From: Chitinophagales bacterium
GTDB lineage: Bacteria > Bacteroidota > Bacteroidia > Chitinophagales > Saprospiraceae
Reading direction: 5' to 3'
Length of the DNA: 64,000 nucleotides
Assembly (NCBI GenBank): GCA_013297745.1
Contig: JAAFIM010000001.1
Location: forward strand, 1-64,000
The position numbers were made by a program, and so were the translations under genes. Of the stretch, positions 1-64,000 are shown piece after piece. Within the stretch, counting starts at the first letter, position 1. Every line of letters starts with the position of its first letter. Below the pieces are notes generated by a model. The model was not told the origin of the DNA, did no database searches, and saw only the letters and a list, made by a program, of their open reading frames with translations.

Positions 1-130
1 TTTTCTTCCTTTTTATGACTTTTCTTTTTTGTCTTGACTGTTTTTTGCTGTATTTTTTTGAAAAAAATCACTTTTTATATTTTTGAAGGAACTTTTCTTT
101 TTTTGATTTTTTTGAAAAAAATTTCAAAAA

Positions 131-161
131 AAAACCCCACCTTTCTCAAGGTAGGGTTTTT
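131..161 (-). terminator. Terminator after gldN
   Basis: Hairpin with arms AAAACCCCACCTT and AAGGTAGGGTTTT around a TCTC loop, with A/T tracts on both sides. It lies just past the gldN stop codon and could act in both directions. The first 130 bases are A/T homopolymer-rich and I see no gene in them. Confidence 0.8.
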
Positions 162-169
162 AGGAATTG

Positions 170-1123
170 TTAGTATTCCCACAAATCGTGTTCAAAGTGG
201 AACATTCCGTCGCGGATTTTATCAGCTTCTAAAAGCGCATCCAAACCAGCTTTATAATCTTGAATACGTCTATCATAAACATTCGACTCTTTGATTATAT
301 AAGATGCAAAATGGCGAGACTCAAAAATATCTTCCCAAGACATACGCATAGCATCATTGCCTTCATTAAATGCCTCGTGGCGCGCTAATACTTCGCGCAA
401 TTCAGGATAGTAAGCCCAAAACATAGGTCCTTCATTTAAGAAGTTGCCATTATCATCAAAACGTTGGATAATTGGTGCTATCCCCAATATACGAACGCCC
501 ATAGTTGATGTTTCTTCGTCGAAAAACCAAACTTCCTTAATACGGTATTTTTTTACGTCCTCAGGGTTCAAGTCGTTTACGACGACAGTAACTATTTCTT
601 CAAAAGTTTCGGGGTCAAAGGTTATAACCGTATCAACAGAACTACCAATATTTTTTTGGTCAGCCTCTGTAAGTGGGTCTTTAAACTCATCAGTCATTGT
701 GCCATATAATTGTATATCGCCCTCTTTGGCGTGTTTGATTAATATAGTTATGAACGCTTCTTTTTCATAACGGAAAGGGTGGTTCATTTTTTCGCGAATA
801 TCAATCACGCGCCAAATGCGTTTTTCCCAAAAAACGTCTTTTTCGTGGATAAAATCGTAATCAATAATACGTTTTTCTTTGTATAAATAACGGTCATAAA
901 AATTGTCGCGGGGTCCATCTGTACTGGTCTTGCCAGATTCAGTTACATTGGTGTTGTTGGCGTTACCACCATTTGCTCCATTGCCACCGTTTTCGTCGCC
1001 TTTTGAAGTGTTGTTGGTTGGGTCTTCTGGTTCCTCTTGTGCAAAGCTGGGGGTTGTAACCACGCTAAACGCTAAAAATGCGCCAAGTGCGAGTTTACAG
1101 AATTTTTTGAGATTTGTCATCAT
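170..1123 (-). CDS. gldN: T9SS periplasmic protein GldN/PorN
   Basis: GldN is a periplasmic part of the type IX secretion system. In this family it joins the lipoprotein GldK in a ring under the outer membrane that is needed for gliding and protein export. The 317-aa product begins with a signal peptide (about residues 1-29, ending SFAQ). A Gly/Asn-rich low-complexity linker follows to about residue 68. The family core then starts with the characteristic DVFWEKRIWRVIDIREK stretch. Length and start fit the family. It is the last gene of the minus-strand order gldK, gldL, gldM, gldN, with a terminator on each side, so it may be partly uncoupled from gldM. I am confident in the assignment from its own motif and from the position next to GldM. 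Confidence 0.93.
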   Translation of the reverse strand: MMTNLKKFCKLALGAFLAFSVVTTPSFAQEEPEDPTNNTSKGDENGGNGANGGNANNTNVTESGKTSTDGPRDNFYDRYLYKEKRIIDYDFIHEKDVFWEKRIWRVIDIREKMNHPFRYEKEAFITILIKHAKEGDIQLYGTMTDEFKDPLTEADQKNIGSSVDTVITFDPETFEEIVTVVVNDLNPEDVKKYRIKEVWFFDEETSTMGVRILGIAPIIQRFDDNGNFLNEGPMFWAYYPELREVLARHEAFNEGNDAMRMSWEDIFESRHFASYIIKESNVYDRRIQDYKAGLDALLEADKIRDGMFHFEHDLWEY

Positions 1124-1236
1124 CGTTGATAAAGGTTTTTAGAAATTCGAAAAAAAGCAATTTAATATTGGTATAAATAAATTATGTACAAATTATATTT
1201 GGTTTTTTATTATAAAATTTAATCTTTTTTAAAAAA

Positions 1237-1279
1237 AAAGTTGGTTATTAAAACGTATAACGTTCAACAACCAACTTTA
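1237..1279 (-). terminator. Terminator between gldM and gldN
   Basis: An AAAGTTGGTT arm pairs with an AACCAACTTT arm, and on the minus strand a long T tract follows. It lies after the gldM stop and before gldN. gldN is therefore probably transcribed by read-through or from its own promoter, which I could not identify. Confidence 0.65.
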
Positions 1280-1309
1280 TTTTATCAAATCTGTATTTTT
1301 TTCAAAAAA

Positions 1310-2899
1310 TTATCTGATAGTAAATGCAAGTGAGTTTACTGTACGACCTGCGCTATCACCTGGGCATTTAGCTTTCACATCAACGAATTGATATTGGTCG
1401 CCAATAGCAGCAGCTTTGATAGCGTTGGCAGCTTGGTCAGAGAAACGTCCACCTGAACCTTTAATTTCTACTGGGTCAGAGCGTTTTTTGGTATAATAAA
1501 GGATATAAGATTGAATTTCGCATTTGGCATTGAAATCAAAACCTTCAAGAGTTGGAATCAAACCCAACTGCGCTCTCATCTCACCAGTTCCTAAAGTACC
1601 ACCTGTTTTGTTGGCCAATTTAACCACTGGGTCAGGGATACGTTTTACGCGGAATTTGAAATCGCCCAATTTTTTGTTAGCTTTTTTATCGCTAACGGTA
1701 ATGGTTGCTTCGCCTTGCGCGTTAACCTTAACCACGCGTGTGCTACCAGAACCAGTGAGCGTAATGCCACCACCAGCACCAGAAACAGCTACATCATTAG
1801 AAGAAACACCAGCTGCAGCTATAGAAATAGGATTATCTACACCAATGTAAAATACATTCATTTGGTCAGCAGAAACGTTTACAGAAGGACGACCAACTTC
1901 AAAAAAGAAATCTTGTTTTACTTGGTCAGTTTTACCTGTCAAAGGATTCGTGATGCTAACAGAAGCTGTATATTTTTGTTCGCCTACACTTCCTGGTGTA
2001 GTTGTATACAATGCTTTACCTTCTTTAATAGGCAATGAACCACCATTTACAGACACAGAGAATTTAGCTTGGCTAGAGAAAGCCCCCAATGCAATTTCAG
2101 CTTCAAATTTTTCACCTAACATAATGTAAGGTTTTTTAGTCGAGCTAAATACGGCAAATTTATCAAACACTAAATCTACTTTACCCATATTATCGGCCAA
2201 AAAGTTTATAGCGACTGTACCAGAAGAATAAGCGTCATTTTGCCATTTGCGGAACAAAGGATACAATGCAGCTACAGGCATATAACCAAATGTAAAGGCT
2301 TCCCAACTTGGTTTGCCGCTTGATTTCCAAGATTCTTCATCTACTTCTAAAGGAAGAGATTTAGCAAAACTATCAACTTTAGCGTCAGTTATCGTTACAC
2401 CATCTACTTTCATAGCTTGAACAGATTTTATCAAATCTATCAATTCTTGGCGAGTAGCCAAAATTTGGTCTTTGATTTTTTTGCCACCACCTTGCTCTAC
2501 AAATAAGCGTTGAGGCACATCAATATCCTTGTAACCTTTTGGTTTGCCAGCATACTTGGGATTGTCTGGGTAAGGAATTGGATACTCACCGCCAGAAGCT
2601 TCAACCATAGCTTTACGCTGTTCATCAATTAAGTCATTCAACTTTTTGACAATGGGTTCAATTTTTAATGCGGCATCATACAAAGGTTTAAAATTTTTCT
2701 TAGTTTCTACCAATGTAGCCATACCATCAATGGTTTGCTTGTTGGATTTTACTATGATTTCGTTAGAGTGTTTAATACCTTTTTCTAGTGAAAAGAAGGC
2801 GTTGATGATTTCGGCCGACACGTTGAGCGCGAGCATAGCCGTTAGTACTAAGTACATAAGGTTAATCATCAGCCCCCGTGGTTCCTTTGGAATTGACAT
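1310..2899 (-). CDS. gldM: T9SS inner-membrane motor protein GldM/PorM
   Basis: GldM pairs with GldL as the proton-driven inner-membrane motor of the T9SS and spans the periplasm. The 529-aa product starts with a short cytoplasmic tail (MSIPKEPRG). A single membrane helix follows at about residues 10-35 (LMINLMYLVLTAMLALNVSA), as is typical of GldM. A helical periplasmic segment runs to about residue 220, and then come beta-rich domains, as in the known family structure. Length matches the family. It lies 87 bp downstream of gldL on the same strand. Confidence is high. Confidence 0.95.
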   Translation of the reverse strand: MSIPKEPRGLMINLMYLVLTAMLALNVSAEIINAFFSLEKGIKHSNEIIVKSNKQTIDGMATLVETKKNFKPLYDAALKIEPIVKKLNDLIDEQRKAMVEASGGEYPIPYPDNPKYAGKPKGYKDIDVPQRLFVEQGGGKKIKDQILATRQELIDLIKSVQAMKVDGVTITDAKVDSFAKSLPLEVDEESWKSSGKPSWEAFTFGYMPVAALYPLFRKWQNDAYSSGTVAINFLADNMGKVDLVFDKFAVFSSTKKPYIMLGEKFEAEIALGAFSSQAKFSVSVNGGSLPIKEGKALYTTTPGSVGEQKYTASVSITNPLTGKTDQVKQDFFFEVGRPSVNVSADQMNVFYIGVDNPISIAAAGVSSNDVAVSGAGGGITLTGSGSTRVVKVNAQGEATITVSDKKANKKLGDFKFRVKRIPDPVVKLANKTGGTLGTGEMRAQLGLIPTLEGFDFNAKCEIQSYILYYTKKRSDPVEIKGSGGRFSDQAANAIKAAAIGDQYQFVDVKAKCPGDSAGRTVNSLAFTIR

Positions 2900-2986
2900 T
2901 TTTTAGGATTGTTTACGAGTTTGAAAAAATTAGCCAAATCAATTTTAAAAAAAAATTCAAATATCATTTGGCTGGCTGAGTGATAA

Positions 2987-3667
2987 TTAGGCTTTTCCGC
3001 CGCCCATAGCTGCCAACACGTTACCGTAAACTCCGTTCAAAGATTTAAGGTTTTTGTTAAGCAATGACAATTGTTCGCGATAAACTTTGGTGTCTTCCAA
3101 AGAATCAGTGATGCTAGTGATAGCTGAGTTCAACGCACCTACAAATTTGCCTGCACCTTGAGTCAATTTGGTAATTTCGTCAAATTTAGCATCTTTAAGG
3201 CTGTTAAGAGCTGACATATTTTCGCCCATATTTTTAACACCTGCACTGGTTGTTTTCAACTCAGTAACCATCATAGCTTGTTGAGCTTCCAATGGTTTGG
3301 TATCAATTTTTAGGTTTTTCAATGCATCAACCATTACGTTGTTGCCAGCTTTGATAGTGTTTACCAACTCTGCGCCGTCGAAGCTACTTTTGCTACCGCC
3401 GCCTGTGCTTGCATTGGCACCTTCAAAAACATCGCCGTGTTGGTCAAGACCTGGATACAAACGCTCCCAGTAGTAATCTTTGTGTGGAGGCAATACACCC
3501 AACATCAAGAACAAGAACGTTTCAGTCAAAAGACCTACTGTAAGCATCTCGCTCGCAAATGGCCAGCTTTGGATTTTGAACAACGCACCAACCAATACAA
3601 TGGCAGCACCTACACCGATAATTAGGTTTTTAATGTACGCAAAACCTGCTGAATGAACAAAACTCAT
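2987..3667 (-). CDS. gldL: T9SS inner-membrane motor protein GldL/PorL
   Basis: GldL forms the membrane pentamer of the T9SS/gliding motor together with GldM. The 226-aa product has two N-terminal membrane helices, at about residues 10-28 and 38-60. The conserved loop FKIQSWPFA lies between them, and LGVLPPHKDYYWERLYPGLD follows the second helix. The rest is a helical cytoplasmic tail. In this family a Glu in the second helix is implicated in proton flow, and a Glu is present there (LLTETFLFL). It sits between gldK and gldM. The gldK terminator and a 340-bp gap suggest that gldL-gldM may have their own promoter. Confidence 0.95.
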   Translation of the reverse strand: MSFVHSAGFAYIKNLIIGVGAAIVLVGALFKIQSWPFASEMLTVGLLTETFLFLMLGVLPPHKDYYWERLYPGLDQHGDVFEGANASTGGGSKSSFDGAELVNTIKAGNNVMVDALKNLKIDTKPLEAQQAMMVTELKTTSAGVKNMGENMSALNSLKDAKFDEITKLTQGAGKFVGALNSAITSITDSLEDTKVYREQLSLLNKNLKSLNGVYGNVLAAMGGGKA

Positions 3668-4006
3668 AATTTTTTAAGAATTTAAAAAAGGTTAGTAAAA
3701 AAAATAATACAAAAAGGGTTAGTAAAAAAATTGAATCAAATAAAATTTTAACGTGAGTTTATCGTTTGTACATCACTTTATTGTGCTGCATCCTACGAAA
3801 AACAGCGTAATAATAAGGCAAGTTTTTTAATTGGTTACAACTTATAATAAAAAAAAATGCAAAAAATTAAAAAAAATTAAAAAATGTCTTATTTTTGGTA
3901 AAAAAACGTGGTTTTTAGACCATTTTAGAACTTTTTTCATTTAAAAAATAAACGTACCACTCCTATACGAATGATACGTTTATTGACAGTTAGCGGAGTA
4001 TTTATA
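3668..4006. other. Gap between gldK and gldL
   Basis: This 339-bp gap is very AT-rich and holds no convincing gene. The 14-base string GGTTAGTAAAAAAA occurs twice just upstream of gldL (about 3690-3730). The gldK terminator is at the far end. No clear TAnnTTTG box was found for gldL. Confidence 0.6.
3946..3983 (-). terminator. Terminator after gldK
   Basis: An ATAAACGTA arm pairs with TACGTTTAT around a loop of about 16 nt, and a T run follows on the minus strand. It lies directly beyond the gldK stop. Confidence 0.6.
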
Positions 4007-5281
4007 TTATTTGAAATCATTCATAGAACGACCCAAGAAAGTCAGCACACAACGGAAGCCGATATAAGATTTGGTTGTATCTTGAAATTCCCAATGGCGT
4101 GTACCATTTTGCAAATAGTAAGCTACATCTTTCCAAGAACCACCGCGAATTACTTTGCGTTTCCAAGCTGTGGGGTCTTCTTCTTGAGCATCAAAACGAA
4201 TATCTGGTTGCAAATCGTGCAAGAAAGGATAAGCATTTTCATAATAAGCAGAAGAAGTCCATTCAGATGCGTTGCCAGCCATATTATACAAACCATAATC
4301 ATTGGGGAAATAAGCATCAGCGCGCACAGTATACAAGCCACCATCAGCAGGATAATCACCACGTCCAGGCTTAAAGTTAGCCAACAAACAACCTTTTGCG
4401 TTGCGGGTATAATAACCACCCCAAGGATAAGGCGCTAAATCGTGTCCGCCTCTTGCCGCATATTCCCATTCGTGTTCGGTAGGCAAACGGAAGTCTTCTG
4501 ATGACAGTTCTTCAAACTCATTCCACAAATTGGTTCTCCAATAAGAGAATGCCATAGCCTGTTTCCAAGCCACACCTACTACAGGATAATCATCAAAAGC
4601 AGGATGCCAAAAATAGTTGCGTGTCATTGGCTCATTATAAGAATAGGTAAAATCGCGTACCCAAACCAAAGTATCGGGATAAATACGTATTTTATCTTTC
4701 TTAATATAATCAGCGCGGTTGTGTTTTTCTTGAGTAGTGCGGTTATTATCGGATTTCCAATCAAAATCTTTGGCTGCATTTTTCCAGTCATACCATTGAT
4801 AATCAAAATCTAATAAACGGATATCCAAATTTCTACGTCCGCCCAATTGTTCTGAACCTTGGAAGAACATATCTTTCAACTCGCCGCTTGGTTCCCAATC
4901 CAATTCTTGTTCCCAATCTACCAAAGTAAGACCAGCACCAGTTTCATCTTCGCGAGTGTGCCCCATTTTTGTATGAGCTATAGAGTCGCGTACCCATTCC
5001 ACAAATTGGCGATATTCATTATTAGTAATCTCGGTATCATCCATAAAAAATCCCTGTATAGAGATTTGTTTGGCGCGTTGTACCAAAGAATGGTTTACAT
5101 CTTGGTCGCTTGGTCCTATATGCAAGGTTCCAGAAGGAATATATTGCATACCATAAGGCGTGATAGGATTCCAAGTAGGTCTATCCTGCGCTCCTATGAG
5201 CTGCCCCCCTTCGCGTTTTCCGCAAGACGCCAACGCTAAAGTTGCGCCTAATACAATGGCTAAATTTTTATTTTTTTTCAT
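4007..5281 (-). CDS. gldK: T9SS lipoprotein GldK/PorK
   Basis: GldK is an outer-membrane lipoprotein of the T9SS with a formylglycine-generating-enzyme (SUMF1) fold. It builds the periplasmic ring with GldN. The start was set at 5281 because the product then begins MKKNKNLAIVLGATLALASC, a lipoprotein signal with an LASC lipobox. A longer reading to 5350 would bury this signal. The 424-aa protein carries SUMF1 landmarks: IQGFFMDDTEITNNEYRQF near the N-terminus, PVVGVAWKQA and RLPTEHEWEYAARGG in the middle, NMAGNASEWTSS later, and GFRCVLTF at the end. It heads the gldKLMN block and follows a PorP/SprF-like gene. Confidence 0.95.
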   Translation of the reverse strand: MKKNKNLAIVLGATLALASCGKREGGQLIGAQDRPTWNPITPYGMQYIPSGTLHIGPSDQDVNHSLVQRAKQISIQGFFMDDTEITNNEYRQFVEWVRDSIAHTKMGHTREDETGAGLTLVDWEQELDWEPSGELKDMFFQGSEQLGGRRNLDIRLLDFDYQWYDWKNAAKDFDWKSDNNRTTQEKHNRADYIKKDKIRIYPDTLVWVRDFTYSYNEPMTRNYFWHPAFDDYPVVGVAWKQAMAFSYWRTNLWNEFEELSSEDFRLPTEHEWEYAARGGHDLAPYPWGGYYTRNAKGCLLANFKPGRGDYPADGGLYTVRADAYFPNDYGLYNMAGNASEWTSSAYYENAYPFLHDLQPDIRFDAQEEDPTAWKRKVIRGGSWKDVAYYLQNGTRHWEFQDTTKSYIGFRCVLTFLGRSMNDFK

Positions 5282-5528
5282 TTTCGCAGCCGTGTTTAAC
5301 GTTTTTTTTCTTAATGGGATATTAAAGGCATTTATAAAAATAGAGAACAATGGCAGCTGTTCCCGTTTTTAGTTGTTGATATTTGATGCTGTTTAACGCC
5401 AAGTATTTTTTATTATTGTGTAAGCCCTGACTTTTTTTAAGTTTTTTTTAAGTTTTTTTATCAATCAGGGAAAAAAATAGCTTTTTGGCGCGTCAGGCTA
5501 CTTTTTGGGTAACAGAAAACATTATGTT

Positions 5529-6512
5529 TTATAAAAATCTTGGGTTGTAGATAATTTTTTGTGGAATTTTTTTACCCATTTCTTTGCGCAAATTGTAATT
5601 TAATACCACTTCGTGCGAGCCTGCATTCAAATTGCGCAAAACGTTCAATGATATATCATAAGCATAACCCAGCATGATGTTTTTGTTTATCTGCAAACCT
5701 GCCGACAAAATAAACGCATCTTGAGTGAAATCGCTATAGCCTCTATAGCCCAAGCCCAATAAGAATTGCTGCTTATACCGCGCCAAAATGGATGCTTCTG
5801 GTTGTATTTTTATCAAATCTGTTTTCAATAAAATAGAAGGTTGCAATTGCCACTCTGCAGCCAAGTCCCAAGTATATTGACCTTGCAAAAAGTATGCCCT
5901 TTTGTATCTGACCTGCAAAATTTGTGCAGACACCAATTCAACCAACGGTTCATTCAAATTGATAGCTGCCGCACCCAACTGAAATTTTTCCCCTTTGAGA
6001 TACAATCCCGCTTCTACCCCTACAGTCATACCTTGAGAGCGCGCATCAATCAAAATCCCATCATTGTGGTTAAATGTAGAGCCTTCATAATTGCCTTCTG
6101 GGGTACGAAATAAACTACCATCAAAACTTTTTTGGGATAATCTTCCTCCCGCACCTATAGATAAAGTGGTTTTATCCGATAAGGAAAGCATATAATTATA
6201 AGCCAAACGAATTTGGCTGTTGGTTTCTGCTCCCAATTGGTCGCGCTCCAAGCCAAGCCCAAACCCACTGCGCAAATATGGCACAGGTGTATGGATATTA
6301 GCTTGATAAGTTAGCGGACTAGCTGCTAAATTAACCCATTGTTTGCGGAAAACTGCAGTTGCGCTTACAGAACCATCCAAACCTGCATAAGCCGTATTGT
6401 AGTTATATGGATTAAGCATAAATAGACTATATTGAGCTGGCTGCTGGGCTTGTATAGTAGGCAGATAATAGGCTGCGCAAATAAAGGCGCAAATGTAAGT
6501 TTTCCAATTCAT
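5529..6512 (-). CDS. PorP/SprF family T9SS outer-membrane protein
   Basis: Members of this family are outer-membrane beta-barrels that act with the T9SS, often anchoring particular secreted proteins. The 327-aa product has a signal peptide (about residues 1-22, ending IQAQ). The family's opening QPAQYSLFMLNPYNYNTAYAG follows, and then FRKQWVNLAASPLTY. Alternating beta-strand patterns run to the end. It lies upstream of gldK on the same strand with a 247-bp gap. This order is common in Bacteroidota, so it may be the PorP partner of the core machine. I cannot tell PorP from one of several SprF paralogs. Confidence 0.9.
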   Translation of the reverse strand: MNWKTYICAFICAAYYLPTIQAQQPAQYSLFMLNPYNYNTAYAGLDGSVSATAVFRKQWVNLAASPLTYQANIHTPVPYLRSGFGLGLERDQLGAETNSQIRLAYNYMLSLSDKTTLSIGAGGRLSQKSFDGSLFRTPEGNYEGSTFNHNDGILIDARSQGMTVGVEAGLYLKGEKFQLGAAAINLNEPLVELVSAQILQVRYKRAYFLQGQYTWDLAAEWQLQPSILLKTDLIKIQPEASILARYKQQFLLGLGYRGYSDFTQDAFILSAGLQINKNIMLGYAYDISLNVLRNLNAGSHEVVLNYNLRKEMGKKIPQKIIYNPRFL

Positions 6513-6631
6513 ATTTTTATTTTTTTGTATGAATAATTTAGCTTAAAACAACTTTTTTTGTAATTTTAGCCTTTTTTATACTCAAATTTGTAATTTTCAA
6601 CCATTTTAGCATATTTTTTATTAAGAAAATT

Positions 6632-7657
6632 TTAAACTTTATTCAAGTAATATCCAAAAGCTGCTGCTGCTAAAATTAAAATTAATACCCAAACCCAGTT
6701 GATGGGGCGGCTAGGACGACGCCGAAAACTGCGTGTTGGTTTGTTTTGATTTGTTGGGTTGGTGGCAAGGGCGGTAGATTGATTGCCAAGTACAGCATTT
6801 GCCTGATAAGCCACGTTTTGCGCTTCTTCTTGTTTATAAAAAGCCAATAATTCGCTTACAGAAGCCCAACGCTGATTTTTATCTTTTTGCAAACAACGGC
6901 TAACAATTTTTTGCATCAATGGCGGCAATTGATTGAGCAAATCAGGCAATTCATCTTGCAATATATTGTTTTTCAGCTTATTATTATTCAATAAGGTTGA
7001 TTTTTGCCCAAAAGGAAAACGCCCTAACCACAACCAATACGCCAAAACACCCAAAGCCCAAATATCAGTTCTGACATCTGGCGATTGTTGATTATCAAAT
7101 TGTTCTGGTGCCAACGTTTCGTAGTTTTTGATAAAAGCCAAAGGCAGCACTTCAGCACAACCGTATTGTATCAATAACGGGAATATAAACCCCGCCGCTC
7201 GTTTGCACAAAATATGACTTGGCGCGAGTTGCTGGTGTACGAGGTTTTGGCTGTGCAAAAACGCAATGGCTTGGGCTGTAGCTTCCCAAAATTCGTATCG
7301 TTGGCTTTCGTTCCAATTTTCGGCTGGATTATCTTTATCTACGCTGCCCGCTTCTATCAAAGGCAGAACTAAAGCGTAGCGTTTCCAATCTGCATCTTTC
7401 CAAATATGGAGTTGTTTTATCGGCAATAAATATATATGCTGTAGATTTTTGGCTTGTTGCCAAGTTTTATCAAATAGCCCGTTATTATCAAATTTTTGAT
7501 AAATTTCTACCATTTTTATCGCCCACAACTCGCCTGTAGCAATATGCCGCGCTTCATATACAGTACTCACCCCTTTGCCGTCCAAAGTATGGCTTCTATC
7601 GCATTGATATTGTTGCCAAAACTCAAATTCTGCTTTTTCTGCGTCTTTTTCGTCCAT
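6632..7657 (-). CDS. Membrane-anchored protein pseudokinase
   Basis: The 341-aa protein has a Ser/Thr kinase-like fold (about residues 20-275) and a C-terminal membrane helix (about 320-338) after an Arg-rich stretch. The ATP-lysine motif is kept (AIK, Lys48), as are APE (183-185) and DIWALG. The catalytic HRDxKxxN loop instead reads HQQLAPSHIL (141-150), and DFG reads QYG (164-166). Both catalytic Asp residues are therefore absent. Phosphotransfer by the usual mechanism is not expected, and a scaffold or sensor role is likely. The gene lies 6 bp downstream of the 274-aa unknown gene and probably shares a transcript with it and the EndoU-like gene. The Arg-rich then hydrophobic tail suggests a cytoplasmic N-terminal domain. 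Confidence 0.85.
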   Translation of the reverse strand: MDEKDAEKAEFEFWQQYQCDRSHTLDGKGVSTVYEARHIATGELWAIKMVEIYQKFDNNGLFDKTWQQAKNLQHIYLLPIKQLHIWKDADWKRYALVLPLIEAGSVDKDNPAENWNESQRYEFWEATAQAIAFLHSQNLVHQQLAPSHILCKRAAGFIFPLLIQYGCAEVLPLAFIKNYETLAPEQFDNQQSPDVRTDIWALGVLAYWLWLGRFPFGQKSTLLNNNKLKNNILQDELPDLLNQLPPLMQKIVSRCLQKDKNQRWASVSELLAFYKQEEAQNVAYQANAVLGNQSTALATNPTNQNKPTRSFRRRPSRPINWVWVLILILAAAAFGYYLNKV

Positions 7658-7663
7658 TTTTGT

Positions 7664-8488
7664 TTAGTAGCTATGGAGATAGTCATTAGCACGATTTAAC
7701 ATTTGCGTTTTATTAGGAGCATCAAAATTTGAAAAGCTGCTGAAAAATCGTTTAAATTTTCTATCAACGAATTTTTGTTTGTATTGCTCATATTTCTCAA
7801 TAAGCTCATATTCAGCATTTTGAGGAGTAAATAATCTGCTTATTATTGCAATTTGTTCATCTAGATAACTGAAAATAAACGGGGTTAGCTTATTGCGAAA
7901 ATAAAAATTTGGCATCAAAACAGTAATTTTTTGGTCTTTTTGCTCTTTTTGATATTGCCACCAATCCACCAAATATAAAAAAGTAGCAATAGATATAGCA
8001 CTTGCTTTATTTTTTTTACCAAATTTATCCATAGCATCAACAGCAAAATCATTGAAAAAATACAGTTTATTCTGCTCTGGCGACATCAAAATAGCAAGCG
8101 GGTCGGCATCATTTGAACGTTTTACCAAAAAAGACAAACCCAAAGTTGGATGTGGCTCCAACATTGGTAAGTATTGGCTTCTAGCTGAATAATCTTTATA
8201 ATTTTTACCTAAAATAGCTATTTTATTTTTTTCGTGTTGCCGTTTCAAACATTCAAATTTTTCTTCGGCAGTTTTTTTCGTTGGTTTTAGTACAGAAAAC
8301 TGGCTTTTGTTAAAATCAAAAACGGGCTGGCCTGTAAATTCCCGTAAAAAATGAACAACAGGCTGTAATAACTCCTTTGGGTCGGTTAAATAATCAGTAA
8401 TATAACCGCCAACACCTTTGATTACAGGAAAAAACTGTCCATTTTGTTCGTTGATTTGAATTTCAACATCTTGTTCTTTGCTCGCCAT
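7664..8488 (-). CDS. Unknown protein downstream of EndoU-like gene
   Basis: The 274-aa protein matches no family I recognise. It has no signal peptide or membrane helix. The middle (about residues 125-190) contains SFLVKRSNDADPLAILMSPE and YFFNDFAVDAMDKFG. The C-terminal third is rich in Lys and aromatic residues (KFVDRKFKRFFSSFSNF). It starts 12 bp after the EndoU-like gene and ends 6 bp before the pseudokinase, so the three look like one operon. Being directly downstream of a possible nuclease toxin, it is a candidate for the cognate immunity protein. That rests on position only. Confidence 0.7.
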   Translation of the reverse strand: MASKEQDVEIQINEQNGQFFPVIKGVGGYITDYLTDPKELLQPVVHFLREFTGQPVFDFNKSQFSVLKPTKKTAEEKFECLKRQHEKNKIAILGKNYKDYSARSQYLPMLEPHPTLGLSFLVKRSNDADPLAILMSPEQNKLYFFNDFAVDAMDKFGKKNKASAISIATFLYLVDWWQYQKEQKDQKITVLMPNFYFRNKLTPFIFSYLDEQIAIISRLFTPQNAEYELIEKYEQYKQKFVDRKFKRFFSSFSNFDAPNKTQMLNRANDYLHSY

Positions 8489-8499
8489 AGGTTATCAAA

Positions 8500-9288
8500 T
8501 TAAAATTTTGGGAAAAAGGAAAGTGGAAAATTATTTTGCTGCCACCAGCGTATAGTCATACCATTTTCAGACGCGGCTTCAAATGCTAAATTGCCCTCTT
8601 GGGTACGATTTACATTACTCGTCCAACTATTTTTTATAGGGTTAGTCCAAGCACTAGCACATTGTTCTATGATTTCATCAAGAGTTAAATCATTAGGAAA
8701 AAAAGTATGCCCGTCAGGAACATCTTTAAGTATATGTCTCTCAATAATCGGTGGGAGAGCTTTTATACCATTTGTATTTTTTCTATATTGAGCAATTTTT
8801 ATAGTGCAATCAATGGGCAAGTTCAAAACCCCAAAGGAGTTAATATTAGCAGGGTTATTGCGCAAATCCGCAATAGAAACTTTGACATTGTTCGCATCTT
8901 TAATAAGTATATGGCTTTCATTTTGCCCACTTTCATTTGAATGATAAAATTTATCGCCTTCTTCTTGGTAATGCCCACCCTGCCCTGCTTCACCTATTAA
9001 GTGTTCTATAATTTTACCATTTTTATGAGTTTTTATATAGTGCAATATCTCCAAAAAAGCATAACTTTTTCTTGAATTACTGACTTTATTAGAGCAATTT
9101 CGCCAAATTTCCAATAGCGCAAAGAGTTTTTCTTTCTCCGCCTTTTTGTTTGTGCATAAAACTGCAAAAGCCTCCAAAGCATTGGGAAATTCAGCATCAA
9201 AACGCTGTTGTGTGGCTGCATCCCAAGTTGTTTGTAGAAATTTTTTATCTTTTCCAGAAACAAACGCAATAATTTTATTAAACCCCAT
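8500..9288 (-). CDS. Protein with C-terminal bacterial EndoU-like nuclease domain
   Basis: The last 80 residues of this 262-aa protein fit the bacterial EndoU RNase pattern found at the ends of polymorphic and contact-dependent toxins. They show RHIL (His185), GHTFFPNDLT (His194, FFP at 196-198), then DEIIEQCASAWTNP, a variable stretch, and NGMTIRWW...FFP near the C-terminus. Two His residues in these spots are the expected catalytic pair. The N-terminal 180 residues are unrecognised and carry no signal peptide or CTD, so any export route is unclear. The gene follows ccmE by 16 bp and precedes two co-directional genes. It could be a toxin with downstream immunity or a housekeeping RNase-like protein. 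The domain call is from motif spacing, not a search. Confidence 0.65.
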   Translation of the reverse strand: MGFNKIIAFVSGKDKKFLQTTWDAATQQRFDAEFPNALEAFAVLCTNKKAEKEKLFALLEIWRNCSNKVSNSRKSYAFLEILHYIKTHKNGKIIEHLIGEAGQGGHYQEEGDKFYHSNESGQNESHILIKDANNVKVSIADLRNNPANINSFGVLNLPIDCTIKIAQYRKNTNGIKALPPIIERHILKDVPDGHTFFPNDLTLDEIIEQCASAWTNPIKNSWTSNVNRTQEGNLAFEAASENGMTIRWWQQNNFPLSFFPKF

Positions 9289-9304
9289 TCTTCAATACAA
9301 ATGC

Positions 9305-9700
9305 TTACTTCTCCGTAAGTTGTTGATTGGCTTCGTCTTGGTACTTGCTTGGACATTTCAACTGGATTTGATGGGCTACAAATAGGTCTTTTTCCACTTT
9401 GCCCGTCAATACAATCTGCTCACTGCGCTCAAAATCTTGAGGTTTCGGTTTTAGACAAACCACTTGCATTTCCAACCCATTGGCGTCTTTCATAAAAAAA
9501 CGAAATTGATTGGGGTCTTTTGTGGGTTCATAAATAATCGGTTTGTCCAAACTCAAATGTCCCACCACTTGGTGATTGCGTTCGGTAGCTTGAGAAGCCA
9601 CGCTAAAATTGCTATACTCGGAAAAATCGCCCGACATACTAATCAATACGCCTACAGCCAAAGCCATAACTAACAATAAAATAAGGTGTGTTTTTTTCAT
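9305..9700 (-). CDS. ccmE: Cytochrome c maturation protein CcmE, Cys variant
   Basis: CcmE is the periplasmic heme chaperone of cytochrome c maturation. The 131-aa protein has one N-terminal membrane helix (about residues 4-23). An OB-fold domain follows, with typical stretches VVGHLSLDKP, FRFFMKDANG, PKPQDFERSEQIVLTGK and LFVAHQIQLKCPSKY. The classical heme-binding motif HxxxY is CxxxY here (Cys116, Tyr120). That variant is known from some other Ccm systems. No other ccm gene is in the window. It appears to head a run that continues into the EndoU-like gene 16 bp downstream. Confidence 0.88.
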   Translation of the reverse strand: MKKTHLILLLVMALAVGVLISMSGDFSEYSNFSVASQATERNHQVVGHLSLDKPIIYEPTKDPNQFRFFMKDANGLEMQVVCLKPKPQDFERSEQIVLTGKVEKDLFVAHQIQLKCPSKYQDEANQQLTEK

Positions 9701-9930
9701 AATTTTATATTTTAAAAATAATTTTTTTATCGCCCATTAGATAGGTTTTTATAAACTAAATCTATTAGTGTGCTTATTTTTTTATGGCTTTAATCCATTT
9801 TGCAAATTTTTTTTGATAAAGAACCCAAAACTAATTGCCAAACTTTTATATTTATGCAACCGCTAATAGATTTTTGACCAAATAAAACACAAAGATATAC
9901 CAAAAAAGTTTATCCGTTTAGAAAAATGAT

Positions 9931-9938
9931 TATCTTTG
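9931..9938 (+). promoter_or_regulatory. -7 box TATCTTTG
   Basis: Matches the Bacteroidota -7 consensus TAnnTTTG, 40 bp upstream of the ATG of the 106-aa gene. Confidence 0.65.
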
Positions 9939-9978
9939 CGCAAAAATTTGTAAAAATTGCTAAAAAACGGTTAAAAAT

Positions 9979-10299
9979 ATGTCAAAAAAAGCAAATGCAA
10001 GCGCAAGTGTAGCCAAATTCCAAGCTCGGGTAGTTTATGGCTTTGAGAATAAATTAGAGGTGGTTTTGTTGGGCAATCCCATAGAAGGTAAGATAGAAAA
10101 AGGAATGATGGCTCACGTACAAATCGGACAAAGTGCTCAAGTCGGCAATTGGGAGATTGTAGAAATTCAAAAAATGGACTTCATCAACGAATCCGAACAC
10201 CACAATTTTTTGGGTTTGGTTATTCGCTGTGCTGATGTGGCTGCTTACAAACTATTGCAGTCGCTTCGCGTATATGACGAAACTTTATTAATACAATAA
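9979..10299 (+). CDS. Small protein with EF-Tu domain-2-like barrel pattern
   Basis: This is a 106-aa cytoplasmic protein I do not recognise as a named family. Its core, from GNPIEGKIEKGMMAHVQIG through NWEIVEIQKMDF to NFLGLVIRC, resembles the small beta-barrel (domain 2) of translation GTPases. That barrel has a GxVxxG..V.VG turn and a late GL.LRG-like strand. No GTPase domain is attached. It has its own promoter box 40 bp upstream and a strong terminator 22 bp downstream, so it is a one-gene unit. The barrel likeness is by eye only. Confidence 0.75.
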   Translation: MSKKANASASVAKFQARVVYGFENKLEVVLLGNPIEGKIEKGMMAHVQIGQSAQVGNWEIVEIQKMDFINESEHHNFLGLVIRCADVAAYKLLQSLRVYDETLLIQ

Positions 10300-10320
10300 T
10301 TGTTAAATCAACTCGTCTGT

Positions 10321-10343
10321 AGCTCGCTTCGGCGGGCTTTTTT
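10321..10343 (+). terminator. Terminator with UUCG loop
   Basis: AGCTCGC and GCGGGCT close a TTCG tetraloop and a run of Ts follows. This is a classical intrinsic terminator for the 106-aa gene. Confidence 0.85.
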
Positions 10344-10368
10344 TATATTCTTTTTTACCAAAAAATCG

Positions 10369-10376
10369 TATCTTTG
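10369..10376 (+). promoter_or_regulatory. -7 box TATCTTTG
   Basis: TATCTTTG lies 25 bp before the ATG at 10401. It shows that an upstream in-frame start at 10374 would fall inside the promoter and is not used. Confidence 0.7.
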
Positions 10377-10400
10377 CGCCCAAATTTTATAATCTTTGAT

Positions 10401-12185
10401 ATGTCTACTACCAAAAATGTGAAACCCGCACAAAACGGGAAAATTTTAGCTCGTATTTTGGCTTTGGCCAAACCCTACAAATGGGTTTTTATCTTAGCTG
10501 CTACTTTATCTGTGGTATTAGCTCCTGTAGCTATTTTGCGCCCTTTTTTGGTGCAACTGACTGTGGATAAGCACATTCTCAACAACGATTATGACGGTTT
10601 GTTATTGATGATAGCGATTTTATTCGGAATTTTATTTTTGGAAGGTTTGCTAGCTTATATATTTTCGTACTCTACTAGTTGGCTGGGTCAATCTATCATC
10701 CGCGATACAAGGGTTAAAGTATTTCGCCACATCAACAGCCTGCGCTTGTCTTATTTTGACCGCACTCCTATTGGTACGAATATGACCCGCACCATTTCCG
10801 ACTTAGAAACGATAAACACAGTGTTTTCGGAGGGGATTATTACCATAATAGCCGATATTTTAACCCTAATTTTTGTGTTGGGGATTATGTTTTACACCAG
10901 TTGGTCGCTAACTTTGGTCTGTTTATCCATATTCCCATTATTATTAATCGCAAGTTATTGGTTTAAAGAAGCGGTCAAAAAATCTTACGAGCGCGTCCGC
11001 AATCTGGTGGCTACGCTCAACGCATTTTTACAGGAGCGCATTTCTGGTATGCGTTTGGTGCAAATTTTCAACGCTGAAGAGCAAGAAAAACAAAAATTTG
11101 AAAAAATAAGCCGCGATTATACCCGCGCCAATTTGGATTCTATATTCCCTTACGCTGTATTTTTTCCTTTGGTAGAAATTTTCTCAGCAGCAAGTTTGGG
11201 TTTAATGGTTTGGTACGGCGCGAGCGGCGTATTGGATGGGGATGTAACCCTTGGGGTTTTGGTAGCTTTTCCTTTGTATTTGGGGCAATTATTCCGCCCG
11301 ATAAGAATGTTAGCGGATAAATTCAACTCTTTGCAAATGGGCTTGGTGGCTGCCAATCGCGTTTTTGAACTATTGGATAGCCGCGAACAGATAAGCAACG
11401 AGGGTAAAATTATCCCTACCCAACTCAAAGGCGATGTTGTGTTCAAAAATGTATTTTTTTCCTACCAACAGGACAAAAAAGCCGAAGAGATTGAAGATTG
11501 GATTTTACAAAATATCAACTTCCGACTTCCTGAAGGGCAAACTTTGGCTATAGTCGGCAGCACAGGCGCGGGCAAATCTACCATTATCAACATTTTGAGC
11601 CGTTTTTATGAAATCCACAAGGGCGAAATTTCTATAGGCAGCGAAAATTTGAAATCTTTTGAACTTTATGCTTTGCGGAGGCGAATTGCTGTAGTTTTGC
11701 AAGATGTGTTTTTGTTTTCGGGTACAGTTTTTGAAAATATAAGCCTCAACGACCCCAATATCAGCAAAGAACAGGTTATAGCAGCAGCCCAATTGATAGG
11801 CGCACACGATTATATTATCCGCTTGCCTGAAGGTTATGATTACCAAGTGAGAGAACGCGGCGCAACCCTTTCTATGGGGCAAAGGCAGTTGATTTCTTTC
11901 GTGCGGGCTTTAGTGTTCAACCCCGATATTTTGGTATTGGACGAAGCCACTTCAGCCATAGACCCAGAAACCGAAGCGATTATCCAGCACGCCATAGAAA
12001 AATTGATAAATCGCCGCACTTCTATCATTATTGCGCACAGACTTTCCACGATACAACACGCGCATCAAGTTATGGTTTTGGAAAAAGGCCAAATCGCCGA
12101 AATCGGCAGCCCAACCGAATTGATGCAGTTGGAAAATGGACATTATCGCCAATTGGTGGAAGCCAGCCAGCAAGAGGCGGTGTAA
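10401..12185 (+). CDS. ABC exporter, MsbA-like fused half-transporter
   Basis: This is a 594-aa homodimer-type ABC exporter. The N-terminal region (about residues 25-325) is a six-helix transmembrane domain, including SLRLSYFDRTPIGTNMTRT, as in MsbA/MdlB-like proteins. The C-terminal nucleotide-binding domain has Walker A (GSTGAGKST), the Q-loop (VLQDVFLFSG), a signature motif LSMGQRQL, Walker B (ILVLDEATS) and the H-loop (IIAHRLST). All catalytic elements are present. The substrate may be lipid or drug and cannot be decided here. The start at 10401 follows the promoter box at 10369. The end is 85 bp before a T9SS cargo gene. Confidence 0.95.
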   Translation: MSTTKNVKPAQNGKILARILALAKPYKWVFILAATLSVVLAPVAILRPFLVQLTVDKHILNNDYDGLLLMIAILFGILFLEGLLAYIFSYSTSWLGQSIIRDTRVKVFRHINSLRLSYFDRTPIGTNMTRTISDLETINTVFSEGIITIIADILTLIFVLGIMFYTSWSLTLVCLSIFPLLLIASYWFKEAVKKSYERVRNLVATLNAFLQERISGMRLVQIFNAEEQEKQKFEKISRDYTRANLDSIFPYAVFFPLVEIFSAASLGLMVWYGASGVLDGDVTLGVLVAFPLYLGQLFRPIRMLADKFNSLQMGLVAANRVFELLDSREQISNEGKIIPTQLKGDVVFKNVFFSYQQDKKAEEIEDWILQNINFRLPEGQTLAIVGSTGAGKSTIINILSRFYEIHKGEISIGSENLKSFELYALRRRIAVVLQDVFLFSGTVFENISLNDPNISKEQVIAAAQLIGAHDYIIRLPEGYDYQVRERGATLSMGQRQLISFVRALVFNPDILVLDEATSAIDPETEAIIQHAIEKLINRRTSIIIAHRLSTIQHAHQVMVLEKGQIAEIGSPTELMQLENGHYRQLVEASQQEAV

Positions 12186-12270
12186 AGGGGAAGTTTTGAG
12201 TAGCGGCTATTTTTTATGCAAAATTTCTAATCATCATTACTTTATTTTATCATCAAAAATTCAAAAAAAC

Positions 12271-13815
12271 ATGCAAAAAACGCTACTCTTTTGTTGCTGC
12301 TTTTGGATAGCAACGCTCTCCGCCCAAAATAATTGGAACCCTTTTCCGCTCAATCAACTAGCTTATTTCAACAAAGGCGCGAACAATCCTGTAGATATGT
12401 ATTGGGCAGATTCTGCTATTACCAATTCACTTGGGCAAACGGTGCATATTATCGACCAAAAATATCACAGTAATCTTGGGCATTGTTCTGATACTGTTTA
12501 TTCTCAAATTATTGTTCCTACAGCTTCAGGGCAATCTATGTACATTACGCTCCCACAACCAGATAGTTTTATTATCGATAATGGCTTTTTGTACTATCAA
12601 CGGGGCGGGATTTTAGATTCTTTCCCCTATTTGGCGAATGTGGGCGAAACTTGGACGCAGCAAATTATGCAGCCTGAAGCAGATTTTGTATTTTGGAGTT
12701 GTGATAGCATAGTTTGGGCTAATCATTTGGGTTTTGACGACAGCATCAAATACTTCACCGCCCAACCGCAAAAGAATGGGATAAATTTAGCCCCTCAACA
12801 GTTTAAATTAGCCAAAAATTTAGGGCTTATTTCTTTTATACCTTTTAGTTATAATTGGGATAGTTTAAACGTGCCTATTTGGGAGAATATAGGTTTTATC
12901 CACAATACGGATGGACATTTTGGTTTTACCAGCAGCCGCAATAATTGGGAACGCAAAGTTTGTTCTACCAACGATGTTTTCACCTATTATCAAAACCAAA
13001 CTTATGGGGGCTATAGACGCATTCACATTGTGGATAGTATTACCTATTTTTATGAAAATAGCGACTCTATTATCTACTGCGTGCAAACTGATAGATATAC
13101 CGCGTACAATGGTGTTTTCTCTACAACAACCAGCTTTGATACCGTAAAAATTGATAAGCATTTCCCCCAACCTTTTCACCAATATCCAAATAAAAGTCTG
13201 AATTATGGCGCATCTGTAGTTTCACCAAGTTGGGTTTATCTGAGTTATAATGAGTTTAGCCAAAATACAAATACAAGGGAACTGTATGCAAATGACTGTA
13301 TGGGCGGTATAGGTTGGGAATACTATGATACAACACTATGCGGGCTAATGAACTCATTAAGTTTTTCAGATATTTTTAAAGCCCGCTATCAAGAAAATTT
13401 AGGTGGAGTTTGGGGCGAATTTGGTATGGTTGCTTCGCCTTCTAGCGGATTTCTTTATAATTCCCAATTAATTGGTTACCGAACTTGTGGCGACACTATG
13501 GGGCTTACAGACCGCGATAGTTTGATGAATATGGCAATGCGTTGGACAAGTGTGGAAGAAGTAACCAATGCTGCATCTTTCCGTCTATACCCTAATCCCA
13601 GCCAAAATGTGGTACAAATAGAAATCAACCCCCTTTCCGCAAATTATCCCCATACTGTAGAAATATACGACCTTTCGGGCAAATTATTGATAATCAAAGA
13701 ATTAGGCATTGCTAATCTACACCAGTTAGAAATTCATAACCTAACTCAAGGTTTATACATTGTGCGTTTGCTCAACGCCAAAAACACAGAACAAAGTTTA
13801 TTGATAAAACAATAA
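12271..13815 (+). CDS. T9SS type A sorting domain protein, otherwise unknown
   Basis: This 514-aa protein is predicted to be secreted. The start at 12271 gives the signal peptide MQKTLLFCCCFWIATLSAQ. The C-terminal 80 residues (FRLYPNPSQNVVQIEI ... YDLSGKLLIIKE ... LTQGLYIVRLLN) are a T9SS type A sorting domain. It is removed on export and linked to a surface lipid, or released. The body (about 20-430) matches nothing I know. It is rich in Tyr, Trp and Asn, with repeated beta patterns. It depends on the T9SS encoded at 0.1-6.5 kb. Confidence 0.88.
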   Translation: MQKTLLFCCCFWIATLSAQNNWNPFPLNQLAYFNKGANNPVDMYWADSAITNSLGQTVHIIDQKYHSNLGHCSDTVYSQIIVPTASGQSMYITLPQPDSFIIDNGFLYYQRGGILDSFPYLANVGETWTQQIMQPEADFVFWSCDSIVWANHLGFDDSIKYFTAQPQKNGINLAPQQFKLAKNLGLISFIPFSYNWDSLNVPIWENIGFIHNTDGHFGFTSSRNNWERKVCSTNDVFTYYQNQTYGGYRRIHIVDSITYFYENSDSIIYCVQTDRYTAYNGVFSTTTSFDTVKIDKHFPQPFHQYPNKSLNYGASVVSPSWVYLSYNEFSQNTNTRELYANDCMGGIGWEYYDTTLCGLMNSLSFSDIFKARYQENLGGVWGEFGMVASPSSGFLYNSQLIGYRTCGDTMGLTDRDSLMNMAMRWTSVEEVTNAASFRLYPNPSQNVVQIEINPLSANYPHTVEIYDLSGKLLIIKELGIANLHQLEIHNLTQGLYIVRLLNAKNTEQSLLIKQ

Positions 13816-13864
13816 TCTAACCATTTTTCAACATTTATTAATTTTCATAAATACAAAAAAAACT

Positions 13865-14338
13865 ATGTTTGACAATTTATTAAGCGGTCTCACAGGCGGC
13901 AATGGTGGCGACAGCAACTTATTGGGCAGCCTACAACAAAAATTTGGTTTGAGCCAAGAACAAGCTACTCAAGCACTACCTGTAGCACAAGAGTCTGTAA
14001 CCGAAACGCTTAAAGCACAAGCACTTTCGGGCAACATCGGCGGCATCAGCAGTTTGTTGGGCGGCAATGCTCAAGAGCAAACTAGCAATCCTATAGCTTC
14101 AGCTATTTCGGGCAATATGTTGCAAAATTTGGTGAGCAAAGTGGGCTTACCCGAATCTATAGCCAGCAAAATTTCTGTAGATTTTCTACCCCAAATTCTT
14201 GGTTTTTTCCAATCCAAAGCCAAAGACGAAAACGGCAATGTATCCGAAAGTGGTATTATGTCTATGTTGGGCGGCAATTTGGGCAATATCGGCGGCGCAC
14301 TTGGCGGTCTCAAGGATAAATTGGGTGGTTTTTTCTAA
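13865..14338 (+). CDS. DUF937-like Gly-rich protein
   Basis: The 157-aa protein opens MFDNLLSGLTGG and continues with LLGSLQQKFGLSQEQATQALP, a pattern seen in DUF937/YidB-type proteins. The middle holds SASAISGNMLQNLV-type helices. The tail is Gly/Leu-rich (GGNLGNIGGALGGLKDKLGGFF). No signal peptide. Its function is not established. It starts 49 bp after the preceding T9SS cargo gene and is followed by an inverted-repeat element. Confidence 0.8.
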   Translation: MFDNLLSGLTGGNGGDSNLLGSLQQKFGLSQEQATQALPVAQESVTETLKAQALSGNIGGISSLLGGNAQEQTSNPIASAISGNMLQNLVSKVGLPESIASKISVDFLPQILGFFQSKAKDENGNVSESGIMSMLGGNLGNIGGALGGLKDKLGGFF

Positions 14339-14355
14339 GCCCATTTTTATTACTA

Positions 14356-14595
14356 ACTGACCTTTCGCAGTATATTTTTCATTTTTTTTACAATTAGCTT
14401 TTTGCAGTTAAATTTTCCTATATGCGCTCAATAGCGTGGGGTTTTATACCCCGCGCGCTGATAAATTTTCCATAAAAAAATAGAAAATATAACATTTTTT
14501 ACCATTTTTGTGCGTGGGGTGTAAAACCCCACGCTATTGAGCGCACACTGTTATTTTTTTCAATCCACCAAATTTTTTAACTGCGAAAGGTCAGT
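14356..14595. mobile_element. 240-bp MITE-like palindromic element, 5-bp duplication
   Basis: Perfect 16-bp terminal inverted repeats, ACTGACCTTTCGCAGT at 14356-14371 and its complement at 14580-14595, are flanked by TACTA on both sides (14351-14355 and 14596-14600). A perfect 20-bp inner inverted repeat lies at 14423-14442 and 14526-14545. Each inner arm carries a 23-nt hairpin with an 8-bp stem and 7-nt loop (14434-14456 and 14512-14534). There is no coding capacity. The structure is that of a miniature transposable element. It shares its hairpin units with the element at 15177-15446. Confidence 0.8.
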
Positions 14596-14605
14596 TACTA
14601 AAAAC

Positions 14606-14644
14606 AAAAAAGCTACTTCTCGCGTGGGAAGTAGCTTTTTTTTT
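14606..14644. terminator. Bidirectional terminator
   Basis: AGCTACTTC and GAAGTAGCT arms with an A run before and a T run after. It lies between the plus-strand DUF937-like gene and the minus-strand 128-aa gene. Confidence 0.8.
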
Positions 14645-14687
14645 ATGTAAATAATTGTAATTGTAAAATATGCGTATCAAATTATCA

Positions 14688-15074
14688 TCAGAGCAGAGAG
14701 GCAGCCCAATCCGCTGCTTTTTTTTCACTATCGGGTTGAATAACAAATAAAGGGTTAAGCACAAACTGAAGTAAAAAATGCTGTATAAATTTACTTATTT
14801 GCGTTTGTTTCATTATTTTGTTTATTTCAAACTCCGTTTGGATATCAAATTTTTGCTGCAATTGACGGAGCAAATAGACGCTATGCTCTACAGGGAATGG
14901 TTGCATTTCCACTAACGCATAGAATAAATCTTTGAAAAGTTGATGCTTTAAATGCGCGTATTGGGTTGCAATCAATTTATATTTAGCAGCTTTTTCTTTT
15001 TCATAGGTAGCTTGTATAATTTCTATTTGTGATTTTATAGAAGCTATAATTTCGGGATTAATATGTTCCTGCAT
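14688..15074 (-). CDS. Unknown 128-aa helical protein
   Basis: The product is predicted to be mainly helical and charged in its first 60 residues (KSQIEIIQATYEKEKAAKYKL), with no signal peptide or membrane helix. I recognise no family. It lies downstream of the DUF6932-like remnant and the 270-bp element, on the same strand as the TPR gene, and ends at a shared terminator. Composition and length suggest a real gene. Confidence 0.55.
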   Translation of the reverse strand: MQEHINPEIIASIKSQIEIIQATYEKEKAAKYKLIATQYAHLKHQLFKDLFYALVEMQPFPVEHSVYLLRQLQQKFDIQTEFEINKIMKQTQISKFIQHFLLQFVLNPLFVIQPDSEKKAADWAASLL

Positions 15075-15176
15075 AGCTAAAAAAATTTAGAAATTGATTT
15101 GAATAAAGCCTTTTTTGAGCGGCTGAGGAAGTTTATTTTTTTCATTTTTAATTCTAAAAAAATTCGCTTCCCAATA

Positions 15177-15446
15177 GGGTTACGAGAGTATAGATTTTTT
15201 ACAATAGCACGGGGTTTTATACCCCGTGCGGTAAAAAAACCTTATTAGTGTTGGGTTTTACACCCAACACACCAAAAATATACATCTTTTATAAAATTTT
15301 ATTCTTGCGTTGGGCGTTGGGTATAAAACCCAACACTAATAAGGTTTTTTTACCGCGTGGGGTGTAAAACCCCACGCTTTCGCTTATTTTATACCGAACA
15401 GCACATTATTTTTATAATTTTTTGTAAAACACACTCTCGTAACCCC
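15177..15446. mobile_element. 270-bp MITE-like element with four 23-nt hairpins
   Basis: Terminal repeats GGGTTACGAGAGT (from 15177) and ACTCTCGTAACCC (15433-15445, plus one extra C) are flanked by AATA at 15173-15176 and 15447-15450. Inside are four 23-nt hairpins with 8-bp stems and 7-nt loops, at 15207-15229, 15248-15270, about 15315-15337 and 15355-15377. Loops are TTTTAYA on the left half and TRTAAAA on the right. Stem sequences differ but pairing is kept. It is non-coding and interrupts the DUF6932-like reading frame. Confidence 0.78.
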
Positions 15447-15668
15447 AATAAAAGAACCGTCCAACCATTGAAAAAAGTTAGTTTCCGTTCCTATAATTTG
15501 GCGCAAATCGTTTAGATAATTTTGATATGCTAACCAAATTTTACCTCTTCTTGTAGGTTTTGACGGGTTATAAGCAGGCACAAATTCCGCTTCAGCTTCA
15601 GCTAATGTACAATTCACAATACCAACACTTAGATAATTGAATTGATAAGGATTGTAAATAAAGTTCAT
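15384..15668 (-). pseudogene. Truncated DUF6932-like (nucleotidyltransferase-like) gene
   Basis: The first 77 residues look like the start of a DUF6932 protein: a leading segment with VNCTLAEAEAEFVPAYNP, then a helical region, then FFQWLDGSFI, where the family has a DGSF nucleotidyltransferase-type motif. Just after SFI the frame runs into the 270-bp element, which supplies the last 17 residues and the stop. The acidic residues expected after DGSF are missing. On the far side of the element, one minus-strand frame ends KKGFIQINF, resembling the family's usual C-terminus, but about 50 middle residues are absent. The start codon abuts the stop of the TPR gene. The family call is from memory of the pattern. 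Confidence 0.5.
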
Positions 15669-17102
15669 TTATTTCTGTTGTTTAGCAAACAAATCCACCC
15701 ACTCCATCACCGCCGTATCTTTGGACAAATCGGGCGCAAGGTCAAAAATAAAGTGGGATTCAGCAAAAGCCACTTGCAGCGTTTGCATCAGCAATAATAA
15801 ACCCTCTTGCCTTTTGCCCGACAAAATCAATAAAGCGGCTTCGGCATAGTCCAACAAAGGGGTAGAAAATTGCTCGCGGGCGGTTTCTATCAGCACAAAA
15901 CCCAAATTGTACAAAGATTCGTCTATCAAAAACTCCAAATAAGCAAACCAATAATCTGTATTGTCAATTTCTAAAGCTATGGCTTTTTGGTAAAAATCGT
16001 GCGCTTTCTGAAAATTGAATAAAGCCACATAAGCCCCAGCCAAAGATAAAGCAAAATCAGGATTAGATTTGTCGGTATGAAAAGCAACCTCAAAATTGTG
16101 TAAAGCTTTTTGGGGTTGTTCTGTCGCCAAATAATTTTCTCCTATCAATTCATACACTCGCCCCTCACAATTATCTATTTTAACCGCTTTTTCGCAAAAA
16201 GATAAAGATAAGATATAATTTTTAAGCTCAAAATGGGCTTCAGCTAATTTTAAATAAGTTTCGGCGTGCGCACCAAATATATTGATACAATCTGCCAAAA
16301 TTTCTATAGCTTCAGCATAACGCTCTGCGTTCATCAATAAGTCTATAGCATCATACCGCGCAAAAGCAAACGTTTCATCCACCACCACAGCATAATCAAA
16401 AGCTTCCAAAGCTGCTTCTATATGATTGAGCCGCCCTTGCGCAAAGCCCAAATTTGTCCAAGCCCAATTAGAATAAGGCGAATTATCGACCAAAGTTTGC
16501 AGTAAATGTAAATTGGCAGCCAAAAAACTAAGCTCCACTTGCTCGAGCAAAACCCGCAGACGAATCGCAGCAGGTTCATAATCAGCCGCTTGGGTCAAAA
16601 TCGCATATAAATTATCAAAAGCCAACTCAAACTGGTGTTGAGACTCGCAAAGCGCAGCTTCCAACAGCAAAATATCCAAATACTCTTCTTCTTCTTTGCC
16701 AACTTGTTCTCTAGCTTTTTCCAATAAATCGTGTGCTTCGTCAAAATACTGCAAACGGTTATAAATTTCTACCCTTGTCAATAAAATATCCAAACCGTCA
16801 GGTTCGTAAGAATGTGCTTTATCCAAAGCCAAATTGGCAGCTTCTGCTTTGCCCAAATCTAATAAAATTTGAGCTTGCTTAATATATAATTGAGCAGAAA
16901 ATGGGTATAAATTTAAACCCATCTCCACCGCCAATAAAGCTTTTTCTGGCAAAAAACCCTGTTCATAAAACTCTATAATATCCAAATACTCATCCAAATC
17001 CAAATAACGAATGTTACCCGCTTTTTGCTGTGCTTCATACTGCGCCACCAATGATTGTATGCCCTCGCTGGCGGCTCCGTTATAATCGTGTTGTGCTGAC
17101 AT
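15669..17102 (-). CDS. Tetratricopeptide-repeat protein
   Basis: The 477-aa protein is built almost entirely of TPR helices, with repeated A..A/Y/P patterns such as YLKLAEAHFELKNYILSLSFCEKAVKID and YELIGENYL...ALHNFEVAF. TPR proteins serve as scaffolds, so no specific role is claimed. There is no signal peptide, so it is probably cytoplasmic. The start at 17102 (MSAQHDYN) was chosen because a TACCTTTG promoter box lies at 17163-17170, and the longer frame begins at a TTG inside that box. The downstream DUF6932-like remnant begins on the base after its stop. Confidence 0.9.
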   Translation of the reverse strand: MSAQHDYNGAASEGIQSLVAQYEAQQKAGNIRYLDLDEYLDIIEFYEQGFLPEKALLAVEMGLNLYPFSAQLYIKQAQILLDLGKAEAANLALDKAHSYEPDGLDILLTRVEIYNRLQYFDEAHDLLEKAREQVGKEEEEYLDILLLEAALCESQHQFELAFDNLYAILTQAADYEPAAIRLRVLLEQVELSFLAANLHLLQTLVDNSPYSNWAWTNLGFAQGRLNHIEAALEAFDYAVVVDETFAFARYDAIDLLMNAERYAEAIEILADCINIFGAHAETYLKLAEAHFELKNYILSLSFCEKAVKIDNCEGRVYELIGENYLATEQPQKALHNFEVAFHTDKSNPDFALSLAGAYVALFNFQKAHDFYQKAIALEIDNTDYWFAYLEFLIDESLYNLGFVLIETAREQFSTPLLDYAEAALLILSGKRQEGLLLLMQTLQVAFAESHFIFDLAPDLSKDTAVMEWVDLFAKQQK

Positions 17103-17162
17103 AGAATCTAAACTTTTATGATAAAAAAATCTCCCTGCTGTTTCCAAACCCTCATTTATACG

Positions 17163-17170
17163 CAAAGGTA
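17163..17170 (-). promoter_or_regulatory. -7 box TACCTTTG for the TPR gene
   Basis: Exact TAnnTTTG on the minus strand, about 60 bp upstream of the chosen ATG. Confidence 0.75.
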
Positions 17171-17354
17171 ATCAATATGCTGCAAAAATACAAATTTTTT
17201 GTCAAAATAAGGAAAAAAAAACCAGTTTTTATTTTTTAGTTTATAAAGTTTTTTTGATAAAATACGATACAAAGTGTTTATTTTACTAATCAATTTAATA
17301 ATACAACTTAAATATAGGCGTTTTTTTGTTGTTTTTTTGCTGCACAAGTCGCCC

Positions 17355-17362
17355 TACTTTTG
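17355..17362 (+). promoter_or_regulatory. -7 box TACTTTTG
   Basis: TAnnTTTG match 110 bp upstream of the T9SS adhesin-like gene, implying a long leader. Confidence 0.5.
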
Positions 17363-17471
17363 TATCATCAAATCCAAACAAAGGGTTTTAGCCACACAAA
17401 CACAATGTTTTTTTTATGTATTCCCCTACACGTTTTTTTTATTTCATTACAGTATTTAAATTTTCAAAACT

Positions 17472-19655
17472 ATGAACAAATTTTTCGCAATGCTAATCGC
17501 TTCATTCTTTGTGATAGGCGCAGCGCAACAAGTTTCAGCACAATGCAATTTTAGTGTAACGATTTATGACTCCACCTTTTGCAATGCCAATTCGGTTGAT
17601 ATGCAAGTAGGCTGGCAAGGCGGCACAGGCCCCTATGCTTATCTTTGGAGCACGGGCGCTACCACCTCTTGGCTTATAAATCAACCATTCAACAGCACAT
17701 ATTCGGTTACTGTAACTGATGCTAATGGTTGTATGGCTACAGACAGCCGCACGTACGGACAACCTTCAGGTACGCAATTATCTGTAACCCACAATGTGTT
17801 GACCCCAGCTTGTAACGCTGGCGGCACGGGCGCAACTGTAGAAATGGTAGCCACAGGAGGTACACAACCCTATACCTATTATTGGCAAAATACAAGCAGG
17901 CAAACCAACTCTGTAGCTACTGGATTATCTGGTTATGTTTATGGTTATGTAACGGATGCTGCTGGTTGTTATGCTTACATCTCCACCACGCTGGGTGGTA
18001 TCAACTATTATGGGGGTTATCCCAACGCTGCTTCTTGCAGTCAAAATAATGGTTCTATATCTTTACAGACTTCAGGCAATTACACTTATTTGTGGTCAGA
18101 TGGGCAAACTAATATGACAGCTACAGGCTTAGCTGCTGGAGCTTATGGGCTCACAATTACTGACGCAGCCAACAGTTGCGAACTTCGTCAAGTATTTCAG
18201 GTAGGTTATAACCCCAATTGTGAGTCTGTAATTAGCGGTATTATTGATATTAATCAAAACTGTGTAAATGGTGCAACTTTTGGAACTAATTGGTATAGAA
18301 CGGTACAAATAACCAACACAACTACAGGACAATCTTATTATACTTATGCTAATCAGCAAGGTTATTATGAATTTAGAACTTTGGATGTAGCTACTTTTAG
18401 CGTTATGGCCACCAACAACGGGTTCAATGGTCTCTCAACAGTTTGCCCCAATTCAGGCAACTACTCTGTGACAACCAACGCCAACGGAGGTTCTTACCCC
18501 AACAATGATTTTTATTTGGCTTTTGCCAATAATGATGATGTTGTGTTGGATTTATACCAAAGTGCTGCGCGTGTAGGGTTCAACGCTCATATCTACGCTA
18601 ATCTTTGCAACCAAGGCAATAATACCCAAAGCGGTGTACTTACGGTAAATATAGACCCTCTTTTGACTTATGCATCTACCAACCCTTCCAGTTGGGGATG
18701 GAATAATTTCCAAAGTGCAGCCCTAGTAAGCAACCCCACCGTATCAGGCAATACTTTAACTTACAACTATTCTAATTTGGTAGCAGGCGAATGTTTATAC
18801 TTGCATATTTTGACTGATGTGCCACAAAATGCGCCTATGGGACAAACTGTATTTGCTAGTGCTTCAGTAACAATAGCTTCTGGTACTGATGCTAATCCAG
18901 CCAATAATATAGACTCCACTTATAGCATTACCACCAATTCTTACGACCCCAACGATAAACAACAATTCAACTACAGACGTGGCGATGCTTTTGATGCAGA
19001 AATTTTCACCCAAGACACAGAATTAAACTATATGATTCGTTTCCAAAATACAGGTAATGCACCCGCTATCCGCGTAGAAGTGCGCGATGCGTTGGAAGCC
19101 AACTTGTTGATAGAATCTATGCGCAATATCATAACTAGCCACCCTTGCGTAATCCGCGCTAACGGACAAAATTTAAGCTTTGTATTCGATAACATTTATT
19201 TAGCTGATTCTTTTAGCAACGAACCCGCTTCTCACGGTTTTATCAAATTTACTATCAACAGAACTGCTGGCTTGCCTTTGCAAACCGAAATTACCAACAG
19301 CGCAGATATTTATTTTGATTTCAACCCCGCTATCGTTACCAACACCCAAACCACTACTATTGTGGCTGAAGTTATAGCTGCCGAAAAAGTAGCTGACCAA
19401 ATTGATTTGCAAGTGATGCCCAACCCAGTAAAAGATGTATTGAATGTGCGTTACAACTTGCCACAAGCAGGCAAAGTATCAATGAGTTTGGTAAATAGCT
19501 TAGGACAAATCAGCTCTACAGTAGCCAACGCACAAGCACAAAATGCTGGTTTGCAAACTGCCCAAATTTCTACCGCTCAATTGCCTGCTGGTGTGTACTA
19601 TTTGTATATCCAAACTGAAAACGGCAACTTTGCTCACAAAATCGTTAAAGAATAG
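17472..19655 (+). CDS. Large T9SS cargo with SprB-like repeats and DUF7619-like domain
   Basis: This 727-aa secreted protein begins with a signal peptide (about 1-23, ending VSAQ). N-terminal segments resemble SprB/PKD-like modules (AYLWSTGATTSWL ... TYSVTVTDANGCM; a second copy with TYYWQNTS and GYVTDAAGCY; a third with YLWSDGQT and GLTITDAANSCE). A region from about 250 to 480 has Cna-B- and DUF11-like beta folds. From SYDPNDKQQF (about 494) to YFDFNPAIVTNT (about 620) it matches the domain often placed before T9SS tails. The last 75 residues (MPNPVKDVLNVRYNLP ... LPAGVYYLYIQTENG) are a type A sorting domain. A surface adhesin or matrix role is likely but unproven. Confidence 0.9.
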   Translation: MNKFFAMLIASFFVIGAAQQVSAQCNFSVTIYDSTFCNANSVDMQVGWQGGTGPYAYLWSTGATTSWLINQPFNSTYSVTVTDANGCMATDSRTYGQPSGTQLSVTHNVLTPACNAGGTGATVEMVATGGTQPYTYYWQNTSRQTNSVATGLSGYVYGYVTDAAGCYAYISTTLGGINYYGGYPNAASCSQNNGSISLQTSGNYTYLWSDGQTNMTATGLAAGAYGLTITDAANSCELRQVFQVGYNPNCESVISGIIDINQNCVNGATFGTNWYRTVQITNTTTGQSYYTYANQQGYYEFRTLDVATFSVMATNNGFNGLSTVCPNSGNYSVTTNANGGSYPNNDFYLAFANNDDVVLDLYQSAARVGFNAHIYANLCNQGNNTQSGVLTVNIDPLLTYASTNPSSWGWNNFQSAALVSNPTVSGNTLTYNYSNLVAGECLYLHILTDVPQNAPMGQTVFASASVTIASGTDANPANNIDSTYSITTNSYDPNDKQQFNYRRGDAFDAEIFTQDTELNYMIRFQNTGNAPAIRVEVRDALEANLLIESMRNIITSHPCVIRANGQNLSFVFDNIYLADSFSNEPASHGFIKFTINRTAGLPLQTEITNSADIYFDFNPAIVTNTQTTTIVAEVIAAEKVADQIDLQVMPNPVKDVLNVRYNLPQAGKVSMSLVNSLGQISSTVANAQAQNAGLQTAQISTAQLPAGVYYLYIQTENGNFAHKIVKE

Positions 19656-19719
19656 TTTTTCGTCCTAATAATCCCTATGCAATCGCATTTTATTCAAATA
19701 AACAATTGTTTTTAATATA

Positions 19720-19755
19720 AAAAGCTACCTTTCCGAGTGGAGGGTAGCTTTTTTT
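19720..19755. terminator. Bidirectional terminator
   Basis: AGCTACC and GGTAGCT arms with an A run on the left and a T run on the right, between the adhesin-like gene and the convergent 60-aa frame. Confidence 0.8.
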
Positions 19756-19936
19756 ATTTTTCTTTTCCGTTTGGCAAAAATTCCGAGCGTTCTAAGCTGT
19801 CTAACGTCAAACTATCAATTATACGCTCTGATTGGCTTATTGGCTCAAATACGCATCTCATTGGGGCAGGCTTAAAAAAATCCCCGTAATGGAATAACAA
19901 ACTCAAAACATTTATCAATACGCTGATTATTAACAT
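19754..19936 (-). CDS. Possible small membrane-anchored protein, 60 aa
   Basis: The first 18 residues (MLIISVLINVLSLLFHYG) form a hydrophobic segment, and a soluble tail follows with SERIIDSLTLDSLERSEF. It ends at the bidirectional terminator, as a real gene would. No family is recognised and no promoter box was found, so this is a tentative call. Confidence 0.4.
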   Translation of the reverse strand: MLIISVLINVLSLLFHYGDFFKPAPMRCVFEPISQSERIIDSLTLDSLERSEFLPNGKEK

Positions 19937-20006
19937 TTTATAAAAAAATTTAGCTGTTGGAAATTTATATTTAACTCATCGCACATATAGATGCTGATAA
20001 AAATAA

Positions 20007-20036
20007 TTTGGTGTGTTGATAAAATAATTATCTTTG
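20007..20036 (+). promoter_or_regulatory. Promoter TTTG-18-TATCTTTG
   Basis: -33-like TTTG (20007-20010) and -7 box TATCTTTG (20029-20036) with an 18-bp spacer, 17 bp before the lipoprotein ATG at 20054. It shows that an earlier in-frame ATG at 19991 is not the start. Confidence 0.75.
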
Positions 20037-20053
20037 CAAAAAAATTGAGAAAA

Positions 20054-20476
20054 ATGAAAAAAATGATTTTTGGTTTCGCGTTTTTACTTTGCTATTGTAG
20101 TGATAATAAAAAAAATCCTGAATATACTGTGCGCCAATTCATAAATAGCTTAAGCAAAGATGACTTTATTACCGCTCAACTATACGCGCACAAGTCTATG
20201 GTGGATTTCACTGTAATTTTGCAGAAAAATAAAAAAGAACAAAATACTTCAAACAAAGTCAATTCTTTTGATAGTAATTTTGAGTGTACCTGTGAAATTT
20301 ACCATTCAAAAGCGTCTTGTACTACCACTAATAAAATTAGCGCAAAAGAATATTTTACGCTAGTTCAAGAAGAAGGCGTTTGGTTAATAACGTCTAGCTC
20401 TCTTTTTACTCAAAATCCTTTGGGTGATACAACTACCAGTGTAAATAATAACTGGAGTTACGCTTATGTTATTTGA
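20054..20476 (+). pseudogene. 5' part of lipoprotein gene split by a MITE-like element
   Basis: The frame starts MKKMIFGFAFLLCYCSDNKK, a lipoprotein signal with lipobox LCYC. It continues NPEYTVRQFINSLSKDDFITAQLYAHKSM, which resembles DUF4878-type NTF2-like lipoproteins. Native sequence ends at codon 132 (...SVNN, 20449); the last residues NWSYAYVI come from the terminal repeat of the inserted 360-bp element. Deleting the element plus one AATA copy (364 bp in total) joins this frame without shift to the one beginning at 20811. The original gene would then encode a lipoprotein of about 314 aa. The 5' part might still be made as a shortened lipoprotein. Confidence 0.8.
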
Positions 20477-20810
20477 TTTTTAAAAGTTGAGTACAAAAGC
20501 TAAATTTTCGTCGTGTGACGCCAAAACCAGCGTATGTCGCGAAAAGACGACCAACCGAGCGCAGCGAGGGCAGTAGCTTTTTTGCAACGCAAAAAACGTC
20601 GGCTTGTAGCGACGGTTTTGCGCTTTTTGCGCAATGAAATGAAGCAAAATAAGCAAAAACGCCTTTTTGGCGTTGGCTTTTTTGGTACTTTTTTGCCATC
20701 AAAAAAGTACGAAAGATAAATTTTTTAGGCGTAAGCCGTTAAAAAAATTTCTATTCAATTTAACTTTCAACTATTTTGTACTAAAATTTCACCTTAAGCG
20801 TAACTCCAGT
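20451..20810. mobile_element. 360-bp MITE-like element, 16-bp TIRs, AATA duplication
   Basis: Perfect terminal inverted repeats ACTGGAGTTACGCTTA (20451-20466) and its complement (20795-20810) are flanked by AATA on each side (20447-20450 and 20811-20814). The interior is more GC-rich than its surroundings. It ends with a module (about 20689-20750) also present in the repeats at 26960-27227 and 62404-62675: a hairpin GGTACTTTTTTG/CAAAAAAGTAC followed by TTTTTTAGGCGTAAGCCGTT. No transposase is encoded, so it would need a transposase in trans. Confidence 0.85.
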
Positions 20811-21362
20811 AATAAGACAAATAAAGTTAATAACAATGTAAATACTGGTGGTTGGCAGGACGGAGTATATTATTGGATTGAAAAAAATGTGTATGGTGAA
20901 GAATACTATCAGAATGACGAAACAGAACTTTATATTGAAGTTCAAAATAATAGCATAATTCGAGGCTTTAAAACAATATGGAACTGGGATGAAGCAGGAG
21001 AAAGCATTATACACAACACTAATTTGATTATAAGTGGTAATATTGAGAAAAAACAAATAACTATCTATTATTTTGCCCCTTGTGGCTGTTCAGACCAAGA
21101 CTGCCAACCCTGCGAAAAAGTTGGGGATGAATGCTGCGAACAAATAGAAAAAATAGACGTAAAACTAGAAAAAGCGATTTTAAATCCCAAAAACTCTAAA
21201 ATTAAAAGTTCTAAATTTCTAAAAATTGAAAACAGCCAATATTACAAACTGCTAAAGAATAAATTATATGAAAGCATTGAGTATCACGGCAATTTTGATG
21301 GTAAAACAAAGATTTATGCTTCCGTTTTAGATTTGTATTTCAAAAAATACGAGAATAAATAA
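20811..21362 (+). pseudogene. 3' part of the split lipoprotein gene
   Basis: The native frame resumes at NKTNKVNNNVNTGGWQDGVYYWI and runs to the stop at 21362. It has a Cys-rich stretch in the middle (CGCSDQDCQPCEKVGDECC) and a Lys-rich end. An open frame extends upstream into the element and starts at a TTG, but those first residues are element-derived. There is no promoter box or signal peptide of its own. Function unknown. It belongs with the frame at 20054-20476. Confidence 0.8.
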
Positions 21363-21363
21363 A

Positions 21364-21404
21364 AAAAAGCCCCAAACTCTAATAGCGAGTTGAGGGCTTT
21401 TTTT
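21364..21404. terminator. Bidirectional terminator
   Basis: AAGCCCCAAACTC and GAGTTGAGGGCTT arms with A and T runs on either side, between the split lipoprotein gene and the convergent citrate synthase gene. Confidence 0.85.
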
Positions 21405-21414
21405 ATGGTATCAA

Positions 21415-22737
21415 TTAAACAGTTGCTTTTTGTTGAGCGATAAAGTTTTTGACAAATTCTGTGGTTACTGATTTTGGACGCTCCAAAGGGAAACCCAAGT
21501 AGCGAGACCAAACGCCAGCAGCCAACACGCCAAGTGCGCGAGACACACCGAATAAAACAGTGTAGAAACTGTAGTCTTTCATCCCAAAATGTATCAACAA
21601 AGCACCTGAATGCGCATCTACATTTGGCCAAGGGTTTTTGATTTTGCCCAAGCTTTGAAGAATTGGGGGCACAACGCGGAAAATTTGGGTAACAATATCC
21701 ACTATATCATTGCCTTGTATGTATTCTTTGGCAAATTCAGCTTGCGCGGTAAAGCGTGGGTCTGGTTTGCGCAATACAGCGTGTCCATAACCTGGTACAA
21801 CTTTGCCCGAAGTCAAAGTATCTTTTACATATTGTTCAACTTGAGCATCAGTGGGGCGTGTTGTACCCAACTTTTCTGTCATTTCAAAAATCCATTTGAT
21901 AACTTCTTGATTAGCCAAACCGTGCAATGGGCCTGCCAATGCGTTCAAACCACCAGAGAAAGAATAATATGGGTCGCTCAAAGTAGAACCTACCAAGTGC
22001 GTCGTGTGTGCTGAAGCGTTGCCGCCTTCGTGGTCAGCGTGGATAGTTAGGTACAAACGCATCAAATTGGAGAAGTCTGCGCTATCATTTACACCCAACA
22101 TTTGAGCGAAATTAGCACCCCAATCCAAATTATCGTCGCTGGCTATATGCTGACCTGCTGCGAATGAACGGCGATAAATATAAGCGGCGATTTTGGGCAA
22201 ACGCGCTATCAAATTCATTGAATCTTCATAAAAAGCATCCCAATAAGCTGCTTTGGGCATACCTTCAGCATAACGGCGCGCAAAAATGCTATCTGTTTGC
22301 ATAGATAAAACCGCCATACTAAATTGAGTCATTGGGTGGGTAGAAGTGGGCATAGAATCCAACATCGCGTAAGCGTGCGCTGGAACTGTGCTGCGGCGCG
22401 CCCATTCGGCAGTCAACCAAGCTACTTCTTCGCTGGTAGGAATTTCGCCCACCAACATCAACCAAAACAAACCCTCTGGCAAAGGCTCTTTGCTGCCTTC
22501 AGCTTTGGGCAAAGCCTCGCGCAATTGAGGAATGGAATAACCTCTAAAACTAATCCCTTCTTGTGCATCCAATAGAGAAGTTTCCCAAACCATAGAGGTA
22601 ATATCGCGCATACCGCCGTAAATTTGGCTAATGGTAGCGTTATCAATTTGCATTTCGCCGTGTTCTTTGACCAATGCTTTTATCTCGGCGGCAAGAGGAG
22701 CTGCTTTCTCCTCAAATTTTTTCTTTAAAATATCCAT
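21415..22737 (-). CDS. gltA: Citrate synthase, eukaryotic (mitochondrial) type
   Basis: Condenses oxaloacetate and acetyl-CoA to citrate, the first step of the TCA cycle. The 440-aa protein follows the mitochondrial-type family rather than the usual hexameric bacterial type. Catalytic residues are present: His272 in GPLHGLANQE, His319 in PGYGHAVLRK and Asp374 in NVDAHSG. The oxaloacetate/CoA region HADHEGGNASAH is intact. Length and start (MDILKKKFEEKA) fit. It is a single gene with a terminator downstream. Eukaryotic-type enzymes are known in some Bacteroidota. Confidence 0.96.
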   Translation of the reverse strand: MDILKKKFEEKAAPLAAEIKALVKEHGEMQIDNATISQIYGGMRDITSMVWETSLLDAQEGISFRGYSIPQLREALPKAEGSKEPLPEGLFWLMLVGEIPTSEEVAWLTAEWARRSTVPAHAYAMLDSMPTSTHPMTQFSMAVLSMQTDSIFARRYAEGMPKAAYWDAFYEDSMNLIARLPKIAAYIYRRSFAAGQHIASDDNLDWGANFAQMLGVNDSADFSNLMRLYLTIHADHEGGNASAHTTHLVGSTLSDPYYSFSGGLNALAGPLHGLANQEVIKWIFEMTEKLGTTRPTDAQVEQYVKDTLTSGKVVPGYGHAVLRKPDPRFTAQAEFAKEYIQGNDIVDIVTQIFRVVPPILQSLGKIKNPWPNVDAHSGALLIHFGMKDYSFYTVLFGVSRALGVLAAGVWSRYLGFPLERPKSVTTEFVKNFIAQQKATV

Positions 22738-22781
22738 TATATTGTTTATAAATTTATTGTGTTGGTACGATTTGCGAAATT

Positions 22782-23435
22782 TTAGAGTTGGTACAATTCA
22801 CGCTTAGCTTGAATAAGCGCCAATAATCTTTCTGTTAAGGAGCTTTCAGATGCTTTTTCTGAAGTTTTTTGATAAAGCAAATCAAATTCTTGAGTGGTGT
22901 CGCATTTTTGTAGATACTCAAGCACTTGTAATTCAAATTTTTCAAACGAGTTTTTATTACCAACTGCTTGCAGTTCAGCGATTCGCTTTTGGTTGGCTTC
23001 AAACTGTATTTTGAGTTGTGTTTTGGTTTCAGTTTTTAGGAGTTCAAACCAAGTTTCTACTAAATCCAATGTATATTGACTGTCAATTTTATTTTCAGTA
23101 AGCATAATATCGTTAATGACGATAGTTTCGTCTTTAAAAATATGAACTGAGTATAAATTTTCGCCTTGTAAAATATACGGTTTAATTTTTTCCTCTCCAT
23201 TTTCTGAACGCTGGAAGTCGTACTCAATAGGTATATCAGAAATTTCTCTTATTATGTTATTACTTTCATCTAATATGAAAGGTTGTTGTAAAGTTTCTCG
23301 TATAGTGCGGATAGCCTTTATGAAGTTGCGTAAGTATTCAAATTGGTAAAATTCGGGTTGTTCAAACAAAAACCAAAGTTGGTCAGTAGCTACATTTTTA
23401 GGAATTTTTGGCCAAATAGCGGCTTTGTTTATCAT
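22782..23435 (-). CDS. Unknown 217-aa protein, possible partner of EndoU-fold protein
   Basis: No signal peptide or membrane helix. The middle is beta-rich (YILQGENLYSVHIFKDETIVIND) and the C-terminal half is helical and charged (KTQLKIQFEANQKRIAELQAVGNK). I recognise no family. It starts 14 bp after the 494-aa EndoU-fold gene on the same strand, so the two are probably cotranscribed. By position it could be an immunity protein. It shows no clear likeness to the 274-aa partner at 7664-8488. Confidence 0.7.
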   Translation of the reverse strand: MINKAAIWPKIPKNVATDQLWFLFEQPEFYQFEYLRNFIKAIRTIRETLQQPFILDESNNIIREISDIPIEYDFQRSENGEEKIKPYILQGENLYSVHIFKDETIVINDIMLTENKIDSQYTLDLVETWFELLKTETKTQLKIQFEANQKRIAELQAVGNKNSFEKFELQVLEYLQKCDTTQEFDLLYQKTSEKASESSLTERLLALIQAKRELYQL

Positions 23436-23449
23436 GATGAAGGTAAGAG

Positions 23450-24934
23450 TTATTTGGTTGGATAAAAAGTTTTGGCATCAGCAATTTTTTCGTTTCCGCT
23501 CAATGATTCTGCCCCTGTAAGTTGTTCATTAGTTATATCAGCTTGTGTTTTAGGTATCAAAAATTCTATCCAAAAACTTTTGCTGCAAAGCCCTCTACAA
23601 GTTTTGGAAGGGCTATTGATTCTAGCATTATATTTTTCTGGATCTGTCAACAAATTAGGCATAGGTTTTATTTCCAACTGGGAGAAAGCAAAAGCAGTTT
23701 CTTCTATAACTTGTTCGGGTGTCCAGTTATTAGGAAAAAAAGTAGAGGATTCTTTTTTCCAGCCAAACATATATTTGTTTGCAGGATTTAAAGATATTGC
23801 TACTTTGCCCGCGCCAAATTGGATTTGATAATTTTGTGCTTCTATTGAAAACATTTGAAAATAACCTTTATAAGGTTTATCGTCTTGAGGTGGAGAAGGA
23901 ACAGATGAATTTAGCATAGCATCGCCAGTGAAATAATTAGTGGCGATTGTTGGTGGTGAAGACTTTAAATGCTGATGGTGATGCAAACCTTTGGGTTTTA
24001 TTGCTGTTCTTTCTGCATTAAAAAGATATTCTCCCCTGAAAACATGATTTTGAAGCGAAGTTTGTTGTTTTAAATTATACAGCGTTTGTATAAATTTAGC
24101 ATTATTTTTTTGTTCCAATAAATAACCAACACTGCCCCACGTTTCTATTAAATTAGCATTTTTCCAAATTTGAGGGTTTTTGGCAAAACATTTTAAAAAA
24201 TCTTCTATGTCTTGAGTCTTTTTTTTGTACTCTTGCAAACCTAGTCCTTGGGCTTCTTGCAAATTCACTTCATAGAAATCTTGCCATTCGTCCACAAGTA
24301 TCAACAAATCGGTAATTTCTGTTTGTATTTCAATTGTATTTACATTTTGATAAATCTTAATTTTAGTAAATTGACTGGCAATTTTTCTAAGATTATCTTT
24401 TAACCAATTTTCTACGTTTTTTTGCTCCTCTTCATCCCCTCCCACCACTTCATTGTTCTCTATTTCTTCCCCTTCATCTGCCAATTGTGATTGTAAGGTT
24501 TCAAATTCCCTTTCGTCAATAGGCTTGCAATCCACTTGAAACAAAATACTAGGTAAAATTTTCAGCAAACTCTTATCTATTTTATCAATTTTAGTTTTTC
24601 CTGTTCCTTTGGCTATATCCAAATTTATAATTGTTCTGCCATCAGAAGTTTTGCCATTAAAATAAGCCAAACCTAAAACTCCAAGCGGTTCTTTTATAAT
24701 CTCTTTGACAAAAGGTTTCCAAAAAGTGGTTGGACGGCCAATTATAAGCAACGGAAAATCTTGATTTTTGTCGGTAAAAGAGAAATCCCCATTTAATATA
24801 AAAAAAGTTGGCTTTTCTATAGAAGTAGATTTTTCCAATTGCTTTATCATTGGCTTAACATTTTGTTTGAATTTAACAAAAGATAAATTTGATAAAAAGC
24901 TAGGATTTTTAGTAAAGAATTTTGGTATTTTCAT
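23450..24934 (-). CDS. 494-aa protein with C-terminal EndoU-like fold lacking the His residues
   Basis: The last 110 residues follow the same layout as the EndoU-like domain at 8500-9288: NKYMFGWKKESSTFFPNNW (FFP at 399-401), TPEQVIEETAFAFSQ, a variable stretch, then FWIEFLI and a terminal FYP. The two His positions are Lys/Tyr and Ser here, so it is probably not a standard EndoU nuclease. A GLHHHQHL motif (316-323) precedes the domain and could be an alternative active site. The N-terminal 300 residues, with an acidic stretch at about 160-180 (EGEEIENNEVVGGDEEEQ), are unrecognised. There is no signal peptide. It lies 34 bp after a GT2 gene and 14 bp before the 217-aa gene. The fold likeness is by eye. 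Confidence 0.6.
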   Translation of the reverse strand: MKIPKFFTKNPSFLSNLSFVKFKQNVKPMIKQLEKSTSIEKPTFFILNGDFSFTDKNQDFPLLIIGRPTTFWKPFVKEIIKEPLGVLGLAYFNGKTSDGRTIINLDIAKGTGKTKIDKIDKSLLKILPSILFQVDCKPIDEREFETLQSQLADEGEEIENNEVVGGDEEEQKNVENWLKDNLRKIASQFTKIKIYQNVNTIEIQTEITDLLILVDEWQDFYEVNLQEAQGLGLQEYKKKTQDIEDFLKCFAKNPQIWKNANLIETWGSVGYLLEQKNNAKFIQTLYNLKQQTSLQNHVFRGEYLFNAERTAIKPKGLHHHQHLKSSPPTIATNYFTGDAMLNSSVPSPPQDDKPYKGYFQMFSIEAQNYQIQFGAGKVAISLNPANKYMFGWKKESSTFFPNNWTPEQVIEETAFAFSQLEIKPMPNLLTDPEKYNARINSPSKTCRGLCSKSFWIEFLIPKTQADITNEQLTGAESLSGNEKIADAKTFYPTK

Positions 24935-24968
24935 TCTATGGATTAAAAAACAAGAAAAATATTATAAA

Positions 24969-25850
24969 TCACAAAGCAATTAAATACAGCAATTTATACA
25001 CATCAAACCAAAATAAACGCGGTTGCTGATTTTGTAAATACCTTTTGATAAAAAAAGCGAAAACTGGGTAAAACAAGCGCGCCGCCCAAACCATTTTGTA
25101 CTTTTCCAACTTATAAAAAGCCGCTAAAAGCCTAATTTGGGGCAAAGTTCCATATTTTTTTTCTAAAACCAGCAAATTTTTGACCGCTTGTTCAGTTTTT
25201 TTGATAAAAATATCCGCTTTTTCTATCCCAATATGCTGCAAAGGGTTGTCAATGTGCAGAATGGGTATATTTTTTTTAGCCAATTCCAACCCAAAAATAG
25301 TGTCTTCGTGCCCATATCCCGTCAAAATCTCATCAAAACGCAATTCGGCAAAAACGGCTTTGGGCGCAACAAAATTATTGGTCATAAACGAAAAATGCGG
25401 TTGCAAATTCCTTTTCGCTGCCGTTTGCGCTTCTCTTTGGCTGCCGTAATGCCAATGCAGGTATAAATCCGCTTCTGTTGGTTGTTGGGTTTGATAAACG
25501 CGCCCGCCACAAAGCAATTGATTGGGTTGGCAATGCTCGAGATATTTTTTTAGAAAATCATCGGAAACGGGCATAGAATCGCAGTCCATAAAGAGCAAAA
25601 ACTCATAATTGGCTTTTTCTACCAACAAATTGCGAATACGCGCGCGGCCTACATTTTGGGGCAAAATTTGGTAAAAAACTGCGTTTAATGTGGCAATTTT
25701 TGCATTTTGTTGCTGCAAAACTGCATCTGTAGAAGCGTCGTCTAAAACCAAAAATTCTATACTTTGGCTCAATTGCTGCGCTTGGCGGTGCAAAATCTGC
25801 ACAAGCGGGCGAATATCGTAATTAAAAACGGGAATTAATACAGAAAGCAT
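24969..25850 (-). CDS. Glycosyltransferase family 2
   Basis: This 293-aa GT-A enzyme presumably transfers a sugar from a nucleotide donor during surface polysaccharide synthesis. The start is MLSVLIPVFNYDIRPLV. Then come VLDDASTDA (nucleotide binding), NVGRARIRN, the metal-binding DxD-like MDCDSMP, and FDEILTGYGHEDTIFG, the ED acceptor/catalytic motif. No membrane helix is obvious, though the tail is hydrophobic and aromatic. It lies 54 bp downstream of rmlA on the same strand, supporting a shared role in glycan assembly. Acceptor and donor are unknown. Confidence 0.9.
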   Translation of the reverse strand: MLSVLIPVFNYDIRPLVQILHRQAQQLSQSIEFLVLDDASTDAVLQQQNAKIATLNAVFYQILPQNVGRARIRNLLVEKANYEFLLFMDCDSMPVSDDFLKKYLEHCQPNQLLCGGRVYQTQQPTEADLYLHWHYGSQREAQTAAKRNLQPHFSFMTNNFVAPKAVFAELRFDEILTGYGHEDTIFGLELAKKNIPILHIDNPLQHIGIEKADIFIKKTEQAVKNLLVLEKKYGTLPQIRLLAAFYKLEKYKMVWAARLFYPVFAFFIKRYLQNQQPRLFWFDVYKLLYLIAL

Positions 25851-25904
25851 CGCTAAAACAACAAAAAATTAATTTTGTTCGCTATTTTTGACAAAAACAA
25901 AATT

Positions 25905-26777
25905 TTAATTAAATTCTCCTCGCAGCAAACGGAATAGATACTCGCCATAGCCGCTTTTTTGGAAACGGACGGCCTGTTTTTCCAACTGTTGGGCGTTCAT
26001 AAATCCCATTCTAAACGCGACTTCCTCAATACAACCCACTTTAAGCCCTTGGCGCAATTCTATCACTTCTATAAATTGCCCCGCCTGCATCAGCGACTCG
26101 TGCGTACCCGTATCCAACCAAGCCACACCGCGACCCAAAACACCCACTTTAAGCTGTTTTTGTTCCAAATAAATGCGATTTACGTCCGTAATTTCGTACT
26201 CGCCGCGCGCACTTGGTTGTAGATTTTTGGCTATATCAATCACCGAATTGTCGTAAAAATAAAGCCCAGGCACAGCATAATTAGATTTGGGCTGGCGAGG
26301 TTTTTCTTCTATGGAAATCGCGTTGAAATGTTTGTCAAATTCTACCACCCCATAACGCTCTGGGTCTGACACTTGGTAAGCAAAAATCACCCCACCTTCA
26401 GGGTCATTATTGGATTGCAATAATTCACTCAAACCATTGCCATAAAAAATGTTGTCCCCCAAAATCAAAGCCACTTTATCATTGCCGATAAACTCCTCGC
26501 CCAGCACAAAAGCCTGCGCCAAACCGTTGGCTTCTGGTTGTTCTTTGTAGGTAAAAGAGCAGCCCAATTGAGAGCCATCTCCCAATAGTTTTTGGAAATT
26601 GGGCAAATCGTAAGGGGTAGAAATAATCAAAATTTCGCGCACACCAGCAGCCAAAAGGGTAGAAAGTGGATAATAAATCATCGGCTTGTCATAAATAGGC
26701 ATCAATTGCTTACTTACCGCCAAAGTGAGCGGATACAAACGGGTCCCTAAACCACCTGCTAAAATAATTCCTTTCAT
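25905..26777 (-). CDS. rfbA: Glucose-1-phosphate thymidylyltransferase RmlA/RfbA
   Basis: Makes dTDP-glucose from glucose-1-phosphate and dTTP, the first step to dTDP-rhamnose and related sugars. The 290-aa protein starts [18 protein letters not shown], the nucleotide-binding signature. It continues with [48 protein letters not shown] and [14 protein letters not shown], all typical of RmlA. The start at 26777 is supported by a TACCTTTG box at 26822-26829. The other rml genes are not in the window. Confidence 0.96.
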
Positions 26778-26821
26778 AAAAAAGCAAAAAATTGTAGTGA
26801 TAATAATTGATAATTGAAGCC

Positions 26822-26829
26822 CAAAGGTA
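26822..26829 (-). promoter_or_regulatory. -7 box TACCTTTG for rfbA
   Basis: Exact TAnnTTTG on the minus strand, 45 bp before the rfbA ATG. Confidence 0.75.
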
Positions 26830-26934
26830 TGGCTTTTTTGCTTATAAAAAAGAAAAATGATAGAAAATGGTTGCACTTATAAAAAAAACAGATACAGTTA
26901 AGCTTATTTTATAATAAAAAATTGATAAAAACGT

Positions 26935-26942
26935 TAATTTTG
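26935..26942 (+). promoter_or_regulatory. -7 box TAATTTTG
   Basis: TAnnTTTG match pointing to the PorE-like gene at 27267, but 325 bp away with a repeat element in between. It may be the original promoter, displaced by the element. Confidence 0.45.
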
Positions 26943-26959
26943 CGCCATAAAAGCGTCAT

Positions 26960-27227
26960 AAGTAAGTAGACAAAAACAAAGTGAATAATCGCGCGGAGCG
27001 CGTAACTGCACTAATCCGTTGAGTTTCTACACTGTTTGAAGTGAGACGGAGCGTAGCTTTAGCAAGCGGAGCGAACAAGTTTGTAGAAACAAGGCGTTTT
27101 TGGTACTTTTTGCGCCTGCAAAAAGTACGAAGAAAAAGAAATTTTTAGGCGCAAGCCGTTAAGAAAATTTCCAAAACCCAAGTTTTTACTGAAGCGTAAA
27201 AATTACTTCCATTTTGTTCAGTTACTT
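26960..27227. repeat. Dispersed repeat copy A, 268 bp
   Basis: Bounded by imperfect inverted repeats (AAGTAAGTAGACAAAA at 26960-26975; complement-like at 27212-27227, 13 of 16 matching). The central part, from about 26998 to 27170, is nearly the same as the reverse complement of 62469-62650. It ends in the hairpin module shared with the element at 20451-20810. No coding potential. It occupies most of the gap between rfbA and the PorE-like gene. Confidence 0.75.
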
Positions 27228-27266
27228 AAAATCAGAAATAAATATAAATCCCAATACAACCACGAA

Positions 27267-29561
27267 ATGAAATATCTCATTTTAGCCCTATTTTGTATGT
27301 TGGCTGTTCAAAGCCAAGCACAAAAACCTGCCAAAACCCAAAGCCCAGCCAAATTAGCCAAAGAAGCTGCCGAGTTGGAAAAACAAGGCAACTATATGAA
27401 AGCTGCTGTTTATTATGAAACTGCCTATGCCGAAAAAGAAGAGAATTTAGAATGGATTTATAAAGCGGGTACTTGTTATCTGTATGTGCGCGATTATGCC
27501 AACGCTGCCAAGTGTTTGGCTGATGTCAAAGAACAACAATCCAACGCCAAATTTGATAAACCTGCTTACAAATATGCTATAGCCCTCAAACAATCTGGCC
27601 AATATAACGAAGCCCGAGCAGCTTTTGAAGAGTTTATAGCCCAATATAAAGGCGCAGACTTAGAAAAAATGCGCAAAATTGTAGATACAGAAATAAAAGG
27701 CTGTTCGTTTGCGTTAAAAAACAAAGAAACTGCCACCGTAACCACTTCCATTATTCACCTACCCGCAGCAATTAATACCGAACAAATGGATTTTGCGCCC
27801 GTGGCCTTCAATGACGGTGTCTTGTACTTTACCTCTACCAAAGATGACAAAGCAGCCATTTATCGCAGCCAAAAAGTAAATAGCAACTGGATGCGCGCCA
27901 ATATGCCTGATATTTTTGCAGGTAAAATGGAAAAGCCAAATTTTGGAAATGCTGCATTTACCCCTGATGGCAAAAGACTTTATTTTACCCAATGTGATTT
28001 GTCCGAAGGTGGCAAACCGACCTGTGCTATTTATGCGATGATAGAAGAAGACGGCAAATGGGGCAACCCCGTAAAATTGCCTGATTATATCAACGCAGCC
28101 AACGCTAGTAGCAGCCAACCCAATATATGTATAGACGGCGATAAAGAAATTCTATATTTTTCTAGCAATAGAGACGGCGGCAAAGGGGGTTTTGACCTTT
28201 GGTATTGTAGCCGCCCAGCCAACAGCAACGGGTTTAACTTTACTTTACCCAAAAACTTAGGCAATAATATCAACACAACAGGCGACGAAATGACCCCATT
28301 TTTTCACACGCCAAGTTCTACTTTGTATTTTAGCTCTGATGGTTGGATAACTGCTGGGGGATTGGATATTTTCAAATCTCAAGGTTCTCAACTCAAGTGG
28401 GAAATTGTGCAAAATATGGGCTTCCCTATCAATTCGCCTGCTGACGATTTATATTTTATCATCTCCGAATCACACGGCGGCGGCTATTTGGTGTCCAATC
28501 GCACCGCAGAACCGAATAAAGTAGCCACTACCAACGACGATATTTTCTATTATGGTGAGAATAAAATAGAAGTTACCGTAAAAGGTAAAGTTTTTGATTG
28601 TGCTAGCAAAGCTAATGGAGATGCCCAAACCCTTACTGATGTCAATATAAAACTGTTTGAACGCACTGAAGACGGCACTGAAGAGTTGATTGAGAATAAA
28701 ATGTTAGCCGTAGCCGAGTATAAATTTGTACTCCAACCCAAAAAGAATTATTTGGTGGAAATAAGCCGCGAAAGTTATGCTACCGCTTCGTTTGAAATTA
28801 GCACTTTTGAATTTAATCGCACCGAAACCCACACCAAAGACCTTTGTTTGGAAATTCCTTCGCTCAAAATTGAAGATATTCGCGCTATGATTGTGCCTTT
28901 GGAACATAATTCCAAACAAAATCCTTATCAATTGCCTTCCAATCCGCCCACAGACCCCAAAACAAAAGAACCTTACGCTGAAGGCACGCCCGTTTATGAA
29001 GAATTTAAACGCATAGAAGGCATAGCCAGCACGGGTACAGATGGCAAAGTGCATTATGACGGCGACGGGGGCGAAATTATAGCTTATATTCCTGATATAG
29101 TGGCTGTGGTAGAAACTCCAAAAAAAGACCCCAAATCGGATAAAATTAACAAAAAAGACCCCAAACCTGATAAAAAAGACCCTAAACAGGTTAAAAAAGA
29201 TAAACGCAACGGCGCACGCGAGAATTTCGCCCCCGAACAATACACGGATGAACCCGCAAATATCGCTTTCCGCTTGCAAGTTATCGCCGTTCGCAAACTC
29301 CGCGAGGACAAGTACAAGGAGCTTAAAACCATCAACGGTTTGCGCTTGGAGTACGAACCCACAGACGACGGTTTGACCCGCGTAATGCTCGTACCAGAAA
29401 ACAACAACGACGACGGCACTACAGGGTTTAAATCCAAAGCCCGCGCCTTAGATGCGTTGATTTTTGTGGTGAATAACTACGGCACGTTCAAAACCGCTTT
29501 CATCGCCAAATACGAAAACGGTAGCCGCGTGGGCGATGCCATTAGAGGCTGGGAGGAGTAA
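27267..29561 (+). CDS. PorE-like TPR-PD40 periplasmic protein with SPOR-like C-terminus
   Basis: This 764-aa exported protein has a signal peptide (about 1-18, QSQAQ). Residues 30-150 are TPR-like helices. Residues 170-410 hold PD40/WD40-like strands (GVLYFTSTKDD, PDGKRLYFTQ, EILYFSSNRDGGKGGFDLW, STLYFSSDGW). Residues 430-530 resemble a carboxypeptidase-regulatory-like fold. A Lys/Asp/Pro linker (about 612-646) leads to a final domain (668-760) with FRLQVIAVRKLREDKY, GLTRVMLVP and the FKTAFIAKYENG end typical of SPOR domains. The first three modules match PorE, a T9SS protein that normally ends in an OmpA-type peptidoglycan-binding domain. Here a SPOR-like domain takes that place. An alternative is a generic OmpA/PD40-family protein. 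Confidence 0.85.
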   Translation: MKYLILALFCMLAVQSQAQKPAKTQSPAKLAKEAAELEKQGNYMKAAVYYETAYAEKEENLEWIYKAGTCYLYVRDYANAAKCLADVKEQQSNAKFDKPAYKYAIALKQSGQYNEARAAFEEFIAQYKGADLEKMRKIVDTEIKGCSFALKNKETATVTTSIIHLPAAINTEQMDFAPVAFNDGVLYFTSTKDDKAAIYRSQKVNSNWMRANMPDIFAGKMEKPNFGNAAFTPDGKRLYFTQCDLSEGGKPTCAIYAMIEEDGKWGNPVKLPDYINAANASSSQPNICIDGDKEILYFSSNRDGGKGGFDLWYCSRPANSNGFNFTLPKNLGNNINTTGDEMTPFFHTPSSTLYFSSDGWITAGGLDIFKSQGSQLKWEIVQNMGFPINSPADDLYFIISESHGGGYLVSNRTAEPNKVATTNDDIFYYGENKIEVTVKGKVFDCASKANGDAQTLTDVNIKLFERTEDGTEELIENKMLAVAEYKFVLQPKKNYLVEISRESYATASFEISTFEFNRTETHTKDLCLEIPSLKIEDIRAMIVPLEHNSKQNPYQLPSNPPTDPKTKEPYAEGTPVYEEFKRIEGIASTGTDGKVHYDGDGGEIIAYIPDIVAVVETPKKDPKSDKINKKDPKPDKKDPKQVKKDKRNGARENFAPEQYTDEPANIAFRLQVIAVRKLREDKYKELKTINGLRLEYEPTDDGLTRVMLVPENNNDDGTTGFKSKARALDALIFVVNNYGTFKTAFIAKYENGSRVGDAIRGWEE

Positions 29562-29644
29562 TTTTATCCTAACTCAATTTGCTAACTATGTAATTTTCGA
29601 TTTTGAAATATAAATCGCTTTTCTATTTTTTACAATCCTTTTTT

Positions 29645-29676
29645 AGTCTTTTCCGTTATGGGAAAGACTTTTTTTC
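29645..29676 (+). terminator. Terminator after PorE-like gene
   Basis: AGTCTTTTCC and GGGAAAGACT arms followed by seven Ts. The tail overlaps the last bases of the convergent queG gene. Confidence 0.75.
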
Positions 29677-30598
29677 ACCCCAAAAAGTCCAAATTTCGCC
29701 TCAATCCAGTGTATTTAGTGCGTTTGACGGCTGATTTTATAAACTGGGTTTTAAACACTTCTTCAGTCATTTCATACCAATCCGATTTTGACCAATCCAA
29801 CAACCCATTTTTGGGCGCAAAAGCGGGTTCATTATGCGGTTTGGAAAATCTATTCCAAGGGCAAACTTGTTGGCAAATATCGCAGCCAAAAACCCAATTT
29901 TCAAACTCATTTTTCAACTCTTGAGGCAATTCTTTCTTATATTCTATCGTAAAATATGAAATACAGCGACTTGCGTCCAATAATTTTGCTTCTCGGCTAA
30001 TGGCTTGAGTTGGGCAAGCTACCACGCATTTATCGCAAGTTCCGCAATAGTCTTTAATGGGCGAATCTTCCAAAAACTCCACATCTGAAATCAAATTCGC
30101 GATGAAAAAATACGAACCGTTTTGTCTGTTTATCAACAAAGTATGTTTTCCCACCCAACCCAAACCGCTACGACTTGCCCAAACCCGCTCCATTACAGGC
30201 GCAGAATCTACAAAAACCCGCCCGTTGATGTCGCCAATTTCTAATTTTAAATGCTCTACCAACTCTTTTAATCTGGCTTTGATAACCTCGTGATAATCTT
30301 CGCCGTAAGCGTACATACTAATTTTGGGCGCGGTTTTATCCGCTTGAGTGTTGGGATTATAGTAATTAAATAACAAACTCACCACCGTTTTAGCCCCTTC
30401 TACCAACTTGCGCGGGTCTATGCGTTTATCGAAATGATTTTCCATATATTGCATTTCGCCGTGATAATTTTTATTCAACCATTTTTCCAACAAGCGCGCT
30501 TCTTCGGTCAATTCTTCGGCTTTGGAAATTCCCACCCCGATAAAGCCCAATTCGGCAGCTTTTTGTCTTAAAATTTGCGTATTTAAGGTTTTATTCAT
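29675..30598 (-). CDS. queG: Epoxyqueuosine reductase QueG
   Basis: Catalyses the last step of queuosine synthesis, reducing epoxyqueuosine in tRNA with cobalamin and two 4Fe-4S clusters. The 307-aa protein is family-typical. It shows SMYAYGEDYHEVIK, FVDSAPVMERVWASRSGLGWVGK with the catalytic Asp, and FFIANLI. The ferredoxin motif CGTCDKCVVACPTQAI comes next and the second cluster segment is GCDICQQVCPWN. The tail is short, without a HEAT-repeat domain. A TAAATTTG box lies 20 bp upstream of the start. Confidence 0.96.
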   Translation of the reverse strand: MNKTLNTQILRQKAAELGFIGVGISKAEELTEEARLLEKWLNKNYHGEMQYMENHFDKRIDPRKLVEGAKTVVSLLFNYYNPNTQADKTAPKISMYAYGEDYHEVIKARLKELVEHLKLEIGDINGRVFVDSAPVMERVWASRSGLGWVGKHTLLINRQNGSYFFIANLISDVEFLEDSPIKDYCGTCDKCVVACPTQAISREAKLLDASRCISYFTIEYKKELPQELKNEFENWVFGCDICQQVCPWNRFSKPHNEPAFAPKNGLLDWSKSDWYEMTEEVFKTQFIKSAVKRTKYTGLRRNLDFLG

Positions 30599-30617
30599 TA
30601 TTTTTTATTTGTATCTA

Positions 30618-30625
30618 CAAATTTA
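30618..30625 (-). promoter_or_regulatory. -7 box TAAATTTG for queG
   Basis: TAnnTTTG match on the minus strand, 20 bp upstream of the queG start. Confidence 0.55.
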
Positions 30626-30792
30626 TTTAACTTTATTAATATACTAAAACAATTACTTTTTTTGCACTAAATACGTGTTTCAGCAAATTAAAATGTCTTT
30701 TAAAAAAATTTTATTTATTTTTTGCAACATAGTTGCATTTATAATTTTATTTGGTATTTTTATATTTCTACAAAACTATATTTTAAAAAATT

Positions 30793-30848
30793 AGCTTTTT
30801 AGCTTTTTAGCTTTTTAGCTTTTTAGCTTTTTAGCTTTTTAGCTTTTT
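30793..30848. repeat. Seven tandem copies of AGCTTTTT
   Basis: Seven perfect 8-bp units (56 bp) about 50 bp upstream of the -33 element of the 184-aa gene. Perfect short arrays of this kind change length by slippage. Confidence 0.95.
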
Positions 30849-30895
30849 ATTATATTTTATTTGAATAAAACCTCAATCAAAAAAATTATAAAAAA

Positions 30896-30927
30896 TTTGG
30901 CGGTCATAATTTTTCAACTTACCTTTG
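30896..30927 (+). promoter_or_regulatory. Promoter TTTG-20-TACCTTTG
   Basis: TTTG at 30896-30899 and TACCTTTG at 30920-30927, a good match to the Bacteroidota consensus, for the gene at 31017. Confidence 0.75.
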
Positions 30928-31016
30928 CAGCGTCAAAAACAACTAAAACCTTGCGCAAGTATTTCGTTTGTTTGATACATTTCAAAATTTTTGTTTCAAA
31001 TTTAATTCTTCTAACA

Positions 31017-31571
31017 ATGTTTTCAAAATTATTCAGCCTTTTGATGCTTTTTTGCATAGGGGCAACGTTTATTAATGCGCAAAGCTACTACGAAGTAGGC
31101 AAAGTTTATACTTTTAAAGGTACTACTGCTGACGAAACTAAAGAAGTAACAATAAGCGTTATTTTTGATAAAACAGGTCTAGCAACCATTTCACGGCAAG
31201 CAACTGAAAGCACGACAGCGATAGGCACAGTTAATTATTTAGCTGCTGCTGGAACTTTGAAAGTTGAAAAAGCTGGTCTAAGCATAGCCGACCCTAAGGC
31301 AAAACTATGGTTAATTTCATTTGACCCAGGAACACCCACAATGCCTATGAGAATAGGTGGACAAGCAGCTGTTACAATAAATTGCCCTTGTAAAAGTAGT
31401 GGTGTTTGCGAAGTTTCTATCCAGTCAACTGGTAATGGTGGATGTTTTACTTGTGTACCTGGTGCTGACTGTAGAAGATGTGGTACACCTACATATACTA
31501 ACAGTTCCCTAGTAGGTGGAAGTTACTTAGTTTTGGAAGCCGCAAGCATTTCTTTTGAGGAAAATAAATAA
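31017..31571 (+). CDS. Exported Cys-rich protein, unknown
   Basis: This 184-aa protein has a signal peptide (MFSKLFSLLMLFCIGATFINAQ). The start at 31017 is placed downstream of the promoter box. The mature part opens SYYEVGKVYTFKGTTADET and is beta-rich. A Cys cluster lies at about residues 120-160 (NCPCKSSGVC, GGCFTCVPGADCRRCG). It has no T9SS tail and no lipobox, so it is probably periplasmic. I recognise no family. A 76-bp gap with a hairpin terminator separates it from the thioredoxin-like gene. Confidence 0.75.
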   Translation: MFSKLFSLLMLFCIGATFINAQSYYEVGKVYTFKGTTADETKEVTISVIFDKTGLATISRQATESTTAIGTVNYLAAAGTLKVEKAGLSIADPKAKLWLISFDPGTPTMPMRIGGQAAVTINCPCKSSGVCEVSIQSTGNGGCFTCVPGADCRRCGTPTYTNSSLVGGSYLVLEAASISFEENK

Positions 31572-31582
31572 ATTATTTTCAA

Positions 31583-31622
31583 ATAAGCAATTCTAAATTC
31601 ATTTTGGGATTGCTTATTTTTG
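31583..31622 (+). terminator. Terminator between the two exported proteins
   Basis: AATAAGCAAT and ATTGCTTATT arms followed by TTTTTG. Confidence 0.6.
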
Positions 31623-31646
31623 TTTTAAAAACTTAACATATTTTCT

Positions 31647-32810
31647 ATGAAAACTTTATCCCTATTTTATTTTTTTGTGCTTTGCGCAAATCTATCAGCA
31701 CAGCGATTAAATTTAGAAACAATTTTAATCAAAACTGAAAAGGCTTTATCTAAAATACAAAATGGATATTATGAATATCAGATTGATTTTAAATATTTTA
31801 CAGACCCTGCTATAGAAAAAACAGAAGGCAAATTTTATTTTGACAGAACAAATAAAGCTAAAAAAATAATTGTAAAAGGTTCAGACGAAGACGGAAGTTT
31901 TGAATATGAGCAATTTTATAATCCTACACAGGGCTTTTATTCGCTATCGCCCAAAGATAAAACCTATTGGCCAGACAGCATTTGGAAAGAAAATAAGAAT
32001 ACAGAAATGATTTTTTATTTCAAAAAAACTAACTATTTTGGTGCCGAAGTGCTAAAAGATACCAATTTTTCTACAGTCTCGTTATTATCGGATACTGTGA
32101 TTGGAGATAAAAAATGTTATCGGATAAAATATAATTTGCCTGACAACGAACCTTTGTCCAATAGCTATAGAATAATAAGCATAGAACAGAAAAAATTTAT
32201 ACCTTTATGTTTGGAAAGCAATTATGTACTCACACAATTAGCTGATAATCAATACAGTAAATTAACCATAACTAATTTTGATTTTAATCAAAAAAAATAT
32301 AAAAAAGAAGTTGCTTTTCGCCCTATCCCTGCTGATTACAGCAACCTAAAAGATAAACCCGCGCCAAGCGTGCGTTTTATAGAAGTAGGCGACACTTTGC
32401 CCGAGTTTGAATATAAAAATTTGACCAGCCAAAACATCAATTTTGATAATATAAAACAAGATTATGTACTGTTGGATTTTTGGTATATTGGCTGTTTTCC
32501 TTGTATATTGGCGAGTACTTTTATAGATACATTATCCACACAGTATAAGGATAAAAATCTCTTTGTATTGGGTATAAATACTCAAGACACGAGCGAAAGC
32601 AAAATAAGCGACTTCAAAAAGAAAAAAAATATCAGTTATCCGAATATCTTAATGGGTTATGAAGAAGCTAAACTTTTACCCGTATTTGCTTATCCCACTA
32701 TGGTGATTATAGAGCGCAAAACACGCCGCGTAATTTATGTACAAACAGGTTATGGGGAAGAAATGAAGCAGCCGATGATAGATTTTATTGATAAAAATAT
32801 AGCCCGTTGA
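31647..32810 (+). CDS. Exported TlpA-like thioredoxin protein
   Basis: The signal peptide covers about residues 1-19 (ANLSAQ). Residues 20-235 form a beta-rich lipoprotein-carrier-like part (KFYFDRTNKAKKIIVKG, YRIKYNLPDNEPL). From about 247 a TlpA/AhpC-type thioredoxin domain follows, with VLLDFWYIGCFPCILAS (CxxC at Cys283-Cys286) and FAYPTMVIIERK containing the cis-Pro. Such proteins keep periplasmic thiols reduced or serve cytochrome c maturation. The link to ccmE at 9.3 kb is only general. Confidence 0.9.
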   Translation: MKTLSLFYFFVLCANLSAQRLNLETILIKTEKALSKIQNGYYEYQIDFKYFTDPAIEKTEGKFYFDRTNKAKKIIVKGSDEDGSFEYEQFYNPTQGFYSLSPKDKTYWPDSIWKENKNTEMIFYFKKTNYFGAEVLKDTNFSTVSLLSDTVIGDKKCYRIKYNLPDNEPLSNSYRIISIEQKKFIPLCLESNYVLTQLADNQYSKLTITNFDFNQKKYKKEVAFRPIPADYSNLKDKPAPSVRFIEVGDTLPEFEYKNLTSQNINFDNIKQDYVLLDFWYIGCFPCILASTFIDTLSTQYKDKNLFVLGINTQDTSESKISDFKKKKNISYPNILMGYEEAKLLPVFAYPTMVIIERKTRRVIYVQTGYGEEMKQPMIDFIDKNIAR

Positions 32811-32821
32811 TAATCCCAACC

Positions 32822-32851
32822 GCCTTCGCCGCCAAAGTGAAGGCTTTTTTT
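32822..32851 (+). terminator. Terminator after TlpA-like gene
   Basis: GCCTTC and GAAGGC arms followed by seven Ts. Confidence 0.75.
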
Positions 32852-32884
32852 ATGCAAATATCCGCGCAAAAGTATAAAAAAATA

Positions 32885-32917
32885 AAAAGCCCCGCCTGCA
32901 AAAAGTGCAAACGAGGC
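32885..32917 (-). terminator. Terminator after YbjN-like gene
   Basis: On the minus strand GCCTCGTTTGCA pairs with TGCAGGCGGGGC, using G-T pairs, followed by a T run. Confidence 0.7.
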
Positions 32918-32946
32918 CGTTTTGTATAAAGAGTAGAGAAAGATTG

Positions 32947-33351
32947 CTAAGCAGCTTTTATAATTTGCATAATTTGGGGAAAATAACGCTCCATCGTCGT
33001 AACGTTGCGCAACATCGTGCGGTCTAACAAATGTTCGGCAAAATCTTGAGTTTCCAAATCCAAATAAGTTTTGAACCGCACATCGCCCGTTTTGAGGTCT
33101 AATTCAAAATTGCCAAAAAGTTGTTGATTGTTCAAATACATCAAAAAAAGTGCCATTTGTGGGTGTTTTTGGCGCGGCACGGGCGCGAGAAGCGTAGAAT
33201 AAAAGCCAATACCAGCAGCAGTTTGCAGCGAAAGCAAACAATTCCATTTGCCCACAGCCGAATTGATTTGAAAATCAAAAGCTGTAGTTTTGTCCTGCAC
33301 TTCGTAGTTGATACCCAAGCGGCAGAGATATTTCATTAGGCGTTCAAACAT
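32947..33351 (-). CDS. YbjN-like (type III chaperone fold) protein
   Basis: A 134-aa soluble protein. The order of elements fits YbjN/type III secretion chaperone-like domains: an N-terminal helix (MFERLMKYLCRLGINYEV), strands with WNCLLSLQTAAGIGFYSTLL, a helix (MALFLMYLNNQQLFGNFELD), a strand pair (GDVRFKTYLDLE) and a C-terminal helix ending in MQIIKAA. These bind partner proteins. No partner is evident. It is 48 bp downstream of the glucosaminidase gene and may be cotranscribed. Confidence 0.7.
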   Translation of the reverse strand: MFERLMKYLCRLGINYEVQDKTTAFDFQINSAVGKWNCLLSLQTAAGIGFYSTLLAPVPRQKHPQMALFLMYLNNQQLFGNFELDLKTGDVRFKTYLDLETQDFAEHLLDRTMLRNVTTMERYFPQIMQIIKAA

Positions 33352-33399
33352 AATTAAAAAGAAAAAAATATGGAGATTAAAAAAAGTAATAAGCTAAAA

Positions 33400-34443
33400 T
33401 TATTGGTCTAATTTGTGCAACTGTAGAGCTTCTATAATCGCGATAAGTTTGCTCGCATATTTGGGGTCGGTGGCATAACCAGCAGATTTCAACCCATAAG
33501 CCCAATTTTGATAATCTGTGCGGGGCAAATCCAACAAATGTTTGTAACGAGAACCCGTGAGCAAAAGGCTGTGTTCGCGGAAAGATTGGGCATCAGATTC
33601 AAAAATTCTGAACATATCAAAACGGCTATCGTCGGTATAATTCGCACAACGACAACCCACACATTGCGATTTGCACTTAATCCCAAAATGGTTGTGTTCT
33701 TTGCGCGCCAAATTGCTAACTCCAGCGTTGCTTTCCAGCAAACCTTGAGCCAAAGTGATAGAAGCGGGCACATTATACAAACGGGCTTCTTCTATAGCTA
33801 TAGACTTAAATTTATCCACATAATCATAACAAACTTGGTTTTTGGCCTGCACAATGCTGGGGTCTATATTTTGCCGTTCGGCCAAACCCGGATTTAGCAA
33901 AAAGCCCAAATTGGAATAAGAAGCTGCTTTTTTCTGCTGTTCGGCGGTCAGGGCAGAACTTACGGCTGTGGCGGGATTGGCTAAGTTTAAGTCGCGTACA
34001 TCGGGGTTTTCTGTTTTTACAAAATCCGACTTGGACATTTTTTGGCTATGATTGCGGGCTGTTTCCCACCAATGGTGGGGCGTTTGATTGACTGCTTTAG
34101 CGGTTGCTGTTTTGGCAGATTTTTTGGCTGCTGGCGGGTTATAGGTTTCTGTGGGTTCGGAATTGGGTTTGGTCGCGGGTTTTTCTTCTTCATAGCGGGC
34201 GGGAATAGCGTAAGGAGAAGCTTCCAAAAGTCGCTCTTTTTGCACCAGTTCTTTGGATTTGCCAAAACTGATAGAAAAAGAAAAATCTTTTTGCAACAAT
34301 AAATAAGCCATTAGACATAAAAAACCAAGACGCACGGACGGCCAAGCGCTGACTTGTTTAAATTTGAAAAAATAATGGTTAAGATTTTGCCGCAAAACAG
34401 CAGGCAAACGGTTAGGTTGTGGGTTGGAATTGGTACGACTCAT
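33400..34443 (-). CDS. Membrane-anchored glucosaminidase (GH73-like)
   Basis: A peptidoglycan hydrolase of 347 aa. The start at 34443 (MSRTNSNPQ) was chosen because the frame above begins at a TTG and the promoter box is at 34553. One membrane helix lies at about residues 36-55. A Pro/Ala/Thr/Lys-rich linker runs to about 190. The C-terminal domain (about 200-345) shows FKSIAIEEARLYNVPASITLAQGLLESNAG with the catalytic Glu, HNHFGIKCKSQCVGCRC, and YATDPKYASKLIAIIE. All are typical of the mannosyl-glycoprotein endo-N-acetylglucosaminidase family. The CKSQCVGCRC insert is a noticeable Cys cluster. Confidence 0.92.
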   Translation of the reverse strand: MSRTNSNPQPNRLPAVLRQNLNHYFFKFKQVSAWPSVRLGFLCLMAYLLLQKDFSFSISFGKSKELVQKERLLEASPYAIPARYEEEKPATKPNSEPTETYNPPAAKKSAKTATAKAVNQTPHHWWETARNHSQKMSKSDFVKTENPDVRDLNLANPATAVSSALTAEQQKKAASYSNLGFLLNPGLAERQNIDPSIVQAKNQVCYDYVDKFKSIAIEEARLYNVPASITLAQGLLESNAGVSNLARKEHNHFGIKCKSQCVGCRCANYTDDSRFDMFRIFESDAQSFREHSLLLTGSRYKHLLDLPRTDYQNWAYGLKSAGYATDPKYASKLIAIIEALQLHKLDQ

Positions 34444-34552
34444 AGAAAAACGAAGGATAGAAAGTGAGAAAAAAAATAAAAAAGTGGTTGTGGCCAATAA
34501 TGACTAAGAAACCAAACTGAAACAAAATGTTTCGTTTATCATATTGACAATG

Positions 34553-34560
34553 CAAAGGTA
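34553..34560 (-). promoter_or_regulatory. -7 box TACCTTTG
   Basis: Exact TAnnTTTG on the minus strand, 110 bp upstream of the glucosaminidase start, touching the left arm of the inverted repeat. Confidence 0.7.
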
Positions 34561-34712
34561 CAACAAAATGTTTTAAATCGCCAAACATTTTTACAACTTT
34601 TTGTTGCAAAAACAAAACATTGTAAATATATATATATGTTTTTTTTATATAACTCACTATCTATAAGGGTTTAAAAAAACACAAGAAAAAACACATTTAA
34701 AACATTTTGTTG
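34561..34712. repeat. 18-bp perfect inverted repeat with 116-bp centre
   Basis: CAACAAAATGTTTTAAAT (34561-34578) and its exact complement (34695-34712). The match extends outward with few changes through AAAGGT/ACCTTT, so the left flank is the minus-strand promoter and the right flank resembles a decayed copy of it. It could be an operator pair or a small palindromic element. Confidence 0.75.
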
Positions 34713-34837
34713 CAACCTTTTCTTTTCTTTTTACGTAATGCTATCCGACGGGTTGTTTTTGTCAGTTTCGTAATTTTATCAAAATTATGTTTTTTTGGGG
34801 TTTTTTATGAAAAAAATTTTTTTTTCGCAAAAAAAGC

Positions 34838-34845
34838 TAACTTTG
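34838..34845 (+). promoter_or_regulatory. -7 box TAACTTTG
   Basis: TAnnTTTG match 65 bp upstream of the peptide-binding lipoprotein ATG. Confidence 0.65.
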
Positions 34846-34910
34846 CGGCTGAAATAAAATTCAATCCTTTTATTCTTTCACTTTTATAACCCATTTACGA
34901 TTTTTTTTGT

Positions 34911-36689
34911 ATGAAAATAACTTGGCGAAATTTTAGCAAAATAGCTTTATTCTCTTTAATTGCTTTTGGTACTCAATCTTGCGGTGGTAGTCAAAATAAT
35001 ACCAATACCGAAAAAAATACAAAAGATACGGTAGCTAGCGTAATCATTCACAATTTAGGAGACCCTGACAAACTCAACCCACTGACCTCCAGTAGCGCAG
35101 ACGCAACTTATATCCAAAGTCAAATTTTTTCAAGCTTATTGGTTTATGACCCAGCTACCTTAGAATTGGCGCCTTATATGGCGGTAAGTATGCCCAAAAT
35201 TACAGAAATCAACGAGGGCGAATTTGCTGGTGGTATGTCTATTGAGTTTGAAATTGACCCAGCAGCTACTTGGGATAACGGAAAACCCATAACAGCAGAA
35301 GATTATGTTTTTACCATCAAAGCGGTCAAAAATCCGAAAACAAACGCAGCTCCCCAACGCCCCTATTTAGATTTTATAGATAAAATTGATATAGATGCCA
35401 ATAATCCGAAAAAATTTACCATCTTTTCTAGAGAGCGGTATTTTTTGGCAGAAAGCAGCGCGGGCGGCATCAGCATTTTGCCCGAATACGTATATGATAG
35501 CCTGCAATTGATGCGCAAATTTACTATAGAAGAATTGGACAATCCCAAAAATATGGAACGTTTGTCTATCAACGACGATATTAGCCGCTTTGCTGATATT
35601 TTTAACAGCAATAAATTTGACCGCGATGTGGTTGTGGGTTCTGGTCCTTACACCTTCAAAAAATGGGAAACTGGCCAATTTATCACCTTAGAACGCAAAG
35701 CGAGTTGGTGGGGCGATAAATCTAAAAATGCCTTAGTCAAAGCATACGCGCCCTCAATTACCTACAAAATGATAACAGACCAAAAAACTGCCATTACTCA
35801 AATGGAAAATGAAGATTTGGATGTTATGGCGAGTATCAAACCCGACGATTTTGTAGATTTGAAAGAGAAAAAAGACTTTAGCCGCAAATTTGATTTAAGC
35901 ACGCCTGACCAATTTGCTTATGCTTATCTTGGATTTAATACCAAAATATCTAAATTAGCAGACAAAAGAGTACGCCGCGCTATAGCCCACTTGGTCAATC
36001 GCGATGATATTATTGAAAGCCTATACAAAGGATTGGCGGTAAAAACCAACTCTCCTATCAATCCCAAAAAACCTTATTACGACAAAACTTTGCCCAATAT
36101 AGACTTTGACCCGCAAAAAGCCCAAGCCTTATTGGCAGAAGCTGGCTGGAAAGATACAGATGGCGACGGTATTTTGGATAAAACCGTCAATGGCAAAAAA
36201 GAAACTATGACGCTTAGCTACAAATATAACAATGGCAATAATATACGCAAAAACATTGGCGTACTGTTGAAAGAAGAAGCCAAACGCGTAGGGGTAATCA
36301 TTAATATAGAGGCTCGCGAATGGACAGTATTTTTGGAGGATAACAAAAAACGCGATTTTGAACTTGTATCTTTGGCTTGGGTACAAAGTCCTTCTTTAGA
36401 TGATTTAAAACAAATTTGGCATACCAGCGCTGATAGCCCTGAAGGCTCCAACCGCGTAGGATTTGGGAATAAAGAAAGTGATGCGCTTATCGATAAAATT
36501 CGTGTTACCTTAAATACAACTGAAAGAGACAGTATGTACAAAAAAATTCAACAAATCATCCACGAAGAACAGCCTTATGTGTTTTTGTGCGTACCAAGTG
36601 AGCGCATCAGCATACACAAACGTTTTCAAGGTCGCGAAACCTCAGCCGCACGCCCAGGATATAGCCCGCATATGTTGCAATTGAAATAA
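34911..36689 (+). CDS. Peptide ABC transporter substrate-binding lipoprotein
   Basis: This 592-aa DppA/OppA-type (SBP_bac_5) protein captures oligopeptides outside the inner membrane. The lipoprotein signal (about 1-24) ends FGTQSCGG. Family landmarks are LNPLTSSSADATYIQSQIFSSL, ATWDNGKPITAEDYVFTIKAVK, VVGSGPYTFKKWE, AYLGFNTKI...DKRVRRAIAHLVNRD, INPKKPYYD, and a late RDFELVSLAWVQSP. The permease and ATPase genes are not adjacent, so it must work with components encoded elsewhere. A solid terminator follows. Confidence 0.95.
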   Translation: MKITWRNFSKIALFSLIAFGTQSCGGSQNNTNTEKNTKDTVASVIIHNLGDPDKLNPLTSSSADATYIQSQIFSSLLVYDPATLELAPYMAVSMPKITEINEGEFAGGMSIEFEIDPAATWDNGKPITAEDYVFTIKAVKNPKTNAAPQRPYLDFIDKIDIDANNPKKFTIFSRERYFLAESSAGGISILPEYVYDSLQLMRKFTIEELDNPKNMERLSINDDISRFADIFNSNKFDRDVVVGSGPYTFKKWETGQFITLERKASWWGDKSKNALVKAYAPSITYKMITDQKTAITQMENEDLDVMASIKPDDFVDLKEKKDFSRKFDLSTPDQFAYAYLGFNTKISKLADKRVRRAIAHLVNRDDIIESLYKGLAVKTNSPINPKKPYYDKTLPNIDFDPQKAQALLAEAGWKDTDGDGILDKTVNGKKETMTLSYKYNNGNNIRKNIGVLLKEEAKRVGVIINIEAREWTVFLEDNKKRDFELVSLAWVQSPSLDDLKQIWHTSADSPEGSNRVGFGNKESDALIDKIRVTLNTTERDSMYKKIQQIIHEEQPYVFLCVPSERISIHKRFQGRETSAARPGYSPHMLQLK

Positions 36690-36713
36690 TAAAACGCTGT
36701 TTTTCAGCTATCC

Positions 36714-36753
36714 AAACGGCAATAAGTTCAACTTGTTGCCGTTTTTTTTATCC
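36714..36753 (+). terminator. Terminator after substrate-binding protein gene
   Basis: AACGGCAATAAGTT and AACTTGTTGCCGTT arms followed by a run of Ts. Confidence 0.85.
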
Positions 36754-36771
36754 ATTTTTATCCCTTTTTTT

Positions 36772-37920
36772 ATGAAAAATATCTTATATCTCGCCGATTG
36801 CAACCTTATCCACGATTTGAAATGGATTAGCTTTTTTTCTACACAAACTACTAAATATCAATGTTTTGTAATTATACGCCAAGCACACGCCAAACAAATT
36901 GACAAAGAAAAATTGGCGATTGTCCAAGCAAAATATAATTTTAAAGTGGTTGGTATTATCAACGATTTTTCGGTAGCGCGTTTTTGGCAAAATTTCAAAC
37001 AAAAAAATATCATACAACAAGCTATAAAAGATTATAAAATAGATATTTTTCACATTTTTTACGCCGAACCCAACGCTTTATGGGCAAATTTTAACTATAA
37101 TTGTAAAACTATATTAACTACACGCGGCACGGACGTGTTGAAAACTATCCCAGAGTTTTTTAATAAAAAAAATATATTAGCTAAATTGGTTAGTTATTTT
37201 TATAAACGAGCTTTTAGCCGCTTTGATGCTATCATCAGCACTTCAACCCAACAGATACAATCTATTGAAAATCATTTAGTTAAAACCAAAAAAATACAAC
37301 TTATTCGCACTGGTGTAGATGTAGATAAGATATTAAATAATAACCCAAATCACTCATTAGAAACCTTATTAAATAAAAAATATATACTATTTCCGCGCAA
37401 TATGCGACCTATTTATAACCACGAATTTGCTATAAATAGCCTTTTATTAACTAATAAAGAGATAAAAGATAATTATACGGTTGTATTTGTGGATAAAAAT
37501 GCTCAAGATAAAAATTATGTATCTAAAATAGATAATTTATTAGCTCATTCGGGTTTAAATTATTTATTTTTGGATGCAGTAAGCCAAGATATTTTATTTG
37601 AATTATATAAAAAAGCCGCTTTGGTGGTAATGTGTCCGCTTTCTGACGGTACGCCCGTGTCCGCTATAGAGGCTATGGTTTGCAAAACGCCGCTTATTTT
37701 GCCCCCTTTGGCTTATGATAAGGATATTTTTAGCAATGGAGAGGTTTTTTTGCTCGCAAATTGGGAAGAAAAAAATTTAGCTACAGCTATTGAAGATATT
37801 TTAACCCAAAAAATAAAATTAAATACCAACTTAGCACAACAAAAAGCTATTTTATTAGCTAATAGACAAACCGAAATGGAGAAATTAGCGGCTATTTATG
37901 CACAAATTTTAGGATGTTAG
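36772..37920 (+). CDS. Glycosyltransferase, GT4/GT1-like (GT-B fold)
   Basis: A 382-aa glycosyltransferase of the GT-B type. The start at 36772 gives MKNILYLADCNLIHDLKW. The N-terminal half has LTTRGTDVLK and FDAIISTSTQQIQSIE, typical of donor/acceptor domain boundaries. The C-terminal half holds LIRTGVDVDKI, KYILFPRNMRPIYNHE, and the nucleotide-sugar site LVVMCPLSDGTPVSAIEAMVCKTPLIL with the E-x7-E-like pattern. It is the first of three glycosyltransferase genes in a row. It is separated from the second by a 212-bp tandem-repeat region. Confidence 0.9.
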   Translation: MKNILYLADCNLIHDLKWISFFSTQTTKYQCFVIIRQAHAKQIDKEKLAIVQAKYNFKVVGIINDFSVARFWQNFKQKNIIQQAIKDYKIDIFHIFYAEPNALWANFNYNCKTILTTRGTDVLKTIPEFFNKKNILAKLVSYFYKRAFSRFDAIISTSTQQIQSIENHLVKTKKIQLIRTGVDVDKILNNNPNHSLETLLNKKYILFPRNMRPIYNHEFAINSLLLTNKEIKDNYTVVFVDKNAQDKNYVSKIDNLLAHSGLNYLFLDAVSQDILFELYKKAALVVMCPLSDGTPVSAIEAMVCKTPLILPPLAYDKDIFSNGEVFLLANWEEKNLATAIEDILTQKIKLNTNLAQQKAILLANRQTEMEKLAAIYAQILGC

Positions 37921-38110
37921 GATTTGAGGAAGTTAAGATTTGAGGAAGTTAAGATTTGAGGATATTAGGAAGTTAGGACTTAAGCGCACTCACATCCTAA
38001 TGCCTTGGCATCCTAATATCCTAATATCTTAGCATCCTGATATCCTAATATTTTAAAATCCTAACTTCCTAATATCCTAACTTCCTAATATCCTAACTTC
38101 CTAATATCCT
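37921..38110. repeat. 16-bp minisatellite with opposing arms
   Basis: The left part has two copies of GATTTGAGGAAGTTAA (37921-37952) and a third degenerate one. The right part has three perfect copies of TCCTAACTTCCTAATA (38059-38106). The two arms are complementary in large part (AGGAAGTTAGGA against TCCTAACTTCCT), so the region can fold into a long hairpin. In between are degenerate ATCCTAAT-type 7-8-mers. Confidence 0.9.
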
Positions 38111-38132
38111 CAAACCCTAACATCCTCACAAT

Positions 38133-39224
38133 ATGGAATTTATCAACAAAACAATACTAATTATAAGCCCCGAAGCGTGGGGAATTAGCTTTGTATCCAA
38201 GCATCATTACGCGCAAGAATTGGCTAAAAAAGGGAATAAAGTTTATTTTTTGAACCCACCCAGCGATAAAAACGAACTGTTAAAAATAAGCGATAATTTA
38301 CACGTTATCAATTATAAAAATATATTCAGAGGTAGTAATAAATTACCGATATTTTTAAAAAATATAGTACATAAATGGCAAATTAAGCGCATTTATAAGC
38401 TAATTAAATTAGATAAAATAGATATTATTTGGAGTTTTGACCCGTTTAGGTTTCAAAATTTAAACTTATGGCAAGCTACTAAAAAAATATACCATTCTGT
38501 AGATATACACGCTACCGATTTGGAGTACGAAATTGCCAATTCAGCCGATTTAGTGCTGGCTAATACAGATAATATATTAACAAAATTAAAAAATATAAAC
38601 CGACCTAAATACAAAATAAATCACGGTTTAGCTGCGCATTTTTTGCAAGAAATTGGCGATAATTTTGAATTAGCTGGACGCCCCGCAAGGATAAAAGTGG
38701 GTTATGTGGGCAATTTATTTATGCAAGCTATAGATAAAAATAGCTGTTTGGAGTTGATAAAAAATAATCCCAATATAGATTTTTATTTTATCGGAGCTAA
38801 CAAAAGTGCAGAAAATAACCTTTCTACGCGCCAAAGTAGCGATTTTATAACCGAATTAGATACACAAAATAATGTTATTTTATTGGGTGCAAAACCTTCA
38901 GCCGAACTGCCCGCTATTATGCAAAATTTTGATTTATTTTTATTCTGTTATCAAGACAATCCGCCGATTATTGACAATCCGCACAAAATTTTGGAATATC
39001 TAAGCACGGGCAAAACTATAGTAGCGACTTATATCGACGAATACAAAGACAAAACTAATTTGCTACAAATGTGCAAAAAAAACAGCGAATTATTGGCTTT
39101 ATTCCAAAAAACGGTAGAAAATTTGGATTATTACAACAGCAACGAAACGCAAACTTTGCGCAAAAATTACGCTATTGAAAATACTTACAGCAACCAAATC
39201 AAAAAAATAGAAAGTTTATTATGA
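38133..39224 (+). CDS. Glycosyltransferase, GT4-like
   Basis: This 363-aa GT-B enzyme starts MEFINKTILIISPEAWGISFVSKHHYAQELAKKGNKVYFLNP, an N-terminal Rossmann-like half that recognises an acceptor. The second half has IKVGYVGNLFMQAIDKN, IDFYFIGANK, NNVILLGAKPSAELPAIMQNFDLFLFCYQ and DNPHKILEYLSTGKTIVAT, typical of the nucleotide-sugar site. It overlaps the next gene by 4 bp (ATGA), so the two are translationally coupled. Confidence 0.92.
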   Translation: MEFINKTILIISPEAWGISFVSKHHYAQELAKKGNKVYFLNPPSDKNELLKISDNLHVINYKNIFRGSNKLPIFLKNIVHKWQIKRIYKLIKLDKIDIIWSFDPFRFQNLNLWQATKKIYHSVDIHATDLEYEIANSADLVLANTDNILTKLKNINRPKYKINHGLAAHFLQEIGDNFELAGRPARIKVGYVGNLFMQAIDKNSCLELIKNNPNIDFYFIGANKSAENNLSTRQSSDFITELDTQNNVILLGAKPSAELPAIMQNFDLFLFCYQDNPPIIDNPHKILEYLSTGKTIVATYIDEYKDKTNLLQMCKKNSELLALFQKTVENLDYYNSNETQTLRKNYAIENTYSNQIKKIESLL

Positions 39225-40051
39225 TGCCCAATATGCCTTTAGTTTCGCTATTAATGGCTGCCTACAACGCAGAAAAATACATATCCGAAGCCATTTTATC
39301 CGCTCTCCAGCAATCTTACCCCAATATAGAATTGTTGATAATCAACGACGGCAGCAGCGACCGAACCGAAGAGATAATTTTATCTTTCGGGAGCGAAAAA
39401 ATACGCTATTTTAGCCAAGAAAACAAAGGCGTAGCAGCAGCAAGAAATGTACTATTGGCAGCTATGCAAGGCGATTATTTTATGATATTTGACGCAGACG
39501 ATATTTTGCCCAAAGGCAGCATTTTGAACCGAATGAATGTATTTTATGCTGATAAAAACGTATATTTTGTGGACGGAATAGTAACGCGTAAAACGGCTGA
39601 TTTACAACAAGTTGTAGAGGTTTGTCAACCAAATTACAGGGGAAATCCACACCAAAATTTGATGCGATTGGATACGCGCTGTTTTTCTGTTCCCGCTTGG
39701 CTGATACGGCGCGAAAAGGGCAAAAATTATCAAATGCAAGTCAATATGAGCCACGCCGAAGACTTGTTATTTTATGTAGAAATTAGCCAAAATGCCAATT
39801 ATTTGTATGATTATATAAACGAAGAGATTTTATACTATCGCATACACGAAAATATGGCTATGAAAAAATTAGAACCTTTAGAACGAGGTTATTTAGATTT
39901 TTATAAAAGCTTAAAAAATTATAAAACGGCTAATTTGAGTATTTTTTTATACTTAAAATATAAAATAGCACGGATTATGTTTTTATCTTATTTGAGAAAT
40001 AAAGAAATAAAAAAAGCTATCCGCGCATTATGGCGAATAGCTTGGGTATAA
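39221..40051 (+). CDS. Glycosyltransferase family 2
   Basis: A 276-aa GT-A enzyme. The N-terminal MPLVSLLMAAYNAEKYISEAILSALQQSYPNIELLIINDGSSDRT is the classical GT2 start. NKGVAAARN and the DxD motif FDADDILP follow. The middle has VNMSHAEDLLFYVEIS, holding the ED-type catalytic motif, and a helical tail ends the protein. It overlaps the GT4 gene by 4 bp. The three genes at 36772-40051 look like one glycan-synthesis unit of unknown product. Confidence 0.93.
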   Translation: MMPNMPLVSLLMAAYNAEKYISEAILSALQQSYPNIELLIINDGSSDRTEEIILSFGSEKIRYFSQENKGVAAARNVLLAAMQGDYFMIFDADDILPKGSILNRMNVFYADKNVYFVDGIVTRKTADLQQVVEVCQPNYRGNPHQNLMRLDTRCFSVPAWLIRREKGKNYQMQVNMSHAEDLLFYVEISQNANYLYDYINEEILYYRIHENMAMKKLEPLERGYLDFYKSLKNYKTANLSIFLYLKYKIARIMFLSYLRNKEIKKAIRALWRIAWV

Positions 40052-40071
40052 TTTTGTTGATTTTCAGCAAA

Positions 40072-40749
40072 TTAAGGATTATATTTGCTAATGCGTTGGG
40101 TGCGGATAATGGCGCGTTGGCTATCCAACATTCTCACCATATACATACCTTTGGGCAGGTTGGAAACATCAAATTTTTGGGCAGAAGTGCTCACTACAAA
40201 CTCGTCAATTTTGCGCCCCATTACGTTGAAAATTTCTAAATGCTTAACCACATTATCATCATCTTCCAACATAATATACTCAACGGCAGGATTGGGATAA
40301 ATACGCTGTGGGTTGGTTTTATTGTTGGAAAAACTATTTTGAGCAGAAGCGGTAAAATTAGCCGAAATCTCTGTTTGAGTTCTATTTTGGGCTTCATAAA
40401 TTTGAATTTCCACGTTGCCTATCCCCTCTTGTCCGTTGGGATTGAAAATAACGCGAAAATTATTCAGTGTTTCGTTGGGCGCTAAACTAAAAGCTACAGT
40501 TTTGCCCTCCAAAGTATGGCAAGTTTTGTCACAAACCTGAATACTCCAGCCTGACGGTAAATTGGTTCTATCAATATCCCAACGCAAATCTAAATTGCGG
40601 TTGCTGTTGTTCTTAATGCTAACCAGCGAAGCAATTTCCTGCTGCGCCGCCCCCTGCGCGCTGCTAAAAGACGAAGAAAGGCTGAAATTTTGTGCCTTTG
40701 CGCCCAAATGAAGTACAACAAAAAGGAAAATTAGTAATTTTTGAATCAT
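40072..40749 (-). CDS. Small T9SS type A sorting domain protein
   Basis: A 225-aa secreted protein with signal peptide MIQKLLIFLFVVLHLGAKAQ. Residues 21-140 are a beta-sandwich-like region (SLVSIKNNSNRNLDLRWDID, SIQVCDKTCHTLEGKTVAFSLAPNETLNNFRVIFNPNG), similar to Ig-like or DUF-type carriers. The end is a T9SS tail (IYPNPAVEYIMLEDDD ... LPKGMYMVRMLDSQ). It lies 22 bp downstream of the ATP-grasp gene and is likely cotranscribed. Confidence 0.88.
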   Translation of the reverse strand: MIQKLLIFLFVVLHLGAKAQNFSLSSSFSSAQGAAQQEIASLVSIKNNSNRNLDLRWDIDRTNLPSGWSIQVCDKTCHTLEGKTVAFSLAPNETLNNFRVIFNPNGQEGIGNVEIQIYEAQNRTQTEISANFTASAQNSFSNNKTNPQRIYPNPAVEYIMLEDDDNVVKHLEIFNVMGRKIDEFVVSTSAQKFDVSNLPKGMYMVRMLDSQRAIIRTQRISKYNP

Positions 40750-40771
40750 AGAAAATATATTTTTAGGTGAG

Positions 40772-41506
40772 TTAAAAGTTACAATAATCTGTAGTTTGGG
40801 TTAATTCTGCCCAGCGTGCCGACAATAATTTGGCATAATCCAAAGGAAATAATCCATAACAACCCAACGAATAACCGTCGTTGGCTTCCACCAGCAGCGT
40901 TTCGCCTTTGGAATTAAGCCCAAAATCCAAAGCATAAGCAGCGGGCGCGGATTGAAACGCTTTTACCGCATTTTCTATAATTTGGTAATCAAAATGCAGC
41001 CGCCAATTGCCTTTGTAAGGACGCACATCTTTTATACGCCCATAAGTAACGAAACAACGCCATTCGGACACAAACTCCACAGGCTCAGAACACCAAACTT
41101 CTGTATCATATAATTGATGCCCACAACCAACCAAATCTTTTGTACTTTTGACCAAGCGCCCAGTAAATTTTTTGGTGGTAACCGCAGGTTTTATAAAAAC
41201 GTTCCAACTATCAGGGTTATTGGCTATAGTATCAACAGTGGATTTCCAAATTTTTCTACCCAAAAAAGGCAATAACTCTTCAGGATAATCAAAAGGCGCA
41301 GGCGGCTCAATTCCCAATCGGCTCAATCCATTTCGGAACATCTGAATGCTTGCCACTAACAATTCATCGCGTTGATGGTTTTCAATCTGCTCTAAATGTT
41401 GAAAATAGCGAATTTCCCAACCCATATCTTGCAAACCAGTCAGCGCTTGAAAAAAATTGACACTTGCACATTGTTGCGCTGAATTTTGTTCTATGTAGGC
41501 AATCAT
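40772..41506 (-). CDS. ATP-grasp domain protein (DUF4343-like)
   Basis: The 244-aa protein resembles ATP-grasp ligase-like proteins of the DUF4343 type. It has an N-terminal Rossmann-like part, then FIKPAVTTKKFTGRLVKS (ATP-binding Lys), VEFVSEWRCFVTYGRIKDVRPYKG, and ALDFGLNSKGETLLVEANDGYSLG, where the Glu/Asn bind metal. Such enzymes join a carboxylate to an amine. The substrate is unknown. The start at 41506 (MIAYIEQNS) was chosen because the upstream in-frame TTG lies inside the TACCTTTG box at 41540-41547. Confidence 0.85.
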   Translation of the reverse strand: MIAYIEQNSAQQCASVNFFQALTGLQDMGWEIRYFQHLEQIENHQRDELLVASIQMFRNGLSRLGIEPPAPFDYPEELLPFLGRKIWKSTVDTIANNPDSWNVFIKPAVTTKKFTGRLVKSTKDLVGCGHQLYDTEVWCSEPVEFVSEWRCFVTYGRIKDVRPYKGNWRLHFDYQIIENAVKAFQSAPAAYALDFGLNSKGETLLVEANDGYSLGCYGLFPLDYAKLLSARWAELTQTTDYCNF

Positions 41507-41814
41507 AATATATAAATAAAGGTTTAGCAAAAATCGTGTCAAAGGTAAAACTTTTTCGCAAAAAAATTACTTTTGGGCTAGTTTTTTAACAATATTTTGA
41601 CTAAAATAATACTTTTTTAAAACAAATTTAGATTTTGTAACAAATAAATCCGACCAATATAAAATACCTGCCGAATAAAAAAATGAAAAAAAATAAAAAA
41701 AAATTAGTATTATGATGTACAAATAAAAAAAAGCTGTATCTTGCAGCCGCAAAATAAAATTTTGTCATTCAAACAAATTCTAATTCTTTTTTCTATCAAA
41801 AAAATTGATTTCGT
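41507..41814. other. Divergent AT-rich gap
   Basis: This 308-bp gap has the minus-strand TACCTTTG box for the ATP-grasp gene and, on the plus strand, TATCTTG (41737-41743), which is one T short of TAnnTTTG, before the Omp28-like gene. No gene is seen. Confidence 0.5.
41540..41547 (-). promoter_or_regulatory. -7 box TACCTTTG
   Basis: Exact TAnnTTTG on the minus strand, 34 bp upstream of the ATP-grasp gene start. Confidence 0.7.
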
Positions 41815-43614
41815 ATGAAAAAAATTTCTTTCCTCTCTGCTCTATTTATGGGTGGCTTTGCTCAATTCAGCGATGCCCAAACTTTTGTAGACACACTACC
41901 TGCCAACCGCAATGTGGTGCTACAAGAGTTCACAGGCATTAAGTGTACTTGGTGTCCTGCTGGTCACCTTATAGCCAACAATATGAAAGCTGCTGACCCC
42001 AGCAGAGTAGTTTTGGTGAATATACACGCTGGCGGCTTTGCTGCACCAGCTGATACTACCGAACCAGATTTCCGCAGCACAGTGGGTAGTGCAATTACTA
42101 CTGCTTTTCGCGTTAACAGTTTTCCTGCTGGTGATGTAAATCGACGTGGACGTGAATTTAATGATGGCGATACATTAATAGCTACTGGTCGTACTAGATG
42201 GGACTCTCGTGGTACTGCCGTCAAAGGTTTAAGCTCACCCGTCAATGTAGCTGCGCGCTGTACTATCAACTTAGACAACCGCCAATTGCGTATGACGGTA
42301 CAAGCTTACTACACAGGCAACGGCAACGGAACACAAGACCGCTTCAATGCTTTTATTTTACAAAATCGGGTAGAAGGTCCACAAACAGGAGCTGCCAATA
42401 ACCCTGCACAGATAGCACCAAATGGCAAATACATACACAACCACGCTTTGCGCGCTGCACTTACGCCTACTTGGGGTGATGTGGTAAGCACCAACACACA
42501 AGGTACTTTGTATACCAATCGTTATGTAGCAACTATACCAGCCCGTTATAATAATATACCTGCTTTATTGGGTGATTTAGAAATTGCTGTATTTATGACA
42601 GATAGCTTGCTGGACACTTACACAGGCGATATGGCTGAAATGTATTACGAAACATCTACTCCGCTTAATGTTCAATCTATGAATATAGCAAGCAATGTGG
42701 CTTTGAATACAGCTTGTGGCAATATGGCAGAACCTACTTTGACATTCACCAATATGGGTGCTAATGATATTACTTCTATCAGAGTTCAATACACCAATAA
42801 TGGTGTGGCGCAAACTCCTTACACTGCCAATTTTACCACACCTGTACCAACAGCTGGGCGTGTAGTTGCGAATATACCTCAAGTAGCTTTATCTACTGGT
42901 GCTAATGCTTTGAGCTTCACCGTCACAGAAATCAACGGCACACCTTACACAGGCAACGCTACTGCTTTGAACACAACCATCAACACAGCAAGCGTAGTGA
43001 CTAGTGCTGTAGATAGTCTTATTTTCAACATCACTTTTGACCAGTATCCAGAAGAAGTAGGCTACACACTTACCAATGAAACCACTAATTCTATAATTTC
43101 TAATGTTAGGTTTACCAATGCTATACCTGACAGTGCGGTACGCAGATATGCTTTCCCATTGATAGATGGCAATTGCTATTCTTTCGCGATTACTGATGCA
43201 GCTAGCGACGGTATTTGTTGCGGTTATGGCACTGGTAGCTTCAACCTTATGACTGGCGGCACGACCGTATTGACCTCTACAGGCGCGTATGGCGCAGGCA
43301 CAGGCAATAAATTCAACTGGTCTCGTGTAGTTGGTGTTCAACCTATAGAAGAAGCAGCTCAAGCGGTACGTTTATATCCAAATCCTGTGAAAGAAAATTT
43401 CACTTTGGAGTTTGAATTGGAAGCAGCAGCAGATATGAATATCAGCATCAATAACGCTTTGGGTCAAACCATCCGCGAAATACAAAGCGGCAATATGAGC
43501 GCAGGCAGCCACCAATTGAATATCAACAGCAATGAATTGCCTAATGGCACATATTTTATTACTTTGCGTCAAGATGGCAAAACCAGCACCAAACGCTTTA
43601 ATGTAATGAGATAA
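41815..43614 (+). CDS. T9SS cargo with Omp28-like thioredoxin-fold domain
   Basis: This 599-aa secreted protein has a signal peptide (about 1-21). Residues 25-290 match the Omp28 family: NRNVVLQEFTGIKCTWCPAGHLIANNM, then VVLVNIHAGGFA, FRVNSFPAGDVNRRG and IPARYNNIPALLGDLEIAVFM. The CxxC (CTWC) points to a thioredoxin-like fold. A DUF-type beta domain (about 300-400) and a second one (GICCGYGTGSFNL) follow. The tail (RLYPNPVKENFTLEFELE ... LPNGTYFITLRQDGKTSTKRF) is a T9SS type A domain. A surface adhesin or redox role is possible. Confidence 0.9.
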   Translation: MKKISFLSALFMGGFAQFSDAQTFVDTLPANRNVVLQEFTGIKCTWCPAGHLIANNMKAADPSRVVLVNIHAGGFAAPADTTEPDFRSTVGSAITTAFRVNSFPAGDVNRRGREFNDGDTLIATGRTRWDSRGTAVKGLSSPVNVAARCTINLDNRQLRMTVQAYYTGNGNGTQDRFNAFILQNRVEGPQTGAANNPAQIAPNGKYIHNHALRAALTPTWGDVVSTNTQGTLYTNRYVATIPARYNNIPALLGDLEIAVFMTDSLLDTYTGDMAEMYYETSTPLNVQSMNIASNVALNTACGNMAEPTLTFTNMGANDITSIRVQYTNNGVAQTPYTANFTTPVPTAGRVVANIPQVALSTGANALSFTVTEINGTPYTGNATALNTTINTASVVTSAVDSLIFNITFDQYPEEVGYTLTNETTNSIISNVRFTNAIPDSAVRRYAFPLIDGNCYSFAITDAASDGICCGYGTGSFNLMTGGTTVLTSTGAYGAGTGNKFNWSRVVGVQPIEEAAQAVRLYPNPVKENFTLEFELEAAADMNISINNALGQTIREIQSGNMSAGSHQLNINSNELPNGTYFITLRQDGKTSTKRFNVMR

Positions 43615-43633
43615 TTAGTATTAGAACGATTTT

Positions 43634-43672
43634 AAAACCGCATTTGCCATCCGCGAATGCGGTTTTTTTTAT
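43634..43672 (+). terminator. Terminator after Omp28-like gene
   Basis: AAACCGCATT and AATGCGGTTT arms followed by a run of Ts. Confidence 0.85.
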
Positions 43673-43733
43673 TGGATTTTAAACAAAAATTAAAAATATC
43701 TATTTTATAGGACAGTAATTTATTTTTTTAATG

Positions 43734-43741
43734 TATTTTTG
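43734..43741 (+). promoter_or_regulatory. -7 box TATTTTTG
   Basis: TAnnTTTG match 30 bp before the rhomboid ATG at 43772; the earlier in-frame TTG at 43739 falls in the box. Confidence 0.65.
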
Positions 43742-43771
43742 CAAAAAAATTTTTGTACAATAACCAAAACT

Positions 43772-44410
43772 ATGCTACCGTTACCAGACGTAACCAAAAA
43801 CTTGCTAATCATAAACGTATTAATGTTTTTGGCTCAACTTGCTATACCTCAAGTTACAGAATATCTCTCTATTTATTCGCCTGTATATAGTGATAAATTC
43901 CAACCTTATCAATTGGTAACCTATATGTTTTTGCACAGTCCTTATTCTCTAATGCATATATTTTTTAATATGTTTGCCCTATATAGTTTTGGACGAGACT
44001 TAGAATATAGTCTTGGAGCAAAAAAATTCCTATTGTTATATTTATTTGCTGGCTTGGCTGCTATTGGTTTGCACTTATTGGTACAACATATAGAAATGAG
44101 CCAATGGGTAAATCAAGATGGTTTGGCTCAAGTACAAGCAGACGCCAAAAAACCCACTTTGGGCGCGTCAGGCTCTGTATATGGACTTTTAGCAGCTTTT
44201 GGAATGTTATATCCCAACCGTATGATTATGCTGCTTATTCCCCCTATTCCGTTGAAAGCTAAGTATTTTGTGCTTATATTTGGCGCTTTGGAATTGTTTT
44301 TGGGATTTGAAGGCAGCAGTAAAGGCGTAGCCCATTTTGCCCACGTGGGTGGCGCGGTATTTGCGGCGCTACTCATACTTTGGTGGCGCAAGCAAGGTGA
44401 GCGATTTTAG
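43772..44410 (+). CDS. Rhomboid family intramembrane serine protease
   Basis: A 212-aa six-helix rhomboid that cuts membrane-protein substrates within the bilayer. The start at 43772 (MLPLPDVTKN) follows the promoter box. The first helix is at about residues 11-25. The loop with FLHSPYSLMHIFFNMFALYSFG carries the HxxxN-type motif. The nucleophile is Ser133 in GASGSVYG and the base is His191 in AHFAHVGG. Both catalytic residues are present. A second rhomboid follows after 59 bp and they are likely cotranscribed. Confidence 0.94.
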   Translation: MLPLPDVTKNLLIINVLMFLAQLAIPQVTEYLSIYSPVYSDKFQPYQLVTYMFLHSPYSLMHIFFNMFALYSFGRDLEYSLGAKKFLLLYLFAGLAAIGLHLLVQHIEMSQWVNQDGLAQVQADAKKPTLGASGSVYGLLAAFGMLYPNRMIMLLIPPIPLKAKYFVLIFGALELFLGFEGSSKGVAHFAHVGGAVFAALLILWWRKQGERF

Positions 44411-44469
44411 CACAATGTTTATTCTATTTATACCTATATTTTATTACCAACCCTAAAATTTTTACGGCT

Positions 44470-45471
44470 ATGTGGGAAGACCTAAAACTGCAATTCTTAA
44501 AAGGCAATATGGTTATCAAGCTTATTTTTGTAAATGTGATAATTTTTTTCCTGATAGAAATAGCCTATATTCCATTTTGGCTAATTTATGGTCAAAGTGG
44601 TCAAAGTTTGGCAGCAGAATACTATAAATTTTTCAGCGACTGGTTTTATCTGCCTTCAGATTTAAGCAAATTGATATATCGTCCTTGGACTATTATCACT
44701 TATATGTTTTTGCATGCTGGATTATTGCATTTATTTTTCAATATGTTGATGCTATATTGGTTTGGGCGAATTGTGGGCGATTTGGCCAACAACAATCGTG
44801 TATTGCCTTTATATTTATTGGGGGGCTTGGCTGGCGGGCTTTTATTTGTATGCTGTTACAATCTTTTTCCGGTATTTGACGGGCAAAAACCGCCAATTTT
44901 GGGAGCTTCAGCCAGCGTTATGGCTATAGTTTTGGGCGCAGCTACACTCAATCCTAAAGGTTTATTTTATGTATTTTTGATAGGCGAGGTACAATTGCGG
45001 TATATTGCTTTAGTTTTATTTTTATTGGATGTCATTGCCATACCAGACGGCAACGCAGGGGGAAGATTTGCACACATAGGAGGCGCTTTTATGGGTTGGG
45101 CTTTTATCACCGCGCTAAGAAGCGGGCGAGATTGGAGCAAACCTATCAATAAAGTGATAAAATTTATCAGCCGTCCTTTTAGTAGAAATACGCCATTGCA
45201 AACCCCTTTCCGCCGCGAACCCCAGCCTGTGTATAGAACACAAAACCAACAAAATCAACCCACAGCCACTTTTCAAGCGACCAACAATATACAAGCACCA
45301 GAAGATATAAACCCTATCTACAGAGGCTACAGCCGCGACTTTTTGCGCAATTATCGCCACTTGAGCCGACAGGGTTGTATTGATGCCATTTTGGATAAAA
45401 TACGCAAAACAGGATTTGGCAGTTTGAGTGAAGAAGAGAAGATATTTTTGGATAAAATGAGCCAAGAATAA
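44470..45471 (+). CDS. Rhomboid family protease with C-terminal cytoplasmic tail
   Basis: The 333-aa protein repeats the rhomboid core (about 15-215): TYMFLHAGLLHLFFNMLMLYWFGR, nucleophile Ser147 in GASASV, base His202 in RFAHIGG. Position 4 of the GxSG motif is Ala rather than Gly. Residues 220-280 are a Gln/Pro/Arg-rich linker. The last 50 (YSRDFLRNYRHLSRQGCIDAILDKIRKTGFGSLSEEEKIFLDKMSQ) form a small helical domain seen after many Bacteroidota rhomboids. It lies 59 bp after the first rhomboid and 30 bp before a SIMPL-domain gene. Confidence 0.93.
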   Translation: MWEDLKLQFLKGNMVIKLIFVNVIIFFLIEIAYIPFWLIYGQSGQSLAAEYYKFFSDWFYLPSDLSKLIYRPWTIITYMFLHAGLLHLFFNMLMLYWFGRIVGDLANNNRVLPLYLLGGLAGGLLFVCCYNLFPVFDGQKPPILGASASVMAIVLGAATLNPKGLFYVFLIGEVQLRYIALVLFLLDVIAIPDGNAGGRFAHIGGAFMGWAFITALRSGRDWSKPINKVIKFISRPFSRNTPLQTPFRREPQPVYRTQNQQNQPTATFQATNNIQAPEDINPIYRGYSRDFLRNYRHLSRQGCIDAILDKIRKTGFGSLSEEEKIFLDKMSQE

Positions 45472-45501
45472 TTTATAACCCTTTTACAAAACTTTTTTTG
45501 A

Positions 45502-46503
45502 ATGAAAATATCATTATTATTTGTCGTCTTATTGTTGGGCAATAGCCTAATTTTGGCGCAAGCCAAAGGCAATTATAACGAATCACGAGGCAATTACGAC
45601 TACGACAAAAACGTCAATTATGACAATTACAACAATCGCCCAAGCACTGTAGCCAGTAATATACCCAACACTAATTATCCCAATTCGGAAACTATAGTGC
45701 TAAATATCAAAGGCATCAGCAATCAAAAAGCTACCGAACACGTCGCTATTTTTTCTATCACCCAAACCGCCAAAACAGCAGAAGAAGCAGACAAATTGCT
45801 ACAAATTCGCTATGATGGTTTTTCTACTGAACTGCAAAAATTAGGTATCAAAAAAGAAGATACTTATTTGGATATGATAAGTTTTGTACCTGTGTACGAA
45901 TATGAAGTAGAAAAAAAGGTGTTTAGCCGAACCACTTTCAATGAAGTACCCAAAGGGTTTGAAATCCAACAAAATGTGCATATCCGTTTTAAAGATGGCA
46001 ATCAAATCAGCAAAATTGTATCCGCAGCAGCCAAAAACGAAATCTATGACATCGTCAAAGTGGACTATTTTATCAACAACCAAGAGCAGATAAAAATAGA
46101 ATTGCAGCAAAAATGTATTAGTTTTTTGAACGAAAAGCTAAAAGAATACGAGAAAATGGGGGTTAAATTGGATACAATGACTCACACAGTCGCTGAAGCC
46201 TCTTTTGTAGCTTATCCCAACGAGCGTTACTCTGCTTATCAAGCTTATGCGAGTTCTTCGCTAGACACCGAAAAAGGGAAAGTAAATAATGCGCGCAAAA
46301 TTACCACCCAATTTTACGATAAAATACCCTTCAATACGTTTGATGTGGTGGTCAATCCTACCATACTAGAACCAGAAATACAATTTATGTACGACTTGAA
46401 AATCGTTTATCAAACCAAAAAATATGTAGCACCTGCCCCACCCAAAAAAGAATATATTCTTATCAATCCGCAAGGCAATACAACCACGCTCAAATTAGAA
46501 TAA
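45502..46503 (+). CDS. Exported SIMPL-domain (DUF541) protein
   Basis: The 333-aa protein has a signal peptide (about 1-19, ILAQ). A Tyr/Asn-rich linker (about 20-60) follows. A SIMPL domain comes next: IVLNIKGISNQKATEHVAIFSITQTAKTAEEAD, then QKLGIKKEDTYLDMISFVP, KGFEIQQNVHIRFKD, and helices at about 180-215. SIMPL proteins are periplasmic or membrane-linked and poorly understood. It is the third gene of the rhomboid run and ends at a bidirectional terminator. Confidence 0.88.
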   Translation: MKISLLFVVLLLGNSLILAQAKGNYNESRGNYDYDKNVNYDNYNNRPSTVASNIPNTNYPNSETIVLNIKGISNQKATEHVAIFSITQTAKTAEEADKLLQIRYDGFSTELQKLGIKKEDTYLDMISFVPVYEYEVEKKVFSRTTFNEVPKGFEIQQNVHIRFKDGNQISKIVSAAAKNEIYDIVKVDYFINNQEQIKIELQQKCISFLNEKLKEYEKMGVKLDTMTHTVAEASFVAYPNERYSAYQAYASSSLDTEKGKVNNARKITTQFYDKIPFNTFDVVVNPTILEPEIQFMYDLKIVYQTKKYVAPAPPKKEYILINPQGNTTTLKLE

Positions 46504-46505
46504 AA

Positions 46506-46539
46506 AAAAATCCTACTTCATTACGAGGTAGGATTTTTT
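46506..46539. terminator. Bidirectional terminator
   Basis: AAAATCCTAC and GTAGGATTTT arms, with A and T runs, between the SIMPL gene and the convergent TonB-dependent receptor gene. Confidence 0.85.
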
Positions 46540-46557
46540 CCGTTTTATAGCAACGCA

Positions 46558-49185
46558 TTAGCGGTTGAACCGCAATTGTACGCCCCCAAATATACCAAAA
46601 GGTTCTTGAGGTACAGCGTTGAAAGCAGCAGCATTCAATATAGAAGTGTTGTAATAACGTGTATTGGTGAGATTGCGCGCGCGCACAAAAATATCAATTA
46701 GAAAACGGTCTTTATCCAAAGAAGCCACTTGATAGTTGGCAAAAGCAGAAAAAACTAAAAAAGCAGGATTACCATTTTGAACATACTGACCTGTAGAAGA
46801 GACTGTGCCTTCGTTGAAAGAAGCCGTTCTATACAAACCTTTCACGTAGATATTGAATTTTTTGTATTGAAACCCAACCCCAGCTTTTACTGTATGTTGA
46901 GCACTAAAAGGCAAAGTAAAACTTCTACCATCATCATCTGTGAATTGTCCCCCCAAATAAGAATAAGAAGCATTGGTTCTGATATTGGTTTGTTCATTAA
47001 TACGCCAAGTATACTCCAAGCGAGCGGTAGCCCCATAAGCAACCCCCTCTCCTTCGGAAGTTGTGATTTGGGCTACAGGTACAGGTGGTAAGCTATCAAA
47101 AAAAGGAAAATTAAAAAAAGTTTCATTTTGCAATATATTAGACATTATATTATAATAACCTGACAGACCAACCAACAAGTTATTTTTGGTATACATAAAA
47201 GCTGATTCTATACTTTGTAATTTTTCTGGTACAGGTTCTTCACCAAAAATTGAACTTTCTTCGCCTAGAGGCAATTTCCAAAGATTGGGGCTAACATTAG
47301 TGATTCTGCCCAAACTATCTTTAACCAAGCGAAAAGAACCAAAGTAGGTCAACGTTTTATTAGGGCTTGGGCTAAGAAATGCTTCCCCATAAAATAATTT
47401 GAACCGTATATTTTTATTAGGTTTGTAAACTAAACCAGCGCGAGCGTTAAAAGAGGGATAAGAATGGGTTTCATCTTCAGAAGGGTGTATCAATGATAAA
47501 TAATCAAAACGCCCACCAGCGATAAGGTCTAATTTTTCTTTGATAGAAATTTGATATTGGGCAAAAGCTCCAGCTTGTATGCGGTTTTCATCATAATACT
47601 CAATAGGCACTCCCAAAAAACGCCCTGTATAATCTACAGTATCTGTGCCTGTATGATACATAATTTCTTGTTCGGAAGGCGATAAAGATACATTATAGAT
47701 GCTTGGCAAATTGGCTGTACGCGCTAAGGCATTAGAGAGTTGGAAAGTTGCCCCACCCGTGAATTGTTGGTTGGAAGTGATTTTATAATTGAGCAATTCG
47801 CGCAAGAAAAGATGACGTTCATAACCATATTTATAAATACGCTCATAAGCAGAAAACGTATTATTATAAGCAGATTGGGGGCGTATAAAATTCTGATTGG
47901 CTTGCAAACTAGATTGCAAAGTCCATTTTTTGGCGTTCCAATCGTGGGCTAAAAATATAGTATTAATTGAAGTGCTGTAAGTATTGGCAGCCACGGGCAG
48001 ATTAAACTCGGGTCTAGTACTAGTGCTGCTGCTATGGGTTTCGTTGAAAGAAGAAAAACCCAAAGACCAGTTTTTGTATCTCAATGTCAACGACGAAGCT
48101 ACAGCACGCGCAGGCAAAGCAAAAGGTTGTATGCCCTCTCTAAAAGTTCTTTTGGTGGTATCAAACGGCGAAGATTGTACCAAACCATTAGTTAGGAAGT
48201 TATTGTTATAAAAATTATACTCTTCAGTATAAATTTCATTAAATTTGGGATTTTGGCTATTAAAAAAAGAACCAGAATAAACCACAGAAAAATCTTTTTT
48301 GGCTGCTCCTATCACCAAACTATTGTTTGTTTCATTAAAACTACCAAAACTACTGTTTAATTCTGCACCATTAATTTTATCCGCATCTTTGCTTATGATA
48401 TTGATAATTCCACTAAAAGCATCAGCTCCATAGACAGCAGAAGCTGCCCCCATTATTATTTCTATCCTATCCGCGTGCCGTATGGGCATATTTTGGCACA
48501 AAGTCATATCAGAGCCCATAAAACTGTTTATTTTTATCCCGTCCTGCATAATATACCAACGTCCTATACCCATAGCCCCGCGAGAAGAAATAATACTCCC
48601 AAAATCTGTACTCGCATAATCATTAATTTCTATCTCTGGTACATCACGTAAGACATCAAGCAAAGTCACATAACCGCGAAATGCTATATCATCAGCATTG
48701 ATTAAGTAACCAGTAGCGGGTTGGTCTAACAAAGTTTGGTCTGAAGCTGTAGCAGATTTGGTGGTAGCACCTTGCTTAGCTTGTAGAGAAGCGTAGGTAT
48801 ATATCAATTCCACACTATCTCTATATGCTCGCGAATTGCCCGAAGACATCAAAGTTTTATTGCTGTTCATTTTGAAATAAGTCAAGCGAACAGAATTGTT
48901 GGTGATTTGCAAACCTACTATTTTTTGAGTAATTTGACCAGCAGCTACCGCCTCTATATCATAAGTAGCATTGGGTAAGTTTTCTATCACAAAATTGCCT
49001 TCTGTATCGGAAATCGCTTGCGAACGGATTTGAGTGCTGCCAGAAAGTAAAACCCAAATTTGCGCACCCACTAAATTTTGTCCTGTGGCGCGATTGGTTA
49101 CTTTGCCACGAATGCTACCGCTTATAGCCCAACTGCTCGTATGAATTAAGAGCAAAAAAAAGAAGAAATGTATAAATTTTAACAT
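46558..49185 (-). CDS. TonB-dependent outer-membrane receptor
   Basis: An 875-aa receptor that imports a ligand through the outer membrane with TonB energy. After the signal peptide (about 1-20) comes a carboxypeptidase-regulatory-like domain (about 22-110: GSIRGKVTNRATGQNLVGAQIWVLLSGS). A plug domain follows (about 165-270, with VLRDVPEIEINDYASTDFG and IEIIMGAASAVYGADAFSGIINI). The beta-barrel runs to the end (GIFGGVQLRFNR). No SusD partner gene is next to it, so it is not a classical SusCD pair. The ligand is unknown. A TACTTTTG promoter box lies 58 bp upstream. Confidence 0.94.
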   Translation of the reverse strand: MLKFIHFFFFLLLIHTSSWAISGSIRGKVTNRATGQNLVGAQIWVLLSGSTQIRSQAISDTEGNFVIENLPNATYDIEAVAAGQITQKIVGLQITNNSVRLTYFKMNSNKTLMSSGNSRAYRDSVELIYTYASLQAKQGATTKSATASDQTLLDQPATGYLINADDIAFRGYVTLLDVLRDVPEIEINDYASTDFGSIISSRGAMGIGRWYIMQDGIKINSFMGSDMTLCQNMPIRHADRIEIIMGAASAVYGADAFSGIINIISKDADKINGAELNSSFGSFNETNNSLVIGAAKKDFSVVYSGSFFNSQNPKFNEIYTEEYNFYNNNFLTNGLVQSSPFDTTKRTFREGIQPFALPARAVASSLTLRYKNWSLGFSSFNETHSSSTSTRPEFNLPVAANTYSTSINTIFLAHDWNAKKWTLQSSLQANQNFIRPQSAYNNTFSAYERIYKYGYERHLFLRELLNYKITSNQQFTGGATFQLSNALARTANLPSIYNVSLSPSEQEIMYHTGTDTVDYTGRFLGVPIEYYDENRIQAGAFAQYQISIKEKLDLIAGGRFDYLSLIHPSEDETHSYPSFNARAGLVYKPNKNIRFKLFYGEAFLSPSPNKTLTYFGSFRLVKDSLGRITNVSPNLWKLPLGEESSIFGEEPVPEKLQSIESAFMYTKNNLLVGLSGYYNIMSNILQNETFFNFPFFDSLPPVPVAQITTSEGEGVAYGATARLEYTWRINEQTNIRTNASYSYLGGQFTDDDGRSFTLPFSAQHTVKAGVGFQYKKFNIYVKGLYRTASFNEGTVSSTGQYVQNGNPAFLVFSAFANYQVASLDKDRFLIDIFVRARNLTNTRYYNTSILNAAAFNAVPQEPFGIFGGVQLRFNR

Positions 49186-49242
49186 TTTAATTTAATGTTA
49201 CTAAAAAGGGATTAAATTTTAAGAATTAGACCAAATATGAAG

Positions 49243-49250
49243 CAAAAGTA
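49243..49250 (-). promoter_or_regulatory. -7 box TACTTTTG for the TonB-dependent receptor
   Basis: TAnnTTTG match on the minus strand, 58 bp upstream of the receptor ATG. Confidence 0.65.
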
Positions 49251-49381
49251 ACGTTTTTTTGATAAATGCAACAACTTTGCATTTTTTTTTTGCATCTATT
49301 CAATAATTTTTGGGTAATTGTGGCGAAAATCAACTTAGACCAAAAAAATATTTTTAATCCCTCTTTAAAAATTATCAGATA

Positions 49382-50194
49382 ATGCAATTAGAACCCATAG
49401 ATGAGTTTGCAGAAAAAGCGCCAGATATAGAACAACTCCGACAAATTTTGGCTAAAAACGACAATAAATTCAAAATCAGCTTAGTTTTTGCTATTGTTAT
49501 TTTCATTACAGGTTGGCTAGCTATTATTTTTGGGGTTCAGATGGATAGATGGGTGCTGGAGTTTATTTATTTTGCCATTCCATTAGTTTTTATTTTATTG
49601 ATAGGACAAAGCGTATCTATAGCTACTGCGGCTTGGTTTTATCTCAAAAAACAAATTAATCAATGTGATATAATCAGCAAGCAGACTGGACAACATACGT
49701 TAATTAAATCTGTGCCTTTAGCTGTTATTGCTGCTTGTTTTTGTTTGCATTTATTTATTTTTGTAGTTGATAATTACGCCTACGCTCTTAGGGAAAATAT
49801 ACCAATAGAAAGTTCCAGAATGCGGGAATTAGCCTCTATATTTTTTCTATCTTTATTTTGGATATTGGCAGGATTGCTGTGTATATGGGCGGTTATACGA
49901 TTATGTCTAAGCACTTACACCAGCACTTACGCTGTTTTTGAGCACCAAGAAAAAGTAAAAATCTGTTTTGATTTTTTTAGCAAGCAACTTATCTACAGCG
50001 CTGCTATCATTTTATTTTTTATATTGGCTATATTTGGATTGATTAACCTTAGTTTTTTGGGCAATATAGTTGGTGAAAATGGTATTTATATCAGTTTTTA
50101 TATAATTGTTTTTATTTTTTATACTTTTTGCAAATTGGTAGCTTCAGGCTTATTATTTTGGGATATAAAAGTCCGTCGTTATGATGGTTTGTAG
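49382..50194 (+). CDS. Six-helix membrane protein, unknown (A)
   Basis: A 270-aa protein with six predicted membrane helices, at about residues 33-55, 60-88, 108-128, 150-178, 208-232 and 236-260. The N-terminal 30 residues are charged (DEFAEKAPDIEQLRQILAKNDNKF). I recognise no family. It sits 48 bp before a second six-helix protein of similar size, also with an acidic/Lys-rich N-terminal segment. The two may be diverged duplicates. Confidence 0.75.
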   Translation: MQLEPIDEFAEKAPDIEQLRQILAKNDNKFKISLVFAIVIFITGWLAIIFGVQMDRWVLEFIYFAIPLVFILLIGQSVSIATAAWFYLKKQINQCDIISKQTGQHTLIKSVPLAVIAACFCLHLFIFVVDNYAYALRENIPIESSRMRELASIFFLSLFWILAGLLCIWAVIRLCLSTYTSTYAVFEHQEKVKICFDFFSKQLIYSAAIILFFILAIFGLINLSFLGNIVGENGIYISFYIIVFIFYTFCKLVASGLLFWDIKVRRYDGL

Positions 50195-50241
50195 ATTTTT
50201 TTTAAACCTTTTTTTTAATCTCTTGTTTTAAACCTATAAAT

Positions 50242-51012
50242 ATGGCTTTTTATATATTAGACGACGAACTAACGAGCGTCGAAGGCGTACAACTTTTGGA
50301 AGAGCAACTGATAAAGCAAAAAAAACGATTACTGGTATCAAGTGTTTTTTTTATTGCTGTAGTAGCAATTCAAATTGCTTGTTTGGCTTATGATTTTCAT
50401 CTCCACGCTATAGATGAAGCCAAAAACTGGCCTCAAGTTGTAGCTATTTGTTTGTGTTTATTATCTGGTCCGCTTATTTTTATCAGCTTCTTTCATATAT
50501 TTTTTGCAAAAAAAACAGAATTAGAAATAAATTTTTTGTCCGACACCCAACGTTCTGGACAAATCCCACGATTTTCTAATCGGCTATTTTTAGCACTTTC
50601 TATATTTGTTATGGTGATTGCTGTGTTGATACACGAGTCAGAAAATATGGCTATAGTTGTTCAAACCACTTTTTTATTGCTATTATTACTAGCTATTTGC
50701 TGTTTTTTTTACACAATTGTAGAAAAGTGTTTAAAGTATCACTTTTTTTATTTATCTTTGCGGCGCGGCGATGAGATTTCTAATTATCACCGCAACCCTT
50801 TAATAATAAGTCTGGTTAGTTTATTATTTTTCTGGTTTTTAATCTCTATGGGTGCAACCGATGCTATCAGCCCTGCAAGCATCGCGCCTTTTGTCAAGGG
50901 CAAAATCGTTACAGTAGGCGCTACATTTTTATCTATCGGCGGCTACTTTACCTTAGAGTTTATTGCTTTGTTGTTGCAAAAATTTTCTCACAGCAGCTAC
51001 AAAATGCGATAA
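50242..51012 (+). CDS. Six-helix membrane protein, unknown (B)
   Basis: A 256-aa protein with six membrane helices, at about residues 34-54, 68-90, 112-128, 136-158, 184-203 and 220-245. The N-terminus (DDELTSVEGVQLLEEQLIKQKKR) resembles that of the neighbour. The terminator at 51100-51137 lies 88 bp further on. Unknown function; possibly cotranscribed with (A). Confidence 0.75.
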   Translation: MAFYILDDELTSVEGVQLLEEQLIKQKKRLLVSSVFFIAVVAIQIACLAYDFHLHAIDEAKNWPQVVAICLCLLSGPLIFISFFHIFFAKKTELEINFLSDTQRSGQIPRFSNRLFLALSIFVMVIAVLIHESENMAIVVQTTFLLLLLLAICCFFYTIVEKCLKYHFFYLSLRRGDEISNYHRNPLIISLVSLLFFWFLISMGATDAISPASIAPFVKGKIVTVGATFLSIGGYFTLEFIALLLQKFSHSSYKMR

Positions 51013-51099
51013 AAAAACCTGTTACTTAATTCTGAACTCTCGTCTTATTCCATAGAATAGAAGATTGTTTTTTCATGGTGTTAAAAAATTTAGAACAAT

Positions 51100-51137
51100 G
51101 AACCCGTTATGTTGTGAAACGTAGCGGGTTTTTTTAT
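51100..51137 (+). terminator. Terminator after membrane-protein pair
   Basis: AACCCGTTATG and CGTAGCGGGTT arms followed by TTTTTT. Confidence 0.75.
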
Positions 51138-51155
51138 GCCTATTTTTAAGCAAAA

Positions 51156-51188
51156 AAAAAGACCAACTCTTTGGGGAGTTAGTCTTTA
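51156..51188 (-). terminator. Terminator after EGF-like lipoprotein gene
   Basis: AAAGACCAACTC and GAGTTAGTCTTT arms with a T run on the minus strand. Confidence 0.75.
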
Positions 51189-51211
51189 AAATCAAAATAT
51201 TTGTTTTGAAC

Positions 51212-51748
51212 TTATTTTGTATAAGTAGCTGTACAAGTCTGAGTGCTAGTAACAGTACCAGGCACTGCAACAGTACCACCAGTTTCTGCTGTAACCGTAA
51301 AGTTTATAACAAGTGCGCCAGCAGCGTTAATCATACCTGAACCAGAAACGAAATAGCCATCCATATCAGGTTCTTGTCTAGCTATAGTAATAGCTTTAGT
51401 GTCGTTAGCATTAACAGTGGCTTTTACAGCATTGGTAAATGTAGCCCAGAAATCTAGAATACTAACTTCTGTAATGCTTGTTGTACCAGCAGCGATTGCA
51501 GAAGGATAAGCAGCGGTAGCGCCTGCACAATCTTCTGCTACAGTCCAAGCACCTATAAACTTAGCACGCTGCATAGTATTACAAAGATTAGCAGCGTCTT
51601 TTTCGTAACCAGCTTCGCAGTTACAAGTACCTTCTACGCAAGAACCGTTGGTACCACAAACTACATCTTTACAAGGGTCTTGTTCGCAAGAAGAGAAGAA
51701 AGCACCAGCAGCCAAAGTGAAAGCGAGAGATTTGATGAAATTTTTCAT
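51212..51748 (-). CDS. EGF-like domain lipoprotein
   Basis: A 178-aa lipoprotein with signal MKNFIKSLAFTLAAGAFFSSC (lipobox FSSC, Cys21). A short EGF-like motif follows with six Cys in CKDVVCGTNGSCVEGTCNCEAGYEKD. The rest (about 60-178) is a Cys-poor beta domain (FIGAWTVAEDC ... VINFTVTAETGG). Bacteroidota surface lipoproteins often carry this EGF-like start. A TATCTTTG box at 51816-51823 supports the start. Confidence 0.85.
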   Translation of the reverse strand: MKNFIKSLAFTLAAGAFFSSCEQDPCKDVVCGTNGSCVEGTCNCEAGYEKDAANLCNTMQRAKFIGAWTVAEDCAGATAAYPSAIAAGTTSITEVSILDFWATFTNAVKATVNANDTKAITIARQEPDMDGYFVSGSGMINAAGALVINFTVTAETGGTVAVPGTVTSTQTCTATYTK

Positions 51749-51815
51749 TTTAGAAATTATTGTTTAATTTTAAAAAAAAGTTATAGAAAGAATTTTAGTT
51801 TGCTTAAATCGGGGG

Positions 51816-51823
51816 CAAAGATA
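51816..51823 (-). promoter_or_regulatory. -7 box TATCTTTG
   Basis: Exact TAnnTTTG on the minus strand, 68 bp upstream of the EGF-like lipoprotein ATG. Confidence 0.65.
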
Positions 51824-52028
51824 GCTATATTTTTTATAAATAAATGTTATTATTGCTATTTTTTGCTTAATTTCGTTATAAAACGGATAAATTTATAAAA
51901 GGTTGGGCAAATTTTGATAAAAATTAAAAAAACTTTATATTTTTTTTAACAGCTTTTTAACAGTTGCCTGCAAAAATCGTGCCAATTTTATCGAAATTTG
52001 CCCACCCAGCTAATTTTTAATTAAATTT

Positions 52029-53573
52029 CTATCTGTTTCTGCCATATTTTTCGTGGCTCGACACCCAGTCGGACGAAGAAATAGCACAAGCAAGCGAAAT
52101 TTCACCAGCCAAAACCACCCCAGCTATAATTTCAGCCAATTTATTGACTCTATCACGGCCAGCACAACCCAATATCTTAAGCGATTCTTGTTGCGTAGCC
52201 AAGCCCACACCACCACCGTAAGTAGCGATAATTAACGAAGGGATGGTAATAGAAAAGTACAAATCTCCTTCTTTGGTCAATTCGCTATACACCAAGGCTG
52301 CTGATGATTCGGCTACATTGGCTACATCTTGGCCAGTGGCGATAAACATAGCCGTGATACCGTTGGCTGAATGCAAACCATTGTTGTTGGCGCCTGACAT
52401 CAACGAACCTATATTGGAAATACCATAATGATGCGCCAAAGCTGCTGGTTCTACCCGCATGTGTTGTACCAATACATCGCGCTTAAAGGTAATTTCTGCT
52501 GTTACACGTTTGCCGCGCGTACGCATGATATTGACTTGAGACGCTTTTTTGTCGGTAGCAAAATTAGATTCCAAATAAAAATGCTTAATTGGATTTTCTT
52601 TGTACGTTTCCAATATCCAGCTACAAGCAGCAAAAGTCGCTCGCCCAACCATATTTTGACCAGCTGCATCGCCAGTAGAATAATTGAAACGCATAAAAGC
52701 GAAACGATTGGATAAATATGGGTCAATATATTGCAAACGAGCCACTGTAGAAGTAGCTTCAGCTTCTTGGGCGATTTGTTTGAAATTGGCTTTAATCCAA
52801 TCCACAAAATCACGCGCTGCTCTTGCATCTTCAAACTCAAACACTGGTGCGCGCTGCATAGCATCGCGTTGTACTGTACATTTTGCGCCTCCACAAAGAT
52901 TGACAATTTTGATACCCCGATTGTAAGAAGCTACCAATGTACCTTCACTAGTTGCCATTGGGATTAAAAATTCGCCTTTTGCATATTCGCCATTTACCAA
53001 CAAAGGTCCTGCTATGCCCAACGGCACTTGTGCCACACCCACAAAATGCTCACAATTGCCATTCGTGATATGAGGGTCAAAAGAATAACTAGCTATGTGC
53101 TTAAGTTCTACCCCTGTTTGTTCGGTTATGAATTGTTGGCGTGTTTTGATAGCCTGCTCAGAATAATCATCGGTTTTATCGCGAGGGATAACCACATTGT
53201 TTGTTCTGTCCGCAGAAATACCATCTTCTACTTTCAAAACCAAAGCCCCAAAAGGTTCAGCTTCAAAATGAATTTCTATCTCATACTTACCCGCTGCCAA
53301 ATGCGCTACTTTACAATGTACTTCTACAGTTTTTTTGAGTGGAAAATCTACTGGACTAGCTGCCGTGATAGCACCCGCAGCAATCTGGTCGTCACCCAAA
53401 ACTACAGTAACATCAGACAAAGGCACATTATTGCCACCTATTTTGATGGCGCTAAGTGCATTCATTTTAGCATCGCTTAATCTATTTTTAAGCGCAAATT
53501 TAACTCCACCATCTACATTTTTGAGGCTGTTGAAAGTGTAAAGTTGTTTCAATATCAGCGTTGGGATTTGCAT
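52029..53573 (-). CDS. Hydroxymethylglutaryl-CoA reductase
   Basis: Reduces HMG-CoA to mevalonate, the committed step of the mevalonate route to isoprenoids. In this 514-aa protein the catalytic region starts at about residue 130. VGVAQVPLGIAGPLLV matches the ENVIG region. MATSEGTLVAS holds the catalytic Glu (Glu210). The DAMGMN-like motif reads GDAAGQNM (Asp302). LESNFATDKKASQVN holds the catalytic Lys, and SSHEKYGRN carries the C-terminal His (His507). The N-terminal 115 residues are a soluble beta-rich domain (VPLSDVTVVLGDDQIAAGA, KYEIEIHFEAEPFGALVLKVED) not found in the classical enzyme. There is no membrane anchor. The start is the only good ATG. Confidence 0.95.
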   Translation of the reverse strand: MQIPTLILKQLYTFNSLKNVDGGVKFALKNRLSDAKMNALSAIKIGGNNVPLSDVTVVLGDDQIAAGAITAASPVDFPLKKTVEVHCKVAHLAAGKYEIEIHFEAEPFGALVLKVEDGISADRTNNVVIPRDKTDDYSEQAIKTRQQFITEQTGVELKHIASYSFDPHITNGNCEHFVGVAQVPLGIAGPLLVNGEYAKGEFLIPMATSEGTLVASYNRGIKIVNLCGGAKCTVQRDAMQRAPVFEFEDARAARDFVDWIKANFKQIAQEAEATSTVARLQYIDPYLSNRFAFMRFNYSTGDAAGQNMVGRATFAACSWILETYKENPIKHFYLESNFATDKKASQVNIMRTRGKRVTAEITFKRDVLVQHMRVEPAALAHHYGISNIGSLMSGANNNGLHSANGITAMFIATGQDVANVAESSAALVYSELTKEGDLYFSITIPSLIIATYGGGVGLATQQESLKILGCAGRDRVNKLAEIIAGVVLAGEISLACAISSSDWVSSHEKYGRNR

Positions 53574-53969
53574 AATTGATTTTTTTTGAATTGAAAAATT
53601 TTGAAAATGTGCGCAAATATCTAATTATTTTTATTCTTATTTACACAAAAGCAATTTTTTTTCAATTTTTTTTTTGACTTAGGAACTTTCAAACCTATTT
53701 TTAAGTTTAAGACTTTGAAATTTGCAAAAAGTAACCGAATAAAACCCAAACGGTAAAGTTTCTAAAAAAATTTAGAAAAAAAACTCGGCTCGGAACTTTA
53801 GCTAAGGCTCGATAGTTAATGGGTTCGTAACTGCTTAATAAAGCAACGCCAAAAAAAAATTAATAAAAAATTTTCTGGTCGGGAACTTTAGCTAAGTCTT
53901 TATAGTTAATGGGTTTGTAACTGCTTAATAAAGCAAATCCAATTCTAAAAAAATTAAAATATCCATATC
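53574..53969. other. Gap between HMG-CoA reductase and small ORF
   Basis: A 396-bp AT-rich region. It has homopolymer tracts up to about 53790 and then the duplicated 60-bp segment. No gene is seen. Confidence 0.6.
53791..53940. repeat. Duplicated 60-bp segment, 90-bp spacing
   Basis: 53791-53850 and 53881-53940 match at most positions. The shared core is GGAACTTTAGCTAAG, then TATAGTTAATGGGTT/CGATAGTTAATGGGTT, then GTAACTGCTTAATAAAGCAA. Each copy contains an AGTTA...TAACT hairpin and a GCTTAATAAAGC hairpin. The second copy ends 29 bp before the ATG of the 41-aa frame. Confidence 0.85.
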
Positions 53970-54095
53970 ATGAATTTCTTTGATAAAAAATCTCAATTTA
54001 TTTCTCTACAGATTATTGCGCGTTTTGAACAACGCCAAGATTCTCGCGCTATTGATATTCAGCGTGAAGAGCAAGATTTTATTATCAAAAAATAA
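53970..54095 (+). CDS. Possible 41-aa protein
   Basis: ATG at 53970, stop at 54093-54095. The product is soluble and charged (MNFFDKKSQFISLQIIARFE, then QRQDSRAIDIQREEQDF, IIKK). Codon choice looks like coding sequence, and the position after a duplicated, hairpin-rich leader suggests regulated translation. No family is known. Confidence 0.35.
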   Translation: MNFFDKKSQFISLQIIARFEQRQDSRAIDIQREEQDFIIKK

Positions 54096-54104
54096 GCTGC
54101 CCCG

Positions 54105-54145
54105 TAAATTGTAGGCAGCGCACAAAGCGGCTTGCCGACAATTTA
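54105..54145. other. Hairpin upstream of tRNA array
   Basis: TAAATTGTAGGCAGCGC pairs with GCGGCTTGCCGACAATTTA with a few mismatches around a short ACAAA loop. It may end the small-ORF transcript or be part of a small RNA. Confidence 0.5.
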
Positions 54146-54209
54146 TAACTTTATTTATCCAAATATCGTTTTTGTATTCGTACAAAAATAGAAGTTATAC
54201 TTTTTCGTT

Positions 54210-54246
54210 ATGCTGCCGAGTGTCCAACTTGGTGGCATTTTTTATT
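54210..54246 (+). terminator. Terminator before tRNA array
   Basis: ATGCTGCCGAGT and ACTTGGTGGCAT pair throughout, counting G-T pairs, around a 5-nt loop, followed by TTTTTTATTTT. It ends a transcript just ahead of the first tRNA. Confidence 0.65.
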
Positions 54247-54269
54247 TTATAAATTATTGATAATCAAAC

Positions 54270-54344
54270 AGTAGTGTAGCGCAGAGGTAGCGCGTTCGTC
54301 TGTCTAACGAAGGGTCGCGGGTTCGAATCCCGTCATTACTTCCA
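54270..54344 (+). tRNA. tRNA-Asp (GTC)
   Basis: Acceptor AGTAGTG/CATTACT, D-arm GCGC..GCGC, anticodon stem TTCGT/ACGAA with loop CTGTCTA (anticodon GTC), T-arm GCGGGTTCGAATCCCGT. CCA is encoded. The discriminator is T, not the usual G for Asp. It is the first gene of an eleven-tRNA array. Confidence 0.9.
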
Positions 54345-54349
54345 CAAAT

Positions 54350-54423
54350 GAAGATATAGCTAAATGGTTTAAGGCACTTGTCTGATACACAAGCGATTAC
54401 AGGTTCGACTCCTGTTATCTTCA
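54350..54423 (+). tRNA. tRNA-Ile (GAT), copy 1
   Basis: Acceptor GAAGATA/TATCTTC, anticodon stem CTTGT/ACAAG with loop CTGATAC (anticodon GAT), T-arm ACAGGTTCGACTCCTGT, discriminator A, no encoded CCA. The D-stem is weak. The acceptor differs from the usual bacterial tRNA-Ile. It is identical to the gene at 54513-54586. Confidence 0.85.
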
Positions 54424-54429
54424 CTTTTT

Positions 54430-54507
54430 AGGAACGTAGTTTAATTGGACAAAAACGCGAAACTCCAAATCTCGGCAATGTGGGTTCGACTCCTGCCGTT
54501 CCTGCCA
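54430..54507 (+). tRNA. tRNA-Trp (CCA)
   Basis: Acceptor AGGAACG/CGTTCCT is perfect. Anticodon loop CTCCAAA gives CCA. Discriminator G and an encoded CCA. The anticodon stem CGAAA/TCTCG has one A-C mismatch, and the T-stem uses two G-T pairs. Confidence 0.85.
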
Positions 54508-54512
54508 CAAAT

Positions 54513-54586
54513 GAAGATATAGCTAAATGGTTTAAGGCACTTGTCTGATACACAAGCGATTACAGGTTCGACTCCTGTTATCTTCA
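54513..54586 (+). tRNA. tRNA-Ile (GAT), copy 2
   Basis: Identical over its whole length to the gene at 54350-54423, including the lack of an encoded CCA. The duplicate lies on the other side of the tRNA-Trp gene. Confidence 0.85.
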
Positions 54587-54595
54587 CTTTTTTAT

Positions 54596-54671
54596 GGAAA
54601 TGTAGCTCAGTTGGTAGAGCGTTGGTCTGAAAAACCAAAGGTCGCTGGTTCAATCCCTGCCGTTTCCACCA
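54596..54671 (+). tRNA. tRNA-Phe (GAA)
   Basis: Acceptor GGAAATG/CGTTTCC, D-arm GCTC..GAGC, anticodon stem TTGGT/ACCAA with loop CTGAAAA (GAA), discriminator A, encoded CCA. The T-stem GCTGG/CCTGC has a central T-T mismatch. Confidence 0.92.
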
Positions 54672-54698
54672 TATTCTAAACTTTTTTTTTCTAATTAT

Positions 54699-54773
54699 GG
54701 AAACGTGGCGCAACTGGAACAGCGCAACTCTCTACGAAGGAGTAGGTTATAGGTTCGAATCCTATCGTTTTCA
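54699..54773 (+). tRNA. tRNA-Arg (ACG)
   Basis: Acceptor GGAAACG/CGTTTTC, with G-T pairing, D-arm GCGC..GCGC, anticodon stem ACTCT/GGAGT with loop CTACGAA (ACG, read as ICG after modification), T-arm ATAGGTTCGAATCCTAT. No encoded CCA. Confidence 0.9.
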
Positions 54774-54781
54774 CTTATGCT

Positions 54782-54854
54782 GCACATATAGCTCAGTAGG
54801 AAGAGCATCGGACTTTTAATCCGAGGGTCGCAAGTTCGAACCTTGCTATGCGCA
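54782..54854 (+). tRNA. tRNA-Lys (TTT)
   Basis: Acceptor GCACATA/TATGCGC with one A-C mismatch, D-arm GCTC..GAGC, anticodon stem TCGGA/TCCGA with loop CTTTTAA (TTT), T-arm GCAAGTTCGAACCTTGC, discriminator A. No encoded CCA. Confidence 0.9.
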
Positions 54855-54861
54855 CATTTTT

Positions 54862-54935
54862 AGCCTGATGATGTAATGGTAACATAACAGTCTTTGAAGC
54901 TGTGTTTGTAGGTTCAAATCCTGCTCGGGCTACCA
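54862..54935 (+). tRNA. tRNA-Gln (TTG)
   Basis: Acceptor AGCCTGA/TCGGGCT, with a T-G pair, anticodon stem ACAGT/GCTGT with loop CTTTGAA (TTG), T-arm containing TAGGTTCAAATCCTGC, discriminator A, encoded CCA. Confidence 0.88.
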
Positions 54936-54957
54936 AGTTTGAATGATTTTATTTTAT

Positions 54958-55032
54958 GGTCTATTGGTGTAGTGGTCAGCACATTGTCCTTTCAAGGCAG
55001 TAGCACCAGTTCAATTCTGGTATAGACTACCA
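54958..55032 (+). tRNA. tRNA-Glu (TTC), copy 1
   Basis: Acceptor GGTCTAT/ATAGACT, with G-T at the end pair, anticodon stem TTGTC/GGCAG with loop CTTTCAA (TTC), T-arm ACCAGTTCAATTCTGGT, discriminator A, encoded CCA. Confidence 0.9.
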
Positions 55033-55054
55033 TTTTTTACTTATTTTTACACAA

Positions 55055-55129
55055 GGTCTATTGGTGTAGTGGTCAGCACATTGTCCTTTCAAGGCAGTAG
55101 CACCAGTTCAATTCTGGTATAGACTTCCA
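55055..55129 (+). tRNA. tRNA-Glu (TTC), copy 2
   Basis: Identical to copy 1 through the last acceptor base. The discriminator is T where copy 1 has A, then CCA. It lies 22 bp after copy 1, so this is a recent tandem duplicate. Confidence 0.9.
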
Positions 55130-55217
55130 TTTTTTAATATCGCGCGGCAAGACATTTCCAATCTTTGAAATTTTTTGCGAAAAATGCAAAAAAAACTTTT
55201 TTATATCAAAAAAATGC

Positions 55218-55225
55218 TACCTTTG
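55218..55225 (+). promoter_or_regulatory. -7 box TACCTTTG for the last tRNA
   Basis: Exact TAnnTTTG 23 bp before the final tRNA, implying that this tRNA is transcribed separately from the rest of the array. Confidence 0.75.
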
Positions 55226-55248
55226 CCCCGCGATTGAGAAAATAATAA

Positions 55249-55322
55249 GCCTTAGTAACCCAACTGGTAGAGGTACACGTCTCAGAAGCGTGCCAGTGTG
55301 AGTTCGAATCTCATCTGAGGCA
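55249..55322 (+). tRNA. tRNA with Leu anticodon (CAG) but class I shape
   Basis: Acceptor GCCTTAG/CTGAGGC, with one T-G pair, anticodon stem CACGT/GCGTG with loop CTCAGAA (CAG), variable loop of only 5 nt (CCAGT), T-arm GTGAGTTCGAATCTCAT, discriminator A. Bacterial tRNA-Leu normally has a long variable arm, which is absent. No encoded CCA. Confidence 0.85.
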
Positions 55323-55355
55323 CTTAAGTTTTGGTTTTTAATGGGTGAATGATAA

Positions 55356-55397
55356 AACGCTGGAGTTAGCTTTATTGCTAGTCCAGCGTTTTTTTTA
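55356..55397. terminator. Terminator after the tRNA array
   Basis: AACGCTGGA and TCCAGCGTT arms, with an inner TAGC/GCTA pairing, followed by a run of Ts. It lies between the last tRNA and the convergent penicillin acylase gene. Confidence 0.85.
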
Positions 55398-55416
55398 TTT
55401 AGCGTTTTTATCCGCC

Positions 55417-57525
55417 TTATTTTTTTACAGGATTATACACCTTGACCGCATTTTTCAAAATCCAAGATTTATCCAAACTCATTTTTTTCATCTCGCGCTT
55501 GTTGAACATTTCCAACTCGTCTTTATAATTTTCGCAAGTGCGGGTCAATTCAAAAGGCAACAAGGTTTCTATAGTTTCTGCGCCTTTGGAGTTGAATTTT
55601 ACAAAGTGGATGTAAGTATCGGCAAAATCCATTTTATACTTTCCGTTTTTGACGTGCGTGCCGAAAGCGGGCGAAAGTGCGTCGGGATAACCGCTAATTG
55701 GGTAAAATTTGCCATTTCTATAATGCGAAAGTACTTGATTTACAGGCACTTTTATAGAATTATGATGTTTTAGTAAAAAAGCGGACGCTTGTTCTATGCC
55801 AGCTACAAAATCGGCTTCAGTCGCACCATCCAAACCCAAAATAAAGGTTTCGTCCCCCAAACCGTATTTTTTCAGCACATTTTCTATAGAAATCATAAAC
55901 AAAGTAGCCGAAGTATTTTCGGGGCTTGCATCGCCATCCCATTCTTGTACAATTTTTATCGCTTCCTCTATATGCGGATAATTTTCTGCTTTTATAGAAT
56001 AAAGCAACGACAGCGTTTTGAAAAAGTGGGTGTTTTTAGAGATTTTTAAATCAAATTTCAAACTTTTAAACTCTTCAAAGCTGAATTTTTCCCCTCCTTT
56101 GGCTGCCAGCATCTCCATAAACCGCGTTGAGCGGCTATTATCGCCAGGGCGTAAATCCACTTCGGGGATGGTTTGGGCTCTTGGAAAATTCTCTTCAGCG
56201 CAAGTGGCGTTTGTGGGCGTATTATTCATATTAAACACATAACCGCAAGTTGGATTTTTGACCTGTGGCAATTCGTCTTGAGTATGAAATTCTGTCCAGA
56301 TATTTTCGGAAACATTACCGTTTAAAATATCGCTATAATCATAATTTTTATTCCTTTTGGGCAGCCGAGCGTTAGAAATATAAAATATATTATCGTTTTT
56401 ATCCGCATAAACGATATTAAACATATTCAAAGAGTTCAAATCCAAAGCCGCTTTCCATTCTTCATAATTAGCCGCTTTATTCATTTTATAATACTGCTCC
56501 CCTACTTTTACATTGCTAAAAGAGGGGCTTTTTATCGCGTAAAATTCACCTTTGGGCGACTTCAAAACCAAACCGTGTTGGGATTTATACGCCATTTTGC
56601 GCACGGGGATAACTATTTTTCCAATTTTAACCCTTAATTTTATCGGCTTTTTTTCCAATTTCAGGTATTTATCGTCCAATTTGTAATACAATTTTTTGCT
56701 GGGATGCATTTCCAACTTATAAATATCCACTTGGTCAACATAATTATAGGTTTGTCCCCAACCCAAATTTTCATTATTGCCGATAAAAACGCTCGTTCCG
56801 CCGTGAAATAGCGCGCCCGTCATATTCAAACCCTGCTCGCTGCATAAATGCGCCTCATAAAATGCAAAAGGTCCCTCTACGAAAAAATGCGGATTCATAC
56901 ACAAATAGGTTTTTCCATCCGCTGTTTTTTTGGAGTTGAAAGCGTAAGCGTTTGAACCAAATCCATTTTTTTGTGTAGTTTTATCATAAGCCCCAGAGAC
57001 GATATTTTGGATAGCTTCTGGACTTCCCGAAAGTGCAGCGAAAGCGATTAGATAAATTCTCACCAAATCTTTACTTTCTATAGGAAAAACGTTGGGGCGC
57101 GCCACTTCTTTGGGATGCGCTTTGGCATAAGCGTTAATTCCTTGCACATATCCGTTGATATACAACAGAAAATCAGCGTCCAAAGTATTAAAAAAACTAT
57201 CTACTGTTTGTTTGGCATCAATAGCTTTAACAAAAAAATCAAACGCCGCGCCCTCTTTGCCTTTCTGAATACCAGCTTTGGTCTTAGTCAAAATCAACAT
57301 ATCTTGCAAAATAGGAAAAGCATCTTCGCTATTCGCCCAAGCCAAACCAAAAGCAACTTCTGCATCTGTTTTGGCAAAAATATGCGCTACGCCCCATTCA
57401 TCTCTGGCTATCGTAACTTGTTGTGGGTCAATGGTTTGTGGGTATATTTTTTGCCCGTATAGATTGACAACTACACACAAAAAAAGCAGCAGGCTGCCAC
57501 TTTGTATAAAATTTTTTATTTGCAT
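55417..57525 (-). CDS. Penicillin acylase family Ntn-hydrolase
   Basis: The 702-aa precursor of a periplasmic amide hydrolase such as penicillin or acyl-homoserine-lactone acylase. A signal peptide (about 1-24) leads. The alpha-chain opens VTIARDEWGVAHIFAKTDAEVAFGL. The self-cleavage site and N-terminal nucleophile are NGFG/SNAYAF (Ser191). The beta-chain has FHGGTSVFIGNNENLGWGQTYNYVDQVDIY, NDNIFYIS, NMNNTPTNA and RPGDNSRSTRFMEML. The length suits the family. The substrate cannot be told; quorum-signal or beta-lactam degradation are only possibilities. Confidence 0.93.
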   Translation of the reverse strand: MQIKNFIQSGSLLLFLCVVVNLYGQKIYPQTIDPQQVTIARDEWGVAHIFAKTDAEVAFGLAWANSEDAFPILQDMLILTKTKAGIQKGKEGAAFDFFVKAIDAKQTVDSFFNTLDADFLLYINGYVQGINAYAKAHPKEVARPNVFPIESKDLVRIYLIAFAALSGSPEAIQNIVSGAYDKTTQKNGFGSNAYAFNSKKTADGKTYLCMNPHFFVEGPFAFYEAHLCSEQGLNMTGALFHGGTSVFIGNNENLGWGQTYNYVDQVDIYKLEMHPSKKLYYKLDDKYLKLEKKPIKLRVKIGKIVIPVRKMAYKSQHGLVLKSPKGEFYAIKSPSFSNVKVGEQYYKMNKAANYEEWKAALDLNSLNMFNIVYADKNDNIFYISNARLPKRNKNYDYSDILNGNVSENIWTEFHTQDELPQVKNPTCGYVFNMNNTPTNATCAEENFPRAQTIPEVDLRPGDNSRSTRFMEMLAAKGGEKFSFEEFKSLKFDLKISKNTHFFKTLSLLYSIKAENYPHIEEAIKIVQEWDGDASPENTSATLFMISIENVLKKYGLGDETFILGLDGATEADFVAGIEQASAFLLKHHNSIKVPVNQVLSHYRNGKFYPISGYPDALSPAFGTHVKNGKYKMDFADTYIHFVKFNSKGAETIETLLPFELTRTCENYKDELEMFNKREMKKMSLDKSWILKNAVKVYNPVKK

Positions 57526-57552
57526 AAAAATTTTTTATTAAATTAAATACGC

Positions 57553-57560
57553 TACTTTTG
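57553..57560 (+). promoter_or_regulatory. -7 box TACTTTTG
   Basis: TAnnTTTG match 33 bp before the TetR gene ATG and close to the divergent acylase start. Confidence 0.65.
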
Positions 57561-57592
57561 CGCTGTTTTTTAAACTGATTGATATTAAAATA

Positions 57593-58198
57593 ATGGCCGA
57601 ACACAAAAAAACTGCCGAAAAACGGAACGAAATTTTAGCTCATTTTTGCACAGTTATCGCTCAAGATGGGTTTGAACATGCTTCTGTACAAAAAATTGCT
57701 GCCCAAGCTGGTATTTCAGCTAGCCTTCTACTTTTTTATTTTAAAAATAAAGAAGAATTGGTACTCAATTTAGTTGATTTTTTACTAAAACAGTACGAAA
57801 GTGCGTTTTTTGAAGATATTCAAAATACTATTCTTGTGCAAGAGCGTTTTAATAAAGCAATTGATACTTTATTTGGATACCGTTGGCTAGAAGTGGGCAA
57901 TCCTACCGCTTTTTACGCTTGTTATTATCTTTCTACCCGCAACCCACAAATTAGAGCGCGTTTCCAAGCTATGTACAACCGTTTCAAAGCCATTTTAAAA
58001 CAAGAAATTGATATTTGGGTAAAAAATGGAATTGTAAAAGTAAAAAATAGTGAAGAAATAGCCGAATCTTTAATTATGCTAAACGAAGGCTTGAGTTTTT
58101 ATCAACGAGTATTTAGAGAAGAGAATTATAAAGCGCGTTCTTTGTCGGTCAAAAATATAGCTTTACAACTACTCGGCAAGCCCCAAGACCCGCAATAA
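57593..58198 (+). CDS. TetR family transcriptional regulator
   Basis: A 201-aa regulator. The N-terminal helix-turn-helix (about 10-55) reads NEILAHFCTVIAQDGFEHASVQKIAAQAGISASLLLFYFKNKEELV, the TetR DNA-binding pattern. The rest is helical and should bind an effector. It is divergent from the penicillin acylase gene, a common arrangement for a local repressor. Its 3' end overlaps the pabB end by 30 bp on the opposite strand. The effector is unknown. Confidence 0.92.
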   Translation: MAEHKKTAEKRNEILAHFCTVIAQDGFEHASVQKIAAQAGISASLLLFYFKNKEELVLNLVDFLLKQYESAFFEDIQNTILVQERFNKAIDTLFGYRWLEVGNPTAFYACYYLSTRNPQIRARFQAMYNRFKAILKQEIDIWVKNGIVKVKNSEEIAESLIMLNEGLSFYQRVFREENYKARSLSVKNIALQLLGKPQDPQ

Positions 58199-59494
58199 AG
58201 GGCGCATTTTCACCCAACATTCTTCCAATTCTTCTGCTGGCTGCGAATCAAAAACTATAGCCCCGCCCACTTGCCAGGACAAAAAATGGCTGGATTTATT
58301 GTACAAAAAACTGCGAATAAGCACATTAAAATCAAAATTCTGCTCAGGCGACACATAACCCACCGCACCAGAATACAATCCTCTGCAACTTTTTTCGTAC
58401 AATTCGGCTAATTCCATCGCCGCTATTTTGGGCGCGCCCGTCATACTCCCCATAGGAAAAGTATATTTTATCGCATCCAACCAATTTTTATTCGGCAAAA
58501 GCTTAGATTTTATGGTAGAAATAAGCTGCCAAACGCTGGTAAAACCATATAAAGCACACAATTCTTGTACTTCTACAGAACCCACTTGCGAAACTGTAGA
58601 TAAATCATTGCGGACTAAATCTACTATCATTACGTTTTCGGCGCGGTCTTTTTCTGAATTTAACAATTCATTTTTGATAAGTTCATCATTTTCAACCGTT
58701 TGCGCACGTTTTCTTGTGCCTTTTATGGGTTGAGAATACAAATAATCCGCTTCTTTCCGCAAATATCTTTCTGGACTTGCACAACAAAGCGCGTGCTTTT
58801 CGGTTTCCAAATAAGCAGCAAAAGGCGTTTGAGCGATTTGATTGAGTTCCTCAAAAAGTGCTAAAGGCTCGATTTCTGCATTTTCTACATAAAACTCCTG
58901 ACAAAAATTCAATTCATACACATCCCCCTCTATAATATGCTGGCGAATTTGCTCCACAGTTTGTAGATATTCGGGGGGTGAAAAACGACTTTTTAGCGCA
59001 AAAATCTGCTTTTGGGGATTAAATGCGGTTTTTTCAAAACTAAAATTTTGTATATTTTCAAAAATTTGACTGGGTTCTTGCCCATCGCTGTGTATTTCTA
59101 TTTGACCATTTTTATACAAAAAAATTAAAACTTGGGGTACAAAAAAGTATAAAAGTGGCATTTGCAAGCTATCCAAATTATTGGAACTTAGTTTTTCTAA
59201 TTGATTTTTCAAATCATAACTCAAATAACCAAACTGCCATTTTTTTTGTATATTTGTCCAGCTTTGCCATTCGGCAAAAATATCTTTATCTTTGTGGTCA
59301 GCCGTATTTTCTATACAAATTTCTGCTTGACTACCCACAGCCAAAGCCCATTCAAAACTAGTTTCTTTATATTGTTGGTCTTGATTGCTATCCAATACAC
59401 AAAGCGGGCGTTGAGTAGCAAAATAATGCGCCGCAGTTTGTTTGAAAGTTTGAAAATTAGATTGTTTTATAAAAAAAAATGATTTTTTATCCAT
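58169..59494 (-). CDS. pabB: Aminodeoxychorismate synthase component I (PabB-like)
   Basis: Converts chorismate to aminodeoxychorismate for folate synthesis. The 441-aa protein is a chorismate-utilising enzyme with SRFSPPEYLQTVEQIRQHIIEGDVYELN, PIKGTRKRA, DLVRNDLSTVS, FPMGSMTGAPKIAAMEL and GAVGYVSPEQNFDFNVLIR. The PIKGT Lys (Lys258) marks PabB rather than the anthranilate synthase TrpE, which has Ala there. A separate amidotransferase subunit would be needed and is not in the window. It overlaps the TetR gene end by 30 bp. Confidence 0.93.
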   Translation of the reverse strand: MDKKSFFFIKQSNFQTFKQTAAHYFATQRPLCVLDSNQDQQYKETSFEWALAVGSQAEICIENTADHKDKDIFAEWQSWTNIQKKWQFGYLSYDLKNQLEKLSSNNLDSLQMPLLYFFVPQVLIFLYKNGQIEIHSDGQEPSQIFENIQNFSFEKTAFNPQKQIFALKSRFSPPEYLQTVEQIRQHIIEGDVYELNFCQEFYVENAEIEPLALFEELNQIAQTPFAAYLETEKHALCCASPERYLRKEADYLYSQPIKGTRKRAQTVENDELIKNELLNSEKDRAENVMIVDLVRNDLSTVSQVGSVEVQELCALYGFTSVWQLISTIKSKLLPNKNWLDAIKYTFPMGSMTGAPKIAAMELAELYEKSCRGLYSGAVGYVSPEQNFDFNVLIRSFLYNKSSHFLSWQVGGAIVFDSQPAEELEECWVKMRPLLRVLGLAE

Positions 59495-59545
59495 TGCTAA
59501 TTAATTCATAATCAAATGATTAAATTTATCCGCTTATACATAAAA

Positions 59546-59578
59546 AAACTACTTTTTAGCCAAAAAGTAGTTTTTTTT
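59546..59578. terminator. Bidirectional terminator
   Basis: AACTACTTTTT and AAAAAGTAGTT arms with A and T runs, between pabB and the yicC-like gene. Confidence 0.85.
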
Positions 59579-59586
59579 TTATCGAC

Positions 59587-60453
59587 TTACAACACATTCG
59601 CGATTTGTTCTTTGATTTTTTCCAACTCATCTTTCATCTGCACCACCAATTTTTGAATATCGGCAGAATTAGCTTTTGAACCCAAAGTATTAATTTCTCT
59701 ACCCATTTCTTGGCAGATAAAACCCAATTTATTCCCTTTGCTGGCTTGTTTATTGTCTATTTCTGCCTCAAAATAAGTATAATGTTGTTCCAAGCGGCTT
59801 TTTTCCTCGCTCACATCGTACTTTTCTAGATAATAAATCAACTCTTGCGCAAAACGATTTTCATCTACTGCTATCGCCAACTGCTCTAATTGTTGACGCA
59901 GACGAGTTTTGACCTTATCAACGCGCTCTTGTTCAAAATTTTCTACTTCTAAAAGCAAGTTTTTTAACAATAATAAGCGATTTTTCATATCTATTTCTAT
60001 GGCATTGCCTTCTGATTGGCGAAAGCTAATAAACTGTTTTTGAGCTAATTGTAAGGTTTGCAAAATTTCATTCCAAAGCGTTTCGTCCGCTTGTTCGTGC
60101 AACTGTTGCACCACATTGGGCAAACGCGCGGCTGTAGCCAAAATATCGCCTTTTTCAAAACCGTTCATACCAGCCACTTCGGCAAGTTGGTACAAATAAC
60201 TTTCCAGCAAGTTTTTATTGATGCGATAATCGTTGAGTTCTGTACTTTCTACATAAATAGAAACTTCCAGTTTGCCGCGTTGTAGGTCATTTTGTAACGT
60301 ACGACGCAAATCAATTTCGTAAGATAAATAAGAATTGGGCATACGAAGCCGCAAATCAAAATTTTTGCTGTTGAGTGAACGTATTTCTACAGTCACGGTT
60401 TGTTTTTCAAAACTTTGCTTACAAAGTCCATAGCCTGTCATAGAAAAAATCAT
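59587..60453 (-). CDS. YicC family endoribonuclease-like protein
   Basis: A 288-aa protein of the YicC family, reported as RNase-like proteins in some bacteria. The N-terminal MTGYG start with RSLNSKNFDLRLRMPNSYLSYEIDLRRTLQNDLQRGKLEVSI matches the first domain. The second domain ends KLGFICQEMGREINTLGSKANSADIQKLVVQMKDELEKIKEQIANV. The start at 60453 (MIFSMTGYG) follows the family norm. A second in-frame ATG two codons upstream is possible. Confidence 0.94.
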   Translation of the reverse strand: MIFSMTGYGLCKQSFEKQTVTVEIRSLNSKNFDLRLRMPNSYLSYEIDLRRTLQNDLQRGKLEVSIYVESTELNDYRINKNLLESYLYQLAEVAGMNGFEKGDILATAARLPNVVQQLHEQADETLWNEILQTLQLAQKQFISFRQSEGNAIEIDMKNRLLLLKNLLLEVENFEQERVDKVKTRLRQQLEQLAIAVDENRFAQELIYYLEKYDVSEEKSRLEQHYTYFEAEIDNKQASKGNKLGFICQEMGREINTLGSKANSADIQKLVVQMKDELEKIKEQIANVL

Positions 60454-60498
60454 AGCCAAAAAAGGGTTTAGAGTGGGAAAGAAGGGTCAAAAAGTTAT

Positions 60499-61035
60499 TT
60501 AAAAAGCTATAAATTGGCTGACTTGAGCATCAATGGCTTTTAAGGTGTCAGCATCCATTTGTCCGTTGGCATCAAAGCACTTGCTCACCGACGAAATCGG
60601 CTGAAGATTGGGCAATACAGCAATTTTTAGATAATTTAGCCCCCCCGCAAAATGGTCGATACCGCGCAAATTGCCCGCACGTCCATCTGATACACCCAAT
60701 AAAGCCGCTTTTTTGCCCCCGCCAAAACTTTCTTTGTATTTTCGGATAGAAATAGCATCCCAAAAAAACTTTAATACCCCCGAATAACTACCGTTGTATT
60801 CTGGAATAACAAAATAAAATTTTGTAGCTGGTACAATATATTTGTCCTGTATTTCGCTCAAAGCTGGCGACTGCTCTTTGTACATATTGGGGTGAAATAT
60901 ATCTGCGGGTAAGTCTTCCAAAGATAAAAGTTGTACATTTTCTATCCCTTTTTGTTGGAATACATTCGCTACAACTTCAGCGACTTTGCGCGTGTTGCTA
61001 TTGGGGCGGTTGGTGGCGGAGATGATTGTTATCAT
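60499..61035 (-). CDS. NADPH-dependent FMN reductase (flavodoxin-like)
   Basis: A 178-aa flavoprotein. The start MITIISATNRPNSNTRKVAEVVANVF is the FMN phosphate loop. FYFVIPEYNGSYSGVLKFFWDAIS is the flavin-binding loop. FGGGKKAALLGVSDGRAGNLRGIDHF is the family signature of azoreductase/ChrR-like reductases. It reduces free flavins, quinones or xenobiotics. It has its own TATATTTG box upstream and sits before the divergent LRR gene. Confidence 0.94.
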   Translation of the reverse strand: MITIISATNRPNSNTRKVAEVVANVFQQKGIENVQLLSLEDLPADIFHPNMYKEQSPALSEIQDKYIVPATKFYFVIPEYNGSYSGVLKFFWDAISIRKYKESFGGGKKAALLGVSDGRAGNLRGIDHFAGGLNYLKIAVLPNLQPISSVSKCFDANGQMDADTLKAIDAQVSQFIAF

Positions 61036-61084
61036 TATATGAATAATTTTAGAATTTTTGACTGTATTGAAACCAATTTGGGGG

Positions 61085-61092
61085 CAAATATA
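61085..61092 (-). promoter_or_regulatory. -7 box TATATTTG for the FMN reductase gene
   Basis: TAnnTTTG match on the minus strand, 50 bp upstream of the ATG, part of a divergent promoter pair. Confidence 0.65.
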
Positions 61093-61104
61093 GTTTTATT
61101 TTTT

Positions 61105-61112
61105 TACCTTTG
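61105..61112 (+). promoter_or_regulatory. -7 box TACCTTTG for the first LRR gene
   Basis: Exact TAnnTTTG 44 bp upstream of the LRR ATG and 13 bp from the minus-strand box. Confidence 0.75.
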
Positions 61113-61155
61113 CCTGACAGACTGAACAATTAACCCCTTTTTAAGTTTAAAAATT

Positions 61156-62355
61156 ATGAGTTTTGGAGAGAAAATAGTAGAATTGCTTTGCACCTGCCAA
61201 GAAATCAACGTTGAATTGGCTATACAACTAAGCCGCCCCAATAATCTGAAAATTCCCGCCTACATAGCCAAGCGCGGTTTCAACGATTATGGGATTTTCA
61301 ACGCCCTCGATTTTATCAATTATAACCAAAAAACAAGATTTGACGGGAATAAAATTCAAGAGTTGAGCTTTTTGGATAAATTACACTTCAACGCGCAACA
61401 GTTAGAAATTAATGATACAAAAGTCCAAGATTTTTCCCCTTTGCGCCGCCAATATAATCTAAATACGCTCGTTTTGGATAAAAATATGTATTTGATAGAT
61501 ATTAGCTTTTTATCCGAATTGTATCAACTAAAAACCTTATCTTTGACTAGGAATAATATAGAAAATTTGGCGCATTTGTCCAAGTTGCAACACTTACAGA
61601 ACTTAAATATCGCTGGTAACTGTATCAGCGACATAAGCCCGCTTGCTAATCTCAAAACCTTATCCAGCCTCAACCTAAGCCATAATGCTATCACAGATTT
61701 AAGCCCAATTGCTGATTTAACAGAACTCAATCGGATAACGTCAAATAGTACTAGAATTAAAATTAAAGATATAAGCCCTTTGGCTAATCTCAAAAAATTA
61801 ACTACAATAGACTTTCAAGACAACGCGATAAAAGATTTAAGCCCTTTGGCAGGTTTGAATTTATTGACAAAAATTGATTTAAGCAGAAATAAAATCGCTG
61901 ATTTAAGCCCTTTGCAGCAAAATAAACAAATTGAGTATTTGTATTTAGCAAATAATGAAATAACCAGTTTAGAACCCTTACAAAAATTAGTAGCCATCAC
62001 TTGGTTATATTGTCAAAATAATAAACTTACAAGCTTAAAAGGGTTGGAAAAGATGAAAAAATTGACTATATTACGGCTCGATAACAACCAAATTAACGAT
62101 TTAAGCGCAATCAGCAAACTGCCCAAATTATCTAGTTTGGAGTTGGATAATAACCAAATTAGCGATTTAAGCCCTTTATCTAGTGTTAAACAGTTGGCAA
62201 CCATATACCTAACCAATAATTTGGTAACAGATTTAAGCCCTTTGGAAAATCTCAAACATTTGCATTATATCAATATCAAAAAAAATCCAATTGACCCAGC
62301 CGAAATAGAACGATTCAAACAGACTTGTCCAAAAGTCAGTGTTTATCATAAATAA
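61156..62355 (+). CDS. Leucine-rich-repeat protein, SDS22-like (copy 1)
   Basis: A 399-aa cytoplasmic protein. The N-terminal 90 residues (MSFGEKIVELLCTCQEINVE, AIQLSRPNNLKIPAYIAKR, FLDKLHFNAQQLEIN) form a shared leader domain. From about residue 95 to the end about 13 LRRs of the 22-residue SDS22 type follow, repeating L..L..NNI.DLSPL..L..L. It has no signal peptide. The second copy at 62694 shares the leader and many repeats. Such proteins bind other proteins; the partner is unknown. Between the two lies a 272-bp dispersed repeat. Confidence 0.92.
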   Translation: MSFGEKIVELLCTCQEINVELAIQLSRPNNLKIPAYIAKRGFNDYGIFNALDFINYNQKTRFDGNKIQELSFLDKLHFNAQQLEINDTKVQDFSPLRRQYNLNTLVLDKNMYLIDISFLSELYQLKTLSLTRNNIENLAHLSKLQHLQNLNIAGNCISDISPLANLKTLSSLNLSHNAITDLSPIADLTELNRITSNSTRIKIKDISPLANLKKLTTIDFQDNAIKDLSPLAGLNLLTKIDLSRNKIADLSPLQQNKQIEYLYLANNEITSLEPLQKLVAITWLYCQNNKLTSLKGLEKMKKLTILRLDNNQINDLSAISKLPKLSSLELDNNQISDLSPLSSVKQLATIYLTNNLVTDLSPLENLKHLHYINIKKNPIDPAEIERFKQTCPKVSVYHK

Positions 62356-62403
62356 GCCATTCCCACCAACTTTTAACCCTAATTTACGTATAATACTAAT
62401 TTG

Positions 62404-62675
62404 AAAAAGTAAGTGTGCAATAATAGCGTAAATTATTAAAGAGATTAGTTACAAAAACTTGTGCTTTGAATTTTTTTGAACGGCTTACGCCTAAAAAAAT
62501 TTTTTCTTCGTACTTTTTGCAGGCGCAAAAAGTACCAAAAACGCCTTGTTTCTATAAACTTGTTCGCTCCGCTTGCTAAAGCTGCGCTCCGTCTCACTTC
62601 AGACAGTATAGAAACTCAACGGATTTGTGTAGTTACGCGCTTCACGCGACATATTTTATTACATACTTACTTTTT
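62404..62675. repeat. Dispersed repeat copy B, 272 bp
   Basis: Bounded by AAAAAGTAAGTGTG (62404-62417) and CATACTTACTTTTT (62662-62675), 13 of 14 positions complementary. In reverse orientation it matches the repeat at 26960-27227 closely over the middle 180 bp. It lies between the two LRR genes and includes the module shared with 20451-20810. Confidence 0.8.
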
Positions 62676-62693
62676 AAATTCTGTATAATATCT

Positions 62694-63821
62694 ATGACTT
62701 TCGGAGAAAAAATACTAGCATTGCTTTGTACTTGCCAAAAAGAAAATGTAGAATTGGCTATACAATTAAGCCGCCCTAATAATTTTAAAATTCAAGCCTA
62801 TATCGCCAACCGCGAATTTGGAAAATATAGAATTTTTGAAGCCAAAGACTTTATCGATTACAACAAGCGCACTTCATTCCACGATGAGCGAATTGATAGT
62901 TTGGAGTTTTTGGATAAATTGAATTTCAACGCTAAAGAGTTGACATTGATACAGACTAAAGTTACTAATTTTTCGCCCCTTTCGCGCCAATATAATCTGG
63001 AAAAATTGCAATTGCGTTATAATTATGGACTAACTGACCTTGTTTTTTTGAGTAATTTGGATAAACTAACTTTATTGCATATAGATAGCAATAATGTGGA
63101 TGATATTAGCCCTTTGGCGGGATTAATCAACCTAAAAAACTTATCCGCCCACGATAATAAAATCACAGATTTAAGCCCTTTGGCTGGGTTGGAACAGCTT
63201 ACAAGTGTTAATTTGGTCAAAAATCAGATTATTGATATAAATTCAATAGCCAATTTATCCAACTTACACACCATAGATATTAGCCAAAATAAGGTAAAAA
63301 AAATAGATGCAGTAGCCAATTTAAGCAATTTATCCAATTTAGATTGTTCTTTCAACGATATAAAAAGTGTAGAGCCTGTAGCTAATCTACAAAAATTAGA
63401 CACTTTGGATTGCAAAAATAATAAACTGGATAGCCTTGAGCCGTTAAAAAATTGTGCAGCTATGCAGACGCTTTATTTTCAATACAATAAGGTAGAAAGT
63501 TTATCCCCTATCCAAACGCTAACTAATCTAAGCTGGTTATTTTGTCAATATAATAAAATTAATAGCCTTGCGGGGGTTGAACAGTTGCAAAAATTATCAA
63601 TGTTGCGTATTAATCACAACCTAATCAGCGATTTAAGCCCTTTAACTAATTTGCCCAACCTATCAAGTATAGAAATTACCCATAATAAAATTAGCGATTT
63701 ACGCCCGTTAGAAACTTTGCCCAAACTTAGTTATCTCGTATTAGGCAATAATCCCCTCTCCAGCGAGGAAATAGAGCGGTTCAAACGCGCTTGCCCTAAT
63801 GTAAAAGTTCATTACAAATAA
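62694..63821 (+). CDS. Leucine-rich-repeat protein, SDS22-like (copy 2)
   Basis: A 375-aa paralog of the preceding LRR protein. The start at 62694 gives MTFGEKILALLCTCQKENVE, aligned with the copy-1 leader. About 12 repeats follow (LSPLAGLEQLTSVNLVKNQI and similar). It ends ERFKRACPNVKVHYK, as copy 1 ends ERFKQTCPKVSVYHK. It arose by tandem duplication. No promoter box was found after the repeat element; a few bases of the gap remain. Confidence 0.92.
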   Translation: MTFGEKILALLCTCQKENVELAIQLSRPNNFKIQAYIANREFGKYRIFEAKDFIDYNKRTSFHDERIDSLEFLDKLNFNAKELTLIQTKVTNFSPLSRQYNLEKLQLRYNYGLTDLVFLSNLDKLTLLHIDSNNVDDISPLAGLINLKNLSAHDNKITDLSPLAGLEQLTSVNLVKNQIIDINSIANLSNLHTIDISQNKVKKIDAVANLSNLSNLDCSFNDIKSVEPVANLQKLDTLDCKNNKLDSLEPLKNCAAMQTLYFQYNKVESLSPIQTLTNLSWLFCQYNKINSLAGVEQLQKLSMLRINHNLISDLSPLTNLPNLSSIEITHNKISDLRPLETLPKLSYLVLGNNPLSSEEIERFKRACPNVKVHYK

Positions 63822-63853
63822 TCATAAACATTTTATACCAAAACAACAACAAT

Positions 63854-64000
63854 ATGCAACTCACTTATTACGGACACGCTTGTTTTAGCGTAGAATTTGG
63901 CGGCAAAACTTTGCTATTTGACCCATTTATTAGCTCCAATCCTACAGCCAATGAAGCTGGCATCAAACCCGAAAATTTAAAAGCAGATTATATTCTGTTG
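63854..64000 (+). CDS. MBL-fold metal-dependent hydrolase, partial
   Basis: The ATG at 63854 starts MQLTYYGHACFSVEFGGKTL, then LFDPFISSNPTANEAGIKP, the opening of UPF0173-type metallo-beta-lactamase-fold hydrolases. GHACF and FDPF are typical. The frame runs off the window after 49 codons, before the HxHxDH metal site, so function is by family only. Confidence 0.8.
   Translation, partial: MQLTYYGHACFSVEFGGKTLLFDPFISSNPTANEAGIKPENLKADYILL

Follow-up and report, generated by a model that had tools for sequence, protein, structure and literature searches.

The trn operon of Anabaena is described as silent until translation stress and as co-repressed with rtcB by TrcR (PMC10272220). In Mycobacterium, tRNA array units have been reported on chromosomes, prophages and plasmids (PMC5966550), and a TROVE gene is recorded in 20 of 29 archaeal tRNA clusters (PMC6333295). 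Some jumbo phages are likewise described as carrying a TROVE protein alongside their tRNAs (PMC7824862), and the rsr-yrlBA-rtcBA operon of Salmonella is reported to respond to cleaved tRNAs (PMC7790460). For phage tRNAs, the evasion of anticodon nucleases has been proposed from mutations in the loop (PMC10264068).

The window analysed here is a stretch of 64,000 nucleotides at the start of a 242,744-base contig from a Chitinophagales bacterium of the Saprospiraceae, in an assembly of 4.28 Mb and 154 contigs that is 96% complete. Between positions 54270 and 55323 it contains eleven tRNA genes, all on the forward strand and called in agreement by ARAGORN and Rfam. We read this locus, with a probability of about one half, as a phage-type reserve tRNA operon that has become domesticated on the chromosome of this member of the Bacteroidota and would be used under tRNA damage or translation stress.

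The array begins with tRNA-Asp(GUC) (54270-54344), which has an encoded CCA and U73, followed by a first tRNA-Ile(GAU) (54350-54424) without CCA, tRNA-Trp with the anticodon CCA (54430-54507), which has an A/C mismatch in the anticodon stem and an encoded CCA end, and a second tRNA-Ile(GAU) (54513-54587), identical to the first and again without CCA. This second Ile gene lies in a 111-nt block (54482-54592) that is 95% identical to 54319-54429. Next come tRNA-Phe(GAA) (54596-54671), with a T/T mismatch in the T-stem and an encoded CCA, tRNA-Arg(ACG) (54699-54774) without CCA, tRNA-Lys(UUU) (54782-54855), with an A/C mismatch in the acceptor stem and no CCA, tRNA-Gln(UUG) (54862-54935), with CCA, and two copies of tRNA-Glu(UUC) (54958-55032, CCA encoded, and 55055-55129) whose sole difference is position 73 (A to U in the second). 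The last gene, at 55249-55323, is a tRNA-Leu(CAG) of class I, with a short variable loop, a CCCAA-type D-arm and A73, and without CCA. All eleven genes fold as cloverleafs in ARAGORN, have U33 and normal anticodon loops, and score 50.2-73.1 bits against an Rfam tRNA cut-off of 29. An earlier note, made from the letters alone, had listed eleven tRNAs in about 1.05 kb with the isotypes Asp, Ile, Trp, Ile, Phe, Arg, Lys, Gln, Glu, Glu and CAG and with stem mismatches in Trp, Phe and Lys; both programs bore out the number, the same identities were recovered, and each of the mismatches is present on the ARAGORN cloverleafs. Chance clustering is a non-issue for the array, since 11 tRNAs lie within 1.05 kb and the 4.28 Mb genome has at least 57 tRNA matches, a lower bound for which 150 of 298 candidates were scored. 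This density, together with the separate host genes for seven of the isotypes, means that the locus has many closely packed tRNAs besides the housekeeping ones, as is characteristic of a tRNA array unit. That term applies to at least 20 tRNA genes, however, and with eleven the locus falls short of the threshold and is therefore a small array, not an array unit in the strict sense.

Host genes for Asp, Trp, Phe, Arg(ACG), Lys, Gln and Glu were found elsewhere in the genome, and the array is an accessory set, redundant with these separate host tRNAs. The host comparison set, drawn from the loci that were fetched, comprised 38 distinct sequences, a lower bound that contains no Ile, and the best identity of each array tRNA to any of the 38 was 0.60-0.72, which upholds the earlier remark that these do not look like the usual chromosomal tRNAs. 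For the Asp, Trp, Glu and CAG genes, the nearest host tRNA among the 38 even belonged to another isotype. The anticodon loops differ from those of the host isoacceptors for Asp (CTGTCTA against CTGTCAC in the host), Arg, Gln and Glu, and are identical for Trp, Phe and Lys (four against three of seven). The three of seven comparable loops that match the host, and the lack of an identified regulator, were counted against the reserve-operon reading. Absence of an encoded CCA was also considered as a sign of foreign origin and was rejected. Five of the eleven genes do lack it (both Ile, Arg, Lys and CAG), as the note had stated, but this is no anomaly, as 30 of the 38 other distinct host tRNAs lack it too; because only 8 of the 38 end in CCA, a missing CCA is the house style of this genome. 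An encoded CCA is in fact the more frequent in the array (6/11 against 8/38; one-sided Fisher p 0.04).

The CAG gene combines a Leu anticodon with the short variable loop typical of class I; its D-stem has three pairs and bears the signature CCCAAYTGGNAGAGG. Its D-arm TARCCCAAYTGGNAGAGGY, short variable loop, Leu anticodon and A73 are together the features by which viral class-I tRNA-Leu was defined; A73 is consistent with bacterial LeuRS identity. The viral set was found by means of this D-arm and comprised at least 120 viral stretches, in which ARAGORN called 112 tRNAs with the arm, every one of them (112/112) with a Leu anticodon (UAG, CAA, UAA, CAG, AAG or GAG). Among these 112 listed tRNAs, 111 are short (74-78 nt) and about 108 have A73. 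The loose form of the D-arm occurred in none of 776 non-Leu tRNAs among the viral stretches listed, which also hold 93 further Leu tRNAs without the arm, 54 of them short and 39 long. When phages were searched by BLAST with the CAG gene, 193 matches were obtained, and among the 40 listed 30 are annotated as tRNA-Leu and 10 have no feature at that place. Since the viral D-arm tRNAs are all Leu, none of the 776 non-Leu tRNAs has the arm and 30 of the 40 listed phage records are tRNA-Leu, class-I tRNA-Leu is, judged by sequence, a coherent family. Across 296 genomes of the phylum, the strict D-arm was found in the window's own genome only.

The other ten array tRNAs reached best identities of 0.69-0.76 to 981 viral tRNAs, compared with 0.60-0.72 to the host set, a comparison in which the viral set is far larger than the host set (981 against 38) and the best viral matches are often of another isotype. 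Near-exact patterns derived from the array Ile, Glu and Trp genes matched no viral contig, and a BLAST search of the whole array against phages and plasmids gave partial similarity to tRNA stretches, with no record covering 80%. Thus the statement that phage tRNA arrays look like this stood for the CAG gene, which is a viral-type class-I tRNA-Leu, and for the other ten genes it may hold, their viral identities being slightly above the host ones and the Ile, Glu and Trp patterns unmatched.

The array is flanked on the minus strand by a hydroxymethylglutaryl-CoA reductase gene (52029-53573) and a gene of the penicillin amidase family (55417-57525), both assigned by Pfam, and neither neighbour is a TROVE or RtcB gene. 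The Pfam scan covered 51 window proteins (the remaining, mostly small open reading frames lay outside it) and assigned genes for, among others, citrate synthase, glycosyltransferases, gliding and type IX secretion; nothing matched a family of phage capsids, portals, terminases or integrases. The earlier observation that the window has no capsid, integrase or terminase gene is correct for these proteins, and the nearby structural, packaging or integration genes that would mark a prophage tRNA array are missing among the 51. The same scan returned no RNA-repair gene, and when the locus was searched against Rfam with E allowed up to 1, the eleven tRNAs were joined only by matches that fall short of the cut-offs of their families, YrlA included. 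A possible defence system at 10374-12185, the only one of ten window proteins run through PADLOC to give matches, was dismissed, as Pfam identifies the protein as an ABC transporter.

Downstream of the array, an intrinsic terminator lies at 55354-55397 on the forward strand, with a hairpin of -22.3 kcal/mol (z -5.9) and a run of T; it is absent from the list of the simple terminator scan and was found by folding with a z-score. Upstream, a forward-strand hairpin resembling an intrinsic terminator (54210-54248) stops some 20 nt short of the first tRNA, within a structured leader at 54080-54270 (-48 kcal/mol, z -4.5). One terminator-like site upstream is within chance, shuffled sequences having a mean of 1.7 in the region, although such a hairpin before the first tRNA would leave room for read-through control of the array. 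The leader is itself preceded by a pair of 78-nt direct repeats with 83% identity at 53792-53959 on the forward strand. A putative promoter on the same strand at 55179-55226, 5' of the CAG gene, matches C67:151087-151135 at 86% and carries TACCTTTG at 55218-55225, which we take to resemble the Bacteroidota -7 box TAnnTTTG.

The distribution of the D-arm was followed in 298 genomes of the order, a sample that includes the window's family and in which no genome is marked as the same genus. A relaxed form of the arm was present in 17 of the 298, at 20 sites. Fifteen of these sites, the window's among them, fall in Leu tRNAs, three in odd or Ser-type tRNAs and two outside any recognised tRNA; the last five sites were also counted against a reserve operon. 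Class-I tRNA-Leu with the searched D-arm was carried by 13 of the 298 genomes, and a second, shorter form of the arm by 8 of 159, five of which have TROVE (G388, G384, G398, G460 and G431). Many of the D-arm sites sit within arrays of divergent tRNAs: among eight wider stretches around such sites, seven have 5 to 20 tRNAs and the eighth has the tRNA-Leu alone. Beside these arrays lie, for example, metabolic genes in G004, RtcB in G543 and TROVE in G497. A chromosomal array free of phage genes is hence not unheard of, as mycobacteria have such arrays and those of the relatives lie beside ordinary or RNA-repair genes.

TROVE was found in 33 of the 298 genomes. One locus was taken from each of 30 of these genomes, with about 1.5 kb either side of the match. 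Of the 30 loci, 14 hold tRNAs, 13 of them two or more; the remaining 16 had none within reach, and this too was counted against the reserve-operon reading. Together the 30 loci hold 63 tRNAs in 98 kb, where 1.3 would be expected from the tRNA density of the window's genome. By comparison, 2 of 30 RtcB loci hold a tRNA, an imperfect control in that these are RtcB genes of the best-scoring type and the array-adjacent ones score lower. In wider TROVE stretches, which were selected for nearby tRNAs or RtcB, the co-directional order TROVE, 6 to 15 tRNAs, RtcB was seen in five genomes (G398, G465, G384, G460 and G468), and in the wider stretches of G451, G419 and G404 no tRNA was seen. The 14 TROVE-derived stretches contain nine Leu tRNAs, of which eight are short and eight carry the CCCAA D-arm in its loose form; the CAG gene of the window shares both features with these TROVE- and RtcB-linked arrays.

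The window's genome gave no TROVE match, four RtcB matches and one DUF2828/DUF7788 protein. The missing TROVE match, with the lack of a repair gene among the scanned window proteins, was counted against the reserve-operon reading. A TROVE or DUF7788 match occurs in 10 of the 13 genomes with class-I tRNA-Leu and in 29 of the 285 others (p 1e-7), three of the ten positive genomes being of one genus; by genus the counts are 8/11 and 15/130 (p 2e-5), and without the window's genome 9/12 remain (p 6e-7). For TROVE alone the figures are 5/13 and 28/285 (p 0.008), and over all 17 genomes with the relaxed D-arm the combined count is 12/17 against 27/281. These comparisons cover the searched D-arm form; the search for the shorter form covered 159 genomes. 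Among the matches counted, two of the eight for DUF7788 fall below the family cut-off and lie in TROVE proteins, and some are broken or weak (G385 has internal stops, G543 one stop). The idea of DUF7788 as a general neighbour of arrays was rejected, as none of five other genomes had a tRNA within the 19-20 kb fetched, a result likewise counted against the reserve-operon reading; because the DUF7788 genes of those five are not beside tRNAs, the link of DUF7788 to the arrays rests on co-occurrence.

A second array is present on contig C67 of the same genome (C67:103940-105862), where eleven tRNA-like genes of differing sequence have a common element in the anticodon arm of each. Every gene has seven acceptor and five T-stem pairs, G-U pairs being counted and the best such frame having been sought by script; none is called by ARAGORN without introns, and five score above the Rfam tRNA cut-off. 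The core of the element, TTTTTTGTANAANAAAYCRCAGCA, is exact in 10 of the 11 genes, and the window's genome has ten exact copies against none in the 295 other genomes of the phylum sample. Two collections that may omit records of the window's own genome gave one match each: among GTDB species genomes (L223), apparently coding and with no tRNA around it by eye, and among viral contigs (L224), with no visible tRNA around it. No tRNA of the other genomes searched contains the element, and the C67 array is the stranger find of the two.

At C67:121437-121488, on the minus strand, the element recurs with one mismatch together with 21 nt identical to the 23S rRNA of relatives, presumably from helices 69-71. 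Aligned with 23S rRNA itself, the element fits best at one helix in three relatives, which we take to be helix 65; shuffled elements equal its score in 10 to 70 of 300 trials, and the likeness to helix 65 is only suggestive. A search for LSU rRNA in the window's genome found none, and for this reason its own 23S could not be compared. About 1.4 kb from the C67 array, with an RNase D-like gene between, lies the DUF2828/DUF7788 protein mentioned above. Its profile, built with four relatives, aligns over 410 columns with that of TROVE (probability 96%, E 3e-9), for which reason the protein is probably a remote Ro60-like protein. An AlphaFold2 model of it had a mean pLDDT of 53 and gave no PDB match at E below 0.001, so the assignment stands on the profile alignment. 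A prophage around the C67 array was considered and is unsupported, as the 16 distinct proteins scanned there (L089/L090) are metabolic, envelope or unknown and none is phage structural. It is conceivable, though we would put it forward only tentatively, that the genome has a two-part reserve tRNA system, made up of the window array of phage-type tRNAs and the interrupted C67 array by its Ro60-like protein and RNase D-like gene. The C67 genes could then be tRNA genes with small introns, belonging to neither group I nor group II, whose halves would be joined by RtcB-type repair, or else tRNA-Y RNA hybrids that would load a Ro60-like particle.

The reserve-operon reading of the window array is preferred because eleven tRNAs above the cut-off, with separate host genes, at most 72% identity to the host and a terminator, are combined with a viral-type class-I tRNA-Leu, and part of the arrays with such a tRNA elsewhere in the order have TROVE and RtcB in their neighbourhood. 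It is further preferred because RtcB is matched four times in the genome, because a Ro60-like protein lies next to the C67 array, and because the Anabaena trn operon is a precedent (PMC10272220). Under such a reading, the array would add a second, divergent set of tRNAs for Asp, Ile, Trp, Phe, Arg, Lys, Gln, Glu and Leu-CUG, which could substitute for housekeeping tRNAs when cleavage or stress depletes them. Divergence in the stems, together with partial changes in the anticodon loops, would shield the spare tRNAs from cutting while the aminoacyl-tRNA synthetases would still charge them, and the array would be grouped with the class-I tRNA-Leu arrays of the same order, part of them beside TROVE (Ro60-like) and RtcB. 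That the array tRNAs are transcribed, charged, resistant to nuclease and induced under stress is inferred, and help against anticodon nucleases is possible.

Of the other explanations, the one that survives best, although we consider it rather improbable, is that the locus is a fossil of a phage or mobile element, a tRNA block that outlived its decayed genes and has no present function. The viral-type class-I tRNA-Leu, the mismatched stems of Trp, Phe and Lys, U73 in Asp and in the second Glu, the duplicated Ile and Glu genes and the ordinary metabolic genes on both flanks would all be explained by it. It does not, however, account well for eleven genes that all fold and score as tRNAs with a terminator retained, nor for the recurrence of arrays next to TROVE and RtcB. 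A near-identical lone class-I tRNA-Leu(CAG) is kept in three species of one genus (G035, G409 and G436), and because of this it can be said that such genes can be retained, which again is not what a fossil would suggest.

That the array simply supplements the housekeeping tRNAs, to raise dosage or to serve codons such as CUG, and has no link to damage, is unlikely. The CAG gene is indeed the only CAG-anticodon tRNA recovered without an insert, in a tRNA list that is a lower bound, and the promoter-like stretch is directly 5' of it; most of the array anticodons are, however, already present in the host, and the sequences are diverged rather than copied. Moreover, a tRNA-Leu with the anticodon UAG also reads CUG by established wobble, and a second CAG gene could be missing, with 150 of 298 candidates scored and an assembly that is 96% complete. 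A role outside the ribosome, in which the tRNAs would act as decoys for tRNA-targeting nucleases, bind to a Ro60-like particle or serve tRNA-dependent enzymes as donors, would agree with the TROVE neighbourhood of related arrays and with the altered discriminator in Asp and the second Glu, but is the least probable, as U33, normal anticodon loops in all eleven and good scores point to decoding.

In the mostly open literature consulted, by titles and the beginnings of abstracts, no paper was found on TROVE with tRNA arrays in Bacteroidota or on class-I tRNA-Leu in phages. What this analysis adds for Bacteroidota are the class-I tRNA-Leu marker, the order TROVE, array, RtcB, and a member without adjacent phage or repair genes. 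The short-armed tRNA-Leu family offers a simple marker with which such arrays can be located. If the reserve-operon reading is true, spare tRNA sets would be a chromosomal stress kit in Bacteroidota, beyond a phage weapon or a mobile-element oddity, and would in related genomes be connected to RNA repair by Ro60-like proteins and RtcB. The arrays would then allow a direct test of why RNA-repair proteins and blocks of tRNA genes travel together in archaea, phages and bacteria.

Compared with known systems, the window array has the same tRNA-Leu type as Escherichia phage wV8, Lactobacillus phage LP65 and Rhodococcus phage NiceHouse (74-83% identity over the aligned part), and differs from phage arrays in having no phage genes at the window and in the order and sequences of its other ten tRNAs, which are unmatched. 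Salmonella has a Ro60 protein, a tRNA-like RNA and RtcB together in rsr-yrlBA-rtcBA, although that operon has Y RNAs and not full tRNA sets, and the window is without these genes (PMC7790460). With the archaeal clusters the arrays of the window's order have the company of TROVE in common; those clusters are of Archaea, and the window array itself is without a TROVE neighbour (PMC6333295). The mycobacterial arrays belong to another phylum, and TROVE has 0 occurrences in the main text that describes them, but they too are dense tRNA blocks and lie on chromosomes as well (PMC5966550). The trn operon of Anabaena sp. PCC 7120, as described, has 26 genes on a megaplasmid under the repressor TrcR, in contrast to 11 genes on a chromosome and no regulator found at the window (PMC10272220). 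What the two have in common is a long tRNA block besides the housekeeping set; in Anabaena rtcB is under the same repressor and the block is used under translation stress (PMC10272220).

The second tRNA array of this genome, at C67:103940-105862 on another contig (minus strand; 3941-5863 of the fetched stretch L076), consists of 11 tRNA-like genes, each of which is split in its anticodon arm by a common element. This element was found in no tRNA of the other genomes searched. The array is adjoined by an RNase D-like gene and a Ro60-like (DUF2828/DUF7788) gene. A small ORF lies within it, with a sub-threshold match to S24 peptidase. An additional tRNA-like place on the same contig, C67:121437-121488 (minus strand; about 2860-3035 of L253), carries the same anticodon-arm element with one mismatch, together with 21 nt identical to the 23S rRNA of relatives. 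It adjoins what appears, by eye, to be an ATP synthase gene. Elsewhere in the genome, a 95-nt tRNA (C70:51059-51152, in L069) displays a GCC (Gly) anticodon despite its long variable arm.

Between the HMG-CoA reductase gene and the tRNA array of the window lie two 78-nt direct repeats (53792-53959), which matched no Rfam family, and a 41-codon ORF (53971-54096). Elsewhere in the window, the minus-strand proteins encoded at 8500-9288 and 23450-24934 both matched the bacterial EndoU nuclease family at scores below the threshold, an assignment which PDB sequence searches did not support.

RNA elements were also located around the arrays and TROVE (Ro60-like) genes of relatives. In L340, a GOLLD RNA (Rfam RF02032; 769-1242) with a tRNA inside it is positioned within a tRNA array, upstream of a TROVE gene. 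Downstream of TROVE genes there is a conserved motif, GTAGAGATGAGATACTTCG (L333:3585, L334:4264 and L339:5107; also L335 and L336, minus strand), which is perhaps a Y RNA or a leader element. A conserved insert marks a tRNA-like RNA, about 195 nt long (L339:4850-5044; L084:8250-8475, minus strand), which is common to the TROVE-linked array of genome G456 and the array of genome G004, the latter with no TROVE gene nearby. One motif of this RNA also occurs in L347. This tRNA-like RNA of the two arrays is a candidate Y RNA.
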